Source: Pedobacter sp. MC2016-14 (GTDB taxonomy: Bacteria > Bacteroidota > Bacteroidia > Sphingobacteriales > Sphingobacteriaceae). Taken from it: a DNA stretch of 64,000 bases. Position 1 is the stretch's first letter, and every line of letters starts with the position of its first letter. The notes beneath the pieces were generated by a model. The model was given only the letters and a program-made list of their open reading frames with translations. It was not told the DNA's origin and made no database searches. The position numbers and the translations under genes are program-made. Shown here one piece after another: positions 1 through 64,000 of the stretch. Where the stretch lies: the NCBI RefSeq assembly GCF_020991475.1, contig NZ_JAJMPA010000001.1:1674001-1738000 (forward strand). The letters are read 5' to 3'.

Positions 1-269
1 ATTAATTTTCTGAAATCTTCTACTGCATTTTCTTTTTCCAGAATGGCAGCAACAATAGGTCCTGAAGACATAAAGCTAACCAGGTCACCATAAAAACCAC
101 GCTCTTTATGAACTTCATAAAATTTACCAGCAGTTTCTTCTGTTAGTTGTGTATACTTTAAGGCAATGATTTTAAAACCAGCTGTAGTAATGTCGTTGAT
201 GATTGCTCCGATGTGTCCGTTAGCAACAGCATCAGGTTTAATCATTGTAAAAGTTCTATTTGTGCTCAT
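1..269 (-). CDS. ndk: Nucleoside diphosphate kinase, 3' end cut off by window
   Basis: The first 89 residues are visible and begin [15 protein letters not shown], the hallmark N-terminus of nucleoside diphosphate kinase, which balances NTP pools by transferring the gamma phosphate through a catalytic histidine. The visible part continues through the HIGAIINDI and [16 protein letters not shown] stretches typical of the family. The usual length is about 139-140 residues, so about 50 residues, including the active-site His (NxxHGSD), lie beyond base 1. A TACTTTTG promoter element lies 20 bases upstream of the start. Confidence 0.95.
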
Positions 270-289
270 GTTTCTTTTGAATTTTTTTG

Positions 290-297
290 CAAAAGTA
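290..297 (-). promoter_or_regulatory. Candidate -7 element for ndk
   Basis: On the minus strand this reads TACTTTTG, matching the Bacteroidota sigma-A -7 consensus TAnnTTTG. It sits about 20 bases before the ndk start. I see no clear TTG -33 element at the expected distance, so it rests on the -7 match alone. Confidence 0.5.
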
Positions 298-364
298 CAC
301 ATTATTAGCTAAATATTAAACTGAAAAAACCAGCTTAAGGACAAATACTCGGCTCTAAAGCCTG

Positions 365-372
365 TATTTTTG
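365..372 (+). promoter_or_regulatory. Candidate distal -7 element for the DHH phosphoesterase gene
   Basis: TATTTTTG fits TAnnTTTG in the ndk/DHH intergenic region, 80 bases before the ATG at 452. A second match lies at 433-440, so two tandem starts are possible. No clear -33 element is seen. Confidence 0.35.
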
Positions 373-432
373 TGGTCAAATACTGTTATTAACCAGTCAA
401 ATTTAATGCTGTTCATTTCATGATTAAATTAT

Positions 433-440
433 TAGCTTTG
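433..440 (+). promoter_or_regulatory. Candidate proximal -7 element for the DHH phosphoesterase gene
   Basis: TAGCTTTG fits TAnnTTTG and ends 11 bases before the ATG at 452, which would give a very short leader. It argues against the in-frame GTG at 440, which would be inside the promoter. Confidence 0.5.
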
Positions 441-451
441 TGGCCGAAATT

Positions 452-1462
452 ATGTTGACTCTACCTGAATTAAAATCATTGCTGGCAACGCCGCAGAAAA
501 TCGTAATCACTACGCACCATAAACCAGATGGAGATGCGATGGGATCTTCTTTAGGTTTGTACGCCTATCTAATTCAAAAGGGACACCATGTTAAGGTAAT
601 TACCCCAACAGATTATCCTTATTTTTTACATTGGTTGCCTAACAACTCAGACGTCATTATTTATACAGACAATAAGGAGCAGTCAGACGAACTTGTTAAA
701 GATGCTGCGCTGATTTTCTGCCTCGATTTTAATACGCTAAGCAGAATCAACGAATTGGGCGAAGTAATCAGGGCGGCAGATGGTTATAAGCTGATGATAG
801 ACCATCATCTTGAGCCGGAAGATTTTGACGACTACCGCCATTGGAGTATCAATGCATGTGCAGCGGCACAGTTGGTGTATGATTTTATAGTAAATGAACT
901 GGAAGACGCTGCTGCAATGAACAAAGACATTGCAACTTGTCTATATACAGGCATCATGACGGATTCGGGATCTTTCCGCTTTCCTTCAGCTAACTCTGCG
1001 GTTTACAGAATAGGGGCTGATTTGATTGACCTTGGTGCAGAACATTGGAAAATCCATCAATTGGTGTATGATAATGCCACCGAAAACCGCCTGCGTTTTC
1101 TTGGACATTGTTTGACCAATAAACTTGAAATTTTAAGAGAATACAATACAGCCATCATCACCGTTACTGCAGATGAGCTTAAGCATTTCCAGATTGTAAC
1201 CGGCGATACTGAAGGAATTGTAAATTATGCGCTTTCCGTTAACGGAATAAAACTTGCGGCATTTATCATAGAACGAAGTGATAAAGTTAAATTATCTTTG
1301 CGTTCTACAGGTGATTTTCCTGCCAATGAAATCTGTAAAAAGTATTTTGGTGGCGGAGGCCACAGAAATGCGGCTGGCGGCGCGTCCGAAAAATCACTGC
1401 TGGATACCACAAATGAGTTTAAATCTATTCTGGCAGAATACAAAACGCAATTGTTACAATAA
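452..1462 (+). CDS. DHH/DHHA1 phosphoesterase (NrnA-like oligoribonuclease / pAp phosphatase)
   Basis: A 336-residue protein of the bifunctional NrnA type, which degrades nanoRNAs of a few nucleotides and dephosphorylates pAp in the cytoplasm. The N-terminal DHH domain has the metal-binding motif DGDAMGSS (residues 26-33) and the name-giving DHH motif at 117-119. The DHHA1 domain carries GGGGHRNAAG near residue 300. An in-frame GTG exists at 440, but it lies in a promoter-like TAGCTTTG, so the ATG at 452 is preferred. The FKBP lipoprotein gene follows after 55 bases. Cyclic-dinucleotide cleavage, known in some relatives, is possible but cannot be told from sequence. Confidence 0.9.
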   Translation: MLTLPELKSLLATPQKIVITTHHKPDGDAMGSSLGLYAYLIQKGHHVKVITPTDYPYFLHWLPNNSDVIIYTDNKEQSDELVKDAALIFCLDFNTLSRINELGEVIRAADGYKLMIDHHLEPEDFDDYRHWSINACAAAQLVYDFIVNELEDAAAMNKDIATCLYTGIMTDSGSFRFPSANSAVYRIGADLIDLGAEHWKIHQLVYDNATENRLRFLGHCLTNKLEILREYNTAIITVTADELKHFQIVTGDTEGIVNYALSVNGIKLAAFIIERSDKVKLSLRSTGDFPANEICKKYFGGGGHRNAAGGASEKSLLDTTNEFKSILAEYKTQLLQ

Positions 1463-1517
1463 AAAAAAGACAACAAAAAGAAATCAATATATAACACGAA
1501 AAACACAAAAAAATACA

Positions 1518-2513
1518 ATGAAGAAGAGTTTAGTAATCCTTTTAGCGGCAACAGTTAGTTTGTCTGCTTGCAATAACTTCAAAAAAGGACCAGGTGGGTT
1601 ATTATATAACATCCACAAATCTGAAGGAAAAGAGAAAATTCAGGAAGGTGACATCATCAAATTGAATTTCATTCAGAAAAGTGAAAAAGATTCCATCATG
1701 GCCAATACTTATGATGCAGATCAGCCACAAGTATTTCCGGTAGCGAAAAAAATGTATGCTGGTGATATGAATGATGTGCTTTCTTTGTTTGGAGAAGGTG
1801 ATAGTGCAACTTTTAAATTGAACCTGGATACGATGGCCAAATATTCTGGTCAGCCTAAACCAATGGGTACAAAAGATACGTACATGATCTTTACCGTTAA
1901 GATTGAAAAAGTATTGAAAAAAGCTAAAGGCGAGGCGGATTCAACTTTCCAGAAAAAAGCACAGGAGTTTTTCCAAAAAGACTACCAGGCAACTGTTGAA
2001 AGACATAAAAATGCTGAAGATGGAAAAATTAAAAAATATATTGCTGACAATGATTTAAAAGTAGTAACCACTGCTTCTGGTTTGCAATATGTGATTACTA
2101 CACCTGGTTCTGCGCAAAAACCAGTAATGGGTGATACCATCATGGTAAATTACACTGGTAAATTGACAACTAAAAAATCTGATGGTAAAGAAAATATTTT
2201 TGATACGAGCGATCTTAAAGTTGCTAAAGAATCAGGTAAATTTAATCCTGCTGCTCAATATGGTCCACGTGCATTTACTTTAGGACGTGCAATTCCTGGA
2301 TTTGATGAAGGTTTACAATTGATTGGTAAAGGCGGAAAAATCACCATGATTATCCCTTCAAAATTAGCTTATGGTCCATCTGGTATGCCACAAGGCGGAA
2401 TCAGTCCTTACACTCCATTGGTGTTTGAAGTTGAATTGTCTGACATTAAAAAGCCTGCTCCAGGTGCTTTAGTACCTCCAGCGCCACCAGTTGCCGCAGT
2501 TCCTGGTAACTAG
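1518..2513 (+). CDS. FKBP-type peptidyl-prolyl isomerase, lipoprotein
   Basis: 331 residues. The N-terminus MKKSLVILLAATVSLSAC is a lipoprotein signal with lipobox LSAC, so the protein is probably anchored in the cell envelope. Two FKBP-like regions are visible: a degenerate one (about residues 30-130) and a canonical C-terminal one starting at ASGLQYVI, with the usual FDTS, AIPGFDEGL, ITMIIPSKLAYG and LVFEVEL segments. It likely catalyses proline isomerisation during folding of exported proteins. The open frame extends upstream to 1278 inside the previous gene, but the lipoprotein signal fixes the start at 1518. The tail is rich in proline and alanine. A long hairpin follows. Confidence 0.9.
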   Translation: MKKSLVILLAATVSLSACNNFKKGPGGLLYNIHKSEGKEKIQEGDIIKLNFIQKSEKDSIMANTYDADQPQVFPVAKKMYAGDMNDVLSLFGEGDSATFKLNLDTMAKYSGQPKPMGTKDTYMIFTVKIEKVLKKAKGEADSTFQKKAQEFFQKDYQATVERHKNAEDGKIKKYIADNDLKVVTTASGLQYVITTPGSAQKPVMGDTIMVNYTGKLTTKKSDGKENIFDTSDLKVAKESGKFNPAAQYGPRAFTLGRAIPGFDEGLQLIGKGGKITMIIPSKLAYGPSGMPQGGISPYTPLVFEVELSDIKKPAPGALVPPAPPVAAVPGN

Positions 2514-2537
2514 GTAAGTTTTAAAATAAACATACTT

Positions 2538-2570
2538 GAAAGCCCTGTCCGATTTTCGGATGGGGCTTTC
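2538..2570 (+). terminator. Hairpin terminator after the FKBP gene
   Basis: A 15-bp stem (2538-2552 with 2556-2570, mostly perfect, two G/T pairs) with a 3-base loop lies 25 bases after the stop. The T-run behind it is weak (TGCTTTAGC), so termination may be partial. Confidence 0.6.
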
Positions 2571-2594
2571 TGCTTTAGCTAATTTTGTTTTCCT

Positions 2595-2602
2595 TAACTT
2601 TG
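2595..2602 (+). promoter_or_regulatory. Candidate -7 element for the TatD gene
   Basis: TAACTTTG matches TAnnTTTG and ends three bases before the ATG at 2606. If used, the transcript would be almost leaderless. It supports the ATG at 2606 over the TTG at 2585. Confidence 0.5.
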
Positions 2603-2605
2603 TAT

Positions 2606-3373
2606 ATGTTTTTAACTGACACACATACCCATTTATATTACGAAACTGACGAGGTAAAACAAGCAGAACTGATGCAACGTTGTCTGGACAGCGATGTAAC
2701 GCGCTTGTTTCTTCCAAATGTAGATATTGCTTCAATTGCTAAAATTGATGCCCTGGTGCAAAAATATCCTGACAATTGCTTTGCTATGGCTGGTCTGCAC
2801 CCCTGTGATGTAAAAGAAGATTATGAACTGGTATTGGATGAAATTTGCGAAAGTTTAATGGACCGGCAAATCTATGCCATTGGGGAAATTGGGATAGACT
2901 TGTACTGGGATAAGACTACGCTGGACTTTCAGAAAGCTGCATTTAAGGAGCAAATTAAGTGGGCTAAAGATCTTGATTTGCCAATAGTAATTCACTGTCG
3001 TGAGGCATTTGCAGAGGTATTTGAGGTTTTGGAGCAGGAAAAAGATGAGCAATTGCGTGGCATTTTGCATTGTTTTACAGGTAACCTGGATCAGGCCTTA
3101 AAAGCAATTGAATTGGGGTTTTATCTTGGAATAGGTGGAGTAGTGACCTATAAAAATGGTGGATTAGAGGATGTGCTGAAACACATTCCGCTGGAACATA
3201 TAGTGCTGGAGACAGATTCGCCTTATCTTGCACCTGTGCCCTATAGAGGCAAGCCTAATGAAAGTAGCTACCTGGTGTTCATTGCGCAAAAGGTGGCAGA
3301 CATCTATGGCGTATCTGTTGAAGAAATAGCCAGGGTAACTACCTCGAATTCTAAAAAGATTTTTTTAGTTTAG
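2606..3373 (+). CDS. TatD family metal-dependent hydrolase (3'-5' DNase)
   Basis: 255 residues, the normal TatD length. It opens MFLTDTHTHLYYET with the metal-binding HxH (His7, His9), and shows GEIGIDLY (Glu ligand), IVIHCREA, LHCFTGN and ETDSPYLAP, which together give the TIM-barrel metal centre. TatD enzymes are cytosolic exonucleases linked to repair of oxidised DNA and to DNA fragmentation; the exact substrate is not visible. The frame could start at a TTG at 2585, but that adds residues outside the family start. The asparaginase gene follows after six bases, so the two are probably cotranscribed. Confidence 0.93.
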   Translation: MFLTDTHTHLYYETDEVKQAELMQRCLDSDVTRLFLPNVDIASIAKIDALVQKYPDNCFAMAGLHPCDVKEDYELVLDEICESLMDRQIYAIGEIGIDLYWDKTTLDFQKAAFKEQIKWAKDLDLPIVIHCREAFAEVFEVLEQEKDEQLRGILHCFTGNLDQALKAIELGFYLGIGGVVTYKNGGLEDVLKHIPLEHIVLETDSPYLAPVPYRGKPNESSYLVFIAQKVADIYGVSVEEIARVTTSNSKKIFLV

Positions 3374-3379
3374 CGGTTC

Positions 3380-4396
3380 ATGACAAAACTACTCATCATA
3401 TATACTGGTGGTACCATCGGTATGGTCAATAATCCCAAAACTGGCGCACTAATTCCATTCGACTTTGATCAGATTAAACAAAATGTGCCGGAATTGGACC
3501 GTTTAAACTACGTTCTTGAAGTGCATTCCTTTGATCCAATTCTGGATTCTTCTGATATGCATCCGGATATTTGGGCTAAGCTTGCACGGATTATTGAAGT
3601 GAGGTATCTTGAATTTGATGGTTTTGTGATTTTGCATGGTTCTGATACAATGGCTTTTACGGCTTCGGCATTGAGTTTTATGCTGGAAAACCTTTCTAAG
3701 CCTGTAGTGTTGACCGGTTCTCAACTGCCTATAGGTGAAATACGTACTGATGCGAAGGAGAATTTGATTACAGCGCTTGAGATTGCGGCGACCAAGAAGC
3801 AAGGTAAAGCTATGGTTCCTGAAGTTTGTATTTATTTCGATTACCAGTTGTTTAGAGGAAACCGTGCCATTAAGTATAACTCTGAAAAGTTTGAGGCGTT
3901 TAGAACGCCAAATTATCCTAAGCTTGCCGAGGCGGGTGTGCATCTTACTTTTTTTAAAAATTACATTAAACTGCAGCCAAAAGAGCAATTGCTTGTTCAT
4001 ACGGATATGAACGCAAATATCGGTGTGCTTAAACTGTACCCCGGAATTACCCCACAGGCTGTGCATGCCATTACCAGATCTTCTGTACACGCCATTGTGC
4101 TGGAAACATTTGGCTCTGGCAATACCACCACTGCAGCATGGTTTGTGGAAAGTTTACAGGAGGCTGCTGATGCTGGAAAGCTTATTGTAGATATTTCTCA
4201 GTGTATGGGTGGCTCTGTGGAACTCGGTAAATATGAAACGAGTAAAAAACTAGAGCAGATGGGGGTTATCAGCGGGCATGATATGACTTTTGAAGCTACG
4301 GTAACGAAGCTGATGTACCTTATGGGACTGAACTTGCCCGTAGAAGACATCAAATTCTGGATGGCCCAGTCTATTCGTGGAGAACTTACGGCATAA
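3380..4396 (+). CDS. ansA: Type I (cytosolic) L-asparaginase
   Basis: 338 residues, no signal peptide, so probably the cytoplasmic type I enzyme converting asparagine to aspartate and ammonia. The first catalytic Thr lies in YTGGTIGM (Thr12). HGSDTMAFTASALSFM carries the second Thr-Asp pair, and TGSQLPIGEIRTDAKEN carries the catalytic Lys. The C-terminal domain is present (ETFGSGNTTT, DISQCMGGSV). It sits six bases after the TatD gene, probably in one transcript. Confidence 0.93.
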   Translation: MTKLLIIYTGGTIGMVNNPKTGALIPFDFDQIKQNVPELDRLNYVLEVHSFDPILDSSDMHPDIWAKLARIIEVRYLEFDGFVILHGSDTMAFTASALSFMLENLSKPVVLTGSQLPIGEIRTDAKENLITALEIAATKKQGKAMVPEVCIYFDYQLFRGNRAIKYNSEKFEAFRTPNYPKLAEAGVHLTFFKNYIKLQPKEQLLVHTDMNANIGVLKLYPGITPQAVHAITRSSVHAIVLETFGSGNTTTAAWFVESLQEAADAGKLIVDISQCMGGSVELGKYETSKKLEQMGVISGHDMTFEATVTKLMYLMGLNLPVEDIKFWMAQSIRGELTA

Positions 4397-4448
4397 GTAA
4401 AACTTCTGTAATATGACCACAATCACTTTAGTTACCCGCTAATTAGGT

Positions 4449-4456
4449 TATTTTTG
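4449..4456 (+). promoter_or_regulatory. Candidate -7 element for the persulfide dioxygenase/YpdA pair
   Basis: TATTTTTG fits TAnnTTTG, 19 bases before the ATG at 4476. The region behind the asparaginase stop has no terminator, so read-through may also contribute. Confidence 0.45.
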
Positions 4457-4475
4457 TATTTTAATAAGGCATTTA

Positions 4476-5897
4476 ATGAAGATAGAGCAAATTTATACCG
4501 GATGTTTGGCTGAGGCCGCCTACTATATTGAAAGTAATGGCGAAGCCGCAATTATAGACCCTTTACGGGAAGTTGATCCGTATCTTAAAAAGGCACAGAA
4601 AGACGGAGCAAAGATCAAATATATTTTTGAAACCCATTTTCATGCTGACTTTGTTTCTGGTCATATTGACCTGTCTGAGAAATCTGGGGCACCAATTGTA
4701 TACGGCCCTACCGCGCAAACTAATTTTGATGCGCATATTGCCATAGACGGTGAAGAGTTTAAAATTGGAGCGCTTACCATTAAAGTGTTGCATACACCAG
4801 GGCATACACCAGAATCTACTACATTTTTATTGCTGGATGAAAATGCGAAGCCTTACTGCATATTTAGTGGAGATACGCTATTTATTGGTGATGTTGGGCG
4901 TCCTGACCTGGCTCAAAAAGGCGATCTCACCATAGAGGATATGGCGGGAACATTATATGATTCTTTGCATAATAAAATTTTAACCTTGCCAGATGAGGTA
5001 CTTGTTTATCCTGCACATGGTGCAGGTTCTGCTTGTGGTAAAAATATGAGTAAGGAGACTTTTGATACCCTGGGTCATCAGAAAGAAGTTAACTATGCTT
5101 TGAAAGCAACATCCAAAGAACAATTTATCAAAGAAGTGACGGATGGTATTTTGCCGCCTCCACAATATTTTGCTAAAAATGCAGCCATTAATAAAAATGG
5201 TTATGAAAGCGTAGATCAGGTTTATCAGAAAGGTTTAAAGCCATTAGCTGCGCAGGAATTTGAGGAACTGGTAAATCACACTGGAGCGGTGATCTTAGAT
5301 ACCAGAGATCCGCAGGTGTTTGCAAAGGGGTTTATTCCTTCTTCTGTGAATATAGGTTTGAACGGACAGTTTGCGCCATGGGTTGGTGCTTTGATTACCG
5401 ACCTTACCCAGCCAATTGTATTGGTTGGCGAAGCCGATAAAGCACAGGAAGCGATTACGAGATTGGCGCGTGTTGGCTATGATGCTACTATTGGTTACCT
5501 TGAGGGTGGAATTGAAGCATGGAGAGCTGCAGGTAAAGACCTGGATACAATTTCTTCTATCACGGCAGCAGAATTTGAGGCTATTGTAAATAAAAATCCT
5601 GATGTAAATGCACTGGATGTTCGCAAACCAGGCGAGTATGAGGCTGAGCATTTGGAAAATACATTGACCAGGCCATTGGATTATATTAATGAATGGACAA
5701 CTGAAATCAATCCTGAAAAAACGTACTATATTCATTGTGCCGGAGGTTACCGTTCTATGATTGCAGCATCTATATTGAAAGCCAGAGGCGTAGAAAATGT
5801 AATTGACATTGCTGGTGGTTATGGTGCTTTAAAGGATACAGGTTTACAGCGTACAGACTTTGCCTGTCCATCTAAGGCTATGAAAGCTACCGTGTAA
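4476..5897 (+). CDS. Persulfide dioxygenase-like MBL protein fused to two rhodanese domains
   Basis: 473 residues. The first 235 are a metallo-beta-lactamase fold of the ETHE1/persulfide dioxygenase type: THFHAD (His54, His56, Asp58), TPGH (His110), SGDT (Asp133) and PAHG (His181). Two rhodanese domains follow. The first (about 255-355) keeps the fold but has VGEAD where the catalytic Cys loop belongs, so it is probably inactive. The second (about 362-465) has HCAGGYRS with Cys421 as the likely persulfide-bearing residue. Fusions of this kind (CstB-like) oxidise glutathione, bacillithiol or CoA persulfides to sulfite or thiosulfate. It is one base away from a YpdA-like gene, suggesting a role in low-molecular-weight thiol persulfide clearance. 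Confidence 0.9.
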   Translation: MKIEQIYTGCLAEAAYYIESNGEAAIIDPLREVDPYLKKAQKDGAKIKYIFETHFHADFVSGHIDLSEKSGAPIVYGPTAQTNFDAHIAIDGEEFKIGALTIKVLHTPGHTPESTTFLLLDENAKPYCIFSGDTLFIGDVGRPDLAQKGDLTIEDMAGTLYDSLHNKILTLPDEVLVYPAHGAGSACGKNMSKETFDTLGHQKEVNYALKATSKEQFIKEVTDGILPPPQYFAKNAAINKNGYESVDQVYQKGLKPLAAQEFEELVNHTGAVILDTRDPQVFAKGFIPSSVNIGLNGQFAPWVGALITDLTQPIVLVGEADKAQEAITRLARVGYDATIGYLEGGIEAWRAAGKDLDTISSITAAEFEAIVNKNPDVNALDVRKPGEYEAEHLENTLTRPLDYINEWTTEINPEKTYYIHCAGGYRSMIAASILKARGVENVIDIAGGYGALKDTGLQRTDFACPSKAMKATV

Positions 5898-5898
5898 A

Positions 5899-6864
5899 AT
5901 GGATGAATACGATGTTTTAATTATTGGAGCCGGACCTATTGGGATGGCTTGTGCCATAGAGGCCACAAATGCCGGTTTAAGCTACGTCATTGTAGAAAAG
6001 GGAGCGCTTGTGAATAGTTTATATAACTATCCGGTATTTATGACATTTTTTTCTACTTCTCAGAAGCTGGAAATTGGGGGCGTGCCTTTTGTTAGTATTC
6101 ATCCTAAGCCGAATCGTAATGAGGCCGTAGAGTATTACAGGCGTGTTGCTGAAAAATTCTCTTTGAACATACGTCTTTTTGAACGTGTGGAAGAACTTCA
6201 AAAGAGGGACGATGAGCGATTTACAGTTAAAACTTCCCGACAGCATTATAATGTAGCTAAAGTAGTGATTTCTACAGGCTTTTATGATGTGCCGGTAATG
6301 ATGGACATACCCGGAGAAAATTTGCCCAAGGTAGCACACTATTATAAAGACCCGCATTTGTATGCATTTCAGGATGTAGTTGTGGTAGGGGCCAACAACT
6401 CGGCTATAGACGCTGCCCTGGAAACGTACAGGAAGGGTGCCAGGGTTACGCTGGTGATCCGTGGTGGCAGCCTTGGCCCTAATTTAAAGTATTGGGTACT
6501 CCCTGATATTGAAAACAGGATTAAGGAAGGTGCGATAAAGGTTTATTTTAATGCAGAATTGACTGAAATTGAAGAAGATGCCGTGTGTATTAAAACGGAA
6601 AAGGGGATGCTGAAGATTGAAAACGATTTTGTAATTGCAATGACCGGCTACAAACCAGACTTTGAGATGCTGCGTAAATTAGGCGTGGAACTAGACGCTA
6701 ATGGAAATCCTGCTTATGATGCTGAAAGTATGGAAACTAACCTTCCCGGTTTATATTTAGCGGGTGTAGTTTGCGGAGGTGTTGATACCCATAAATGGTT
6801 CATAGAAAATTCCAGGGTTCATGCGGAGCAGATTTTTGCTCATATTAAAGGAAATTTAAATTAA
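5899..6864 (+). CDS. YpdA-like FAD/NAD(P)-dependent disulfide reductase
   Basis: 321 residues. A dinucleotide-binding motif at the N-terminus (DVLIIGAGPIGMACA, residues 5-19) binds FAD. A second one (VVVVGANNSAIDAALE, about 158-173) binds NAD(P)H, and a C-terminal GLYLAGVVCGG segment closes the FAD site. There is no CxxC pair, which separates it from thioredoxin reductase and fits YpdA (Bdr), the reductase of bacillithiol disulfide. Its start is directly behind the stop of the persulfide dioxygenase gene, so translation is likely coupled. The bacillithiol role is inferred; whether this organism makes bacillithiol cannot be judged here. Confidence 0.85.
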   Translation: MDEYDVLIIGAGPIGMACAIEATNAGLSYVIVEKGALVNSLYNYPVFMTFFSTSQKLEIGGVPFVSIHPKPNRNEAVEYYRRVAEKFSLNIRLFERVEELQKRDDERFTVKTSRQHYNVAKVVISTGFYDVPVMMDIPGENLPKVAHYYKDPHLYAFQDVVVVGANNSAIDAALETYRKGARVTLVIRGGSLGPNLKYWVLPDIENRIKEGAIKVYFNAELTEIEEDAVCIKTEKGMLKIENDFVIAMTGYKPDFEMLRKLGVELDANGNPAYDAESMETNLPGLYLAGVVCGGVDTHKWFIENSRVHAEQIFAHIKGNLN

Positions 6865-6869
6865 GTTTG
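6836..6869 (+). promoter_or_regulatory. Candidate promoter for the polyprenyl synthase gene
   Basis: TAAGTTTG at 6862-6869 fits TAnnTTTG and overlaps the preceding stop codon. A TTG at 6836-6838 lies 23 bases upstream, at the long end of the usual spacing. The ATG is at 6892. Confidence 0.4.
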
Positions 6870-6891
6870 TGAACACATTTTTTTACCCTTA

Positions 6892-7863
6892 ATGCCGGGA
6901 ATAAATCAAATTAAACAACCAATAGCAAAAGATATTGAGGTCTTTGAAGAAAAATTCAAGGCATCAATGCACAGCGATGCACCGTTATTGGATCGTATTA
7001 CGCACTACATTGTTAAGCGTAAGGGTAAACAAATCAGACCCATGTTCGTATTCTTTGCGGCAAAATTATGTGGGGGCATTATTGAATCTACACACCGGGG
7101 TGCTGCACTTGTAGAACTGTTACATACCGCTACGCTGGTTCATGATGACGTAGTTGATAATGCCTATGAGCGCAGGGGCTTTTTTTCTATCAATGCATTA
7201 TGGAAAAACAAAATTGCCGTGCTTGTTGGAGATTATCTACTGGCTAAGGGACTATTGCTTTCTGTAAATAACAACGAATTCAGGTTGTTGCAAATTGTTT
7301 CTGAAGCGGTTAAACAAATGAGCGAAGGAGAACTGCTACAGATTGAAAAAGTACGCAGAATGGACATCAGTGAGGCTTTGTACTTTGATGTTATCCGCCA
7401 AAAAACCGCATCCCTAATTGCTTCTTGCTGTGCCTGTGGTGCCGCTTCTGCTGGTGCAGATGAAGAGACGATTGAGAAAATGCGTCTTTTTGGAGAAAAG
7501 GTAGGCATTGCTTTCCAGATAAAAGACGATACGTTTGACTTTGGTACAGATGATGTTGGTAAGCCGCTTGGTATAGACATTAAAGAGAAAAAAGTAACAC
7601 TCCCTTTGATATATGCTTTAAATAAAGCAGATAAGGCAGAAAGGAAGAAGATCATTAGCCTGGTAAAAAATCATCAGGACGATCCTGTTAAGATTCAGCA
7701 GATTATTGATTTCGTAAACAGTAAGGATGGTGTGTACTATGCCAATCAGAAAATGGAAGAATATCAGCAGGAAGCATTTGATATTTTACATAGTTTTGAG
7801 CCCGGCGATGCGAGGACGGGCCTGGAGCAGCTAGTACGTTATACTACCGACCGCAAGAAATAA
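6892..7863 (+). CDS. Polyprenyl diphosphate synthase (trans type)
   Basis: 323 residues, the usual length for an all-trans prenyl synthase that extends FPP with IPP to make the side chain of menaquinone. The first aspartate-rich motif is DDVVD at 85-89 and the second DDTFD at 212-216; KGKQIRP (about 44-50) is the IPP-binding region. Product length cannot be read safely. It is a stand-alone gene between the YpdA-like gene and accA. Octaprenyl or similar is the likely product by family, inferred only. Confidence 0.9.
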   Translation: MPGINQIKQPIAKDIEVFEEKFKASMHSDAPLLDRITHYIVKRKGKQIRPMFVFFAAKLCGGIIESTHRGAALVELLHTATLVHDDVVDNAYERRGFFSINALWKNKIAVLVGDYLLAKGLLLSVNNNEFRLLQIVSEAVKQMSEGELLQIEKVRRMDISEALYFDVIRQKTASLIASCCACGAASAGADEETIEKMRLFGEKVGIAFQIKDDTFDFGTDDVGKPLGIDIKEKKVTLPLIYALNKADKAERKKIISLVKNHQDDPVKIQQIIDFVNSKDGVYYANQKMEEYQQEAFDILHSFEPGDARTGLEQLVRYTTDRKK

Positions 7864-7926
7864 GCACCAAGTAAATTGCTTTTCTTTCTGAGTTTTAAAT
7901 AAAATGCCTATTTTTACCGCCCACTT

Positions 7927-8889
7927 ATGGAACAGATAAAAACGTCATTTGATTTTGAAAAACCTATTGCTGAATTAGTACAGCAGATTGAAAAAATCAA
8001 TCAGGTTGCCGATAAGACAAAAGTAGATATGTCTGCTACTTTAGCAGAATTACAGGAAAAACTAGCCACTACCAGGGCCTCCGTTTATAGCAATTTAACA
8101 GGATGGCAGGAAGTTCAGCTTTCACGCCATGCAGAGCGTCCTCAGACGCTGGATTATATCAATATGATTTGCGATGATTTTATTGAAATGCATGGGGACA
8201 GAACTGTAAAGGATGATAAAGCGATTATTGGCGGTTTTGCTACCATTAACGGGCAAACGGTAATGATTATCGGTCATCAAAAAGGTAAAAATACCAAGGA
8301 ACGTCAGTACCGTAATTTTGGAATGGCAAATCCTGAGGGTTACCGTAAAGCATTGCGCTTGATGAAACTTGCCGAAAAATTTAACAAACCTGTCATTTCA
8401 TTTATTGACACCATGGGTGCGTACCCAGGTCTGGAAGCTGAAGAGCGCGGACAGGGAGAGGCCATTGCCAGGAACCTTTTAGAAATGTCACTTTTAAAAG
8501 TTCCTATTCTTTGCTTTGTAGTAGGTGAGGGTGCATCTGGAGGTGCATTGGGTATCGGGATTGGTGATAAGGTTTACATGCTTGAGCATACCTGGTATTC
8601 TGTGATCTCTCCTGAATCATGTTCTTCTATTTTATGGAGAAGCTGGGATTATAAGGAAAGAGCAGCAGAGTGCTTAAAACTCACTTCTGCTGATATGTTT
8701 AAAAACAAATTGATTGATGGTATCATCAAAGAACCTCTTGGCGGCGCACATCAAAACCCTGAAGTAATGGGTGAAACCCTTAAAGCTCAAATTCTTAAGG
8801 ATTTGGCAATACTAGGTAAAGAAAAATCAGATAAACTTGTAGCCACACGTATAGACAAGTTCTGTGCAATGGGTGTAGTGGTAGATTAA
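7927..8889 (+). CDS. accA: Acetyl-CoA carboxylase carboxyltransferase subunit alpha
   Basis: 320 residues, close to the usual 317-320. It holds the carboxyltransferase alpha motifs: a helical N-terminus, [45 protein letters not shown] and [12 protein letters not shown]. With AccD it moves the carboxyl group from biotin to acetyl-CoA, the first committed step of fatty acid synthesis. AccD, AccB and AccC are not in the window. TATTTTTA at 7909-7916 resembles a -7 element. A strong bidirectional terminator follows. Confidence 0.97.
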
Positions 8890-8925
8890 TTTTTTTCTAC
8901 GGAGCATTATAAGAAACATATACAT

Positions 8926-8962
8926 AAAAATGGCCCGCAACTTTAAGTTGCGGGCCATTTTT
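8926..8962. terminator. Bidirectional terminator between accA and the DUF2723 gene
   Basis: A near-perfect palindrome with a GC core (TGGCCCGCAA with TTGCGGGCCA), flanked by AAAAA on one side and TTTTT on the other. It sits between two convergent genes and can serve both. Confidence 0.9.
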
Positions 8963-8981
8963 ATAATAACCTATTTTGGAT

Positions 8982-11900
8982 TTACTGTCCCTGCATTTGG
9001 CCGTAAAACTGGCCAAATCTCATTTCAAGTGCCTTAAACTGGTTGGTAAGTTGTTCGGCTAATTTTGCTTGCTTTTGATCTGTTGTGGTTCTTGCCATTT
9101 GGTTTAAGAATGAAAGTCCAAGCCTTACATTTTGCTCTCCTACAAGTCTGTTTTTGCTTGCTGACACATCTGCCAGATAGCTTAATTCTTTCTGGATGAA
9201 ATCAGCAGATTTCTGAATGAGTGCATTTGCCCTTGCGGTTTCGCCCAATACATATAAGTTCTCGGCCATAAAATAGGTACCCATCATGGAGCGCATGCCA
9301 TAGAAACGGGTAGGCATGACTTCATAATATTTGTCTACGGCTTTTTTGGCTTCTGCAATTTTGCCTTCTCTAAGCAAGCCCGAAATGGTATTGTTAAATA
9401 CGTTGGCAAAAATAGAAATGTCATCAGAGGATTGTGGATCCAGATAGCTGGCATTTTTAATATTTCCCCATACAAATTTGTTCATGACATTGTTGTATAG
9501 TACAGGAGTATTTAGCAGCTCAGCACTTTGTGATGAGGTGTCTGCTTTTAGCGGTAATAAGCGTAAAGCCAGGCCCTCATTATACAGATACTTATCTAAA
9601 CCATTAAATTGCTCTGAAGGCACTGTACTGGCAAAATAAATTGGTCTCTTCCAGTCGTTATGAGCTAGGATATCAAAGAAAGCCAGGGTGCCTTTAGTTA
9701 CGTAGCCTTTGTTGTATGTCCAGAGAAGCTCTGGTGCAATTTTAGAGGCATCGGCAGCACTTACGGTTCCTGTTTTAATAACATCTGCGGGATTTACGGT
9801 TAACTTGAAGTTTTTAGTTGGGATAAAGTTTTCCTTTGAGCCATTTTGTAAAGGGACTTTATCTTCATCATTGTCAGATAACAATACCTGTACAATGTTT
9901 TTTAATTCTACAGAACCCTCCAGTTTGTAATCCTGGTAATACATAACATCTCTAACACCTTGTACATATTGGGATTCATTCATGGTAATCGGTAATGGCG
10001 CAGATTCATTCTGTTTCCGCTTCATTCCATTGATGTACCAATCTGTATCAAATAAGCTAAGATTCACGAGGCGAATATCAGGGCGTATGTTTTCTACTTC
10101 CTGAGCATACCACAATGGATAAGTATCATTGTCACCATAAGTGAAGAGAATTGCGTTTGGTGCGCAAGATTGAAGGTAATCTACCGCAATATCATGCGCT
10201 ACCATTTTGGTAGAACGGTCATGATCGTCCCAGCCTTGTGCGGCCATGATAACCGGTGCGCAGAAAAGGCAAATGACAGTGGCTCCGATGGCACCCTGTG
10301 CCGGACTTAATTTCTTAAATACCCATTCTTTAATAGCCAGTACACCAAGACCTATCCAGATGGCGAAAGCATAAAAGGATCCTACGTAAGCATAATCTCT
10401 TTCACGAGGTTCTAAAGGCTTTTGGTTCAGGTACAGCACAATGGCGATACCGGTAAAGAAAAAGAGCAATCCTACAATTCCTGCGTCCTTTTGATTGCGT
10501 TTAAAGTGCCATACCGCACCAATAATTCCGATAATTAAAGGGAGGAAGAAGAAACGGTTATAGGCTTTGCTTTCTACTATTGTTGGGGGGAGATTTTTCT
10601 GATCGCCAAGGAAGATAGCGTCAATTGGCTTGATACCACTTAACCATTGCCCTTCATAAATGCTGCCCTGACCTTGATCGTCATTTTGACGTCCTACAAA
10701 ATTCCAGAAGAAATAGCGCATGTACATGCTGCCGATCTGGTACTTCATTAACCAGCCTACGTTATCAAAAAAGCCCGGGAAATGACTGTCGTCAAAGCCC
10801 ATCATATCTTTATAGTATTCTACGTGTCGGCTATCGTCGCTAAACATCCTTGGGAACAGAGTGGTTCTGTCGTATTCATAGTCGGTTTTATTACCAGCTA
10901 CTTCATATTTTTCGGCACCTTTTCTGTATAAGGTTTTTCCTTCAGTAAGGTTTGTTTTTTCTGAATTATAATTGGGACCAAACAATAAAGGTCTGTCGCC
11001 ATATTGTTCCCTATTTAAGTAGCTCAAAAATGCAAAGGCATTGTCTGGATCACTGTTATTTAGATTCGGATCGGCCTTAGCGCGAATAACAATCATTGAA
11101 AACGACGCATATCCGAAAATGATAAGTACTGTAGATAATAAGGCCAGGTTTAAGATTTTCTTTTGGTGCTGTATAGAATAACGGATGGCCCAAACCAGCA
11201 ATCCAATAACGAGCAGGGCAAAAACAAGCACGCCTGTTCCAAATCCGAGGCCAAGTGTGTTGACGAAAAACAGGTCGAAATATGCACCGCCGCTTACCAG
11301 ATACTGGATAATTCCATATTGAATTACTGCGAGGATCAGGATGCCAATGAGGCCTGTCTTAAAAATTCCGGATGTGGTAGGTTTATCGGTTTTTTTGAAA
11401 TAATAAACAAAGGCAATGGCGGGGATGGTTAATAAGTTTAGTAAGTGGATACCAATAGAAAGGCCCATGATGTATGCAATGAACAATAACCAGCGGTCGG
11501 CACGTGGCTCATCAGCATTGGCTTCCCATTTCATGATTCCCCAAACTACTATTGCGGTAAACAGGGAAGAGAGTGCATATACCTCTGATTCTACAGCAGA
11601 GAACCAGAAACTATCAGAAAAGGTGTAAGCCAGGGCACCTACTGCACCGGCACCCATTACGGAAATCAGTTGTGCAGTGGTTAACTCTTCGCCGGATTTA
11701 ACAAACATCTTTCTGGCAAAAGCTGTAATGGTCCAGAATAAAAACAAAATGGTTGCTCCGCTGGCTACTGCAGAGCCTACATTCATAAAGTAAGCTACTT
11801 GTTTTAAATCTCCGCCAGCAAAAAGAGAAAAGAATCGCTGTATCATCAAAAATAACGGGGCACCAGGCTGATGTACAACTTGCATTTTAAGTGCAGATGC

Positions 11901-12017
11901 AATAAACTCACCACAGTCCCAGAAACTTACCGAAGGTTCTAAGGTTAGAATATAGGTTGTTGTGGCGATAAAAAAACAAAGCCAGCCAGTGATGTTATTA
12001 ATTTTTGAATAATTCAT
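8982..12017 (-). CDS. DUF2723 multi-spanning membrane protein, GT-C glycosyltransferase-like
   Basis: 1011 residues. The N-terminal half has roughly a dozen hydrophobic segments. An acidic loop after the first one (DCGEFIASALKMQ, Asp34 and Glu37) is the place where GT-C enzymes keep catalytic acids. The middle is soluble, and the C-terminal 150 residues look like helical repeats of TPR type (NTISGLLREGKIAEAKKAVDKYY and later). DUF2723 proteins are widespread in Bacteroidota and have been linked to lipid-carrier-dependent protein O-glycosylation in the envelope; that link is family knowledge, and the substrate here is unknown. It is a single leftward gene. Confidence 0.8.
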   Translation of the reverse strand: MNYSKINNITGWLCFFIATTTYILTLEPSVSFWDCGEFIASALKMQVVHQPGAPLFLMIQRFFSLFAGGDLKQVAYFMNVGSAVASGATILFLFWTITAFARKMFVKSGEELTTAQLISVMGAGAVGALAYTFSDSFWFSAVESEVYALSSLFTAIVVWGIMKWEANADEPRADRWLLFIAYIMGLSIGIHLLNLLTIPAIAFVYYFKKTDKPTTSGIFKTGLIGILILAVIQYGIIQYLVSGGAYFDLFFVNTLGLGFGTGVLVFALLVIGLLVWAIRYSIQHQKKILNLALLSTVLIIFGYASFSMIVIRAKADPNLNNSDPDNAFAFLSYLNREQYGDRPLLFGPNYNSEKTNLTEGKTLYRKGAEKYEVAGNKTDYEYDRTTLFPRMFSDDSRHVEYYKDMMGFDDSHFPGFFDNVGWLMKYQIGSMYMRYFFWNFVGRQNDDQGQGSIYEGQWLSGIKPIDAIFLGDQKNLPPTIVESKAYNRFFFLPLIIGIIGAVWHFKRNQKDAGIVGLLFFFTGIAIVLYLNQKPLEPRERDYAYVGSFYAFAIWIGLGVLAIKEWVFKKLSPAQGAIGATVICLFCAPVIMAAQGWDDHDRSTKMVAHDIAVDYLQSCAPNAILFTYGDNDTYPLWYAQEVENIRPDIRLVNLSLFDTDWYINGMKRKQNESAPLPITMNESQYVQGVRDVMYYQDYKLEGSVELKNIVQVLLSDNDEDKVPLQNGSKENFIPTKNFKLTVNPADVIKTGTVSAADASKIAPELLWTYNKGYVTKGTLAFFDILAHNDWKRPIYFASTVPSEQFNGLDKYLYNEGLALRLLPLKADTSSQSAELLNTPVLYNNVMNKFVWGNIKNASYLDPQSSDDISIFANVFNNTISGLLREGKIAEAKKAVDKYYEVMPTRFYGMRSMMGTYFMAENLYVLGETARANALIQKSADFIQKELSYLADVSASKNRLVGEQNVRLGLSFLNQMARTTTDQKQAKLAEQLTNQFKALEMRFGQFYGQMQGQ

Positions 12018-12178
12018 TATGATATAAAAGTTAAACTTTGAGGGCTAAAAATGCTGCCGAAATTAAAGAATAAGATTGATAATTGGATATTTATTGGTCA
12101 GGTTTAACATATTTTAATTTCATTTTAAGCTGTAAAACTGGCGGTTGAAAAAAAAAGTGATTTTTTTTTCAAATGTAT

Positions 12179-12208
12179 TTGCAGATTTGAAAAATGTGCG
12201 TAGATTTG
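12179..12208 (+). promoter_or_regulatory. Promoter of tRNA-Gln
   Basis: TTG at 12179-12181, 19 bases, then TAGATTTG at 12201-12208: a full match to the Bacteroidota TTG-N19-TAnnTTTG pattern. The mature tRNA begins 36 bases further on. The rest of the 227-base space between the DUF2723 start and the tRNA is AT-rich with no gene. Confidence 0.75.
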
Positions 12209-12244
12209 CATTCCAATTCAGAGCAAGCGTTTTGAACGGAAGAT

Positions 12245-12315
12245 TGCCCGATAGTATAAAGGTAGTACAACGGTTTTTGGTACCGTTTGTCTAGGTTCGA
12301 ATCCTGGTCGGGCAA
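12245..12315 (+). tRNA. tRNA-Gln (anticodon TTG)
   Basis: A complete cloverleaf can be folded. The acceptor stem TGCCCGA (12245-12251) pairs with TCGGGCA (12308-12314), with the weak U1-A72 pair usual for tRNA-Gln. The D arm is GTAT/GTAC, the anticodon stem is ACGGT/ACCGT around loop TTTTGGT with anticodon TTG, and the T arm is CTAGG-TTCGAAT-CCTGG. CCA is not encoded (A, then ACA). It has its own promoter and terminator and stands alone upstream of prs. Confidence 0.96.
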
Positions 12316-12325
12316 CAAAACATAT

Positions 12326-12361
12326 TCGGATTGTGAGTTAAAACGCAATCCGATTTTTTTT
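12326..12361 (+). terminator. Terminator of tRNA-Gln
   Basis: An 8-bp stem TCGGATTG (12326-12333) with CAATCCGA (12346-12353) is followed directly by eight T bases. It lies 10 bases after the tRNA and 27 before prs. Confidence 0.9.
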
Positions 12362-12387
12362 AACCCAGCATTGATACCCACTCAATC

Positions 12388-13329
12388 ATGCCATTGCAAT
12401 TTAACCCAGTTAAACTTTTCGCCGGAAGTGGCACAAAGGAATTAGCAAACAAAATTGCCGAAAGTTACGGCAAGCCGTTAGGTAACGTAACCTTAAGTAA
12501 ATTTAGCGACGGGGAATTTCAACCTTCTTATGATGAATCTATACGAGGATGTGATGTATTCCTGATTCAATCTACCTACCAGCCTTCAGATAATTTAATG
12601 GAACTGCTACTGATGGTTGACGCGGCTAAAAGGGCATCTGCGCATTACATTACTGCCGTGGTACCTTATTATGGTTTGTCTAGACAAGACAGGAAAGATA
12701 AACCAAGGGTTGCTATAGGTGCTAAACTGGTGGCAAATTTGATGAAGTCTGCCGGGATTCACCGGATTATGACCATGGATTTGCATGCCGCACAGATACA
12801 AGGTTTTTTTGATGTTCCTGTTGATCACCTGGATGGTTCTGTAATCTTTGTACCTTACATTAAAAGTTTGGGACTTGAAAACTTAACCATTGCATCACCA
12901 GATATGGGTGGTTCTTACAGGGCGCGTACTTTTGCCAAGTTTTTTAATGCAGAAGTAGTAATTTGTGATAAACGTCGTAAACGTGCAAATGAGATAGAAT
13001 CGATGTCTATTATAGGGGATGTGACAGGGATGGACATTGTGTTGATGGATGACATTTGTGATACTGCTGGTACCTTAGCTAAAGCTGCAGCTTTAATTAT
13101 GGAGAACGGTGCTAAAAGTGTTCGTGCAGTTTGTACGCATCCGGTTTTGTCTGGTAACGCCTATGAAACCATTGAGAACTCTATGCTTACTGAGCTTATT
13201 GTTACGGACACCATACCGTTGAAACAGAGCAGCCCTAAAATAAGGGTACTGAGTACAGCTTCATTATTTGCCAAGGCAATTGCCAATGTAAATGAGCATG
13301 GTTCTATCAGCGACCTTTTTACGGTTTAA
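12388..13329 (+). CDS. prs: Ribose-phosphate pyrophosphokinase
   Basis: 313 residues, the class I PRPP synthetase length. It makes PRPP from ribose 5-phosphate and ATP for nucleotide, histidine and tryptophan synthesis. Family signatures are FSDGEFQPSYDESIRGCDVFLIQST, YYGLSRQDRKDKPR (ATP flexible loop), MTMDLHAAQIQGFFD and the PRPP-binding loop VLMDDICDTAGTL. The start is an ATG 27 bases after the tRNA-Gln terminator. No TAnnTTTG element was found in that gap, so the promoter is unclear. rplY follows after 65 bases. Confidence 0.97.
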   Translation: MPLQFNPVKLFAGSGTKELANKIAESYGKPLGNVTLSKFSDGEFQPSYDESIRGCDVFLIQSTYQPSDNLMELLLMVDAAKRASAHYITAVVPYYGLSRQDRKDKPRVAIGAKLVANLMKSAGIHRIMTMDLHAAQIQGFFDVPVDHLDGSVIFVPYIKSLGLENLTIASPDMGGSYRARTFAKFFNAEVVICDKRRKRANEIESMSIIGDVTGMDIVLMDDICDTAGTLAKAAALIMENGAKSVRAVCTHPVLSGNAYETIENSMLTELIVTDTIPLKQSSPKIRVLSTASLFAKAIANVNEHGSISDLFTV

Positions 13330-13394
13330 TATTAGTAGAATAAAACAATATGATGGTGTTAAAGCCGTCGCAATTAACAATAAATAAATAAAAA

Positions 13395-13973
13395 ATGAAA
13401 ACAATCGCAATTAGCGGTTCTCCAAGAGAGAACGTAGGGAAACGCGATGCTAAAGAGCTTCGCTATGAAGGCAAAGTTCCTGCAGTATTGTATGGTGGAA
13501 AAGAGCAAGCACACTTTGCTGTAATTACTACTGAATTAAAAGATGCTATTTATTCTCCTGAAGCAAGCTTCGTAGAAATTGATCTTAACGGTACTAAAAC
13601 TAAAGCTATCATTAAAGATATGCAGTTTCACCCGTTAACTGACCTTTTATTACACATAGATTTTCTTCAGTTGTTTGAAGATAAAGAAATCGTAATGGAA
13701 ATCCCTGTTAAATTAACAGGAACTTCTCCAGGTGTTAAAATGGGTGGTAAACTTGTTCAAAAATTGCGTAAACTTCGCTTAAAAGCTTTACCTTCAAACA
13801 TGCCTCAGGTTGTTGAAGTGAGCATTGGTAAATTAGAAGTTGGTAATTTATTCAGAGTACGTAACCTGGTAGCAGGAGACTACACTGTTTTAAATACTCC
13901 TGAAGATACCATCGTTTCTGTTGGTATGTCTAGAGCATTGAAACAAGCAGAAAACGCTGCTGGAAAGAAATAG
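13395..13973 (+). CDS. rplY: 50S ribosomal protein L25, long (Ctc/TL5) form
   Basis: 192 residues in two domains: the 5S rRNA-binding L25 domain (1-95, MKTIAISGSPRENVGKRDAK, EGKVPAVLYGG) and the C-terminal TL5/Ctc beta domain (96-185). It binds 5S rRNA on the large subunit. It lies between prs and pth, a conserved order in many bacteria. A strong terminator follows, separating it from pth. Confidence 0.95.
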   Translation: MKTIAISGSPRENVGKRDAKELRYEGKVPAVLYGGKEQAHFAVITTELKDAIYSPEASFVEIDLNGTKTKAIIKDMQFHPLTDLLLHIDFLQLFEDKEIVMEIPVKLTGTSPGVKMGGKLVQKLRKLRLKALPSNMPQVVEVSIGKLEVGNLFRVRNLVAGDYTVLNTPEDTIVSVGMSRALKQAENAAGKK

Positions 13974-13995
13974 TTTCAATTCTAACTGAATTAAG

Positions 13996-14029
13996 AGCGG
14001 TTGGTGCCTATGCATCAACCGCTTTTTTT
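13996..14029 (+). terminator. Terminator after rplY
   Basis: The 11-bp stem 13996-14006 pairs with 14013-14023 (AGCGGTTG core) around a 6-base loop and runs into seven T bases. Confidence 0.93.
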
Positions 14030-14041
14030 GTTTAAAACTTT

Positions 14042-14049
14042 TATCTTTG
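14042..14049 (+). promoter_or_regulatory. -7 element for pth
   Basis: TATCTTTG, a perfect TAnnTTTG match, placed just after the rplY terminator and 25 bases before the pth ATG. No TTG at the expected -33 distance. Confidence 0.6.
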
Positions 14050-14074
14050 GCAGAATTTACTGGATACTTTAAAA

Positions 14075-14635
14075 ATGAAATATTTAATAGTTGGCTTGGG
14101 GAACATTGGGCCTGAGTACGCGCATACAAGGCACAACATTGGTTTCGATATTGCTGATGAACTGGCTAAACAACTTGGCGGAACTTTTTCTAATCTAAGA
14201 CTGGCCTATTATGCAGAGCTTGCTTACAAAGGGAGGAAATTGCATGTGATTAAGCCTACTACCTTTATGAATTTGAGCGGTAAAGCAGTAAATTACTGGA
14301 TGCACGAACTTAAAATTGCGCCTGAAAATGTGCTTGTTATTGTAGATGACCTGGCCATCCCTTTTGGGAAGCTACGGTTAAAACTTCAGGGAAGCAGTGC
14401 CGGTCATAATGGTTTAAAGAGCATAGAAAGTGTATGTGGAGGCCAGAATTATCCACGTCTCCGTTTCGGCGTGGGTGATAATTTTCCAAAAGGGCGCCAG
14501 GTAGATTATGTGCTCGATCTATTTGATAAAGAAGAACAACCTGAACTACCTGCTTTGATTGATAAAAGTGTAGCGCTGATCCAGAGCTTTGTAACCATTG
14601 GTCCCGCTCAGACGATGACCAACTTTAACAAGTAG
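14075..14635 (+). CDS. pth: Peptidyl-tRNA hydrolase
   Basis: 186 residues, the normal bacterial Pth length. It releases peptides from prematurely dropped peptidyl-tRNA. Diagnostic motifs are YLIVGLGNIGPEYAHTRHNIGFDIAD (catalytic His in TRHN), KPTTFMNLSGKAV, and VDDLAIPFGKLRLKLQGSSAGHNGLKSIE. It ends eight bases before the convergent REC-kinase gene, with no clear terminator between them. Confidence 0.97.
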   Translation: MKYLIVGLGNIGPEYAHTRHNIGFDIADELAKQLGGTFSNLRLAYYAELAYKGRKLHVIKPTTFMNLSGKAVNYWMHELKIAPENVLVIVDDLAIPFGKLRLKLQGSSAGHNGLKSIESVCGGQNYPRLRFGVGDNFPKGRQVDYVLDLFDKEEQPELPALIDKSVALIQSFVTIGPAQTMTNFNK

Positions 14636-14643
14636 CTATTTTG

Positions 14644-16230
14644 CTATTTTTTAATCAGGCTACTGATTTTAAGGTGTAAATCTTGCGGGTTAAATGGTTT
14701 GCTCACAATGTCATTTGCTCCGGCCTCAATAGCAGTTTGTTTATCGGAAGCCATTACAGCAGCAGAGAAAGTGATGATAGGAATGGCTTCTTTTCCTGGA
14801 ACATAGCCCTCCCTGATATGCCTGATGGCCTCAAGGCCATTCATAACTGGCATATAAGTATCCATTAGAATCAGGTCGTAATGGTTTATTTTTAATTTGT
14901 CCAACGCGTCTTGTCCGTTTTCTACTACATCAGGTTCAACGTTCCAGCCTTTTAGGATTTTAACAATCAGGAATTTATTAATTGGATTGTCTTCTGCGAT
15001 GAGGATTTTGACGTCGTTAAATGCTTCTGGTTCTGTAGCATTTGCTGTTTTGGTTATAGTTGGATTTTGTAAAACTTCGTACCAGTTTGTAAAACAGAAG
15101 ACACTTCCTTTAGATTCTTCACTGCTAACTTCAAGGATGCCTCCTTTAAGCTGAGCGAGGTTCCTTGCGATAGATAGTCCCAGGCCTGTACCACCAAATT
15201 GCACTGTTGTTTTATCCTCTGCCTGTTCAAAAGTCTCAAATATTTTATCAATGTTGGCCGGAGCGATGCCGATTCCGGTGTCAATCACCGAAAACCTGAT
15301 CTGCAGGTTATTCCCCTTTCGATCCAGGATTTCAACCTTTAACGTTACACTACCTTCTGTGGTAAACTTTATGGCATTACCTATCAGGTTCATCAGGATC
15401 TGATTTAGCCTTAGAGAATCTGCCATTACCATTAAAGGCAGATCTTTATCCAGATCAATGATCATCTCCAATCCTTTCTCCTTAGCACGGATTTTTAGCA
15501 GGTTTACTACAGCCTGGCAAAGTTTAGGTAATTCTGTTGCTGCCCGGTTGATTTTAAATTTACCTGCTTCGATTTTAGAAAGGTCAAGGATGTCATTGAT
15601 GACCCCGAGCAAGGAATTGGATGAGGTTTCCAGTAACCCAATCATTTCTTTCTGATCTTCTGTAAGTGGAGTTTTATCCAGCAGGTGGGTTAAGCCAATA
15701 ATTCCGTTAATTGGAGTTCTTATTTCATGGCTCATATTGGCGAGGAAGTTTTCTTTAATTCTTTTGCCCTGTTCTGCCTGTTCCCTTGCTTTAATAAGTT
15801 TTTTCTGGTACTCTTCTAACTCCTTATTTTTTTGCTTTACATCTCTTTGAAAACGCACCAATTGAATAAAGGAATCAACCTTGGCTGAGGTTACATAAGG
15901 ATTCAGTGGTTTGTATAGATAATCTACTGCGCCCGTATTAAGGCCTCTAACAGCATATTTTGTTTCAGTAGAAATAGCGGTAACAAATATAACAAGGATA
16001 TCTTTGGTGCGGGGGTTACTTTTTAAGATTTCTACAAGTTCAAATCCGTCCATTTCAGGCATTTGAACGTCTACCAATGCAATGGCAATGTCCATTTCCC
16101 AGGAGAGGCGCAAAGCTTCATTGGGCAAGGTGGTACTGATCAGGTTTACATCATCCCTTTGCAGCAAAGCTTCGAGCGCAATGATGTTCTCCGGACGGTC
16201 ATCAACAATTAATATATTAATCTTCTCCAT
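14644..16230 (-). CDS. REC - histidine kinase - REC hybrid protein
   Basis: 528 residues, soluble. The N-terminal receiver has phospho-acceptor Asp54 (LVDVQMPEMDG). A coiled coil (about 128-160) leads to HisKA with His168 (NMSHEIRTPINGI). An ATPase domain follows with N-box NLIGNAIKF, DTGIGI and GGTGLGLSI. A C-terminal receiver has Asp457 (LILMDTYMPVMNG). Having a receiver before the kinase means its activity is set by another kinase, most likely the hybrid kinase two genes upstream. Last gene of the leftward kinase-CheR cluster, 29 bases after cheR. Confidence 0.9.
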   Translation of the reverse strand: MEKINILIVDDRPENIIALEALLQRDDVNLISTTLPNEALRLSWEMDIAIALVDVQMPEMDGFELVEILKSNPRTKDILVIFVTAISTETKYAVRGLNTGAVDYLYKPLNPYVTSAKVDSFIQLVRFQRDVKQKNKELEEYQKKLIKAREQAEQGKRIKENFLANMSHEIRTPINGIIGLTHLLDKTPLTEDQKEMIGLLETSSNSLLGVINDILDLSKIEAGKFKINRAATELPKLCQAVVNLLKIRAKEKGLEMIIDLDKDLPLMVMADSLRLNQILMNLIGNAIKFTTEGSVTLKVEILDRKGNNLQIRFSVIDTGIGIAPANIDKIFETFEQAEDKTTVQFGGTGLGLSIARNLAQLKGGILEVSSEESKGSVFCFTNWYEVLQNPTITKTANATEPEAFNDVKILIAEDNPINKFLIVKILKGWNVEPDVVENGQDALDKLKINHYDLILMDTYMPVMNGLEAIRHIREGYVPGKEAIPIITFSAAVMASDKQTAIEAGANDIVSKPFNPQDLHLKISSLIKK

Positions 16231-16259
16231 AAATTTACAATTGGTACCCTCTAGTAATG

Positions 16260-17072
16260 CTAAGCTATTTTTTGATATATATTATTTTTCTTGTCGATGA
16301 TTTTGAAACGTCCGATTTCTACATTTCTTAAACTTTCTTTGCTACCTAAACACAAGAAGCCAAAATTAGCTAAACTATTATAAAAAAGCTCAATAACTTG
16401 TTTTTGAAGTTCTGTGTTAAAATATATTAAGACATTTCTGCAGGAAATGACCTGAAACTCATTGAAAACACCATCTGACGCTAAATTGTGGATGGAAAAA
16501 AGTAGATTTTTCTTTAGAGAATGGTTGATAGAAGCAGCATCGTACTTTGCAGAGTAATAGTTGGAGAGTGTACTTGATGCTTCGGTTTTTTGATAGTTCT
16601 CTGAGTATAGTTTCATTTTTTGCAGGTCGTATATGCCACTTTTTGCAATTTCAATCACATCCGAATTGATGTCCGTACCATAAAAGAAACTACGTTCGTA
16701 AAGGTTGGCTTCTTCAAACAGAATTGCAAATGAATATAATTCTTCACCGGTTGAACAGCCGGCATTCCATACTTTAATACGTGGATAAGACATTAGGTAC
16801 GGCAGAATATGCTCCCTTACAGATTTATAAAACATGGGATCTCTAAACATTTCGGTAACATTTACCGTGATCTCGATTAGAAAGCGCTCAAAATAGTCTG
16901 CATCATTGGTCAGCAACATACGCAAATCAAAAAGACTCAGTTTTTGGAGTTGCATAATCCTTGTAACCCTTCGTTTCAGAGATGCAGATGAATAGTTTGC
17001 AAAGTCAAAGCCATGAATGTTTTTGATCAGTGAAACCAGTCCCGTTAGTTCATCATAGCTTAACTCAACCAT
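16260..17072 (-). CDS. CheR-type protein methyltransferase
   Basis: 270 residues. An all-helical CheR N-terminal domain (1-70; SASLKRRVTRIMQLQ) is followed by a SAM-binding domain with motif I VWNAGCSTGEELYSFAI (about 101-117), the acidic loop FYGTDINSDVIEIA and CRNVLIYF. CheR enzymes methylate glutamates on receptor coiled coils. No flagellar, CheA/CheW or MCP gene is near, so the target is probably the long coiled coil of the neighbouring hybrid kinase or a similar sensor (inference). Its first 13 bases overlap the end of the kinase gene, indicating coupling. No CheB methylesterase follows, although one is often found in such clusters. Confidence 0.88.
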   Translation of the reverse strand: MVELSYDELTGLVSLIKNIHGFDFANYSSASLKRRVTRIMQLQKLSLFDLRMLLTNDADYFERFLIEITVNVTEMFRDPMFYKSVREHILPYLMSYPRIKVWNAGCSTGEELYSFAILFEEANLYERSFFYGTDINSDVIEIAKSGIYDLQKMKLYSENYQKTEASSTLSNYYSAKYDAASINHSLKKNLLFSIHNLASDGVFNEFQVISCRNVLIYFNTELQKQVIELFYNSLANFGFLCLGSKESLRNVEIGRFKIIDKKNNIYQKIA

Positions 17073-20000
17073 ACCCTCATCATAGACAATAACTGATCGA
17101 CATCAACAGGCTTTGATATGTAATCATTTGCCCCGGCCTCAATACATTTTTCCCTGTCGTTTTTCATTGCTTTTGCAGTAAGTGCAATAATAGGAAGTTT
17201 TGCAAACTCCTTTTTTAGTCTGATGTGGCGCATGGCTTCATAACCGTCCATTTCGGGCATCATGATGTCCATAAGCACTAAATCTATATGATTTACTTCA
17301 TCAAGCTTTTCAATGGCTTCTCTGCCGTTATTGGCAATCACGATGTTAATTTCATAGGCTTGCAAGGCACTGGATAATGCAAAGATGTTTCGCATATCAT
17401 CATCTGTAATCAATACGGTTTTATCTTTAAGCACTTTTTCTATGCTGGTAGAAGCCATTTTTTGGGTAGTAGCTGTGGTAGATTGCCCTTCCTGTTTCAA
17501 CTTATTCATAAACAGGCTTACTTCATCAATTAACCTGTCATTTGATTTGTTAGATTTTAAAACCATAGCCTCCGTATATTGCATGATGTGTGCAATTTTT
17601 GCCTGATCTAATTCCATTGCTGTATTGATGATGACAGGAATGTGTGTTAAGGCCGGCTGTGATTTTATCTGATCTAATAAATCGAAGCCAGAAATATCGG
17701 GTAAGTTTAAATCCAGAATGATACAATCAAAACGCTGTGTTTGTAGAATCTTCAGGGCTTCGTCACCATTAAAAGCTTGCGTTACTTCAACGCCTTTTTC
17801 TGTTAACTGTTCTTTAACCAGCTGACTTTGCAGTTCCTGGTCTTCAATCAGTAGTACTGTTTTAAAATTATACTTGATATGTGCGGCACTCAAGAGATCA
17901 AATGCCTGGTCTAATTCTTCTTTTTCGATTGGTTTTTTTAAGAAACCTATGGCTCCTTCCTGTTGTGCCCTGGAAGTTTTTTCATCTCCGGCCGACATCA
18001 TGTGTACGGGGATATGTTTGGTGTTTGGATTTGATTTTAGCTTTTTTAAGATGGTCCAGCCGTCCATTACAGGCAACATAACATCAAGTACAATCGCATC
18101 CGGAATTTGTTCCTCTGCCATTTTTAGACCTACATCGCCACTAAGGGCAATGATAGCCTTAAACCCTTTTTGTGTTGCGTAGTCTTTAAGTACTTCTGCA
18201 AAATTAAGGTCATCTTCTACAATCAGCAAAGTGAGCTCAGCGTCGCTTCTGGTTTGTTGAACAGGAAGGGCCTCTGCAGGAATTTGTGCTATAAAGTTGT
18301 GTCCCAATATTTCGGCCTCTTCAGGTAGTGATTTGTCCTGCAGCTCTTGTTTTGCAGGGACAAAGAGCGTAAACGTACTTCCTTCTCCGGGAACGCTTTC
18401 TACCTGGATTTCTCCACCAAGTATATAGGCAAGTTCTTTACTAATGGATAAGCCAAGCCCGGTTCCACCGTATTTTCTGCTGGTAGAACCATCTGCTTGT
18501 TGAAAGGCTTCGAAAATTAATTTCTGTTTGTCTTCTGGAATTCCAATCCCTGAGTCTTTAACGGAAATAGAGATGATATCATTCGTGAAATTTTGCAGCT
18601 GTTCTGAATACCATCGTTGGTTTAATTTTGCCTTGCCAATTTGCAAAGTAATCAGACCGTGCTCTGGCGTAAACTTAAATGCATTTGATAAAAGGTTTTT
18701 GATGACCTGCTCTATCCGGGCTAAATCTGTATCTATTGTTGCGGGCAGATTTTCTGCCAGTACTGTTGTAAATTCTATTTTTTTACTCCTTGCAATCTCC
18801 CTGAAAAGTAGATCCATGTTTTTGGTAAGTTCCTCTGGACGAACAGGCTCGATATGAAGATCGATTGTTCCGGATTCGATTTTGGAGAGGTCCAGAATAT
18901 CATTAATCAGGGTAAGTAGATCACTGCCTGCATTGTGGATAACACCAGCATATTTAATCTGATCTTCCGTTAAGTTTTCAGGTTTGTTTTCTTTTAAAAT
19001 CCTGGCCAGGATCAAAATGCTGTTTAAAGGCGTGCGTAGTTCATGGCTCATATTGGCCAGAAATTCTGACTTATATTTACTTGAAATTTCCAGTTCCTCG
19101 GCCTTCATGCTGATGGCCTCTTTAGCTTCATTTATAGATAGGTTGCGTTCTTCTAGTTGTTGCGCTTTTTCTTCCAGTTCTGCATTTGTCTGGCGCAGTT
19201 CTTCCTGCTGAACCCGAAGTTCTTCTTCTGAAGCCTGAAGCTGTTCTGACTTATAAACAAGTTCTTCGTTGGTGGTGCGCAGCTCTTCCTGCTGACTTTC
19301 CAATTCCTCTGCCTGTTGCTGCGTTTGTGTGAATAAGTCACGTAATTGCGCCCTGGCCATGGCACTGTTAATACCAATGCCGATGTTTACCGCAATACGG
19401 GTGAAAAAATCCAGTTCCATGGCTGTTGGCTGTTTAGACAGGCCAATTTCCATTACAGCTATAATTTCGTTCTCAAAAAGAACAGGTAATACAATTAGTG
19501 TATTTGGAGGGGTATTGCCCAGGGATGAACTCACTTTGATGTAATCTGCAGGCAAATCATTGAGTTGTATAATCTGTTTTTCTATGGCTGCTTGTCCTAC
19601 CAAACCTTCACCAAGGCTGATTTCTTTCGATTTTCCTTTTTTATGCTCATAGGCATAAGTACCGGTAAGCACTAAACTATTTGTTTTGCGGTTAAATAGG
19701 TACAGTGAACCAACGCGTGCATTTAAATAGCTGCACATTCTGGAAACTACGTGATTGCAGAGTTCATCTACCTCTTGTTCTCCACGTAAAGACTCATTGA
19801 TGGCTGATGCTCCGGAGAGCATCCAGTTTTTAGCTTCATTTTCAGCAGATACTTTTTCCAGTTCTTCATTGCTTTCCCTGATTCTGAGCTCTGTTGATTT
19901 CTGCTCGTCAAATGTCCTTTTTATATAAGAGGACAGGAACAGGATCAGGCAAAATATGATGAGTGCACTGACCAAGACAATTGCAATGGTTTGCGAACTT

Positions 20001-20536
20001 TTTTCTGCTGCTGTAACTTGCCTTTCTTTTAGCAATTTCATTTCCAGGTCGATGATGTTCTCGCTGATGTGCAACATTTGGTCTTTAAAGAATTTCCCTC
20101 TGTCGGTCATCATCCGCGTTACCGCCTGATCCTTTCCTGAGATAGAATTGGCCTGCAGAATTTCCTGCATGTCCAGTATTTTCTTTGTGGCGTAAAACTC
20201 CAGTGAGTCTACCCGTGCTACCTGTTCTGGCCTGTCATGAACTAGTTTTTTAAGCTCATGGATGCTCGGAATGATCTTGGTAGAGTTTTTACTGTAAGGA
20301 TCTATGTAGCTGTGTTTTTGCGTAATTACAAATCCTCTTAAACCGGTTTCGGTATTAAGTAATTCTGTCTCAATACGCTGCGTTAGGTTAATGACCTGAT
20401 AGGTGTGGGTTTGCCAAAAGTTGCTTTCATTTAAAGATTTTACACTATAGTAAGAAGTAACTGCAGAAATCAGCACAAAGATCAGCGATATTGCAAAGCC
20501 TGCTAATACTTGTTGTTTAAAGGATAGTTTAAACAT
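17060..20536 (-). CDS. CHASE3-GAF hybrid sensor histidine kinase with three receivers
   Basis: 1158 residues. TM1 (about 12-30), CHASE3-like sensor (30-178), TM2 (183-203), GAF (about 240-398), then a coiled coil (400-490) built of repeating E/Q-rich heptads such as ESQQEELRTTNEEL. Next come HisKA with His498 (NMSHELRTPLNS) and the ATPase domain (NLLSNAFKF, DSGIGI, GGTGLGLSIS). Three receivers end the protein, with Asp818, Asp942 and Asp1090. It would sense an envelope or cytoplasmic cue and feed an internal phosphorelay. The E/Q-rich coil resembles stretches methylated by CheR in receptors, and cheR is the next gene. First gene of the cluster. Confidence 0.92.
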   Translation of the reverse strand: MFKLSFKQQVLAGFAISLIFVLISAVTSYYSVKSLNESNFWQTHTYQVINLTQRIETELLNTETGLRGFVITQKHSYIDPYSKNSTKIIPSIHELKKLVHDRPEQVARVDSLEFYATKKILDMQEILQANSISGKDQAVTRMMTDRGKFFKDQMLHISENIIDLEMKLLKERQVTAAEKSSQTIAIVLVSALIIFCLILFLSSYIKRTFDEQKSTELRIRESNEELEKVSAENEAKNWMLSGASAINESLRGEQEVDELCNHVVSRMCSYLNARVGSLYLFNRKTNSLVLTGTYAYEHKKGKSKEISLGEGLVGQAAIEKQIIQLNDLPADYIKVSSSLGNTPPNTLIVLPVLFENEIIAVMEIGLSKQPTAMELDFFTRIAVNIGIGINSAMARAQLRDLFTQTQQQAEELESQQEELRTTNEELVYKSEQLQASEEELRVQQEELRQTNAELEEKAQQLEERNLSINEAKEAISMKAEELEISSKYKSEFLANMSHELRTPLNSILILARILKENKPENLTEDQIKYAGVIHNAGSDLLTLINDILDLSKIESGTIDLHIEPVRPEELTKNMDLLFREIARSKKIEFTTVLAENLPATIDTDLARIEQVIKNLLSNAFKFTPEHGLITLQIGKAKLNQRWYSEQLQNFTNDIISISVKDSGIGIPEDKQKLIFEAFQQADGSTSRKYGGTGLGLSISKELAYILGGEIQVESVPGEGSTFTLFVPAKQELQDKSLPEEAEILGHNFIAQIPAEALPVQQTRSDAELTLLIVEDDLNFAEVLKDYATQKGFKAIIALSGDVGLKMAEEQIPDAIVLDVMLPVMDGWTILKKLKSNPNTKHIPVHMMSAGDEKTSRAQQEGAIGFLKKPIEKEELDQAFDLLSAAHIKYNFKTVLLIEDQELQSQLVKEQLTEKGVEVTQAFNGDEALKILQTQRFDCIILDLNLPDISGFDLLDQIKSQPALTHIPVIINTAMELDQAKIAHIMQYTEAMVLKSNKSNDRLIDEVSLFMNKLKQEGQSTTATTQKMASTSIEKVLKDKTVLITDDDMRNIFALSSALQAYEINIVIANNGREAIEKLDEVNHIDLVLMDIMMPEMDGYEAMRHIRLKKEFAKLPIIALTAKAMKNDREKCIEAGANDYISKPVDVDQLLSMMRVWLS

Positions 20537-20616
20537 AGAATATGATTTAAATAGGGGCCTTCATGACGATGGCGTGATAAATGTAAGGAATGCTAAACAA
20601 TTAGTTGAATTTAATC

Positions 20617-20624
20617 TAATTTTG
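20617..20624 (+). promoter_or_regulatory. Candidate -7 element for the ArsC-like gene
   Basis: TAATTTTG fits TAnnTTTG and ends four bases before the ATG at 20629. No good -33 is visible, and the divergent kinase promoter must share this 92-base gap. Confidence 0.45.
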
Positions 20625-20628
20625 TTGA

Positions 20629-20976
20629 ATGATTTTATACGGAATACCCAATTGTAATACAGTAAAAAAAGCGCAAACCTGGTTAAAGGAAAAAGGTTTG
20701 CAATATGAATTTCATGATTTTAAAAAGAAAGGAATTTCTGAAGAGAAGCTTAGGGAATGGTGCCTGGCTTTTGGCTGGGAAAAAGTACTGAACAAAAATG
20801 GGACAACCTGGAAGAAGTTGAGTGATGAGGAAAAAGGGAGTGTTGCAGATGAAGGTTCTGCCATTGCTGTGCTGCTGAAAAATACCAGCGCCATTAAGCG
20901 CCCGGTTTTAGAACAAGAAGGAAAAGCGGTTTTAATTGGATTTGATGAAGCGGCCTACGCAGCTAAGTTTAGCTAA
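20629..20976 (+). CDS. ArsC/Spx-family thioredoxin-fold protein (YffB-like)
   Basis: 115 residues. It opens ILYGIPNCNTVKKAQTWL with one catalytic-type Cys (PNCNTV) and ends with AIKRPVLEQEGKAVLIGF, where KRPVL is the cis-Pro loop of the arsenate-reductase fold. This matches the YffB/ArsC-like family better than true arsenate reductases, because the nearby Cys residues of thioredoxin-coupled ArsC are missing. A glutathione- or thiol-dependent reductase role is the usual guess; the substrate is unknown. Stand-alone gene. Confidence 0.85.
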   Translation: MILYGIPNCNTVKKAQTWLKEKGLQYEFHDFKKKGISEEKLREWCLAFGWEKVLNKNGTTWKKLSDEEKGSVADEGSAIAVLLKNTSAIKRPVLEQEGKAVLIGFDEAAYAAKFS

Positions 20977-21035
20977 TGCGTTAAACAGTTAATGTTAATT
21001 TTTGTTAAACTCTGTACTGAAGTGTAAAACTCAAC

Positions 21036-21043
21036 TAAATTTG
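21036..21043 (+). promoter_or_regulatory. Candidate -7 element for the CarboxypepD-like gene
   Basis: TAAATTTG fits TAnnTTTG, six bases before the ATG at 21050. No -33 element at the proper spacing. Confidence 0.4.
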
Positions 21044-21049
21044 AAAGAC

Positions 21050-21796
21050 ATGAAAATACTGAAACAACTCCTGATATTCTTTACACTTGTAACTCCGATT
21101 GGGCTGTTGGCGCAGTCTAAAGTAAGTGGAAATGTATACGATTATGATAATAAATCTTTTCCCTTACAGAAGGTTACGGTAAGAAACTTAAGTAATAAAC
21201 AAGTTGTAACGACTAAGGCTGCCGGACAGTTTGAAATTTTGGCTAAGCAGGGCGACGTACTTGAATTTACACTTTTAGGCTACCATACAGACTCCTTATA
21301 TTTGGTAGATTTGAAGCCTAAAACAGTTCTTTTGCCTACCAATTCTACTGCTTTGAAAGAAGTAAATATACGGGCTGCTACGGTTTCTCCTTACCTTAAT
21401 GCAGGCCCTGATCCAAATGCAAAAGCACCTACGCGTGTAGGCACTGATGGTTTGGAAGGAAAGAAAAATACCGATCGTGCGGGCGGGATAACTTTTGCCC
21501 TGGGACATAACAGGTATAAAAAGGATCAGCAGAAAGCGCGTATGCTGGACGCCAGGGATAGCCTGGAAACAGAAATAAGACTTAATTTTAATGAGAAAAC
21601 GGTAGAAGAACTGACCAAGTTTAAGGGGCAGGAACTTAAAGATTTTATTGCTTATTTCCGCCCTTCTGTAGCCAGGGTAAAAAGTGAACGACCTTTTAAT
21701 TATGCATATTATATTGCAGAAGCAAAACAAACCTGGTTAAAAATACCCGTTGAACAACGCAAACTGGCTCCTATGCCTAAGCTTAAAGCAAATTAG
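21050..21796 (+). CDS. Secreted carboxypeptidase-regulatory-like domain protein
   Basis: 248 residues. A signal peptide ([22 protein letters not shown]) is followed by a CarboxypepD_reg-like beta sandwich (about 24-100; [19 protein letters not shown] to [14 protein letters not shown]), the same module found at the N-terminus of SusC-type receptors. The remaining 140 residues are charged and not recognised. No beta-barrel follows, so it is not a TonB receptor. The frame could begin at 21002 but the signal peptide sets the ATG at 21050. The M1 peptidase starts 28 bases later and is probably cotranscribed. Function unknown. Confidence 0.75.
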
Positions 21797-21824
21797 TTTT
21801 ATCCCAATACCAAACAAAATTTAT

Positions 21825-23792
21825 ATGAATAAAAAAATGTTTACCCTTCTTTTGAATCTGTTGGTTTGCGGCCTGAGCTTTAACAGCTGGGCACAGCAGC
21901 CCGCGGTTACAGGTAGCTATGATTCTCAAGCTGCATTTGGCCCAATTTTTTATCCTCAGGCCGGAAATGAATTTCGTTCAGCAAGCGGATATCCGGGACC
22001 AAAGTACTGGCAAAATAAAGCTGATTATAACATTGTAGCAAACCTGGACGAGGCTACCAATACGGTTAATGGTACGGTAACCATAACTTATAAAAATAAT
22101 AGTCCGGATAAGTTGCCTTATTTGTGGCTTCAACTGGATCAGAATCTTTTTGCAGAGAAGTCTCGCGGAAGTGAAATGATTGCTGCCGGAAGCCGATACG
22201 GTGCCAGGGGAGAAAAGGTGAGTGGTGGTTATAAAATTTCAGGACTTACGGTTACTGAAAAAGCAAAGCCGGTAAAATTTACCTCCCTTATTGAGGATAC
22301 CAGGATGCAAATCCGTCTTGAGGAGCCATTGGCTGCTGCTGGAGATGTTGTGACCATTAAAATGGATTTTAGCTTTGTAATTCCAATCAACGGATCAGAC
22401 AGGATGGGCCATTTAAAGACCAAGAATGGTGAGGTGTTTACTATTGCGCAATGGTTTCCAAGGATGTGTGTGTATGACGATATTTTAGGTTGGAATACTT
22501 TACCCTATTGGGGGGCTGGTGAGTTTTATTGCGAGTATGGAGATGTTGATTTCGCAATTACTGCGCCTGCAAGCCACATCGTTATGGGCTCAGGAGAATT
22601 GACCAATCCACAGGAGGTTTTTACAGCAGAACAGTTGAAACGCTGGCAGGCGGCTAAAGTTAGCGACCAAAAAGTTGCTATCCGTTCTGAAGCTGAAGTT
22701 ACAGATGCTAAATCCAGACCTGCAAAAGATAAGCTGACCTGGAAATTTAAAATGAACAACACACGGGATGTGGCTTGGGCTTCTTCAAAAGCTTTTGTAT
22801 TGGATGCGGCACGTATTAACTTGCCGAGCGGAAAAAAGGCAATGGCGGTGTCTGCACAACCTGTAGAGAGTAATGGAAACGATAGTTATGGCAGGGGCGT
22901 AGAATATGTAAAAGCTTCTATTGAGCATTATTCTAACAAATGGTTTGAATATCCTTATCCAATGGCGGTGAACATTGCCTGTAATATCAGTGGTATGGAA
23001 TATCCTGGCATTGTGTTTTGTGGATGGAGAAGTAAAAACGCTGATGCCTGGGGAGTGGTGGATCATGAATTTGGCCACAGCTGGTTTCCTATGATTGTAG
23101 GTAGTAACGAACGTAAATACGGCTGGATGGATGAGGGTTTTAATACCTTTATTAATGGCTTATCAACTGCTGCATTTAACAATGGCGAATATAAAGAGGG
23201 ACGCCCTGACATGCACCAGGTGGCTAAATATTTGTCTAATCCATCATTGGAAAATATTATGCTGATGCCCGACGGGATGAGGGAGTCCAATATTGGTACT
23301 AATCTTTATTCTAAACCTTCCTGGGGATTGGAAATTTTGCGCAACCAGATTATTGGAGCGGACAGGTTTGATTATGCTTTTAAAAACTACATTAAAAACT
23401 GGGCTTTTAAGCACCCTGGACCATACGATTTTTTCCATGCCATGGAAAATGGTGCTGGTGAGGATCTAGCCTGGTTTTGGAGGGGTTGGTTTTTAGAGAA
23501 CTGGAGTATGGACCAAGGCATCGTTAGTGTTAAGGAAGTACAAAAAAATGGTGTTAGTGATGGTTGTAATATTGTGATCGCAAACCTTGGTAAACTACCA
23601 ATGCCAATTATATTGGGCATAACCACGAAAAGTGGTAAGAAGGAAATCGTAAAGGTTTCTGTAGATATTTGGATGCGCAACAGCAATTGGACCGTACATT
23701 ATCCGGGTTCTGAAGAAGTGGTAGCTGTAGTGATTGATCCTGAGAAGGTATTGCCGGATGCAAATGAGGGTAATAATACCTGGAATAAGTAA
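21825..23792 (+). CDS. Secreted M1-family zinc metallopeptidase
   Basis: 655 residues. A signal peptide (first about 24 residues, ending SWAQ) precedes an M1 aminopeptidase-like N-domain and the catalytic domain. The zinc site is HEFGH at 414-418, with the third ligand Glu437 in WMDEGF, giving the M1 spacing HExxH-X18-E. The usual GAMEN substrate loop is replaced by SGMEYPG. It probably acts in the periplasm or at the surface on peptides, and may be a lineage-specific variant. The frame runs upstream to 21750 inside the preceding gene, but the signal peptide fixes the start at 21825. Confidence 0.88.
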
Positions 23793-23803
23793 GAACTAAA
23801 TAG

Positions 23804-23838
23804 AAATAGAAAAAGGCCCTCAGGGCCTTTTTCTATTT
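23804..23838. terminator. Bidirectional terminator between M1 peptidase and DUF2027 genes
   Basis: A near-perfect inverted repeat (AAAAAGGCCCT with AGGGCCTTTTT, extended by AAATAG/CTATTT) around a single central base. It lies between convergent genes. Confidence 0.92.
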
Positions 23839-24471
23839 AAAACTGTCTCTTAATTTAGCTAAGTCAAGCTCAGGTTCTGGAGTATCTAGTCTAATCAGCC
23901 AGCCTTTACTTTTTAACAGGGTGATGTCTACTTTAGCTACAGAAAGATCCTTGCCTTTTAGGTTTTCATGGTAAACTAGTGGTTTTGGTGGTGCAATGTC
24001 GCTGGTGGCATAAAACAGGATTTCTAACCTGAATTTCGGCCAGAGTTGTATGTCGCCCATATTGGCAGAATAAATCTTTTTGCTGCTGTGTGCGGCAAGA
24101 GGCCCTGCAAATTCGCTTTTATAGAAGTCTGATTTTTCGGTAGTCAGTACAGCCATCAAACCAAATGAACTCTCATTAACCAGATGAAAGTGCGCCACTG
24201 AAGCACTATGCTGATCACTCACCAAAGCAAGGTAAATACCTTCTTTTACAAAAATAGCAGGGGTTGCTACTTTGGCCAAAGGTCTGTTGTTGACAACATT
24301 GTCATTATCTGGAATGTCGCCGTGTACCAGGGTCACTTTTGTTGCCAGTACAGGTATTTCAAAATCATTGGCATCTGTAACGCCAACCATCTCCTTATCT
24401 ATTATGCGGGTTACATACCCCTCTAAATTCTCGTCTACAAAACGGACAAAATCTCCTAATTTTAATTCCAT
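23833..24471 (-). CDS. DUF2027-type protein without an Smr domain
   Basis: 212 residues. The N-terminal 50 residues form a small beta domain (KLGDFVRFVDENLEGYVTRI, FEIPVLATKVTLVHG), followed by a DUF2027-like beta domain (about 75-165; YLALVSDQHSASVAHFHLVN, KIYSANMGDIQLWPKFRLEILFY). In most Bacteroidota homologues these precede a C-terminal Smr nuclease-like domain, giving around 340 residues; here the protein stops at 212 with no Smr signature. Function unknown. Its coding end overlaps the terminator stem. Divergent from the VF530 gene. Confidence 0.75.
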   Translation of the reverse strand: MELKLGDFVRFVDENLEGYVTRIIDKEMVGVTDANDFEIPVLATKVTLVHGDIPDNDNVVNNRPLAKVATPAIFVKEGIYLALVSDQHSASVAHFHLVNESSFGLMAVLTTEKSDFYKSEFAGPLAAHSSKKIYSANMGDIQLWPKFRLEILFYATSDIAPPKPLVYHENLKGKDLSVAKVDITLLKSKGWLIRLDTPEPELDLAKLRDSFK

Positions 24472-24475
24472 ACCT

Positions 24476-24483
24476 CAAACTTA
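24476..24483 (-). promoter_or_regulatory. Candidate -7 element for the DUF2027 gene
   Basis: Minus strand reads TAAGTTTG, a TAnnTTTG match four bases from the start codon. It is back to back with the VF530 element, only 11 bases away. Confidence 0.45.
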
Positions 24484-24494
24484 CTGAATCTTAT

Positions 24495-24502
24495 TAATTT
24501 TG
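24495..24502 (+). promoter_or_regulatory. Candidate -7 element for the VF530 gene
   Basis: TAATTTTG fits TAnnTTTG, four bases before the ATG at 24507. It implies a nearly leaderless transcript. Confidence 0.45.
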
Positions 24503-24506
24503 CAGC

Positions 24507-24728
24507 ATGGAAGGAAAGGAACAGGTTAATAATCCGCTTCATGGAAAAACATTAGAGTTTATCCTTAAACAGCTGGTGTGGCATTACGGCTGGGAAGAAC
24601 TGGGGCAGCTGATTAAAATAGCATGTTTTAATAACAATCCTACAATGAATTCCAGTTTAAGATTTCTGCGCAAAACCGACTGGGCACGTAAAAAGGTAGA
24701 AAAACTATACCTCAATACCTTTCATTAG
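24507..24728 (+). CDS. VF530-family small DNA-binding protein
   Basis: 73 residues: [36 protein letters not shown] and [20 protein letters not shown] are the conserved blocks of the VF530 family (DUF2132), a small helical fold with proposed DNA-binding activity known from structures. No partner gene is evident. It is divergent from the DUF2027 gene and followed by a 350-base gene-free region. Confidence 0.85.
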
Positions 24729-24748
24729 TTTTATTTTAGGCAAGCAGA

Positions 24749-24791
24749 AGGTAAATTGAGGTAAAGTTGAAGTTAACCTGAAGTTTTCCTT
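24749..24791 (+). repeat. Left array of degenerate ~11-bp repeats
   Basis: Four units starting AGGTAA, AGGTAA, AGTTAA and AGTTTT at 24749, 24759, 24771 and 24782 (spacings 10, 12, 11), each followed by a TTGA- or CTGA-like end. The same unit appears in opposite orientation at 24889-24932. The 24729-25081 gap has no gene. Confidence 0.65.
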
Positions 24792-24794
24792 ACT

Positions 24795-24842
24795 CTTTAG
24801 TTGCAGTTTCATTGTCTATTCTTTAACGAATGACAACTAAAG
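24795..24842. repeat. Inverted repeat between the two 11-bp arrays
   Basis: CTTTAGTTG (24795-24803) is matched exactly by CAACTAAAG (24834-24842), with about 30 bases between. It sits roughly midway between the outer arrays, so the region has nested symmetry. It could form a stem in RNA or a cruciform; no T-run follows. Confidence 0.6.
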
Positions 24843-24886
24843 GGCAAAGAAAGGTGTACCAATGGGTAATGAAAGGGCAAAGAAGT
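24839..24886 (+). repeat. Direct repeat AAAGGGCAAAGAA, two copies
   Basis: The 13-mer occurs in two copies whose starts are about 34 bases apart (near 24839 and 24873). The first overlaps the right arm of the central inverted repeat. Confidence 0.6.
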
Positions 24887-24888
24887 GT

Positions 24889-24932
24889 TCAGCTTACCTT
24901 CAACTTAACTCCAGCATACTGTCAGCTTACCA
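24889..24932 (-). repeat. Right array of four in-phase 11-bp repeats
   Basis: Four consecutive units of exactly 11 bases: TCAGCTTACCT, TCAACTTAACT, CCAGCATACTG and TCAGCTTACCA. Read on the minus strand, the consensus is AGGTAAGCTGA, the same as the left array. It ends 64 bases before the rpsL -33 element. Confidence 0.75.
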
Positions 24933-24995
24933 TAAAAGTTTCGGATTAAATGTTTAGTAAACCAATTGCCCTGCAGAATTATTTTTGGTAACGTA

Positions 24996-25026
24996 TTGAT
25001 TTTTAAATTACAATGTGCTACCTTTG
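24996..25026 (+). promoter_or_regulatory. Promoter of the rpsL-rpsG-fusA-rpsJ operon
   Basis: TTG at 24996-24998, a 20-base spacer, then TACCTTTG at 25019-25026, a full match to the Bacteroidota consensus. The rpsL ATG is 55 bases further on, leaving a leader with a small hairpin. Confidence 0.8.
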
Positions 25027-25030
25027 CAGT

Positions 25031-25044
25031 CCCTTAGTAAGGGG
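25031..25044 (+). promoter_or_regulatory. Leader hairpin of rpsL mRNA
   Basis: CCCTT-AGT-AAGGG can form a short hairpin right at the expected 5' end of the mRNA. A similar TCCC...GGGA hairpin starts the rplC leader. It may stabilise the 5' end or regulate translation. Confidence 0.45.
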
Positions 25045-25081
25045 TAAAGTTTTTAAACATTAATTAGTAACAAAATCATCA

Positions 25082-25495
25082 ATGCCAACCATTCAACAAT
25101 TAGTTAGAAAAGGTAGAGTAGCACTGGAGTTCAAGAGTAAGTCTCCTGCGTTGGACAGCTGTCCACAGCGAAGAGGTGTATGTACACGTGTATATACCAC
25201 TACCCCTAAAAAACCAAACTCAGCAATGCGTAAAGTTGCACGTGTACGTTTAACCAATGGAAAAGAGGTGAATGCCTATATCCCTGGTGAAGGTCACAAT
25301 TTACAAGAGCACTCTATCGTGTTGATTCGTGGTGGTCGTGTTAAAGATTTACCAGGTGTACGTTATCACATCATCCGTGGAGCATTAGATACTTCAGGAG
25401 TTGCTGGTCGTAACCAACGTCGTTCAAAATATGGCACTAAACGTCCTAAGCCAGGACAGGTAGCTGCTGCACCAACTAAAGGTAAAAAGAAATAA
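25082..25495 (+). CDS. rpsL: 30S ribosomal protein S12
   Basis: 137 residues, typical for Bacteroidota. It contains [11 protein letters not shown], the [14 protein letters not shown] streptomycin-region motif (wild-type Lys-Pro-Asn-Ser) and [15 protein letters not shown] with [10 protein letters not shown]. It lies near the decoding centre of the small subunit. First gene of the str operon; a strong SD lies between it and rpsG. Confidence 0.98.
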
Positions 25496-25510
25496 TCAGG
25501 AGGAAAAATA

Positions 25511-25978
25511 ATGAGAAAGTCAAAACCAAAAAAGAGAATTATCCTTCCTGATCCAAAATTCAATGATGTTCAGGTAACAAGGTTTGTAAACAATATGATG
25601 TACGATGGAAAAAAATCTATCGCTTATTCTATTTTTTATGATGCAGTGGAACTAGCTGAGAAAAAAACCAGTGAGAACGGATTAGAAGTATTTAAACGTG
25701 CTTTAACAAACATTATGCCTGCAGTAGAGGTTAAATCCCGTCGTGTAGGTGGTGCAAACTTCCAGGTTCCAACTGAGGTAAGACCTGACCGTAAAATTGC
25801 TTTAGGCATGAAATGGTTAATTTCTTACGCTCGTAAGCGTGGTGAAAAAACCATGAAGGAAAAATTAGCAGGTGAAATTGTTTCAGCAGCTAAAGGTGAA
25901 GGTGCAGCCGTTAAGAAAAAAGAAGATACGCATAAAATGGCTGAAGCCAACAAAGCATTCTCTCACTTCCGTTTCTAA
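25511..25978 (+). CDS. rpsG: 30S ribosomal protein S7
   Basis: 155 residues; 16S rRNA 3' domain assembly initiator. Motifs include [36 protein letters not shown] and the C-terminal [12 protein letters not shown]. The start is preceded by AGGAGG at about 25499-25504, one of the few canonical Shine-Dalgarno sequences in the window. It follows rpsL by 15 bases and precedes fusA by 16. Confidence 0.98.
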
Positions 25979-25994
25979 TAATTGAAATTATATA

Positions 25995-28109
25995 ATGTCA
26001 AGAGATTTAAGATTTACAAGAAATATCGGAATTGCAGCTCACATTGATGCAGGTAAAACTACAACAACTGAGCGTATCCTTTACTATGCTGGTGTTAGTC
26101 ATAAAATTGGTGAGGTGCACGAAGGTGCAGCTACCATGGATTGGATGGCACAAGAGCAGGAGCGTGGTATTACCATTACTTCTGCTGCTACAACAGTAGG
26201 ATGGAAATACAGAGGTCAGAGTTACCACATTAACATCATTGATACACCAGGACACGTGGATTTTACCGTAGAGGTAAACCGTTCGTTACGTGTATTGGAT
26301 GGGTTGGTGTTTTTGTTTTCGGCTGTAGATGGTGTTGAGCCTCAGTCTGAAACTAACTGGCGTTTGGCTAACAACTATAACGTTGCCCGTATTGGTTTCG
26401 TGAACAAAATGGACCGTTCTGGTGCAGATTTCCTTAAAGTTGTTGGACAGGTTAAAAGCATGTTGGGCAGTAATGCTGTTCCTTTGCAATTACCAATCGG
26501 TGCTGAAGATAATTTCAAAGGTGTAGTTGATTTGATCAACAACCGTGGTATCGTTTGGAATGAGCATGATAAAGGTATGACCTTTACTGAAGTGCCAATT
26601 CCTGAAGATATGATTGATGAAGTTGCTGAGTGGAGAGAGAAATTATTAGAATCTGTGGCTGATTATGATGAATCTTTGATGGAGAAATTCTTTGAAGATC
26701 CAAATTCAATCACTGAGCGTGAAATCCTTGATGCTTTACGTAAAGCAGTTTTGGATGCAACAATTGTTCCTATGGTTTGTGGTTCATCTTTCAAAAATAA
26801 AGGTGTACAGACGATGTTGGATTACGTGATGGAATTATTGCCTTCACCGATGGATTCTGAAGGTATTGTTGGAACTAATCCTGAAACAGGAGAAGAAATA
26901 TTGCGTAAGCCAGATGAAAAAGAGCCTTTTGCAGCTTTAGCTTTTAAAATTGCAACGGATCCTTTTGTTGGTCGTTTATGCTTTATCCGCGTATATTCAG
27001 GTAACCTTGAAGCAGGTTCATATATCTACAATGCACGTTCTGAGAACAAAGAGCGTATTTCACGTATCTTCCAGATGCACGCAAACAAGCAAAACCCAAT
27101 TCCTAACGTAGGTGCTGGTGATATTGCTGCTGTTGTAGGTTTTAAGGATATTAAAACCGGTGATACACTTTGCGAAGAGAAAAACCCAATTGTTCTGGAA
27201 TCAATGGTATTCCCTGAGCCGGTTATCGGATTGGCAATTGAGCCTAAAACTCAGGCTGATGTTGATAAATTGGGTATGGGCTTATCTAAACTTGCTGAAG
27301 AAGATCCTACTTTCAGGGTTCAGACAGACGAGGAAACTGGTCAGACTGTAATTTCTGGTATGGGTGAGCTTCACTTAGATATCTTGATTGACCGTTTGAA
27401 ACGCGAGTTTAAAGTTGAGGTTAACCAGGGTGCGCCACAAGTAGCATACAAAGAAGCAATCAACGGAACTATCCAACACCGTGAGACGTATAAAAAACAA
27501 TCTGGTGGTCGTGGTAAATTCGCGGATATTCAGGTTATTATTTCTCCAATTGATGCTGATTTCGAAAAGGGTGGTTTACAGTTTGTAAACGAAATTACAG
27601 GTGGTTCAATTCCACGTGAGTTTATTCCTTCAGTAGAGAAAGGTTTTGCAGCTTCTATGGCTAACGGAGTATTGGCTGGTTATCCACTACCAGACATGAA
27701 AGTTCGTTTAATTGATGGTTCATTCCACGCAGTCGATTCAGATGCTTTATCATTTGAACTTGCAGCTAAAATGGCTTACCGTGAGGCATTGCCTAAATGT
27801 AATCCGGTATTGATGGAGCCAATCATGAAAATTGAGATTTTGACTCCAGAGGAAAACATGGGTGATGTAATTGGTGACATGAACCGTCGTCGTGGTCAGC
27901 TTTTAGGTATGGATACCCGTAACGGATCACAAGTAATTAAAGCAACTGTACCACTTTCGGAAATGTTCGGTTATGTAACTCAGTTGCGTACCATCACTTC
28001 AGGTCGTGCAACGTCTACTATGGAATTTGATCACTACGATCCAGCTCCTAAAAACGTACAGGATGAAGTAATTGCTAAATCTAAAGGAAGAATTAAATCA
28101 ATAGATTAA
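25995..28109 (+). CDS. fusA: Elongation factor G
   Basis: 704 residues. It has the full set of translational GTPase motifs: [17 protein letters not shown] (G1), the RGITI switch I region, DTPGHVDFT (G3), NKMDRSGAD (G4) and [10 protein letters not shown] (G5). Domains II-V follow, with [11 protein letters not shown] and the C-terminal [20 protein letters not shown]. It catalyses translocation of tRNA and mRNA on the ribosome. tuf does not follow, unlike in enterobacterial str operons; rpsJ is next. Confidence 0.98.
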
Positions 28110-28120
28110 TTTAAAAAATT

Positions 28121-28154
28121 GGCAGCTGGTTATTAATAGCTCTAACCAGCCGCC
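28121..28154 (+). promoter_or_regulatory. Hairpin between fusA and rpsJ
   Basis: GGCAGCTGGTTA (28121-28132) pairs with TAACCAGCCGCC (28143-28154), about 11 bp around a 10-base loop. TTTA rather than a T-run follows, so attenuation, mRNA processing or a protein-binding site is more likely than full termination. Confidence 0.6.
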
Positions 28155-28170
28155 TTTATTAACATATATT

Positions 28171-28476
28171 ATGAGCCAAAGAATCAGAATTAAATTGAAA
28201 TCTTACGATTACAATCTGGTAGATAAATCTGCTGAGAAAATCGTAAAAACTGTTAAGCCTACGGGTGCAGTTGTTAGCGGACCAATTCCGTTGCCTACAG
28301 AGAAAAAAATCTTTACTGTTTTGCGTTCACCACACGTGAACAAAAAAGCAAGAGAGCAATTTCAATTGTGCGCTTACAAACGTTTGTTAGATATTTATAG
28401 CTCTAACTCTAAAACAGTTGATGCTTTAATGAAACTTGAATTGCCTAGCGGTGTTGAAGTAGAAATTAAAGTTTAA
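28171..28476 (+). CDS. rpsJ: 30S ribosomal protein S10
   Basis: 101 residues. [52 protein letters not shown] and the C-terminal [11 protein letters not shown] are standard for S10. It usually begins the S10 operon directly before rplC, but here a terminator and three unrelated genes separate it from rplC, and it ends the rpsL-fusA unit instead. Confidence 0.98.
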
Positions 28477-28494
28477 TGATATTTAGTACGTCAT

Positions 28495-28531
28495 AAAAAA
28501 ACCTCCCCGAGTAATCGTGGGAGGTTTTTTT
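28495..28531. terminator. Bidirectional terminator after rpsJ
   Basis: Seven A bases and CCTCCC (28495-28507) pair with GGGAGG and seven T bases (28519-28531). It isolates rpsJ from the rest of the S10 genes and also ends the convergent coiled-coil gene. Confidence 0.93.
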
Positions 28532-28545
28532 ATATTTAAGCGGCA

Positions 28546-29190
28546 TTAACCTTTGTTTTTTAGTTCATCAAGCTTATTGCGCTCATCTTGTAATTCTCTG
28601 GCAAGCTTCTTTTCCTTCTCGTTGGCTTTTACTTTATACTTCTGATATTCCTCAGAAATCTCCTCATATAGCCCACTTCGATATTTTGCTTCCTGAATAA
28701 ATTTGACCGAACGGACAATTACTATTGCCAGTGCGAGGGCAAGTATGATGATCAACGACCATACTATGGTGCTGTAGGTACTTTTGCTAAAGGAGATGCC
28801 CAAAAAATTAATTTCATCTAATTTTGCATTAGCACTTGCCAGCGTATTGTCTTTACCGGCCAATTGCGCTCTGAGCGTATCTATTGTTTGCTTGTGTTCA
28901 GACAGTAAGCTTTTAGATTGGGAGAGTTGTTTGCGTTCTGTTCTAAGGGTATCGCTCAGGCTTTTCCAAAAGCTGGAAAGCCTTGCGGGGTTAACGAGTT
29001 TATATCCATTAAGTGTTTTGGATTTTGAAAGTACAGACTGGTATTGTCCGTTTAAACTAAGATCTTCTTTGGTGGTAAGGGCTACCGGAATATCCATTGT
29101 TGGATTTCTAAGGGTATCTTTTACTTGTGCTGTTGCAACCCCTGTTGTTAAAAGTGAAATGCTGATGATAGATCGTATCGTTCTGTTCAT
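28546..29190 (-). CDS. Coiled-coil membrane protein with signal peptide (uncharacterised)
   Basis: 214 residues. A signal peptide (first about 21 residues, ending VATAQ) is followed by a periplasmic segment, a coiled coil (about 78-125), one transmembrane helix (about 141-161; TIVWSLIIILALALAIVIV) and a charged C-terminal coil (about 175-214). Similar proteins in Flavobacteriia and Sphingobacteriia are, as I recall, often auto-labelled tRNA (guanine-N1)-methyltransferase, but no knotted methyltransferase fold or SAM motif is present. I would call it a hypothetical single-span envelope protein. It lies convergent to rpsJ, in the gap that breaks the S10 operon. Confidence 0.75.
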   Translation of the reverse strand: MNRTIRSIISISLLTTGVATAQVKDTLRNPTMDIPVALTTKEDLSLNGQYQSVLSKSKTLNGYKLVNPARLSSFWKSLSDTLRTERKQLSQSKSLLSEHKQTIDTLRAQLAGKDNTLASANAKLDEINFLGISFSKSTYSTIVWSLIIILALALAIVIVRSVKFIQEAKYRSGLYEEISEEYQKYKVKANEKEKKLARELQDERNKLDELKNKG

Positions 29191-29238
29191 AATTATTTAA
29201 TGGTCTTGCTATATTTAAACAATGATATCTAATTTTTA

Positions 29239-29267
29239 TTGTGTTTTCAAAGGATAGTCTATATTTG
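29239..29267 (+). promoter_or_regulatory. Promoter of the TauE-DUF1634 pair
   Basis: TTG at 29239-29241, 18 bases, then TATATTTG at 29260-29267. The ATG is at 29273, so the transcript would be nearly leaderless. Confidence 0.75.
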
Positions 29268-29272
29268 CAGCA

Positions 29273-30109
29273 ATGTCGGTCTTATTATTTACAATCATTG
29301 TTCTTGCGGGTGCTTTCCTGGCAGGTTTGCTTGGATCTCTTACTGGTCTTGGAGGCGGGGTGATCATCATTCCATTGTTGACACTTGTGCTTGGGGTGGA
29401 TATTCATTATGCAATTGGCGCATCTATTGTATCTGTAATTGCGACCTCTTCTGGTTCTGCTGCCGCTTATGTTAAGGAGGGAATTACGAACATAAGAATT
29501 GGAATGTTTTTAGAAATTGCTACCACTGTTAGCGCAATATTTGGAGCGGTAATTACTGTTTATCTTAATCCGGGATATATTGCGGTAATGTTTGGTTGTA
29601 TTTTGCTTTTTTCGGCCATTATGATGGTGAGAAAAAAGATAGATCATTCTAACGATGATTTTTCAAGCCCTATGGCCAGGTTTTTTAAGCTAAATGGAAG
29701 TTATCCGGTAAATGGTGAGGTTGTACAATATGGCGTGCATAATGTAGCTGGCGGCTTTGTAATGATGTTTTTTGCGGGTATTATCTCTGGCTTACTGGGC
29801 ATAGGATCTGGTGCATTAAAGGTATTGGCAATGGATAACATTATGCGTATCCCATTTAAGGTTTCCACTACCACCAGTAATTTTATGATGGGCGTGACTG
29901 CTGCAGCAAGTGCTGTGGTTTACCTGCACCGTGGACAGATTGATCCCGGAATTGCGATGCCGGTTACGCTTGGCGTTTTAACAGGCTCTACGCTGGGTGC
30001 AAGAATATTGATCAATACAAAGACAGATAAACTGAAGGTAATTTTTGCGGCGGTTGTGGTTTTTTTAGCACTGCAAATGATTTATAATGGGTTGTCAGGT
30101 AAAATATGA
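29273..30109 (+). CDS. TauE/SafE-family sulfite/organosulfur exporter
   Basis: 278 residues with about eight hydrophobic segments. It shows the duplicated TauE glycine motifs GLLGSLTGLGGGVIIIP near the N-terminus and GIISGLLGIGSGALKV in the second half. Family members export sulfite, sulfoacetate or related anions; the substrate is not determinable here. Its stop overlaps the DUF1634 start by four bases (ATGA), a coupling seen widely for this pair. The pair is inserted between rpsJ and rplC. Confidence 0.9.
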   Translation: MSVLLFTIIVLAGAFLAGLLGSLTGLGGGVIIIPLLTLVLGVDIHYAIGASIVSVIATSSGSAAAYVKEGITNIRIGMFLEIATTVSAIFGAVITVYLNPGYIAVMFGCILLFSAIMMVRKKIDHSNDDFSSPMARFFKLNGSYPVNGEVVQYGVHNVAGGFVMMFFAGIISGLLGIGSGALKVLAMDNIMRIPFKVSTTTSNFMMGVTAAASAVVYLHRGQIDPGIAMPVTLGVLTGSTLGARILINTKTDKLKVIFAAVVVFLALQMIYNGLSGKI

Positions 30110-30501
30110 GAGCGAGCGGAAAAAAAATCTCTGGAGATAAGGACATACAGGTTATTTTAGGTACGCTGCTACGTGCTGGTGTTGTTGCGGCGATGACGGT
30201 AGTTTTTATTGGTGGTATTTTATATCTTTTGATGAATAGTTACCATTTGATCAGCTATGCTGAGTTTGATTCTACAAAGGCTAAATATGCCTCCATTACG
30301 GCAGTATTTGCGGGCTTGCGTACTATGGATGGTGCTGCAATTATTCAGTTTGGCGTGCTGTTGTTAATTTTTACCCCAATTACAAGGGTGTTATTTTCTG
30401 TATTCGGATTTCTCATAGAACGTGATTATATGTACGTAATCATCGGTTTGTTTGTTTTAGCGGTGATTTTGTTTAGCCTAAGCAATAAACTGGTGGGTTA
30501 A
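30106..30501 (+). CDS. DUF1634 small membrane protein, TauE partner
   Basis: 131 residues with three hydrophobic segments (about 18-38, 78-98 and 108-128). DUF1634 proteins are nearly always next to a TauE/SafE transporter and are assumed to be accessory subunits; direct function is unknown. Translation is coupled to the exporter gene through an ATGA overlap. It is followed by a 41-bp palindrome and the rplC promoter. Confidence 0.85.
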   Translation: MRASGKKISGDKDIQVILGTLLRAGVVAAMTVVFIGGILYLLMNSYHLISYAEFDSTKAKYASITAVFAGLRTMDGAAIIQFGVLLLIFTPITRVLFSVFGFLIERDYMYVIIGLFVLAVILFSLSNKLVG

Positions 30502-30536
30502 AGCCGGACTTCTACGGCAGCTATTCCCGAATTAAA

Positions 30537-30577
30537 AATAGTTGGTGATTATTTTAAAAAATAATACGCTAACTATT
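30537..30577. repeat. 41-bp interrupted palindrome abutting the rplC promoter
   Basis: Outer arms AATAGTT (30537-30543) and AACTATT (30571-30577) are centred on the same point as inner arms ATTATTTT (30548-30555) and AAAATAAT (30558-30565). The right end overlaps the -33 TTG of the S10 promoter. It could be an operator, or a weak terminator for DUF1634. Confidence 0.6.
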
Positions 30578-30606
30578 TGAACATTAAGATTTATTTCCTA
30601 TTTTTG
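30576..30606 (+). promoter_or_regulatory. Promoter of the rplC (S10-spc) operon
   Basis: TTTG at 30576-30579, 19 bases, then TATTTTTG at 30599-30606. A leader of about 70 bases follows before the rplC ATG. Confidence 0.8.
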
Positions 30607-30609
30607 CCG

Positions 30610-30664
30610 TCCCTTAACGGGAAGTGTATCCACCTTGAACGAAGCCCTACTGCTTCGATGGGTG
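30610..30664 (+). promoter_or_regulatory. Structured leader of the rplC operon
   Basis: Hairpin 1 is TCCC-TTAAC-GGGA (30610-30622). Hairpin 2 has an outer CACC/GGTG (30631-30634 with 30661-30664) and an inner CGAAGC/GCTTCG stem (30640-30645 with 30652-30657). Such leaders often bind a ribosomal protein (L4 in E. coli) for feedback; the ligand here is unknown. Confidence 0.55.
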
Positions 30665-30682
30665 TTAAATTAAAAATAAAAA

Positions 30683-31300
30683 ATGTCAGGTATTATTGGA
30701 AAAAAAGTAGGAATGACCAGCATTTTCGACGCAGACGGGAAGAATATTCCTTGTACAGTGATCGAAGCTGGGCCTTGTGTGGTAACACAGGTAAAGACCG
30801 CAGAGATTGACGGTTACGTTTCAGTTCAGTTAGGCTTCAGTGAAGCTAAAGAGAAGAACACAACAAAGCCTTTGAAAGGCCATTTTGCGAAAGCAAACAC
30901 CACCCCAAAACGTAAATTGGTAGAGTTTGACCCGTTTGAAGAATCGTTAAGTTTAGGCGATACTGTAGACGTGTCTATTTTTGCTGAAGGCGATTTTGTG
31001 GATGTTGTAGGTACATCAAAAGGTAAAGGTTTCCAAGGTGTTGTAAAACGTCATGGATTCGGTGGTGTTGGTGGACAAACCCACGGACAACACAACAGAG
31101 GTCGTGCACCAGGTTCACTTGGAGCTGCTTCATATCCGGCACGTGTATTTAAAGGTATGCGCATGGCAGGAAGAATGGGTGGTGACAGAGTGAAAGTTCA
31201 GAACTTACAAGTTTTGAAAGTTTATGCTGAGCAAAACCTTGTGGTAGTTAGCGGTTCCGTACCAGGAGCTAAAGGTTCTTACGTAATCTTAGATAAGTAA
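30683..31300 (+). CDS. rplC: 50S ribosomal protein L3
   Basis: 205 residues: [14 protein letters not shown] at the N-terminus and the peptidyl-transferase-reaching loop [34 protein letters not shown]. First gene of the long ribosomal operon, since rpsJ has been separated. Preceded by a strong promoter and structured leader. Confidence 0.98.
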
Positions 31301-31304
31301 GCAG

Positions 31305-31934
31305 ATGGAAATTAAAGTATTAAACATTTCAGGAAAAGAGACAGGTGCTACAGTGCAGCTTCCTGAAGCCGTATTCGGTATTACACCTGTTGACCATGCG
31401 ATTTATTTAGATGTAAAGCAGTATTTGGCTAACCAACGTCAGGGAACGCACAAATCTAAACAACGTAACGAAATTGCTGGTTCAACCCGTAAATTATACA
31501 AACAAAAAGGTACTGGTGGTGCTCGTGCCGGTAGTATTAAATCTCCATTGTTTAATGGTGGTGGTCGCGTTTTTGGTCCTCAACCACGTGATTATAGTTT
31601 TAAATTGAACAAAAAATTAAAATCATTGGCTCGTAAGTCTGCATTGACTTATAAAGCTCAGGATAACAATGTTGTTGTTTTGGAAGATTTTACTTTTGAC
31701 GCGATCAAAACTAAAAACTACATTAATTTGGTGAGTGCATTGAACCTGACAAATGAGAAAACATTGTTGGTTTTACCTGCGCAAGATAACAATATCTATT
31801 TATCAGCAAGAAACATTCAGAAAGTGAAAGTTACTTATGCAGATCAGTTGAATACTTATGATGTATTGAACTGTGGCAAACTTTTATTGACTGCTGGTTC
31901 TGTTAAAACAATTGAGGAGGCATTTGCCAAATAA
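31305..31934 (+). CDS. rplD: 50S ribosomal protein L4
   Basis: 209 residues. The extended loop that lines the exit tunnel is visible ([48 protein letters not shown]). In E. coli L4 represses its own operon through the leader; the structured leader here makes this plausible. It starts four bases after rplC. Confidence 0.98.
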
Positions 31935-31935
31935 T

Positions 31936-32226
31936 ATGGAATTTTTAAAGAAACCAATATTAACCGAAAAAGCTTCAGCGTTGACTGAAAAGTCTAACCG
32001 TTTTACTTTTAAGGTAGAGCCTAAAGCAAATAAATTGCAGATTAAATCAGCGATAGAGAAAATGTACGGAGTTAACATTTTAGCGATCAACACAATGGTT
32101 GTACTTGGTAAAATGAAATCCAGAAACACTAAAGGTGGTTTAGTAACGGGCCGTAGCCCAAAATATAAAAAAGCAATTGTAACCCTTGCAGAAGGACAGA
32201 CAATTGATTATTACTCGAATATTTAA
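31936..32226 (+). CDS. rplW: 50S ribosomal protein L23
   Basis: 96 residues starting MEFLKKPILTEKASAL; the family core FKVEPKANKLQIKSAIEKMYGV and RSPKYKKAIVTL is intact. L23 lies at the exit tunnel and docks trigger factor and SRP. The ATG at 31936, one base past the L4 stop, is preferred; the frame could extend to 31912 inside rplD. Confidence 0.97.
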   Translation: MEFLKKPILTEKASALTEKSNRFTFKVEPKANKLQIKSAIEKMYGVNILAINTMVVLGKMKSRNTKGGLVTGRSPKYKKAIVTLAEGQTIDYYSNI

Positions 32227-32249
32227 TAAGAATTGAATAATTATAAACT

Positions 32250-33074
32250 ATGGGCTTAAGAAAATTTAAACCAGTCACTCCGGGTACCCGCTTTAGAGTT
32301 GGGGCCAGTTTTTCGGAGATTACAGCAACCAAGCCCGAAAAATCATTGGTTGTATCTTCTAAGAAATCGGGAGGACGTAACAATACAGGAAAGATGACTA
32401 TGCGCTACATGGGTGGTGGTCACAAAAAATCTTACCGTTTAATTGATTTTAAACGTGATAAATTTGATATTCCTGCAACAGTAGCTACTGTTGAATACGA
32501 TCCAAACCGTACTGCACGTATTGCTTTATTGCATTATGTTGATGGTGAGAAGCGTTACATTATTGCACCGGAAGGATTGCAAGTAGGACAAACAGTAGTT
32601 TCGGGTGATTCAGCTACTCCAGAAGTAGGTAACACATTGAAATTGGCAAATATTCCATTGGGATCAATTGTACATAACATTGAGATTCAGCCAGGACGTG
32701 GAGCACAATTGGCACGTAGTGCTGGTGCTTATGCACAATTAGCTGCCCGTGATGGTAAATATGCAACTGTAAAGATGCCTTCAGGTGAGGTAAGATCTAT
32801 CTTAGTTACCTGTTTAGCAACTATAGGAGCTGTTTCCAATTCTGATCATGCAAATGAAGTATTAGGTAAAGCAGGTCGCAGCCGTTGGTTAGGTCGTCGT
32901 CCTCGTACACGTCCGGTAGCCATGAACCCTGTCGATCACCCAATGGGTGGTGGTGAAGGTCGTTCATCAGGTGGTCAGCCAAGGTCTAGGAATGGTATGT
33001 ATTCTAAAGGCTTTAAAACCCGCTCACTTAAAAAATATTCAAATCGTTTCATCATAGAGAAAAGGAAGAAATAA
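32250..33074 (+). CDS. rplB: 50S ribosomal protein L2
   Basis: 274 residues. It contains the conserved [27 protein letters not shown]-terminal region and the C-terminal [19 protein letters not shown] motif with the key His of the peptidyl transferase region. Its stop codon shares one base with the rpsS start (TAATG). Confidence 0.98.
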
Positions 33075-33340
33075 TGGCTCGTTCAATTAAAAAAGGACCT
33101 TATATTGACCATAACGTAGAGAAGAAAGTAGTATCTATGAATGATTCAGGCAAAAGGTCTGTCATTAAAACTTGGTCACGCAGATCAATGATCTCACCAG
33201 ATTTTGTGGGGCATACATTTGCAGTGCATAACGGTAATAAATTTATACCGGTATACGTAACAGAAAACATGGTTGGTCACAAGCTGGGAGAGTTTGCTCC
33301 AACCAGAACATTTAGGGGTCACTCTGAAAAGAAAAAATAA
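33074..33340 (+). CDS. rpsS: 30S ribosomal protein S19
   Basis: 88 residues. [42 protein letters not shown] and [18 protein letters not shown] are standard for S19, which forms a 16S-binding pair with S13 in the head of the small subunit. Start overlaps the rplB stop. Confidence 0.98.
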
Positions 33341-33347
33341 TTAAAAG

Positions 33348-33710
33348 ATGGAAGCAGTAGCGAAATTAAACGATTGTCCAACCTCACCGCGTAAAATGCG
33401 TTTGGTTGTAGATCTTATCAGAGGTGAGCGTGTTGAGAAAGCATTACATATTTTAAAATTTACCAATAAAGATGCAGCTACAAGAGTTGAGAAACTTTTG
33501 TTATCAGCGATCAAAAACTGGGAAACTAAAAATGAAGGTTCTCGCCCTGAAGAAAATCAGTTATACGTAAAAACCGTAATGGTAGGCGGTGGCCGTCAGT
33601 TGAAAAGACTTAGACCAGCACCTCAAGGACGTGGTTACAGAATACGTAAACGTTCAAATCACGTAACACTGATAGTAGATAGTAAAAACGTTGAAACTCA
33701 AACTAATTAA
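33348..33710 (+). CDS. rplV: 50S ribosomal protein L22
   Basis: 120 residues; motifs [30 protein letters not shown] and [32 protein letters not shown], with the beta-hairpin reaching into the exit tunnel (the macrolide-sensitive region). Seven bases after rpsS, five before rpsC. Confidence 0.98.
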
Positions 33711-33715
33711 CAGAA

Positions 33716-34576
33716 ATGGGACAAAAAGCACATCCAATAGGTAACAGGTTAGGAATCGTGAGAGGTTGGGATTCTAACTGGTTCGGTGGCAACAACTATG
33801 CTGATAAATTAGTTGAGGACGAAAAAATAAGAAAATACCTTTCTGTACGTATCGCTAAAGGCGGCGTATCTAAAGTTGTAATTGAGCGTACATTAAAACG
33901 TATCACTGTAACTATTCACACTGCCCGTCCGGGTATCGTGATTGGTAAAGCTGGTGCTGAGGTGGATAAGATCAAAGAAGAGTTGAAGAAATTGACTAAA
34001 AAGGAAATTCAAATCAACATTTTTGAAATTAAACGTCCTGAACTTGATGCTCAATTGGTAGCTGAAGGTGTTGCAAAACAGTTAGAAGCAAGGATTTCTT
34101 TCCGTAGAGCAATGAAATCTACTATCGCATCAACTATGCGTATGGGCGCTGAAGGTATCAAAATTATGACCTCTGGTCGTTTAGGTGGTGCTGAGATGGC
34201 ACGTAGCGAGCAGTATAAAGAAGGAAGAATTCCTTTGCATACTTTCCGTGCAGACATCGACTATGCATTGGCTGAAGCATTAACAACTTATGGTAAAATA
34301 GGTGTTAAAGTATGGATCTGTAAAGGTGAGGTTTACGGCAAACGTGACCTTTCTCCAAACATTGGCGCAGCTAACAATGCTCCAGGTAAAGGTGGCAGAC
34401 CAGAAGGTGCTTTTGGCGGTAGAGACAGAGATAACCGTGGCGGTGGCGACAGACGTAACGATAACCGCAATGGCGGTCCTCGTGGCGGAAGAGGCCCAGG
34501 TCAAGGTGGTCCTGGTCAAGGCGGTCAGAGAGACAACAGAGGTGGAAACACTCAGAACAGAGGTCCACGCAAATAA
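33716..34576 (+). CDS. rpsC: 30S ribosomal protein S3 with long Gly/Arg-rich tail
   Basis: 286 residues. Residues 1-217 are a normal S3: [13 protein letters not shown], the KH motif [28 protein letters not shown] and the [14 protein letters not shown] end. Residues 218-286 are an extra tail dominated by Gly, Arg, Asn, Asp, Gln and Pro with repeated RGG/GGR/GQGG-like steps. Such tails are disordered and bind RNA in other proteins. S3 forms part of the mRNA entry channel and helicase. Shorter S3 proteins are usual, around 210-240. Confidence 0.97.
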
Positions 34577-34613
34577 TTAGTTAACAAATCGTTTTACGAT
34601 AAATTAAAATAAA

Positions 34614-35036
34614 ATGTTACAGCCAAAAAGAACGAAGTTCAGGAAGATGCAAAAGGGCAGGATGAAAGGTTTAGCAACTCGTGGTGCTGAATTGTCATTC
34701 GGTTCTTTCGGGATCAAATCTTTAGAGTCGACCTGGATCACCAGTCGCCAGATAGAGGCAGCCCGTATCGCAGTAACTCGTTTCATGAAACGTGAAGGTC
34801 AGGTGTGGATTAGAATTTTCCCGGACAAACCGGTTACTAAAAAACCAGCTGAAGTACGTATGGGTAAAGGTAAGGGTGCACCTGAGTATTGGGTAGCCGT
34901 TGTAAGACCAGGACGTATAATTTTTGAAGCAGAAGGAGTTTCTTTAGAAGTAGCTAAAGAAGCAATGAGATTAGCGGCACAAAAATTACCGATACAAACA
35001 AAATTTGTAGTACGTAGAGATTACGTAGAAGCATAA
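34614..35036 (+). CDS. rplP: 50S ribosomal protein L16
   Basis: 140 residues: [63 protein letters not shown] and the C-terminal [14 protein letters not shown]16 helps position tRNA in the A site. A 37-base spacer separates it from rpsC; a 73-base spacer follows, holding a weak TATGTTG/CAACATA stem. Confidence 0.98.
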
Positions 35037-35109
35037 AAAGTTAAGGGCTGTATGTTGTAAGTAACTTGTTATTATAACCTCTAGGCCCGCAACATAACAA
35101 AACAATAAA

Positions 35110-35319
35110 ATGAAAAACTCAGAAATCACAGGGCTTTCACAAGAAGAACTAGTAGTCAGGATTGCAGAAGAGAAAGAAAACTTAGTTAAGTTGAAATTTG
35201 CGCATACGATCTCGGCTATAGAGAATCCTACCCGTATTAAAAAGGTAAGAAGAGATATCGCCCGATTAAACACTGAAGTGACTAAGCGTAAAGCTCAGTC
35301 AACTACTGAAACAAAATAA
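35110..35319 (+). CDS. rpmC: 50S ribosomal protein L29
   Basis: 69 residues, helical hairpin of L29 ([47 protein letters not shown]). It sits near L23 at the tunnel exit. A 73-base AT-rich spacer precedes it. Confidence 0.96.
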
Positions 35320-35332
35320 CTTTAGAGTCGCA

Positions 35333-35587
35333 ATGGAAAGACAATTAAGAAAAACAAGAAGCGGGTTGGTGGTAAGCAACAAGATGGATAAATCTATTGT
35401 TGTAGCGGTAGAACGTAAAGTAAAGCACCCGATCTATGGTAAGTTTGTTAAGAAAACTACCAAATTTATGGCTCACGACGAGAAAAATGACTGTGGTATT
35501 GGAGATACAGTACTAATTATGGAAACTCGTCCGCTAAGCAAAAACAAGAACTGGAGATTAGTGGAAATTTTAGAGAGGGCTAAATAA
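35333..35587 (+). CDS. rpsQ: 30S ribosomal protein S17
   Basis: 84 residues with the OB-fold signature [40 protein letters not shown] and C-terminal [17 protein letters not shown]. It binds the 5' domain of 16S rRNA. rplN follows after one base. Confidence 0.98.
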
Positions 35588-35588
35588 C

Positions 35589-35957
35589 ATGGTACAACAG
35601 GAATCGAGATTAAATGTAGCCGATAATAGCGGCGCAAAAGAAGTATTGGTTATCCGTGTACTTGGTGGAACAGGAAAAAGATACGCTTCTATTGGTGACA
35701 AAATCGTTGTTACCGTTAAAAGTGCATTACCTTCTGGTAACATTAAGAAAGGAACAGTTTCTAAAGCAGTTGTAGTAAGAACGAAAAAAGAAATCAGACG
35801 TAAAGATGGTTCATACATTCGTTTTGACGACAATGCAGCAGTATTATTGAATGCACAGGATGAGCCGCGTGGTACACGTATTTTTGGCCCGGTTGCGAGA
35901 GAACTGCGTGAAAAACAATTCATGAAAATTGTATCATTAGCACCGGAGGTATTATAA
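35589..35957 (+). CDS. rplN: 50S ribosomal protein L14
   Basis: 122 residues, the universal length; [27 protein letters not shown] start and the conserved [35 protein letters not shown] core. Bridges the subunits near the factor-binding region. A GGAGG at 35945-35949, inside its last codons, can serve as SD for rplX. Confidence 0.98.
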
Positions 35958-35958
35958 A

Positions 35959-36300
35959 ATGAAAAATAAAGTAACTACTACACCAAAAATTAAAATCCGT
36001 AAAGGAGATTTAGTTAAGGTTATCGCCGGCGATTCAAGAGGCCAGGAAGGAAAAGTACTTTCAGTATTAATTACTAAAAGCAGAGTCCTTGTTGAAGGTG
36101 TAAACCTTGTATCAAAACATACAAAACCAAACGCAGCTACCCCTAACGGAGGTATCATTAAAAAAGAAGCTGCTCTTCATATTTCTAACGTTCAGTTGAT
36201 TGATCCTAAATCAGGAAAAACAACCCGCGTAGGCAGAAAGCTTAACGCTGATGGGAAATTAGTTAGGGTTGCTAAAATATCAGGAGAGGAGATCAAATAA
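35959..36300 (+). CDS. rplX: 50S ribosomal protein L24
   Basis: 113 residues with the KOW motif [24 protein letters not shown] and [13 protein letters not shown]. An early 23S assembly protein. One base after rplN; its stop shares one base with the rplE start. Confidence 0.97.
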
Positions 36301-36872
36301 TGGCTTACGTACCAAGATTAAAAAGTAAATATAAAGAGGAAATTGTAACTGCACTTAAAGATAAGTTCAACTACAAAAGCGTAATGCAGGTTCCTAAGTT
36401 GGAGAAAATCGCGATTAACCAGGGAGTTGGCCGTTTTTCAGTTACAGACAAGAAAATTATGGACAGCTCTATTTTAGAGATGACTACCATTTCTGGTCAG
36501 CAAGCTGTAGGTGCAAAATCTAAAAAAGATATCTCAAACTTTAAATTACGTAAAGGTATGCCGGTAGGTGTGCGTGTAACTTTACGTGATAACAACATGT
36601 ACGAGTTTTTAGATCGTTTAATTTCCGTAGCTTTGCCACGTATTCGTGATTTCAAAGGTATCAACGATAAAGGTTTTGATGGTAAAGGTAACTACACATT
36701 GGGTGTTACTGAGCAAATCATTTTTCCTGAGATCAACATCGACAAAATCAGCAAGATTTTAGGTATGGATATTACTTTTGTAACCTCGGCTACAAATGAT
36801 GTTGAAGCATTAGAACTTTTAAAACAATTTGGGTTACCGTTTAAAAACCAAGCCCCTAAAACAGATCAATAA
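36300..36872 (+). CDS. rplE: 50S ribosomal protein L5
   Basis: 190 residues: [46 protein letters not shown] and [16 protein letters not shown] are L5 signatures. It binds 5S rRNA in the central protuberance. Coupled at both ends (TAATG with rplX and rpsN). Slightly longer than E. coli L5 (179). Confidence 0.98.
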
Positions 36873-37141
36873 TGGCAAGAGAAGGAGTAAAAGCTCGCGA
36901 AGTAAAGCGCCAGAAACTGGTAGCTAAATTTGCAGAAAAACGTGCAGAACTTAAAGCTGCCGGTGATTATGAAGGATTAGATAAGTTACCTAAGAACTCA
37001 TCTGCAGTACGTTTACACAACAGATGTAAATTAACTGGACGTCCTCGTGGTTACATGCGTACTTTCGGTATATCTAGGGTAACATTCCGTGATATGGCTT
37101 TAGCAGGAAAAATTCCTGGAGTTAGAAAAGCAAGCTGGTAG
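36872..37141 (+). CDS. rpsN: 30S ribosomal protein S14, zinc-free form
   Basis: 89 residues. It has the long-form S14 layout with [27 protein letters not shown] but only one Cys, so it is the C-minus type that does not bind zinc. Overlaps the rplE stop by one base. A 94-base spacer with a perfect small hairpin follows. Confidence 0.97.
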
Positions 37142-37190
37142 TTTACCGGCTGGCTTAACCCAAATACAAATATTAACAGATGGCAGGTCG

Positions 37191-37207
37191 TTCCGAAGGG
37201 TTCGGAA
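37191..37207 (+). promoter_or_regulatory. Hairpin in the rpsN-rpsH spacer
   Basis: TTCCGAA-GGG-TTCGGAA is a perfect 7-bp stem with a 3-base loop in the middle of an unusually long (94-base) spacer within the spc segment. In E. coli the spc repressor S8 binds near the L5 gene, so a regulatory or processing role is possible. Confidence 0.5.
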
Positions 37208-37235
37208 AGGAAACCACTATCACAATTATATCATA

Positions 37236-37634
37236 ATGAATACAGATCCAATAGCAGATTATCTTACAAGAGTAAGAAATGCCATTAAGGCAAATCACAG
37301 AATTGTAGAGATTCCTGCATCAAACCTTAAAAAGGAAATTACTAAAGTACTTTTTGACAAAGGTTACATTGCTAATTACAAGTTTGAGGACACAACTGTT
37401 CAAGGCGTTATTAAAATCGCTTTAAAGTACAATCCAATTACTAAGATTCCTGCAATCCGCACTTTATCACGTATCAGTAAACCAGGTTTGAGACAATATG
37501 CTGGTGTAGATAATATGCCAAGAGTATTAAATGGTTTAGGTATCGCTATCCTGTCGACTTCTAAAGGAGTAATGACAGATAAAGAAGCAGCTAAGCTTAA
37601 CATTGGTGGCGAAGTTTTGTGTCACGTTTATTAA
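37236..37634 (+). CDS. rpsH: 30S ribosomal protein S8
   Basis: 132 residues, the usual length: NTDPIADYLTRVRNAIKANHR, ISKPGLRQYAGVDNMPRVLNGLGIAILSTSKGVMTD. Central 16S-binding protein and, in E. coli, translational repressor of its operon. Confidence 0.98.
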   Translation: MNTDPIADYLTRVRNAIKANHRIVEIPASNLKKEITKVLFDKGYIANYKFEDTTVQGVIKIALKYNPITKIPAIRTLSRISKPGLRQYAGVDNMPRVLNGLGIAILSTSKGVMTDKEAAKLNIGGEVLCHVY

Positions 37635-37652
37635 TTAAAGGAGGATAACAAA

Positions 37653-38210
37653 ATGTCAAGAATAGGAAAAGCCCCAATTAATATCCCAGCTGGAGTAACC
37701 ATTACAGTAGCTAAAGATAACGTAGTAACTGTTAAAGGTCCAAAAGGAGAATTAACTCAAGCAGTAGATTCAGAAATCACTGTTAGTCAGGAAGACGGAA
37801 TTTTAACAGTTCTTCGTCCGACTGATCAAAAAAGACACAAAGCATTGCACGGTTTGTACCGTTCATTGTTAAACAATATGGTTGTTGGTGTTACAGAAGG
37901 TTATAAATTACAACAAGAACTTGTTGGTGTGGGTTACCGCGCAACAAATACAGGAAATACACTGGATCTTGTTTTAGGTTATTCTCACCACTATGTATTC
38001 CAATTGCCGGAAGAGATTAAAGTAACAACAACTTCAGAAAAAGGTCAGACTCCTAAAATTATTTTAGAAAGTATTGATAAGCAACTGATTGGTCAGGTAG
38101 CAGCAAAAATCCGCTCGTTACGTGCTCCGGAGCCATATAAAGGTAAAGGTATCAAGTTTGTAGGCGAAGTGTTAAGAAGAAAAGCAGGTAAATCAGCTTC
38201 TAAAAAATAA
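37653..38210 (+). CDS. rplF: 50S ribosomal protein L6
   Basis: 185 residues; the duplicated L6 fold is visible, with [18 protein letters not shown] and [21 protein letters not shown] at the ends. Sits near the GTPase-associated centre. The start has a canonical AGGAGG at 37639-37644, nine bases before the ATG. Confidence 0.98.
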
Positions 38211-38215
38211 TCATC

Positions 38216-38569
38216 ATGGCAGGGAAAAAATTATCTCGTAGAGATCGTATAAAAAAAGGAATCCGTAAAAGATTGACTGGTTCTGAAAGCCGTCCACGTT
38301 TATCGGTTTATAGAAGTAATAAAGGGATTTATGCTCAAATTATTAACGACGTAACCGGAAACACATTGGTATCAGCTTCATCATTATCTAAAGATTTTGC
38401 TGCTAACGGTAGCAAATCAGAACAATCTGTAGCGGTTGGTAAAATGGTAGCTGAAAAAGCTATCGCAGCTGGTATTAAAGAAGTTGTTTTTGACAGAAAC
38501 GGTTATTTATATCACGGACGTGTTAAGTCATTGGCAGAGGGTGCCCGTGAAGCTGGTTTAGTATTTTAA
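38216..38569 (+). CDS. rplR: 50S ribosomal protein L18
   Basis: 117 residues: [41 protein letters not shown] and [27 protein letters not shown]. Binds 5S rRNA together with L5. Five bases after rplF. Confidence 0.98.
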
Positions 38570-38586
38570 TCTGAAATTAGATAAGG

Positions 38587-39105
38587 ATGTCAACTATCAA
38601 TATAAAAAGAGTTAAGACTAGCGAAATCGAACTTAAAGATCGTTTAGTTAGCATACAGCGTGTAGCCAAAGTAACCAAAGGTGGTCGTACTTTCAGCTTT
38701 TCAGCAATTGTTGTTGTTGGAGATGAAAACGGTATCGTAGGTTACGGATTGGGTAAAGCGAAAGAGGTTACTGAAGCCATTGCAAAAGGTATCGATGATG
38801 CTAAAAAGAATTTGGTAAAGGTTCCTTTGTTAAACGGTACTGTTCCTCACGAACAAATCGGTAAATTTTCTGGAGGTTTTGTATTAATCAAACCTGCAGC
38901 AATTGGTACCGGTGTTATTGCTGGTGGTGCAATGCGTGCTGTATTAGAGAGTGCTGGTGTACATAACGTATTAGCAAAATCAAAAGGTTCATCAAATCCT
39001 CACAACGTGGTAAAAGCAACTGTAGATGCTTTAACTAAGATGCGTGATGCTTATACTGTAGCGCAGCAACGTGGTGTTGATTTAAACAAAGTTTTTAACG
39101 GATAA
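38587..39105 (+). CDS. rpsE: 30S ribosomal protein S5
   Basis: 172 residues with the double-stranded-RNA-binding S5 domain ([45 protein letters not shown]) and [19 protein letters not shown]. At the mRNA entry channel next to S3 and S4. Confidence 0.98.
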
Positions 39106-39109
39106 TATT

Positions 39110-39289
39110 ATGGCTAAAATTAAAATAACCCAGGTAAAAAGCATTATCGACAGAAGCGAACGCCAAAAGCGTACAATGCAAGCTTTAGGTTTGACTAAAT
39201 TGAACCAAAGTGTTGAAGTTGAAGCTAATGCTGCCATCATTGGTATGGTTAGAAAAGTGAACCACCTGGTTGCGATTGAGAGTATATAA
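39110..39289 (+). CDS. rpmD: 50S ribosomal protein L30
   Basis: 59 residues read directly from the sequence: MAKIKITQVKSIIDRSERQK, then TMQALGLTKLNQSVEVE, ending VNHLVAIESI. This is a complete L30 in the expected place between rpsE and rplO. It starts four bases after the rpsE stop. Confidence 0.96.
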   Translation: MAKIKITQVKSIIDRSERQKRTMQALGLTKLNQSVEVEANAAIIGMVRKVNHLVAIESI

Positions 39290-39298
39290 TTTTAAAGG

Positions 39299-39328
39299 TT
39301 GTAAATGTGGGATATAGTTCTACATTTG
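39299..39328 (+). promoter_or_regulatory. Internal promoter before rplO-secY
   Basis: TTG at 39299-39301, 19 bases, then TACATTTG at 39321-39328: one of the best matches in the window. It lies in the 113-base gap between rpmD and rplO, implying separate expression of rplO-secY and downstream genes. Confidence 0.75.
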
Positions 39329-39354
39329 CAGCCTTTAATATATTTTGTTTAACC

Positions 39355-39386
39355 GTTGTCCCTGATTAGTGAAAGCGAAGGGCAAC
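39355..39386 (+). promoter_or_regulatory. Leader hairpin before rplO
   Basis: GTTGTCCCT (39355-39363) pairs with AGGGCAAC (39379-39386) with one bulged base. It lies between the internal promoter and the rplO start, as the structured leader does at rplC. Confidence 0.5.
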
Positions 39387-39402
39387 ACAATAAGTTTCAA
39401 AA

Positions 39403-39849
39403 ATGAACTTAAGTAATTTAAAACCTGCAGCAGGTTCCATTAAAAGTAGTAAAAGAATTGGTCGTGGTACTGGTTCTGGTCGTGGCGGTACATCAACACG
39501 CGGTCATAAAGGCGCTGGATCACGTTCTGGTCACAAAACCAAAATCGGTTTTGAAGGTGGACAGATGCCATTGCAACGTCGTGTGCCTAAGGTAGGTTTC
39601 AAACCAATTAACCGTGTTGAATATGTAAGTGTAAACTTAGATGTTATTCAGGCATTGGCTGAGAAATTTAGCTTAACCACTATTGGCTTTGCTGATTTTC
39701 AAGCGCATGGTTTGGCTTCGAAAAACGATCTTGTAAAAGTTCTTGCTCGTGGTGAAGTTAAATCTAAGATAGAAGTTAAAGCACACGCTTTTTCTGCAAC
39801 TGCACAAAAAGCTATTGAGGCTGTTGGAGGCTCAATTGAAAAATTGTAA
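39403..39849 (+). CDS. rplO: 50S ribosomal protein L15
   Basis: 148 residues: [42 protein letters not shown], the glycine-rich N-terminal extension, and [18 protein letters not shown]. Late-assembly 23S protein. First gene after the internal promoter; secY follows after three bases. Confidence 0.98.
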
Positions 39850-39852
39850 TTA

Positions 39853-41190
39853 ATGAAGAAGCTGTTTACTACTCTAAGTAATATTTGGAAAATTCAAGAA
39901 TTAAAAACGCGTATAGTTTTTACGCTGATAATTCTGGTGGTTTATAGATTTGTATCTCATGTGGTTTTACCAGGTGTGGATGCAACTGCCCTGGGCGATA
40001 ATGAAAAGTCTGGACTTTTGGGTTTGCTGGATATGTTTGCCGGTGGATCTTTCTCTCGTGTTTCAATCCTGGCCCTCGGAGTAATGCCTTATATTTCTGC
40101 ATCTATTGTAGTTCAGTTATTGGGTATCGCTGTCCCTTCTTTCCAAAAAATGCAGAAAGAGGGAGAAAGCGGCAGAAACAAGTTAAATCAGATTACACGT
40201 TATTTGACGGTAGCTATTACAGCTGTTCAGGCTGTTGGTTATGTTAAAACTCAGGTTCCTGCTGAGGCGATACTAATTGATCATACCTTATTTTTTGTTT
40301 TATCAACATTTGTTTTATCTGCAGGTACATTATTTGTAATGTGGCTTGGTGAGAAAATAACAGATAAAGGAATAGGTAATGGTATTTCTTTAATCATTAT
40401 GGTGGGGATCATAGCCCGCCTTCCTATGGCTTTACAGCAGGAGTTTAGCTCCAGGCTTGTTGGTGATGGTGGTGGTTTAATTGCCTTGGTTCTTGAAATT
40501 GCTGCTTTGTTTGCTGTTGTAATGTTTACCATTATGATTGTTCAAGGCGTAAGAAAAGTACCTGTTCAATATGCAAAACGTATTGTTGGTAACAGACAAT
40601 TTGGTGGCGTAAGACAATATATTCCATTGAAAGTGAACGCGGCGGGTGTAATGCCAATTATCTTTGCGCAAGCATTGATGTTTATCCCAACCTTGCTCAC
40701 TCAGTTTGCACCGTCTTTACAAGATACATGGTTAAGACAGTACAGCGATTATACGTCGTTAGTTTATAGCTTAACTTTTGCATTTTTAATTATTGCATTT
40801 ACGTTTTTCTATACAGCAATTACTGTTAACCCAACTCAAATGTCTGATGATATGAAGAAGAATGGTGGATTCATTCCTGGTATTAAACCTGGTTTGTCTA
40901 CTTCATCTTTCATTGATGATGTCATTTCTAAGATTACACTTCCCGGATCCATATTTTTAGCTATTATCGCAATTTTGCCTTCTATAGCCGTAAAATTCGG
41001 AATTAAGTCTGAGTTCGCCCATTTCTACGGCGGTACTTCATTACTAATCCTTGTTGGTGTGGTATTGGATACTTTACAGCAGGTTGAAAGTTATTTATTG
41101 ATGCGTCATTATGATGGCTTAATGAAAACAGGCAGGGTTACTGGCCGGACTGGCGTTCCAGCTGCTGGCGGTACAAATGCAGTGATCTAA
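39853..41190 (+). CDS. secY: Protein translocase subunit SecY
   Basis: 445 residues with ten hydrophobic segments. Plug-region motif LDMFAGGSFSRVSILALGVMPYISASIVVQLL, loop residues VRKVPVQYAKR and FFYTAITVNPTQMSDDMKKNGGFIPGIKPG are typical of SecY. It forms the channel for export and membrane insertion with SecE and SecG (elsewhere). Operon order rplO-secY-map without adk. Confidence 0.98.
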   Translation: MKKLFTTLSNIWKIQELKTRIVFTLIILVVYRFVSHVVLPGVDATALGDNEKSGLLGLLDMFAGGSFSRVSILALGVMPYISASIVVQLLGIAVPSFQKMQKEGESGRNKLNQITRYLTVAITAVQAVGYVKTQVPAEAILIDHTLFFVLSTFVLSAGTLFVMWLGEKITDKGIGNGISLIIMVGIIARLPMALQQEFSSRLVGDGGGLIALVLEIAALFAVVMFTIMIVQGVRKVPVQYAKRIVGNRQFGGVRQYIPLKVNAAGVMPIIFAQALMFIPTLLTQFAPSLQDTWLRQYSDYTSLVYSLTFAFLIIAFTFFYTAITVNPTQMSDDMKKNGGFIPGIKPGLSTSSFIDDVISKITLPGSIFLAIIAILPSIAVKFGIKSEFAHFYGGTSLLILVGVVLDTLQQVESYLLMRHYDGLMKTGRVTGRTGVPAAGGTNAVI

Positions 41191-41198
41191 TCCTATTC

Positions 41199-41987
41199 AT
41201 GTCAAAAATTTACTATAAATCTGCAGAAGAAATTGAATTGATCAGAGAGAGCTCTTTGTTGGTGTCTAAAACCCTTGCTGAGGTTGCGAAAGTGATCCGC
41301 GCGGGAGTCACAACAAAGAGCTTAAATGATCATGCAGAGACATTCATTAAGGATCATGGTGCGATCCCTGCATTTCTTAATTACAATGGGTTCCCGTATT
41401 CTTTATGTATTTCGCCAAATGATCAGGTAGTTCATGGTTTTCCGAGTGATTATGTTATTCAGGAAGGCGATTTAATATCAGTGGATTGTGGGGTGATTAA
41501 AAACAACTTTTTCGGGGATTCGGCTTATACATTTTCAATCGGTGAGATTAATGCTGAACAGCAAAAACTTGTTGATGTAACAAAAGAATGTTTGCGCCTT
41601 GGCATTGAGAAAGCAGTTGTGGGATCAAGAATAGGTGATGTTGGTTATGCAGTTCAAAAGCATGCAGAAGATAACGGATTCGGTGTAGTAAAGGAATTGG
41701 TTGGCCATGGTGTAGGCGTTAAGCTACATGAAAAGCCGGAAGTTCCAAACTACGGAAGAAGAGGTAGCGGGATTAAATTGGAGGAAGGAATGGTGATTGC
41801 CATTGAGCCGATGATTAATGCTGGTACTGCGAGAATTAAGTTTTGGTCTGATGGCTGGACGGTTACAACTGTAGATCAAAAACCATCAGCTCATTTTGAG
41901 CATACAGTGGCTGTAAGAAGGGGTAAAGCGGATGTTTTATCTACCTTTGAATTAATTGAAGAAGTTTTAAATAAAAAAGGCGAATAA
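41199..41987 (+). CDS. map: Methionine aminopeptidase, type I
   Basis: 262 residues. Metal ligands appear in order: VDCGVIKNNFFGDSAYTF (two Asp), GHGVGVKLHEKPEVPN (His), AIEPMI (Glu) and FEHTVAV (Glu). Removes the N-terminal Met from nascent proteins. Cotranscribed with secY (eight bases). Confidence 0.97.
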   Translation: MSKIYYKSAEEIELIRESSLLVSKTLAEVAKVIRAGVTTKSLNDHAETFIKDHGAIPAFLNYNGFPYSLCISPNDQVVHGFPSDYVIQEGDLISVDCGVIKNNFFGDSAYTFSIGEINAEQQKLVDVTKECLRLGIEKAVVGSRIGDVGYAVQKHAEDNGFGVVKELVGHGVGVKLHEKPEVPNYGRRGSGIKLEEGMVIAIEPMINAGTARIKFWSDGWTVTTVDQKPSAHFEHTVAVRRGKADVLSTFELIEEVLNKKGE

Positions 41988-42002
41988 TTAAAATTTTTTA
42001 TT

Positions 42003-42010
42003 TAATTTTG
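42003..42010 (+). promoter_or_regulatory. Candidate -7 element before infA
   Basis: TAATTTTG fits TAnnTTTG in the 67-base gap between map and infA. No clear -33 element, so read-through from secY is at least as likely. Confidence 0.35.
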
Positions 42011-42054
42011 CAACCCTGTTTAATAGCAGCTAATTAAGTAAAAATCAAGATTAT

Positions 42055-42273
42055 ATGGCTAAACAAGCCTCAATTGAACAAGACGGTGTAATAAGAGAAG
42101 CATTATCGAATGCAATGTTCCGGGTAGAACTGGAGAATGGTCATGAGATTATTGCGCATATTTCTGGTAAAATGCGTATGCATTACATTAAAATATTACC
42201 AGGAGACAAAGTTAAATTAGAGATGTCGCCTTACGATTTATCAAAAGGCAGGATTACTTATAGATATAAATAA
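42055..42273 (+). CDS. infA: Translation initiation factor IF-1
   Basis: 72 residues, the exact family length: [40 protein letters not shown], then [13 protein letters not shown]. An OB-fold protein occupying the A site during initiation. rpmJ follows after one base. Confidence 0.98.
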
Positions 42274-42274
42274 A

Positions 42275-42391
42275 ATGAAAGTTAGGTCATCAATTAAAAA
42301 GCGTAGCGCTGATTGTAAGATTATTCGTCGTAAAGGTAAGCTTTACGTGATCAACAAAAAAAACCCTAAATACAAACAGCGTCAGGGATAA
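42275..42391 (+). CDS. rpmJ: 50S ribosomal protein L36, zinc-free form
   Basis: 38 residues read directly from the sequence: [20 protein letters not shown], ending NPKYKQRQG. Of the four zinc ligands of the C-plus form (Cys11, Cys14, Cys27, His33), only Cys14 remains; the others are Ser, Asn and Tyr. So it is a C-minus L36. It lies in the standard place between infA and rpsM. Confidence 0.96.
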
Positions 42392-42474
42392 GAAATTATT
42401 GAAGTATGATTGGATTGAATGTACAGGTTACTCAATCTGTCGTTTAATCAATTAATCAAACATTAGTACAAAAT

Positions 42475-42852
42475 ATGGCAAGGATATCAGGTATTGATTT
42501 ACCAAGAAACAAAAGAGGCGAAATTGGCCTGACCTACATCTTCGGAATAGGCAGATCAACTGCTCAACGTATTTTAACGGAAGCAGGTATCGATTTAAAC
42601 AAAAAAGTACAGGACTGGTCTGATGATGAGTTATCAGCTATCCGTACCATGATCAACGACGGAATTAAAGTAGAAGGTGCTTTACGTTCGGAAGTTCAAT
42701 TGAACATTAAACGTTTAATGGATATCGGTTGTTACCGTGGCTTACGTCACAGGAAAGGTTTACCGGTACGTGGACAACGTACTAAAAACAACTCTCGTAC
42801 ACGTAAAGGCAAGAGAAAAACAGTTGCTAACAAGAAAAAAGCTACTAAATAA
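42475..42852 (+). CDS. rpsM: 30S ribosomal protein S13
   Basis: 125 residues: [72 protein letters not shown]. It contacts the P-site tRNA through the basic C-terminal tail. An 83-base spacer from rpmJ contains a weak GATTGA/TCAATC stem. Confidence 0.98.
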
Positions 42853-42873
42853 AATTAGTGGCGTACAATAAAT

Positions 42874-43263
42874 ATGGCTAAGAGTAAAAAAGTAACCAAA
42901 AAGCGTATTGTAGTAATTGAGCCTGTTGGTCAGGCACACATCAATGCGACTTTTAACAATATCATTGTTACCCTAACAAACAACAACGGTCAAACTATTT
43001 CATGGTCGTCAGCTGGTAAAATGGGATTCAAAGGTTCTAAGAAAAACACTCCTTATGCAGCTGGACAAGCGGCATCGGATTGTGGAAAAGTAGCTTTTGA
43101 TCTGGGTTTACGTAAGGTTGAAGTTTTTGTTAAAGGTCCAGGTTCTGGTCGTGAGTCTGCAATTAGAACATTGCAGGTTTCAGGTATCGAAGTTACCTCA
43201 ATCAAAGATATTACCCCGCTTCCGCACAACGGATGTCGTCCTCCTAAAAAGAGAAGAGTTTAA
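42874..43263 (+). CDS. rpsK: 30S ribosomal protein S11
   Basis: 129 residues. [49 protein letters not shown] and the end [18 protein letters not shown] are standard. Platform protein near the E site. Follows rpsM by 21 bases. Confidence 0.98.
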
Positions 43264-43327
43264 TTATTAATTTTTAAAGCTAAGAGTCTGCAGCTTAAGG
43301 TTGCATGATACTTTAAAACAAAAAGCA

Positions 43328-43936
43328 ATGGCAAGATATACAGGACCAAAGTCCAAAATCGCGCGTAAATTCAGAGAGCCTATTTTTGGCCCTGACAAAG
43401 TATTAGATAGAAAAAACTATCCCCCGGGACAACATGGTGTGTCTAAAAGAAGAGGTAAACAGTCTGAGTATTCAGTACAGTTGATGGAAAAACAAAAAGT
43501 AAAATACACTTATGGTGTGTTGGAGCGTCAGTTCCGTAACTTGTTTACCAGAGCTTCTGCCCGTGAAGGTATTACCGGTGATAACTTATTGCAATTATTA
43601 GAAGCACGTCTTGATAACACTGTTTATCGTTTAGGTATTGCTACTACCCGTTCTGCTGCACGCCAGTTAGTTAGCCATAAACACGTAACAGTGAATGGTG
43701 AAGTAGTAAATATCCCTTCTTATCAGTTGAAAGCAGGTGACGTGGTTGCAGTTCGTGAGAAATCAAAAACCTTAGAAGCCATCACAAATTCAGTAGCCGG
43801 AAGAGTAATCAATAAATTTAATTGGTTAGATTGGAACGCAAGTGAACTTACAGGTAAGTTTTTAGCTTATCCTAACCGTGATGAGATTCCAGAGAATATT
43901 AAGGAAAACTTAATTATCGAGTTATACTCTAAGTAA
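43328..43936 (+). CDS. rpsD: 30S ribosomal protein S4, zinc-free form
   Basis: 202 residues beginning [20 protein letters not shown]. The N-terminal region lacks the Cys ligands found in zinc-binding S4. The S4 domain is present ([31 protein letters not shown]). 16S assembly initiator. The reading frame opens at 43301, but MARYTG is the family start. Confidence 0.97.
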
Positions 43937-43948
43937 TAATATATTTAA

Positions 43949-43972
43949 TTAGCTGCCCGTACGGGCAGCTAA
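43949..43972. terminator. 24-bp perfect palindrome between rpsD and rpoA
   Basis: A fully symmetric sequence centred on GCCCGTACGGGC, with flanking AGCT/TTA arms, followed by AAATTTTTT. It looks like a rho-independent terminator or attenuator inside the alpha operon, where partial termination would lower rpoA relative to rpsD. Confidence 0.65.
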
Positions 43973-44018
43973 ATTTTTTGCGTTACAACATATTAATAAC
44001 GATCTAAAAACATTATAA

Positions 44019-45011
44019 ATGGCAATTTTAGCATTTCAGAAACCCGATAAAGTTATCATGCAGAAATCAACTGATTTCGATGGTACATTTGAATTTCGTC
44101 CTCTAGAACCAGGTTTCGGTGTAACAATTGGTAATGCCTTGAGAAGAATTTTACTTTCTTCATTAGAAGGTTATGCCATTACAAGTATTCGTTTTTCAGG
44201 AGTATCTCATGAGTTTTCTACCATGAAAGGTGTTGTAGAAGATTTAACTGAAATCATCCTTAATCTGAAACAAGTGCGTTTCAAGAAAGTTGGTGATACA
44301 GGCGATTCTGAGAAAGTTTTCATCATTGTAAACGGACAAGATCAGTTTAATGCTGGTGACATTACAAAGTTTTCTAACAATTTTGAGGTTTTAAATCCTG
44401 ACTTCGTAATCTGTAACATGGAGAAATCTGTTACTTTGGAAGTAGAATTAACCATCAATAAAGGACGTGGTTATGTTCCTGCAGAGGAAAATAAAGTTAC
44501 CGATACTACTCTTGGCGTAATAGCGATTGATTCGATCTTTACACCAATGAAAAATGTAAAATATACCATTGAAAACTATCGTGTTGAGCAAAAAACCGAC
44601 TATGAGAAGTTGATATTGGATATTACTACTGATGGTTCTATTCACCCTGAAGAAGCATTAAAAGAAGCTGCTAAGATCCTGATCCAACACTTTATGTTGT
44701 TTTCTGATGAGAACCTTGTATTGGAATCTCATACTAAAGAAGAAACTAAAGAAGTTGATGAGGAAATTTTACATATGCGTAAAATCCTTAAAACTGAGCT
44801 TGTTGATTTAGATCTTTCTGTTCGTGCATTAAACTGCTTAAAAGCAGCTGATATCCGTACACTTGCTGATCTGGTTTCTTATGATGTTGCTGATATGTTA
44901 AAATTCAGAAACTTTGGTAAAAAATCGCTTACTGAAATTCAGGAGCTTGTTAAATCAAAACAATTATCTTTTGGTATGAACTTAGGTAAGTTCAAACTAG
45001 ACGAAGAATAA
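44019..45011 (+). CDS. rpoA: RNA polymerase subunit alpha
   Basis: 330 residues, normal length. N-terminal domain with [29 protein letters not shown] and a C-terminal domain (about 250-330) with [26 protein letters not shown] and [18 protein letters not shown]. It assembles the core enzyme and contacts upstream DNA and activators. It follows rpsD across a palindromic spacer. Confidence 0.98.
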
Positions 45012-45088
45012 TAAATAACAAATATTGTTAATCGTGTATAATTCCCTCGAAAACTAACAGAGACGGTATACACTGAATAAATTAAAAA

Positions 45089-45622
45089 ATGAGACACGGT
45101 AGAAAAATAAACCACTTAGGAAGAACAGATTCGCATCGTAAGGCGATGTTGGCCAACATGGCTTCATCGTTGATTAAGCACAAAAGAATTTCAACTACTT
45201 TAGCTAAAGCAAAAGCTTTGCGTATGTATGTTGAGCCTATCATTACAAAGTCTAAAAACGATACTACACACTCTCGTCGTATTGTATTTAGCTATTTGCA
45301 AGATAAAGAAACTGTGACTGAACTGTTCCGTGATATAGCTGCTAAAGTTGCTAACCGTCCGGGTGGTTATACCAGGATCATCAAATTAAACAATCGTCTT
45401 GGTGATAATGCTGAAATGGCATTGATCGAATTGGTTGATTACAATGAGATTTATGGTAAAGAGGCTGCAGCTGAAGAAAAGAAAACAACTCGTCGTGGTA
45501 GAAGCAAAACTAAAAAAGCTGATGCTCCTGCTAAAGAAGAAGTTGTAGCTGAAGAAGTAGTTGCTGATGAGGCTCCTGAAGCGCCAGTTGCTGAAGAAAA
45601 ACAAGAAGATAAAGGAGAATAA
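45089..45622 (+). CDS. rplQ: 50S ribosomal protein L17 with charged C-terminal extension
   Basis: 177 residues. Residues 1-122 are a standard L17 ([57 protein letters not shown]). From about 125, a basic stretch ([13 protein letters not shown]) is followed by an acidic Ala/Glu/Val/Pro-rich tail. E. coli L17 is 127 residues, so about 50 are extra and probably disordered. Last gene of the ribosomal operon; a strong terminator follows. Confidence 0.97.
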
Positions 45623-45641
45623 TTCTTCTTTTTAAGATAAG

Positions 45642-45674
45642 AAAGCCCTGTTCCATTTGGACAGGGCTTTTTTT
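45642..45674 (+). terminator. Terminator of the ribosomal operon
   Basis: AAAGCCCTGT pairs with ACAGGGCTTT (extended by CC/GG with one bulge), followed by a run of T. It lies 20 bases after rplQ. Confidence 0.93.
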
Positions 45675-45723
45675 ATGAATATAAAGTTGCGATCAGCGCG
45701 CTGTGCTTAAGCAATCAAAAGGC

Positions 45724-45731
45724 TATCTTTG
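45724..45731 (+). promoter_or_regulatory. -7 element for the methyltransferase gene
   Basis: TATCTTTG, a perfect TAnnTTTG match, 17 bases before the ATG at 45749. No TTG at the expected spacing upstream. Confidence 0.55.
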
Positions 45732-45748
45732 CTAACTAATTTGAACTC

Positions 45749-46951
45749 ATGTCAAACCAACTTTTTCTAGTACAGTTTCAAAACCATTTAAATGAAAGTA
45801 TTTCTACCGGCACCTTTTTAAAGGTCTCTCTTGGCAATTATCAGGGAAATGATAAGGAACTGAAAAATGTATACGTTAGACGGGTTAAGATTAAGCGTGT
45901 GGATATGCTTTCTTTTACTTATCGTAATAAAACCAGGGACATCATCAAAAACTTAAGTATTGTTGATGGGATGCGGTTAGTTGGGCAGTTTATCAGTAAT
46001 GATTTTAGGATTGCGACATTGTTCACAACCGGCAAAGAGGTTATTTTGGAATACAATAAAAAGGGAGTTATTTCTCTCAGAGAAAGACTGCTCAATACAA
46101 GGCCTGTTCCTGTTCCGTTGGCAAGTCATGATAAGGAGAAAAAAAGGGTTATCGAAGCAGTTGGTTCTAAGTCCTATTTGCAGGCGCTAAACATAACTGA
46201 TGCTACTGGCGTTGTTTATAAAAATGCGCAGAGTAAATATAAACAAATCAACCAATACATTGAGCTTCTGAGTCCAATGATTAAGGGGCTCCCTGCAGGT
46301 TCAATTCGTAATGTTGCGGATATGGGTTCAGGGAAGGGGTATTTGACTTTCGCTTTGTATGATTATCTTCATCAGGTGTTGGGATTGGATGTTGATGTTG
46401 TAGGTGTGGAATACCGGGAGGATCTTGTGCTGCTGTGTAATGAGATTTCGAAAAGTTCTGATTTCAAGAAGCTGAGTTTTGTACCTGGTACAATTGAAGA
46501 TTTTGATGCCTCTGGAACAGATTTACTGATTGCCTTGCATGCCTGTGATACGGCTACGGATGATGCGATATTTAAAGGGATTACAGCAGGTGCAAAGTTA
46601 ATTGTGGTGGCCCCGTGTTGTCATAAACAGATCCGTAGGGAGATGGTTAGCGCCAGTGCTAAAAATGAGCTTGATTTTGTCTTAAAGTATGGCATATTTA
46701 TGGAGCGACAGGCAGAAATGGTTACGGATGGTATTCGTGCACTTATATTGGAATATTATGGTTATAAGACTAAGGTGATGGAATTTATTTCTGATGTACA
46801 TACTCCAAAAAATGTTTTGATTGTAGGCGTAAAGGCCAACCCAGCAGCTGATCTGGATTTAAACGGTAAACAAATCCTAAAAAAGATTAAAGAGGCTAAA
46901 GATTTCTTTGGCATCAGCTATCATCATTTGGAAAAACTGTTCAAATTATAA
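45749..46951 (+). CDS. SAM-dependent methyltransferase, Methyltransf_32-like
   Basis: 400 residues. The C-terminal half has a Rossmann methyltransferase with motif I NVADMGSGKGYLTFALYDYL, an acidic loop VVGVEYREDLV and the LIALHACDTATDDA and VVAPCCHKQIR segments typical of the Methyltransf_32 family, whose relatives act on RNA. The N-terminal 150 residues form an uncharacterised domain that may bind substrate. The substrate cannot be named. Single gene between the ribosomal operon and dnaK. No terminator follows, so some read-through into dnaK is possible. Confidence 0.8.
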   Translation: MSNQLFLVQFQNHLNESISTGTFLKVSLGNYQGNDKELKNVYVRRVKIKRVDMLSFTYRNKTRDIIKNLSIVDGMRLVGQFISNDFRIATLFTTGKEVILEYNKKGVISLRERLLNTRPVPVPLASHDKEKKRVIEAVGSKSYLQALNITDATGVVYKNAQSKYKQINQYIELLSPMIKGLPAGSIRNVADMGSGKGYLTFALYDYLHQVLGLDVDVVGVEYREDLVLLCNEISKSSDFKKLSFVPGTIEDFDASGTDLLIALHACDTATDDAIFKGITAGAKLIVVAPCCHKQIRREMVSASAKNELDFVLKYGIFMERQAEMVTDGIRALILEYYGYKTKVMEFISDVHTPKNVLIVGVKANPAADLDLNGKQILKKIKEAKDFFGISYHHLEKLFKL

Positions 46952-46960
46952 TACTGCTTG

Positions 46961-47049
46961 TGTCAACCTGTCATAATTAATACTCATTTAATTAACATTT
47001 TAGCAGTAGTTTACTGGCTACAAGTCTTTAATTGAAAAAATATATGTCA
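46961..47049 (+). repeat. Three TGTCA direct repeats upstream of dnaK
   Basis: TGTCA occurs at 46961-46965, 46969-46973 and 47045-47049, on the same strand and upstream of the sigma-54-like element. This is compatible with activator sites, but the word is short and may recur by chance. Confidence 0.3.
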
Positions 47050-47055
47050 ATTAAC

Positions 47056-47085
47056 TGCCAAAATTTGATTGGCACATTGCTTGTT
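47056..47085 (+). promoter_or_regulatory. Sigma-54-like promoter with overlapping inverted repeat upstream of dnaK
   Basis: TTGGCACATTGCTTGTT (47069-47085) matches the -24/-12 sigma-54 pattern TGGCACG-N4-TTGCW with two mismatches and the right GG-N10-GT spacing. The -24 half overlaps an inverted repeat TGCCAA-N7-TTGGCA (47056-47074). A predicted start near 47095 would give a leader of about 39 bases. No CIRCE element and no TAnnTTTG were seen in 46952-47133. Confidence 0.5.
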
Positions 47086-47133
47086 AAGCAGATAGAAATA
47101 ACACGATTTTAAACACAAACAGAGATAAATAGC

Positions 47134-49041
47134 ATGTCAAAAATTATTGGTATAGACTTAGGAACAACAAACTCTTGCGTAGCTGTAATGGAAGGTAACG
47201 AGCCTGTAGTTATAGCCAACAGTGAGGGTAAGCGTACAACGCCATCCATTGTTGCTTTTGCAGAAAATGGCGAACGTAAAGTAGGAGAGCCGGCTAAACG
47301 TCAGGCAATTACTAACCCAACAAAAACAATTTATTCGATCAAACGCTTTATGGGCAGCAGCTTTGCTGAGGTTTCTAAAGAAGTTGGTCGTGTACCTTAC
47401 AAAGTTGTAAAGGGTGACAACAATACACCACGTGTAGAAATTGACGACCGTAAATATACTCCGCAGGAAATTTCTGCAATGATTTTGCAGAAAATGAAAA
47501 AAACTGCAGAAGACTTTTTAGGTCATGAGGTTTCTGAAGCAGTAATTACTGTTCCAGCTTACTTTAATGATGCTCAGCGTCAGGCTACAAAAGAAGCAGG
47601 TGAAATTGCAGGTCTTACTGTTAAAAGGATCATCAACGAGCCAACTGCTGCTGCATTAGCTTACGGTTTGGATAAAACAAACAAAGACATGAAAATTGTT
47701 GTGTTTGACTGCGGTGGTGGTACTCATGACGTTTCAGTATTAGAATTAGGTGATGGTGTATTTGAAGTGAAATCTACTGACGGTGATACGCACCTGGGCG
47801 GTGATGACTTTGACCACATTATTATTGACTGGTTGGCAGATGAGTTTAAAAATGAAAATGGCATGGACCTTCACCAGGATCCAATGGCGTTACAACGTTT
47901 AAAAGAAGCTGCTGAGAAAGCTAAAATAGAGTTGTCAAGCACTACATCTACTGAAGTTAACCTTCCATATATTACTGCTGATGCTAGCGGACCTAAACAC
48001 TTGGTAAGAAACTTAAGCCGTGCTAAATTTGAGCAATTGGCAGGTGATTTAATTAAACGTACTATTGATCCTTGTAAATCTGCTTTGAAAAATGCTGGTT
48101 TAAAAGTTTCTGATATTGACGAAATCATTTTAGTAGGTGGTTCTACACGTATTCCAGCAATTCAGGAGGCTGTTAAAGCTTTCTTTGGTAAAGAGCCTTC
48201 TAAAGGTGTTAACCCTGATGAGGTTGTGGCTATCGGCGCTGCAATTCAAGGTGGTGTATTAACTGGTGAAGTTAAAGATGTATTGTTATTAGACGTTACT
48301 CCACTTTCGTTAGGTATCGAAACTATGGGTGGTGTAATGACAAAATTAATTGAAGCTAACACTACTATTCCATCTAAAAAGGCAGAAACTTTCTCTACAG
48401 CAGCTGATAATCAGCCTTCGGTAGAAATCCACATTTTACAAGGAGAGCGTCCTATGGCTGCTCAAAACCGTACTATTGGACGTTTTATCCTGGATGGTAT
48501 TCCACCGGCACCTCGTGGTGTTCCACAAGTAGAAGTTGCTTTTGATATTGATGCAAATGGTATCTTACACGTAAGTGCTAAAGATAAAGCTACTGGTAAA
48601 GAGCAAAAGATCCGTATTGAGGCTTCATCTGGTTTAACAGAAGAAGAGATCAAGAAGATGAAGGAAGAAGCAGAGCAAAATGCTGATGCTGATAGAATTG
48701 CTAAAGAAGAAGCAGATAAAATTAACGGTGCAGATGCTTTAATTTTCTCTACTGAGAAACAATTAAAAGAATTTGGCGATAAGATTTCTGCTGATAAAAA
48801 AGCACCTATTGAGGCTGGATTGGCTAAATTGCAAGCTGCTCATGCTTCAAGAAACTTTGCTGATATCGATGCTGCACAAGAAGAGCTTCAAGCTGCATGG
48901 AATGCTGCTTCTGAAGAGATGTACAAAGATGGTCAAGGTGCTGATGCTGCTCAACCTCAAGGTGGTGCTGCTGAAGCTCAGAACGGCGCAGATAATGTTA
49001 CTGATGTAGACTTCGAAGAAGTAAAAGACGAAACTAAATAA
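47134..49041 (+). CDS. dnaK: Molecular chaperone DnaK (Hsp70)
   Basis: 635 residues. The nucleotide-binding domain starts [17 protein letters not shown] and holds [32 protein letters not shown] and [13 protein letters not shown]. The linker [19 protein letters not shown] leads to the peptide-binding domain and a helical lid ending in the acidic [14 protein letters not shown]. It folds newly made and stress-damaged proteins with DnaJ and GrpE, neither of which is here. GGGTHDVS has His where Phe or Tyr is common (usual GGGTFDVS), a mild oddity. It stands alone with its own terminator. Confidence 0.97.
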
Positions 49042-49058
49042 TCGTCCCTATATAACAG

Positions 49059-49095
49059 AAAGGCCCCCGGTAAGTAATTATCGGGGGCCTTTTTT
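49059..49095. terminator. Bidirectional terminator after dnaK
   Basis: AAAGGCCCCCGGTAA pairs with TTATCGGGGGCCTTT, loop GTAA, followed by more T. It lies 18 bases after the dnaK stop and also ends the convergent nucleotidyltransferase gene. Confidence 0.93.
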
Positions 49096-49116
49096 ATGCA
49101 GTTGTATTTTTGAAAA

Positions 49117-50016
49117 CTAATTCCACAAGTTTTCAGGATATACGCCATCTTTAATCAATTGGTCAAAACTTGCCTGTACTACAGGTTTATCTTCTTTGTA
49201 AGTTACACCAAACCACTTACTATCTGTGGGTACTACTTTAAAGTCGGCTTTTTCTGAATTTAGCAGGGTCTCTACAATAATCGGAATAAAGAATTCTGAC
49301 TTAGGATTTTCACGATTGTTTTTAGCGAACTCCCTGAATAATTCAACAGAGATTTTAAAAACTTCAGGTGTAAAACCCCAGAAATTCATTGATACACGGG
49401 TATCTAAGGCCAGGGGATATTGTTTGGTATTTTCTTCGTAAATAATTGCTTCGCCGTCACGTAAAACCTTGGTTCTTTCAATAATTTCTTCAAGGTAGCC
49501 TTCAGGACTTACTTTACAAACACCACGAGATACGGAACCAAAGTCTGACAATGTTTTGGCAATTTCGTAACCAATCATGGAGTAGTTGCTTCCAGTGACT
49601 TCAGTTGTCAAAAAGTCCACCATTTTTGTAAATGCATCTAAGCCATAAAAGTCATCTGCGTTAATCACGCAAAAAGGTTCTTTTATTACGTTTCTTGCAG
49701 CAAGAATTGCATGACCTGTTCCCCATGGTTTTTCCCGGTGTATTTCTTCATCAATTCCGAATTGTTTAAGGTTAAAATTCTGAAACACATAGTCGGTTTC
49801 AATTTTACCTTTTAATTTTGGTTCAAAAATCCCTTTAAAGTCTTCAAGAAATTCTTCTTTAATGATGAATACTACCTTTCCAAAACCAGCTTTGATGGCA
49901 TCGTAAATGGAATAATCAATAATGGTTTCTCCATTTGGGCCAAACCCATCAATTTGTTTCATGCTGCCATAGCGGCTGGCCATTCCTGCTGCTAAGATTA
50001 ATAAAGTTGGTTTCAT
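49117..50016 (-). CDS. Sugar nucleotidyltransferase (NTP_transferase family)
   Basis: 299 residues. The N-terminal nucleotide motif is LILAAGMASRYGSMKQIDGFGPNGETIIDYSIYDAI, a variant of GxGxRLxPLT, and the metal site INADDFYGLDAF appears further on. It transfers a nucleotidyl group to a sugar phosphate for envelope polysaccharides or glycolipids, but which sugar cannot be read. Its start overlaps the M42 peptidase stop by one base (TAATG), so translation is coupled, though the two have no obvious pathway link. Confidence 0.8.
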   Translation of the reverse strand: MKPTLLILAAGMASRYGSMKQIDGFGPNGETIIDYSIYDAIKAGFGKVVFIIKEEFLEDFKGIFEPKLKGKIETDYVFQNFNLKQFGIDEEIHREKPWGTGHAILAARNVIKEPFCVINADDFYGLDAFTKMVDFLTTEVTGSNYSMIGYEIAKTLSDFGSVSRGVCKVSPEGYLEEIIERTKVLRDGEAIIYEENTKQYPLALDTRVSMNFWGFTPEVFKISVELFREFAKNNRENPKSEFFIPIIVETLLNSEKADFKVVPTDSKWFGVTYKEDKPVVQASFDQLIKDGVYPENLWN

Positions 50017-51131
50017 TAAGATGAATATTTAAAATCGTGATCTTTTTGAATATTTAAAAGAGAATGATAAATGAGGCTAATTACATTATCTACATCCTCT
50101 TTATGAATCATTTCTACAGTGGTGTGCATGTAGCGTAATGGAAGCGAAATCAACGCTGATGGCACACCTCCGTTAGAATAGGCAAAAGCATCTGTATCAG
50201 TTCCTGTAGATCTGGATGAAGCCTGCCGTTGGAAAGGGATGTTGTTGTCTTGTGCGGTTTTAACGAGCAGTTTATTCAAGTTTACCTGTACAGCGGGTGC
50301 ATAAGATACTACCGGGCCTTTTCCTGCAGCCATCTCGCCCTGGGTAATTTTATTGATCATTGGCGTAGTTGTATCATGCGTAACATCTGTAATGATGGCA
50401 ACATTAGGTTTAATGCTGTGTGCAATCATTTCGGCGCCCCGCAACCCAATTTCTTCCTGTACTGAGTTTACAATATACAAGCCAAATGGCAGTTCTTTTT
50501 TATTCTCTTTTAACAGACGTGCCACTTCGGCAATCATAAATCCACCTGCACGGTTATCTAGCGCACGACCAACATAGTAGCGGTCGTTTAGTACCATAAA
50601 TTCATCTTCGTAAGTAATTACACAGCCCACATGAATGCCCAGTTTTTCAACTTCTTCTTTACTTGTGCAACCACAATCTAAAAAGATATTTTTTAAGGCA
50701 GGTGCTTCTTCTTTTTCTCCGGCACCACGAGTATGTATTGCAGGCCAGCCAAATACTGCTTTAACTAATCCATTATCTGTATGGATATTTACTCTTTTTG
50801 ACGGTGCAATCTGATGGTCTGAACCGCCATTACGGATCACATAGATTAAGCCATCACTGGTAATGTAATTCACAAACCATGAAATTTCATCAGCGTGAGC
50901 CTCAATTACCACTTTAAATTCAGCTTTAGGGTTAATTACACCTACAGCGGTACCATAATTGTCAATATAACTTTCGTCAATGTATGGCTTTAGGTAATCT
51001 AACCACATTTTCTGACCAGGGTATTCAAATCCGGTAGGAGAGGGATTGTTGATATACGCTTCAAAAAATTTTAGGGATTCTGAGGTTACAACAGGTATAT
51101 GTTTTTTTTCTTCTTCTTTATTTTTAGCCAT
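50016..51131 (-). CDS. M42-family metallopeptidase (glutamyl aminopeptidase/endoglucanase-like)
   Basis: 371 residues, slightly longer than the family mean because of a charged N-terminus. Metal ligands: VVIEAHADEISWFV (His), GRALDNRAGGFM (Asp), VQEEIGLRGAE (Glu-Glu), ITDVTHDTTTP (Asp) and YMHTTVEMI (His). M42 enzymes are large tetrahedral aminopeptidase assemblies that finish protein breakdown in the cytoplasm. Downstream gene overlap as noted. Candidate promoter at 51200-51207. Confidence 0.93.
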   Translation of the reverse strand: MAKNKEEEKKHIPVVTSESLKFFEAYINNPSPTGFEYPGQKMWLDYLKPYIDESYIDNYGTAVGVINPKAEFKVVIEAHADEISWFVNYITSDGLIYVIRNGGSDHQIAPSKRVNIHTDNGLVKAVFGWPAIHTRGAGEKEEAPALKNIFLDCGCTSKEEVEKLGIHVGCVITYEDEFMVLNDRYYVGRALDNRAGGFMIAEVARLLKENKKELPFGLYIVNSVQEEIGLRGAEMIAHSIKPNVAIITDVTHDTTTPMINKITQGEMAAGKGPVVSYAPAVQVNLNKLLVKTAQDNNIPFQRQASSRSTGTDTDAFAYSNGGVPSALISLPLRYMHTTVEMIHKEDVDNVISLIYHSLLNIQKDHDFKYSS

Positions 51132-51199
51132 GCTATTGTTTTTTACTAAATGTTCTTGATGATCTATGAAATATTTCCGTGTTAAATTTCCAGATCAAG

Positions 51200-51207
51200 C
51201 AAATATA
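51200..51207 (-). promoter_or_regulatory. -7 element for the M42 peptidase gene
   Basis: Minus strand reads TATATTTG, a TAnnTTTG match, about 69 bases before the start. Suggests that M42 and the nucleotidyltransferase form a unit separate from the upstream MFS gene. Confidence 0.5.
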
Positions 51208-51235
51208 TAAAACACGGTTTTAAAAGCTTTACTTT

Positions 51236-52393
51236 TTAATCATTCTGCTGTAAAAGCATGTAGATGCAAATGTTTATTAAAATAACGATAGTGGTGCCCA
51301 GACAGAATAGTGGCCACTTGCCCATATCCCAGAGCCAAAGACCCAATGCAGATCCGGATGATGCACCTACAAAACTTACCGACATAAACACAGTATTGAG
51401 ACGGTTTCTGGCTTCCGGCACGAGGGTGTAGATGCGGGTTTGATTGGTTACATGAATGGCCTGCTGACCAATATCTATCAATAAAATTCCTATTGCAAAA
51501 AGGTAAAGATGATTTCCTGTTAAGTAGAAAGTAGCGATACTGGCAAGTTGCAGTAAAAGGCCAATCAGCAGGTTTCGTCTTGGATCTTTACTGTCACTAA
51601 GTTTGCCTACCAAAGGAGCAGCCATTGCACCGGCAGCGCCTGCAATTCCGAACAGCCCTATTTGTAAACTACTAAGGTTATAAGGTGGGTTAGCCAGAAA
51701 AAGCACCATTGTGGTCCAGAACGCGCTCAGTATGGCAAAGGCAAGGAAGTTGATGATTGATGCTTCTCTAAGTACCGGCTGAGTTTTGATATAATGCCCC
51801 ATGCTCATCACCAAATCTTTATAAGTTCCATTAAAAGTTGGCTTACTTATGGGAAATCGTTTCGCCATCAGCACCAATAACAAACTGCAAATGCCCGCTG
51901 CCATAAAATAAACGGAGCGCCATCCCCAAATAAAGCCGATGCTGCCGCTTACGGTTCTGGAAGCCAGAATGCCTATCAGAAGGCCGCTCATGATGATACC
52001 TATGGTTTCCCCTCGGTTTTCATCGGCACTTAAGTTAGCGGCCATGGGTAATATCAGCTGAGGTACTATAGAACTGGCACCAATAAGCACACAAGAAATT
52101 TCAAGCATCCAAAAAGCATGTGAAAATGCCGCAAGTAGTAATGCCGCTACGGCACATGCGGTAATCAATAAAATCTGTTTTCGGCGTTCAAACATATCGC
52201 CAAGGGGTACCAGCACAAATAGCCCAAGGGCATAACCGGCTTGTGTTAAAGACGCAATTCGGCCTGCATAGCTTTCAGTCAGGTTAAACTCCTTTGCTAC
52301 CAGAATAACCAAGGGCTGGCAGTAATAAATATTTGCAACAATAAGCCCGGTGCAAAAGGCCATTAATAAAACGTCTATTCGGCTTAACTTCAT
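51236..52393 (-). CDS. MFS transporter (efflux type)
   Basis: 385 residues with 12 hydrophobic segments. The loop 2-3 motif is LGDMFERRKQILL (variant of GxxxDRxGRR). GLLIGILASRTVSGSIGFIWGWRSVYFM resembles proton-antiport motif C of drug and metabolite exporters. Substrate unknown. A TTG codon three bases upstream could extend the frame, but the ATG at 52393 overlaps the stop of the carboxylase gene (TGATG) and is the natural start. Confidence 0.85.
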   Translation of the reverse strand: MKLSRIDVLLMAFCTGLIVANIYYCQPLVILVAKEFNLTESYAGRIASLTQAGYALGLFVLVPLGDMFERRKQILLITACAVAALLLAAFSHAFWMLEISCVLIGASSIVPQLILPMAANLSADENRGETIGIIMSGLLIGILASRTVSGSIGFIWGWRSVYFMAAGICSLLLVLMAKRFPISKPTFNGTYKDLVMSMGHYIKTQPVLREASIINFLAFAILSAFWTTMVLFLANPPYNLSSLQIGLFGIAGAAGAMAAPLVGKLSDSKDPRRNLLIGLLLQLASIATFYLTGNHLYLFAIGILLIDIGQQAIHVTNQTRIYTLVPEARNRLNTVFMSVSFVGASSGSALGLWLWDMGKWPLFCLGTTIVILINICIYMLLQQND

Positions 52394-53934
52394 CAAAGTG
52401 GGATGTTTCCGTGTTTTTTACGGGGAGTGTTTACAATTTTATTTTCGAGCATTTTAAATGCCTTAATCAGTTTTATCCTGGTAAAAGCGGGCTCAATCAC
52501 TTCGTCTACAAAGCCGCGCTCAGCAGCACGATAAGGATTGGCAAAAGTATCAGAATATAACTTTTCTTTTTCCAGCCATTTTTGCTCCGGGTTCTCCGCT
52601 TCGCTAATTTCCTTTTTAAAAATGATTTCGGCCGCGCCTTTAGCACCCATAACTGCAATTTCTGCACTTGGCCAGGCATAATTCATATCTGCGCCAATAT
52701 GCTTGGAGTTCATTACATCATAAGCGCCTCCGTATGCTTTTCTGGTAATTACGGTAATGCGTGGTACAGTGGCTTCACTAAAAGCATACAATAGTTTAGC
52801 GCCATTGCTAATGATACCGTTCCATTCCTGGTCTGTACCGGGCAAAAATCCGGGTACATCTTCCAAAACCAGTAAAGGGATGTTAAAGCAATCGCAAAAG
52901 CGGACAAAACGTGCGGCTTTTGTTGAAGCATTATTGTCCAGCACACCTGCCAGATAAGCGGGTTGGTTGGCAACAATCCCAATACTTCTACCAGCCAGTC
53001 TGGCAAAACCTACAACAATATTTTCGGCATAAGCGGCATGTACCTCCAGAAAACTCTCCGCGTCTGTTATGTCCGTTATGGCTTCCCTAATGTCATATGG
53101 CTGGTTAGCATTTTGGGGCAGCAGAGTAGTTAACGATGGCCTGCTTTCGTCGCCAGGTGTATAGGCGAGTGGCGATGCAGTTTCCTCACAATTTTGAGGC
53201 ATGTAGCTCAATAGCTTTTTAACATAACTAATGGCTTCAATCTCATTTATACAAGCAAAATGAGTAACGCCTGATTTTGTAGCATGGGTAGTTGCCCCTC
53301 CAAGTTCTTCTGAGGTCACCACTTCATGGGTTACTGTTTTAACCACATTAGGCCCTGTTACAAACATATAGCTGGTATGTTCTACCATGAGTATAAAATC
53401 AGTAATGGCCGGAGAATATACAGCACCCCCGGCACAGGGGCCCATAATGGCAGATAGCTGGGGGATAACGCCCGAAGCTTGTACATTGCGGTAAAATATA
53501 TCTGCATACCCACCCAATGATACTACACCTTCCTGAATTCTGGCCCCACCACTGTCATTAAGGCCAATTATGGGGGCGCCATTTTGCATGGCCAAATCCA
53601 TTACCCGGCAAATCTTTTCTGCATGGGTTTCAGAAAGTGAGCCTCCAAAAACGGTAAAATCCTGAGAAAAAACATACACCAGTCTTCCATTGATGTTGCC
53701 ATAGCCTGTTACCACACCATCACCCGGATATTGTTCTTTTTCCATCCCAAAATCGGTACTTCGATGGCTTACCAGCATTCCAATTTCTTCAAAGGTATCT
53801 TCATCCATTAAAAAATGAATACGCTCACGGGCGGTTAGTTTCCCCTTTTTATGCTGACTTTCAATTCTTGAGGTGCCTCCTCCAAGATTGGCCAGTTTAA
53901 TTTTTTCCTTTAATTCTTCTGTTTTGCTCTTCAT
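52393..53934 (-). CDS. Acyl-CoA (propionyl-CoA) carboxylase beta subunit
   Basis: 513 residues, the length of PccB/methylmalonyl-CoA decarboxylase alpha subunits. It contains [83 protein letters not shown] and C-terminal RKKHGNIPL. With a biotin carrier and carboxylase it would make methylmalonyl-CoA from propionyl-CoA. Neither partner is near, so they must be elsewhere. Coupled to the MFS gene by a one-base overlap. Propionyl specificity is inferred by family likeness. Confidence 0.92.
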
Positions 53935-54110
53935 TTAGCGATGATGTATTTGCTTGTATGTTTGCAATTTCAATAAGCTAAAGTACATTATAAACTGCAA
54001 TGCTGTTAATTTTAAACTTGTTAATTGAGGATTTGTAAGCACCACCTTGTTTTAAAGGAATTGAAAAGTTTTTACTGAATAATTGTTGATTAATCAGAAA
54101 TCAGATTACT

Positions 54111-54143
54111 TTTGGAAAACACGGTACTAAATATTTACCTTTA
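54111..54143 (+). promoter_or_regulatory. Candidate promoter of the small membrane protein gene
   Basis: TTTG at 54111-54114, 21 bases, then TACCTTTA at 54136-54143, one mismatch from TAnnTTTG. The ATG follows after three bases. The rest of 53935-54110 is AT-rich with no gene. Confidence 0.45.
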
Positions 54144-54146
54144 GAT

Positions 54147-54488
54147 ATGTTTATCAGGAGATACAAACTGTTCATCGTTATAGCTTTTTTGGGGATCTTC
54201 TTCGCCAAAATGGTCATTTCTATTGCACCGGTTTTTATTACAAAGCTTGATAAGGATACGATGAAGTCGGTGATTATGCAGTTAGAAATGGAGCATGAAG
54301 CCGATGGCGACGCCTCAAAAGTGATTTTGAAATATGTAGATTGTAAATTCAATTTTCATTATGACCCTTTGTACCTGCCTTTGATTTTCCATTTCAACAT
54401 CAAAAATGATTTCTTAGACCATTTTAAGCGGTATGTAGATCCTTTTCACCCCACTGTACCAACACCCCCTCCAAATAGTTTGGTCTGA
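54147..54488 (+). CDS. Small single-span membrane protein, unrecognised
   Basis: 113 residues. Positively charged start (MFIRRYK), one hydrophobic helix (about 8-29; LFIVIAFLGIFFAKMVISIA), then a charged segment rich in Asp, His and aromatic residues and a Pro-rich end (TPPPNSLV). No family recognised. It lies between the leftward carboxylase operon and the SulP gene, 235 bases before the latter, with a palindrome cluster in between. Could be exported with an uncleaved signal anchor. Reality of the gene is supported by the promoter-like element and hydrophobic start only. Confidence 0.55.
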   Translation: MFIRRYKLFIVIAFLGIFFAKMVISIAPVFITKLDKDTMKSVIMQLEMEHEADGDASKVILKYVDCKFNFHYDPLYLPLIFHFNIKNDFLDHFKRYVDPFHPTVPTPPPNSLV

Positions 54489-54489
54489 T

Positions 54490-54640
54490 TACCATGTCCG
54501 CCTGCGGACTTATGTGTAATCTTAAAAATGCTCCTTTACGAAGCGTTAGTTCCGCTGCTGCGATTTTCGCATACCTTGCCATCGAGCCTGATATCAGACT
54601 CGAGCCTGACAGGCATGGAGGCGGGTCATGATGTTTGGCA
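54490..54640. repeat. Cluster of four palindromes upstream of the SulP gene
   Basis: GTCCGC-CT-GCGGAC (54496-54509), TGCGA-TTT-TCGCA (54559-54571), a 20-bp palindrome with one mismatch centred on CTGATATCAG (54583-54602) and GCCTG-A-CAGGC (54604-54614), with the 8-mer GAGCCTGA repeated. The stretch looks more GC-rich than its surroundings and has no coding role; it has the look of a mobile repeat unit or a structured RNA. Confidence 0.6.
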
Positions 54641-54723
54641 GCTTTAGCGGCCCCTACACTTTTGTATATGGAACATTATGCAAGAGCAACGATCTCAAAT
54701 TACAAAGGATAATATTAAATTTT

Positions 54724-56325
54724 ATGGAACAAAAGAGCTCGGTCTTTTCAGGACTGGATGCAAAAAAGTATTTTTTAAAGAAGAATCTTAAAAAGGATCT
54801 TCCTGCCAGTATTGTGGTTTTTCTGGTTGCCCTGCCTTTATGCTTAGGTATTGCGCTGGCATCTGGTGCTCCTTTATTTGCAGGCCTAATTACCGGTATC
54901 GTTGGCGGTATTGTAGTTGCTACTTTTAGCGGTTCTCAGCTTAGTGTAAGTGGTCCTGCAGCAGGTTTAACTGTAATTGTATTGGGTACCATTACAAAAT
55001 TAGGCAGTTACGAAACCTACCTGCTTGCCGTGGTGCTGGCAGGAGTAATGCAAATTGTGTTGGGCTTAATTAAAGCCGGCACCATTGGTAATTATTTTCC
55101 ATCCAGTGTTATAGAGGGAATGCTGGCAGCTATAGGCCTAATGCTTATTTTAAAGCAACTTCCCCATGCGCTTGGTGTAGATTCTGATTTTCTTGGCGAT
55201 GAAAGCTTTTTTCAAACCGATAACCAAAATACTTTTTCTGCCATAAACAATGCCCTGAGCAAGTTTAGTCTTGGTGCCATTATCATCAGTGGATTGTCCA
55301 TTGCCGTATTAATCTTCTGGCCTAAAATTAAACAAGTTAGCAGTGTGCCTGCGCCATTTATCGTGGTACTCATTGGTGTGGGTTTAAGTGCGGTTTTTCA
55401 AAATACAGGCTTGGCGTTAAAACCAAGTCAAATGGTGGCCATTCCAATTGTTACCGGCGTATCAGATTTCTTTAGTTTGTTCCGCTCGCCAGATTTCTCT
55501 GCTATTTTAAATAAAGATGTTTGGATTGCCGCCGGGACCATTGGTGTGGTAGCCAGTTTAGAGACTTTGCTGGGTATAGAAGCTATTGATAAAATTGATC
55601 CTATTAAACGGGTTACGCCAACAAACAGAGAGTTATTGGCCCAGGGTGTTGGTAACATGGTTAGCGGCATGATTGGTGGTTTACCTATGACATCAGTTAT
55701 TGTAAGAAGTTCTGCAAATGTAAACTCTGGCGCCAGAACAAAAATGTCGGCTATTTTTCACGGTACATGGCTTTTGATCTCTTTATTATTCATTCCAGGT
55801 TTAATTAATATGATGCCCTATGCCTGTCTGGCAGCAATTTTGTTGGTTACCGGATACAGGTTAGCGCGTATTGCTTTATTTAAACACATGTATCATAAAG
55901 GCTGGGATCAATTTATTCCTTTTGTAATTACTATTGTTGCCGTGCTGTTAACAGATTTGTTAAAGGGAGTAGCGGTGGGCATGCTGGTTTCTATCTTTTA
56001 CCTTTTGCGTACCAATATGCGTAATCCGTACTTTTATAAAGTAACTGAAGAAGGTAATTGTAAAAACATCAGAATTAAGCTTGCAGAAGAGGTTTCCTTC
56101 TTAAATAAAGCTGCAATACAAGTGCTATTAACGCAAATACCTAATGAAACAAATGTGATTATTGATGGAAAAAACTCACGATATATTGATCCAGATGTGC
56201 TCGAAACCATTTTTAACTACAAGCACAATGCTTACACTAAAGGGATTATTGTTACTTTAGACAATATTAAGAGCCAATATAACGTACCTAAATTAAATAC
56301 AAAAATTCAAGAAATTAACAATTAA
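54724..56325 (+). CDS. SulP-family anion transporter with STAS domain
   Basis: 533 residues. The transporter core of about 11-14 hydrophobic segments (LPASIVVFLVALPLCLGIALASGAPLFAGLITGIVGG, SGPAAGLTVIVLG, TSVIVRSSANVNSGARTKMS) is followed by a short STAS-like domain (about 455-525; VIIDGKNSRYIDPDVLETI). SulP members move sulfate or bicarbonate, often with sodium or protons. A beta carbonic anhydrase follows after five bases, favouring bicarbonate uptake (inference). Start chosen at the ATG at 54724 because the upstream extension to 54628 is not SulP-like and runs from the palindrome region. Confidence 0.9.
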   Translation: MEQKSSVFSGLDAKKYFLKKNLKKDLPASIVVFLVALPLCLGIALASGAPLFAGLITGIVGGIVVATFSGSQLSVSGPAAGLTVIVLGTITKLGSYETYLLAVVLAGVMQIVLGLIKAGTIGNYFPSSVIEGMLAAIGLMLILKQLPHALGVDSDFLGDESFFQTDNQNTFSAINNALSKFSLGAIIISGLSIAVLIFWPKIKQVSSVPAPFIVVLIGVGLSAVFQNTGLALKPSQMVAIPIVTGVSDFFSLFRSPDFSAILNKDVWIAAGTIGVVASLETLLGIEAIDKIDPIKRVTPTNRELLAQGVGNMVSGMIGGLPMTSVIVRSSANVNSGARTKMSAIFHGTWLLISLLFIPGLINMMPYACLAAILLVTGYRLARIALFKHMYHKGWDQFIPFVITIVAVLLTDLLKGVAVGMLVSIFYLLRTNMRNPYFYKVTEEGNCKNIRIKLAEEVSFLNKAAIQVLLTQIPNETNVIIDGKNSRYIDPDVLETIFNYKHNAYTKGIIVTLDNIKSQYNVPKLNTKIQEINN

Positions 56326-56330
56326 TAATT

Positions 56331-56999
56331 ATGTGCGCAGCTAATTCAGAAGAACTATTAAAAAGAGAAGAAATAACGCTCGAAAACTTGTTACAAGGTA
56401 ATAGAGATTTTGTAACTAAAACCTTAGAAGAAGACCCAGACTATTTTCAAAAGTTGTCTGCCGGACAAAAACCTCCTGTATTGTGGATCGGTTGTTCTGA
56501 TAGCCGCGTTCCTGCGGATAAGATTACCAACACCATGCCTGGTGATATTTTTGTAACACGGAATATTGCTAATGTGGTAACGCATTCTGATATGAGCATG
56601 TTAAGCGTATTAGACTATTCGGTTAATATACTTAAAATAAAACACATCATTGTTTGTGGACACTATGGATGCGGTGGTGTGGCTGCTGCCCATGGCAACC
56701 AACAAGTAGGATTAATTGACAACTGGTTACGTAACATTAAAGACGTGTACAGGTTAAACCAGACAGAGGTAGATGCATTGCCAGAAAATAAAAAGGTAGA
56801 TCGTTTGGTAGAGCTTAATGCCATCCACAGCGCAATGAATGTGATGAGCACTTCAATTGTACAAAATGCATGGGCAAATGGACAAGAACTATCTGTACAT
56901 GCATGGGTATACAGTCTTGAAACTGGATTAATTAACGACCTGAAATTTAGCTATTCTAAAGCTGATGATATGGACCCGATGTTTAAAATGGACATCTAA
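56331..56999 (+). CDS. Beta-class carbonic anhydrase
   Basis: 222 residues. Zinc ligands and dyad: CSDSRVPADK (Cys55, Asp57, Arg59) and HYGCGG (His111, Cys114). It interconverts CO2 and bicarbonate in the cytoplasm. Five bases after the SulP gene, so almost certainly cotranscribed; together they would trap inorganic carbon. A strong terminator follows. Confidence 0.95.
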   Translation: MCAANSEELLKREEITLENLLQGNRDFVTKTLEEDPDYFQKLSAGQKPPVLWIGCSDSRVPADKITNTMPGDIFVTRNIANVVTHSDMSMLSVLDYSVNILKIKHIIVCGHYGCGGVAAAHGNQQVGLIDNWLRNIKDVYRLNQTEVDALPENKKVDRLVELNAIHSAMNVMSTSIVQNAWANGQELSVHAWVYSLETGLINDLKFSYSKADDMDPMFKMDI

Positions 57000-57022
57000 T
57001 CCAATTATAAAGGTTTGAAAAT

Positions 57023-57058
57023 AAAAAAGCTCCGGGACGATACGCCAGGAGCTTTTTT
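57023..57058. terminator. Bidirectional terminator after the carbonic anhydrase gene
   Basis: AAAAAAGCTCC (57023-57033) pairs with GGAGCTTTTTT (57048-57058). It serves both the carbonic anhydrase gene and the convergent pruA. Confidence 0.92.
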
Positions 57059-57068
57059 TATGAGCAGT

Positions 57069-58703
57069 TTAATCTTCTCCTAAAAATGGATAACGGTAAT
57101 CCTTAGGTGGATCAAACGTTTCTTTAATTGTTCTTGGAGAAACCCAGCGCAACAGGTTAATCATAGAACCTGCTTTATCATTGGTTCCAGAACCTCTGGC
57201 GCCACCAAATGGCTGCTGTCCAACCACTGCACCGGTACATTTATCGTTGATGTAAAAATTACCTGCAGCATTGCGCAATGCCTGCGAAGCCTTGTCAATT
57301 GCATATCTATCCTGTGCAATCACTGCACCCGTAAGGGCGTAAATAGAAGTGGTATCAATTACCTCTAAAATGGCATCAAATTCTGTATCTTCATACACGT
57401 AAATGGTCAATACAGGTCCAAACAACTCTTCGCACATGGTGGTGTACTTAGGGTCTTTAACCAGCAAGACAGTAGGTTCAATAAAGTAACCCTTAGATTT
57501 GTCGTAGTTTCCACCAGCAACTACTTCTACACTATCATCTGCCTTAGCAGCGTCAATATATTTCGCCAGTTTATCAAAAGAACGCTCATCAATTACTGCA
57601 TTTATAAAGTTGCTGAAATCTTCGGTGCCGCCCATTTTAAAGGTAGCAAGGTCGCGCAACATAAAATCTTTAATTGCCTGCCATAAACTTTTAGCAATGT
57701 ACACCCTTGAGGCTGCAGAGCATTTTTGTCCCTGATATTCAAAAGCACCGCGTAAAATAGCTGTGCTAGATACTTCGGCATCTGCAGAGCCATGTACCAG
57801 GATAAAATCTTTACCACCGGTTTCGCCCACAATGCGCGGATAAGTTTTATATTTATGGATATTGGTTCCAATGGTTTTCCAAATGTTTTGGAATACAGCA
57901 GTTGATCCTGTAAAGTGGATTCCGGCAAAATCAGGGCTGTTAAAAATCACCTCACCTGCTTCAGGTCCATCTACATATACCAAATTAATTACGCCATCTG
58001 GCAAACCAGCTTCTTTAAAAATCTGCATCAGCACATTGGCAGCAAAAATCTGTGTATCTGCAGGTTTCCAAACCACTACGTTACCCATCATGGCAACAGA
58101 AGCTGGCAGGTTGGCTGCAATTGCAGTAAAGTTAAAAGGCGTTAAGGCAAAAACAAAGCCTTCCAGCGGACGTTGTTCAACCCTGTTCCAGGCTCCTTTT
58201 GGCGATACAGGAGGCTGTTGCTTATAAATATCAGCCATATAGCTTACATTAAAGCGTAAAAAATCTATCAGCTCACAAGCTGCATCAATTTCTGCCTGAT
58301 AAGCATTTTTGCTCTGTCCAAGCATAGTGGCTGCATTTAGCTTATACCTGTATGGGCCAGAAATCAATTCAGCAGCTTTCAGGAATATAGCAGCGCGATG
58401 TTCCCATGGCAGGTTTTCCCAATCGCTTTTTGCTGCCAATGCAGCATCAATACATTGCTGTACATGGCTTTTATTACCTATGTTGTAAGTTGCCAATATA
58501 TGTTGATGATCGTGCGGAGGCACCACTTTACCCTTGGTTTCAGTATAAATTTCTTCGCCACCAATATACATTGGGATATCAGGTTGCTTAGCGCGGGCAT
58601 CAGCCAGGGCAGCCTTTAAAAGTTCACGTTCTTTACTCCCGGGTGCATAACCAAAAATAGGTTCGTTTACCGGTGCGGGTACGTTAAAAAATCCTTTAAG
58701 CAT
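57069..58703 (-). CDS. pruA: L-glutamate gamma-semialdehyde (1-pyrroline-5-carboxylate) dehydrogenase
   Basis: 544 residues, the size of the stand-alone P5C dehydrogenase. It starts with a family-specific N-terminus (LKGFFNVPAPVNEPIFGYAPGSKERE). Catalytic residues lie in VGETGGKDFILVH (Glu) and FEYQGQKCSAASRVY (Cys), with FTGSTAVFQNIW for NAD binding. It oxidises glutamate semialdehyde to glutamate in proline breakdown. No proline dehydrogenase gene is adjacent. Confidence 0.95.
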   Translation of the reverse strand: MLKGFFNVPAPVNEPIFGYAPGSKERELLKAALADARAKQPDIPMYIGGEEIYTETKGKVVPPHDHQHILATYNIGNKSHVQQCIDAALAAKSDWENLPWEHRAAIFLKAAELISGPYRYKLNAATMLGQSKNAYQAEIDAACELIDFLRFNVSYMADIYKQQPPVSPKGAWNRVEQRPLEGFVFALTPFNFTAIAANLPASVAMMGNVVVWKPADTQIFAANVLMQIFKEAGLPDGVINLVYVDGPEAGEVIFNSPDFAGIHFTGSTAVFQNIWKTIGTNIHKYKTYPRIVGETGGKDFILVHGSADAEVSSTAILRGAFEYQGQKCSAASRVYIAKSLWQAIKDFMLRDLATFKMGGTEDFSNFINAVIDERSFDKLAKYIDAAKADDSVEVVAGGNYDKSKGYFIEPTVLLVKDPKYTTMCEELFGPVLTIYVYEDTEFDAILEVIDTTSIYALTGAVIAQDRYAIDKASQALRNAAGNFYINDKCTGAVVGQQPFGGARGSGTNDKAGSMINLLRWVSPRTIKETFDPPKDYRYPFLGED

Positions 58704-58723
58704 GATAATAAGTTGTTTTTGTG

Positions 58724-58731
58724 CAAAGATA
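58724..58731 (-). promoter_or_regulatory. -7 element for pruA
   Basis: Minus strand reads TATCTTTG, a perfect TAnnTTTG match, 20 bases before the start. No clear -33 TTG. Confidence 0.55.
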
Positions 58732-58803
58732 GGTAATCAACAGAATATAATTGTCTTTTGCAGGTTAAGAGGATAGGAATAAACCCGTTCCCATTTTTAT
58801 TGT

Positions 58804-58811
58804 TATTTTTG
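58804..58811 (+). promoter_or_regulatory. Candidate -7 element for lpxK
   Basis: TATTTTTG fits TAnnTTTG and ends 10 bases before the ATG at 58822. No good -33 element. Confidence 0.5.
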
Positions 58812-58821
58812 ATGTTTAAGA

Positions 58822-59904
58822 ATGTTTACATACCTGCGATTACTCTTATTTCCGTTTTCCCTGATCTACGGTTTGGTGGTTATTGTCCGCAATAAACTCT
58901 ATGATGCAGGTTTTTTTAAATCTGTAGCATTTGATTTGCCTGTTATTTGTGTAGGCAATCTTGTCGTCGGCGGATCGGGGAAAACACCTGTAACAGAATA
59001 CCTCGTCAGTTTACTAAGCACGCATAAAATTGCTATTCTAAGCCGTGGTTATGGTCGCAACACCAAAGGCTTTATTTTGGCTGATGAAAGCGCTACTGCT
59101 CAAAGTATAGGCGATGAGCCGATGCAGTTTTTCAGTAAATTTCCACAGGTTACAGTGGCGGTTTGTGAAGATCGGGTATATGGCATAGCGCAGCTTCAGC
59201 AGCAGCATGACCTCATTATCCTTGATGATGCTTTTCAGCACAGGGCGGTTAAAGCAGGTTTCAACATCCTTCTTTTTGAATATCAAAAACTGCGTTCGTT
59301 TCAGTTTTTACTACCTGCCGGCAATCTAAGGGAGCCTTTTAGCGGCTTTAAACGGGCACAAGCAGTATTGGTTACCAAGGCACCAGCAAATTTATCACCA
59401 GCAGATGAAGCGCTATGCAGCGCCAAATTCCGTACTGGAAAAAATAAACCCTCGTTTTCGTTTTTAAAATACGACGACCTCATCTCCTTAAACGGGCAGC
59501 CTTCAAAACCAGTTGCTAATGTAAATCAACATACTGTAGTGTTTTTGCTTACAGGTATTGCCAACCCAGGGCCGCTTATCTCTTACATAAGCAACTATAC
59601 TAAGGCCATTGAACAGCATGAATATCCAGATCACTACCAGTTTAGTCTGGCCGATATTGACAAGCTTTGCAAAGCGTTTAAACAGCATCCGGGTACAGAA
59701 AAAATAATCATCACAACAGAAAAGGACGCGCAGCGTTTATTAAGTTCTGCTATACAAGAATTACTGCTAAATTTGCCGGTATATTATTTACCTGTCAAGG
59801 TAGCGCTTAAAGCCGAAGATAAAATTACATTTGATAAAAAGATACTAGACTATGTTTCAAGCCATACACGAAACCGTACAATACATAAAGCAGAAAATAG
59901 CTGA
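58822..59904 (+). CDS. lpxK: Tetraacyldisaccharide 4'-kinase
   Basis: 360 residues, family size. A membrane-associated N-terminal helix (about 4-22), then the Walker A motif GNLVVGGSGKTPVTEYL (Lys54), LSRGYGRNTKGF, GDEPMQF and LDDAFQHRAVKAGFNILLFEY. It phosphorylates the lipid A precursor at the inner membrane, confirming an LPS-type outer membrane. The last 53 bases overlap punA in another frame. Confidence 0.95.
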   Translation: MFTYLRLLLFPFSLIYGLVVIVRNKLYDAGFFKSVAFDLPVICVGNLVVGGSGKTPVTEYLVSLLSTHKIAILSRGYGRNTKGFILADESATAQSIGDEPMQFFSKFPQVTVAVCEDRVYGIAQLQQQHDLIILDDAFQHRAVKAGFNILLFEYQKLRSFQFLLPAGNLREPFSGFKRAQAVLVTKAPANLSPADEALCSAKFRTGKNKPSFSFLKYDDLISLNGQPSKPVANVNQHTVVFLLTGIANPGPLISYISNYTKAIEQHEYPDHYQFSLADIDKLCKAFKQHPGTEKIIITTEKDAQRLLSSAIQELLLNLPVYYLPVKVALKAEDKITFDKKILDYVSSHTRNRTIHKAENS

Positions 59905-60667
59905 TTTTGATCCTGAAATTGGGATTGTACTCGGCACCGGATTGGGTGGACTGGTTACTGAAATGACCATTGAGCATAGTCTGATGTATGCTAATATCCC
60001 TAATTTTCCAATTTCTACTTTAGAGTTTCATTCAGGCAAACTCTTGTTTGGTACCTTAAATGGTAAAAAGGTAGTGGCTATGCAAGGCCGTCTTCATTAT
60101 TATGAGGGTTACAGCATGCAGCAAATTACTTTTCCCATTCGCGTACTTAAAGCTTTAGGTATTAAACATCTTTTTGTGTCTAATGCTGCAGGCTCTTTAA
60201 ATCCAGAATTTAAAAAGGGCGATCTGATGGTCATTTGCGATCACATCAATCTGCTGCCCGAAAGCCCGCTTAGGGGTAGAAATGATGAAGATATGGGGCC
60301 AAGATTTCCAGACATGAGTCAGCCTTATCATCATCAGCTAATTGAATCGGCATTGGCTATTGCGGCTAAAGAGGATATTCGCTGCCATAAAGGTGTGTAT
60401 GTAGCGGTTACTGGTCCAAACCTGGAAACCAAAGCTGAATATAAATATTTAAGAATTATAGGTGGCGATGCAGTTGGAATGAGTACCGTGCCGGAGGTTA
60501 TTGTTGCCAAGCACATGAGCATTCCGGTATTTGCCATTTCGGTACTCACAGACGAAGGTTTTCCAGAGGTATTGCTCCCCGTAAGTTTAGAAGAGATTAT
60601 AGAAACGGCAAGAATTGCTGAGCCTAAAATGACACAGATATTAAGCCAATTAATTGCCACTTTATAA
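59852..60667 (+). CDS. punA: Purine-nucleoside phosphorylase
   Basis: 271 residues, the size of trimeric PNP. IGIVLGTGLGGLV (phosphate loop), GRLHYYEGYSMQQITFPIRVLKALG, LFVSNAAGSLN, TGPNLETKAEYKYLRIIGGDAVGMSTVPEVIVA and the nearby Asn/Glu residues are as in the family. It splits inosine and guanosine into base and ribose 1-phosphate. Starts 53 bases inside lpxK, and its stop overlaps the porin start, so translation is coupled at both ends. Confidence 0.96.
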   Translation: MFQAIHETVQYIKQKIADFDPEIGIVLGTGLGGLVTEMTIEHSLMYANIPNFPISTLEFHSGKLLFGTLNGKKVVAMQGRLHYYEGYSMQQITFPIRVLKALGIKHLFVSNAAGSLNPEFKKGDLMVICDHINLLPESPLRGRNDEDMGPRFPDMSQPYHHQLIESALAIAAKEDIRCHKGVYVAVTGPNLETKAEYKYLRIIGGDAVGMSTVPEVIVAKHMSIPVFAISVLTDEGFPEVLLPVSLEEIIETARIAEPKMTQILSQLIATL

Positions 60668-62661
60668 TGTTTAAAAGCGTTGTTTTATTTGTTTTGTGCC
60701 TGGTAATGTTTGGAGCGGGGACGGCGATGGCCCAGGATCTTAAAACTACTGTCAACGAAAATAAGGAGTTAGATTCCTTAAGGAAAAAGCTGGACGGTGC
60801 AGCAGACTCCGTAGTTTTTACCTCAAAATACATCCGGTTTACTACCCTTAAACTTACTAAAGATAGTATCCAGACCTTTCCTTTGGATACCAGTTTGAGA
60901 GGTTTCCAAAACTACAGCGTACTTCAAAAGCCACGCAGGCCCACCATTGGTACGGGTAACTTAGGACTGGCTGCAAAAGATATGCTCTTTGAACCCGTAA
61001 AAACCATTGGTTTTGATGCCGGGTTTCATGCGCTAGATTATTATGCGATGGATCATGATGATGTGATGTATTATCAGGCAAGAACTCCTTTTACCAATCT
61101 ATCTTACATCAGTTCGGGGCAGGTAGAGCAATTGCTAAAGGTTACGCATTCGCAAAATATCAAAAGAAACCTCAATGTGGGGGCCAACTACAACCGTATT
61201 GGGGCCAACGGACAATATTCCCGTCAAAGGGGTGATGATCTCAATGCAGCTTTGTTTTCCTGGTACCAGTCTCCGGGCAAACGCTACAACCTTTGGGTAA
61301 ACGCTGTTTTTAACACCATGAAGGCACAGGAAAATGGTTCAACACCAAATGATTCCATCTTTACCAATAAAGCTAATCCAATTGCCAGAGAGTCAGAAGT
61401 AGTTAACTTAACCAACTCCAGGCAGCTTTGGCGTAAAAACAGCATTCTAATTAAGCAGTCTTATTTTATTGGCCGGATAGATACGGTAGATCAGGAAGTG
61501 ATGAAGAAGGTATTGCCTACCAACAAGGTTAGCTATAGCTTTATGTACAATACCAATAGCTACTCTTTTCATAAAGATGAGTCTGATAATTATTTGGTGT
61601 TGCCAAGGGGAATTGTAGATTCCATTTTTACCCGGGATTCAACCCATGTCAATAACATCCGGAATGAGTTTATGTACGGGTTCTTTTTGCGTGGTAAGTC
61701 GGGTTCCTTCATTAAAAATGAGCTGAAGATTGACGTTGGTATTCGAAATGACTTGTATACCTATACCCAGATTTCCAGCTATCGTGATTTGTCAAACTAT
61801 TATTCTTACCGCTCAACTTTTCAAAATACAGCTTTATTGGGCGCATTGGGCTATCGGTTTAGCGATAGGATAGACCTTAACGTAGATGTTCAGCAGATTT
61901 TTCAGGGCCGCCAAATTGGAGATTTCCTTTACGAAGCCAAAAGTAATGTGATGCTCAGTAAATCTGTAGGCCGTATTGTTCTTGGCGCGTATATGCAGAA
62001 TAAATCTCCCGAAGAAATTTACGAGCGTTATTTTGGCAACCACTACAGCTGGGTAAATAATTTCTCGAATACCAAAACGGTAAACTTCTCCTTCAATTAT
62101 TATAATGATAAACTAAAGTTTGAAGCCGGGGCAAGCTATTACCTGGTCAATAACTACCTTTATTTTGCGCAGCAAGGCAATAACAGCATTGCTCCGCAAC
62201 AACAAGATGGTAGCCTCAACCTTATTAAAGTTACCTTGGGTAAAAAGCTAAGTTTTGGTAAATTTAACCTGGACAGTTATTTGGTGTATCAGAAAACAGA
62301 CCAGACCAGCGTAATGCGTACGCCAGAGTTTTATACCTTCAATTCATTTTTCTTTAACCAAACGTTCTTTAAAGTGCTAAAAACCAATGTCGGTTTCGAT
62401 ATCAGGTACAATACGCCTTATAAATCGCAGTCGTACTCTGCGGCAGCCAGTCAGTTCTACAATACCACAAACGATTCCAGTTTACCTACTGAGCCTATAG
62501 CTGACGTTTGGATCAGGGCCGGTCTACGTAAGGCAAATATCTTTTTGAAGTATGATAATGTTGCCCAGGGACTATTCTCAAAAGGATATTACAGCATCAA
62601 AAACTACCCCATGCAAGACAGGTTAATGAAATTTGGTGTAAGCTGGAACTTCTACGATTAA
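60667..62661 (+). CDS. Outer-membrane beta-barrel protein, Porin_10 type
   Basis: 664 residues. Signal peptide (about 1-22, ending AMAQ). A soluble N-terminal stretch is followed by alternating aromatic beta strands to the C-terminal end, which finishes KFGVSWNFYD with an aromatic near the end as in barrel proteins. It fits the putative porin family of Bacteroidota. Substrate unknown. One-base overlap with punA, forming the lpxK-punA-porin operon. Confidence 0.8.
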   Translation: MFKSVVLFVLCLVMFGAGTAMAQDLKTTVNENKELDSLRKKLDGAADSVVFTSKYIRFTTLKLTKDSIQTFPLDTSLRGFQNYSVLQKPRRPTIGTGNLGLAAKDMLFEPVKTIGFDAGFHALDYYAMDHDDVMYYQARTPFTNLSYISSGQVEQLLKVTHSQNIKRNLNVGANYNRIGANGQYSRQRGDDLNAALFSWYQSPGKRYNLWVNAVFNTMKAQENGSTPNDSIFTNKANPIARESEVVNLTNSRQLWRKNSILIKQSYFIGRIDTVDQEVMKKVLPTNKVSYSFMYNTNSYSFHKDESDNYLVLPRGIVDSIFTRDSTHVNNIRNEFMYGFFLRGKSGSFIKNELKIDVGIRNDLYTYTQISSYRDLSNYYSYRSTFQNTALLGALGYRFSDRIDLNVDVQQIFQGRQIGDFLYEAKSNVMLSKSVGRIVLGAYMQNKSPEEIYERYFGNHYSWVNNFSNTKTVNFSFNYYNDKLKFEAGASYYLVNNYLYFAQQGNNSIAPQQQDGSLNLIKVTLGKKLSFGKFNLDSYLVYQKTDQTSVMRTPEFYTFNSFFFNQTFFKVLKTNVGFDIRYNTPYKSQSYSAAASQFYNTTNDSSLPTEPIADVWIRAGLRKANIFLKYDNVAQGLFSKGYYSIKNYPMQDRLMKFGVSWNFYD

Positions 62662-62690
62662 TGCCAGGTACTTCCAGATAAAGGAATGCG

Positions 62691-63992
62691 TTACGTTTTC
62701 TGTGGTTTCTTTTTAGCTGCGGGGAACAATACATTGTTCAGGATTAGTCTGTAGCCTGGCGAGTTAGGGTGTAAATTTAAATCCGTTTGTGGATCGCCCA
62801 CGGCGTGCTTATAATCCTCAGGGTCATGGCCTCCATAAAAGGTAAATTGGCCCTTTCCAATTTCTCCATGCAGATAGCGCACTTCATTGGCCCCTTTATT
62901 TTCGCCCATTACTGTAATTACAGGCTTCACCATGGCTTTGTTAAATGCGGTAGTTTGGCCCATAAAACCCTTAATTACCTTTTCGTGGTTTTGCGTCAGC
63001 ATGCTGGGTACCAAATCCCATTTCGCAGAAAAGTCAAACAACGTAAAAAAATCATTGCTCTCGGTTAAGTCACGCTGCATTTTTACATCTATGTTTGCCA
63101 GCCCGTAATAATAGGGGTTCTGGTCTATGGTAAAACCCTTAAAGGCCATTGTATTGTTGTAGTTAAGTTTAGATTGCGCATTTGGGTCTGCCCGGTCACC
63201 ATCAAACATGCTTTCGCAAATGTCTACACCATCCGCACTCAATGCAATATCAAAACTATCTGTGGCAGAACACATGGCAAACATGAAACCGCCACCCACA
63301 CAAAAGTCACGCATCTTTTTGGCCACTGCCAGTTTCATGGCAGCTACCTTGCCAAATCCATTTCTTGCTGCAGTGGCTTCCTGACTTTTCACATCGTTAC
63401 GGTACCAGCTTTCATTTTTAAAGCTACTCCAAAAACGACCGTATTGTCCGGTAAAATCTTCGTGGTGCAAATGCAGCCAGTCGTAGCCCATCAGCTTATC
63501 CCTTAAAACTTCGTCATCATACACCACATCATAAGGGATTTCTGCATAAGTAAGCACCATGGTTACGGCGTCGTCCCAGGGTAGCTTACTTTTTGGAGAG
63601 TAAACGGCAATTTTAGGTGCTTTTTCCAGTTTTACCATTTCCATATTTACACCTGGATCGGCTATTTCATTGAGTATCGCCGTTACTTTTCCATCCGGTA
63701 ACAGTTGGTAGCTAACACCTCTTGTTTTACATTCATCTTCTACAGCCTTATTATAACCAATCAAAAAACTGCCACCCTCGTAATTCAGTAACCAGCTTAC
63801 ATCCGCTTTCTGCACAATGCTCCAATAGGCAATTCCGTACGCTTTAAGATGGTTTTTCTGCGTTTCGTCCATATTAATCAGGATGGAGGATGCCCTGGCC
63901 GATTTTAATCCCAGGCAAAGCAAAATGCATAATGTACACACCGGAAGGTATAATAATAAGCCTTTTAAGCTGCTTTTAAATCTAAGTGCCAT
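62691..63992 (-). CDS. Secreted protein of the type often labelled asparagine synthetase B
   Basis: 433 residues. The N-terminus (LLLYLPVCTLCILLCLGLKSARAS) looks like a signal peptide or anchor. Recognisable stretches are MDETQKNHLKAYGIAYW, VSWLLNYEGGSF and LHPNSPGYRLILNNVLF. Homologues in Bacteroidota are often annotated as asparagine synthetase B, but the N-terminal Cys2 glutaminase and the SGGLDS ATP motif of AsnB are absent, and the protein has a signal-like start. A cysteine (MFAMCSATDSFD) and HHEDFTG stand out as possible catalytic sites. I call it of unknown function. Leftward, gene complete inside the window. Confidence 0.75.
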   Translation of the reverse strand: MALRFKSSLKGLLLYLPVCTLCILLCLGLKSARASSILINMDETQKNHLKAYGIAYWSIVQKADVSWLLNYEGGSFLIGYNKAVEDECKTRGVSYQLLPDGKVTAILNEIADPGVNMEMVKLEKAPKIAVYSPKSKLPWDDAVTMVLTYAEIPYDVVYDDEVLRDKLMGYDWLHLHHEDFTGQYGRFWSSFKNESWYRNDVKSQEATAARNGFGKVAAMKLAVAKKMRDFCVGGGFMFAMCSATDSFDIALSADGVDICESMFDGDRADPNAQSKLNYNNTMAFKGFTIDQNPYYYGLANIDVKMQRDLTESNDFFTLFDFSAKWDLVPSMLTQNHEKVIKGFMGQTTAFNKAMVKPVITVMGENKGANEVRYLHGEIGKGQFTFYGGHDPEDYKHAVGDPQTDLNLHPNSPGYRLILNNVLFPAAKKKPQKT

Positions 63993-64000
63993 AGTTATAA

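Follow-up and report, generated by a model that had tools for sequence, protein, structure and literature searches.

Arrays of 11-bp direct repeats occur in the parC centromere of plasmid R1, in which two such sets, within about 160 bp, are bound by ParR at one dimer per helical turn; the site adjoins its own parMR genes and is autoregulated. Among dispersed bacterial repeats, REP/BIME elements (the GTAG and CGTC superfamilies) are intergenic palindromes of 20-40 bp with a tetranucleotide tag and a link to RAYT (PMC3733652). The BrickBuilt MITE of Porphyromonas gingivalis, at about 19 copies per genome, consists of 23-bp direct tandem units with a leader, a tail and small inverted ends (PMC4596501), and the TAACTGA heptamers of Beggiatoaceae, Cyanobacteria and some Bacteroidetes keep one fixed sequence, nearly perfect and in direct orientation (PMC4679880). 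A period of about 11 bp is also common in bacterial genomes at large and is usually taken to reflect the helical pitch of DNA under negative supercoiling (Herzel 1999; Lehmann 2014, PMC4132750). It is strong in two cyanobacterial transposons, for which a role in the transpososome has been suggested (PMC4132750); a contrary study reports selection on motifs of 10-11 bp that do not themselves bend the DNA (PMC7537859).

The locus described here lies in a stretch of 64,000 nucleotides of Pedobacter sp. MC2016-14 (the window), between the gene of a VF530-family protein and rpsL. Its features are as follows.

24507-24728, plus strand: gene of a VF530-family protein, left neighbour, context outside the element (Pfam PF09905, E 3.3e-33)
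24734-24937, no strand: whole imperfect palindrome, outer extent from the gapped self-inverted match
24742-24926, plus strand: core ladder made up of seventeen 11-bp slots, of which the final one has 9 bp in the alignment, from the slot consensus of ten genome copies (alignment A3)
24749-24791, plus strand: left array of AGGTAAGTTGA-type units, from sequence reading and lag-11 identity
24749-24758, plus strand: left-array unit AGGTAAATTG (10 bp)
24759-24769, plus strand: left-array unit AGGTAAAGTTG
24770-24780, plus strand: left-array unit AAGTTAACCTG
24781-24791, plus strand: left-array unit AAGTTTTCCTT
24795-24842, no strand: central inverted repeat, CTTTAGTTG at 24795-24803 and CAACTAAAG at 24834-24842, inner TTGTC/GACAA
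24839-24851 and 24872-24884, plus strand: exact 13-bp direct repeat AAAGGGCAAAGAA, spaced by 33 bp (3 x 11)
24889-24932, minus strand: right array of four 11-bp units, from sequence reading and lag-11 identity; the minus-strand consensus AGGTAAGCTGA is the reverse complement of the first unit, TCAGCTTACCT
24889-24899, minus strand: right-array unit TCAGCTTACCT
24900-24910, minus strand: right-array unit TCAACTTAACT
24911-24921, minus strand: right-array unit CCAGCATACTG
24922-24932, minus strand: right-array unit TCAGCTTACCA
24996-25026, plus strand: promoter-like TTGA (24996-24999) and TACCTTTG (25019-25026) of the rpsL operon, context, kept in relatives
25082-25495, plus strand: rpsL, ribosomal protein S12, right neighbour, context (Pfam PF00164, E 3.3e-42)

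The sequence-only reading of this interval had described four minus-strand 11-bp units, a looser plus-strand array, and a hairpin and a 13-bp direct repeat between them. On re-reading the sequence, the coordinates and units of both arrays proved right. The lag-11 identity is 0.65 in the left arm (24738-24791) and 0.65 in the right arm (24888-24932), each with 0/5000 dinucleotide shuffles. The hairpin and the direct repeat are present as well, though not as things apart from the arrays; since the 13-bp repeat is spaced by exactly three units, the separately noted features form one ladder. The middle part of the element alone has a lag-11 identity of 0.51 (0/5000 dinucleotide shuffles), and the whole element 0.54 (z 8.5, 0/2000), dinucleotide shuffles giving 0.26; a value of 0.54 was attained by no shuffle of the element at any lag from 5 to 30. 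When the 64-kb window was scanned at lag 11, at least 21 of 33 matches were found at three places only, two being the arms of the element and the third a ribosomal-protein gene region. Head-to-tail units of period 11, a trait of minisatellites, occupy the 17 slots, though they are degenerate and switch orientation at the centre. The observation is confirmed and is larger than first described, the ladder taking in the centre and having sister copies elsewhere in the genome; these copies and the shuffles together rule out a chance origin. Elsewhere in the window, a 24-bp unit (TGGCGGTAGAGACAGACATAACCG) occurs in two near-copies at 34414-34459, and the long palindromes at 28452-28570 and 8924-8964, with strong central stems with T-runs or near-perfect arms, are probably ordinary terminators.

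A DNA similarity search returned one clear relative, 66% identical along 169 bp, together with partial matches to others, and inspection of these places revealed the same layout at three further loci. A sequence-only family model built from four copies and run on the 5.04-Mb genome recovered ten full-length elements (E 1e-40 to 1e-9 on the best strand), with nothing scoring between about 1e-8 and 0.14. Model R2 matches the window element at 24737-24949 on the plus strand (E 1.2e-39) and at 24728-24933 on the minus strand (E 4.4e-23), and all ten copies match the opposite strand too or fold back on themselves, as a palindrome does. By inspection of reading frames, every copy is intergenic, between unrelated genes in tandem, convergent and divergent settings; the neighbours include VF530/rpsL, an AraC-type regulator, an M16-type peptidase, methionyl-tRNA formyltransferase, YceI, GAPDH and others, named from our reading of the translations save for VF530 and S12, which are Pfam assignments. 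Neither simple DNA similarity nor an 18-mer pattern retrieved more than part of the family, and four matches to the pattern (L041, L043, L044 and L045) were dismissed as chance, lying inside genes. A 156-bp palindrome with long perfect ends (TGCGTTCGGCATGCGTATATACCATC) at L100:18143-18298 of the same genome is weakly 11-periodic and of a different kind.

The slot consensus of the ten-copy alignment reads as follows.

Slots 1-6: AAGccgAAGGA AAgTTgAAGGA AAGTtGAAGGt AACCGGAAGtT TnCcTCGcttT TTAnTCGgaGT
Slots 7-12: TTcATCGGcgT TTcTTCGcTgA tagaCGAacAA AcaCCGAagAA ActaCgactAA AngaCaAtnAA
Slots 13-17: AGggcgAngaA AcCTTCaACTT ACCtCCaAGTT aCCTTCAAcTT ActnTCagc

Pairwise identity among the copies averages 0.53. 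Seven of the cores measure 185 bp and the other three 184, 186 and 196 bp, the last being 185+11. The alignment holds one insertion of exactly 11 bp and otherwise two 1-bp indels only, a scarcity that may in part be ascertainment because the family model may favour ungapped copies. Its autocorrelation reaches 0.49 at lag 11, most other lags giving about 0.25, and its inverted-repeat registers give four peaks, 11 apart, several of them equally good. The outermost bases are weakly conserved, and each copy is palindromic throughout. In other genomes of the genus, BLAST with one copy as query against 60 genomes gave mostly chance matches; a ten-copy model reached E of at most 1e-3 in 38 of the genus genomes other than its own, much more weakly than at home (1e-8 vs 1e-41).

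Set against the described systems, the element resembles BrickBuilt in its host phylum (Bacteroidota), in being dispersed, always intergenic and non-coding, and in placing a minisatellite within an element with inverted ends; it differs, by the published description, in being a full-length palindrome and an 11-bp helical ladder. With fixed-unit short tandem repeats (the LSSRs of Mrazek 2007 and TAACTGA) it shares a mostly intergenic position, a fixed unit length and a sporadic occurrence between lineages, but, unlike the heptamers, it preserves its 11-bp period and palindromic layout under a changing unit sequence. The genome-wide period of about 11 bp is likewise mainly one of A/T vs G/C in stretches of about 100-200 bp (PMC4132750), yet it is weak and statistical, whereas the element belongs to a discrete palindromic sequence family. 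The two blocks of 11-bp units in parC of R1 are a precedent for how such a ladder may be read, although the present element has ten chromosomal copies and its repeat sequence and orientation differ; no parR-parM genes were found beside the copies, the neighbours being VF530 and rpsL at the window copy (Pfam) and other unrelated genes elsewhere (reading frames). The sequence-only reading had not recognised a described element here, and no published account of 11-bp palindromic arrays in Pedobacter or Bacteroidetes was found in the open-access library searched. The element is a real variant of intergenic palindromic repeats that is undescribed in the open-access literature searched.

Period-11 islands recur in the bacterial family. 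An unbiased lag scan of about 2.0 Mb gave non-low-complexity islands of period 11 at 3 places in 464 kb of the own genome, 7 in 1.12 Mb from the genus and 2 in 400 kb from the family's other genera, as compared with 0-1 islands at periods 8, 10, 13, 16, 17 and 19. All 12 islands are intergenic, in stretches whose coding fraction is mostly about 0.8-0.9; their unit sequences vary by place, and most lie within long palindromes. Across 1.77 Mb sampled from elsewhere in the phylum there was one period-11 island, and arrays of period 7 and 8, several of them palindromic, were numerous and predominated. The repeat period seems to be lineage-dependent, 7/8 elsewhere in the phylum and 11 in Sphingobacteriaceae. 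Examples of intergenic-looking period 7/8 arrays in other Bacteroidota are L240:15070-15168, L288:7401-7510, L268:7538-7639 and L263:1-81, and some such arrays are palindromic, e.g., GGAGAATGGAGAATGGAGAATG...CTCAATTCTCAATTCTC. Outside Sphingobacteriaceae, a clean period-11 palindromic array of AACCCTATTCA-type units also adjoins rpsL in a Candidatus Odoribacter faecigallinarum MAG (L244:637-741). In Sphingobacterium yanglingense, a period-11 and a period-10 array lie close together downstream of the rpsL region (L223:17049-17112 and 17230-17291).

The array at the rpsL site of one relative (G138) belongs to a second, likewise dispersed, high-copy family with 30, 18, 10, 10 and 3 matches in five species; its copies L343-L372 come from G059, G112, G132, G138 and G139. 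Its core, GCTTACCCGCCTTTAACACGCTTTCAAGCGGG...ACCGAGTATAGACCGAGTATAG, is unrelated in sequence to the window family; about 90 bp long, it is nearly gap-free save for exact 11-bp insertions or losses, and several copies have GACAGCTT...AAGCTGTC ends. Element ends are not sharply conserved between the families. Orthologous copies exist in the second family and seem to be of old, vertical descent, a point against a MITE-like reading; there is little homogenisation of units within copies. Copies in G059 are 0.91 alike among themselves, as compared with 0.82-0.84 to orthologues in other species with orthologous flanks, a comparison open to bias because its loci were the best matches to a G138 query. 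Judged by these identities, the second family in G059 is in concerted evolution, with genome-specific homogenisation. In G132, a nearly identical putative transposase-like frame (MKQDFPKLGIRLLCRLFGKTRHAYYD...) stands about 50 bp from two copies, in the right flanks of L359 and L371; it is probably an IS copy inserted near by, maybe by chance.

The sequence-only reading had proposed an array of protein sites upstream of rpsL, or bending. TTGA indeed starts 63 bases past the array end (64 in the sequence-only reading), and TTGA and TACCTTTG, which we take to be the -33/-7 elements by Bacteroidota promoter rules, are conserved in relatives. The conservation holds also where the element is absent: at the orthologous locus the window array was not found in relatives, which carry either no array or different 11-bp palindromes. 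Three (G079, G015 and G028) have a short spacer with the promoter conserved, seven (G046, G059, G138, G112, G132, G091 and G118) have other 11-bp arrays unrelated in sequence, and G100 has an array resembling an element elsewhere in G083. When the rpsL interval of five near relatives was aligned to look for an exact empty site, the flanks proved too diverged for a clean boundary to be drawn. The array being absent from relatives and kin of about 190 bp occurring at nine other intergenic places beside unrelated genes, the outcome that the sequence-only reading had named as refuting an rpsL regulator was observed. The rpsL-regulator claim was rejected, and a dedicated regulatory array of this operon is very improbable. 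The helical phasing is strongly supported and the tie of the array to rpsL is not; should this copy affect rpsL at all, the effect would be incidental to its landing site. The dispersed, intergenic and palindromic copies also recall REPs mobilised by a RAYT (Y1) transposase, but at about 185-200 bp they exceed the 20-40 bp of such elements, and Y1_Tnp (PF01797) had 0 matches in the own genome, 99.6% complete, with positive controls. REP/BIME with RAYT was rejected for lack of this transposase, and that origin almost certainly does not apply. A transcribed palindrome might instead act as a long dsRNA hairpin in mRNA stability, termination or as a small RNA. Single copies do fold well (-53 kcal/mol for 210 nt), 10/33 predicted pairs in the first four copies carry compensatory changes, and a turn of A-form RNA likewise takes 11 bp. 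The compensatory signal was not sustained as one structure, however: the RNAalifold consensus kept 6 pairs in ten window-family copies and 4, with 0 compensatory, in 22 second-family copies, and several inverted registers are equally good. An RNA stem should show G.U mismatches outnumbering A.C on the transcribed strand, and the arms in their two best registers have G.T 69 vs A.C 75 and 82 vs 91. No Rfam family was found in the window element beyond a sub-threshold microRNA match, taken as chance, and the occurrence of copies between divergent, convergent and tandem genes alike argues against terminators, bidirectional ones included. One conserved RNA hairpin is thus unsupported and an RNA element quite improbable; with neither G.U excess nor shared fold, the palindromic symmetry is best seen as a property of the DNA.

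When slots were exchanged at random between the ten copies and identity was recomputed, lag-11 identity fell from 0.493 to 0.451 (z 5.1; baseline about 0.25). Two further direct lags (22 and 33) and four inverted registers (164, 175, 186 and 197) show the same within-copy excess, which all but vanishes off the 11-bp grid. By this test, most of the periodicity is in the shared slot consensus and a smaller part is homogenisation of units within copies, in both orientations; such copy-specific unit dialects argue against one strict motif read by a single sequence-specific regulator. The element could be a functionless palindromic minisatellite, its units both generated and kept similar by replication slippage and by template switching inside the hairpin, in natural steps of one helical turn, and its family spread by chance or ancient transposition. 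Consistent with such an origin, units of a copy resemble each other in every 11-bp register, direct or inverted, there are indels of exactly 11 bp, and unit sequence varies by locus and by species; fixed-unit simple repeats are common in bacteria and attributed to polymerase slippage (Mrazek 2007, as cited in PMC4679880). However, most of the periodicity resides in the consensus of ten dispersed copies, a neutral relic at 53% identity should show many odd-sized indels rather than two of 1 bp, and genome-specific homogenisation between loci needs more than local slippage. We therefore consider a purely mutational product somewhat unlikely.

On balance, the window element is probably one copy of a dispersed, non-coding palindromic MITE-like repeat family that acts as double-stranded DNA. 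Short (about 100-600 bp), non-coding, dispersed copies are typical of MITEs, and ten such intergenic copies of about 185 bp are present. A degenerate mobile element with inverted ends, the alternative offered in the sequence-only reading, is the best fit to these copies, although its usual marks were not seen: no target duplication of constant length or position was found in the flanks of the ten copies (the longest words that flanks share measure 4-7 nt and average 5.5, as compared with 4.7 in mismatched flanks), and no transposase was seen beside any of them among the neighbouring reading frames inspected. Each copy comprises 17 consecutive 11-bp units, the left half in one orientation and the right half in the opposite one, so that similar sequence returns to one side of the helix with every turn. 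The 11-bp power is greater for A/T vs G/C than for R/Y and K/M in three independent sets, A/T and G/C alternating, as expected for phased bending or deformability. Together with the precedent of 11-bp transposons, this favours a helical phase that serves the assembly of a transposase or bending protein. The constant phase may be kept by a protein that binds or bends the DNA once per turn, either a transposase assembling on the ends or a nucleoid-type DNA-bending protein. Template switching in 11-bp register, slipped or inverted, could account for the likeness of units within a copy, and copies presumably spread by transposition with the transposase supplied in trans.

These findings suggest that an array adjoining a promoter need not regulate that promoter. 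At about 53% identity the copies escape ordinary repeat finders and BLAST, most of them having needed a family model, while helical phase and palindromic symmetry are kept as the sequence drifts. More broadly, Sphingobacteriaceae might hold a class of palindromic helical ladders, comprising many sequence-unrelated families alike in architecture alone, with about 8-17 exact 11-bp units, two-fold symmetric and with A/T and G/C in antiphase. Register-locked template switching would homogenise the units of a copy, and units would also be homogenised between copies of one genome, their phase read by a bending or bridging protein and the ladders serving as supercoil-apex or nucleoid anchors between genes; taken as a whole, this proposal is speculative and unlikely. 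If the phase is selected, the elements would give a direct handle on the purpose of the period of about 11 bp in bacterial DNA, and if template switching produced them, they would be a natural record of that process.
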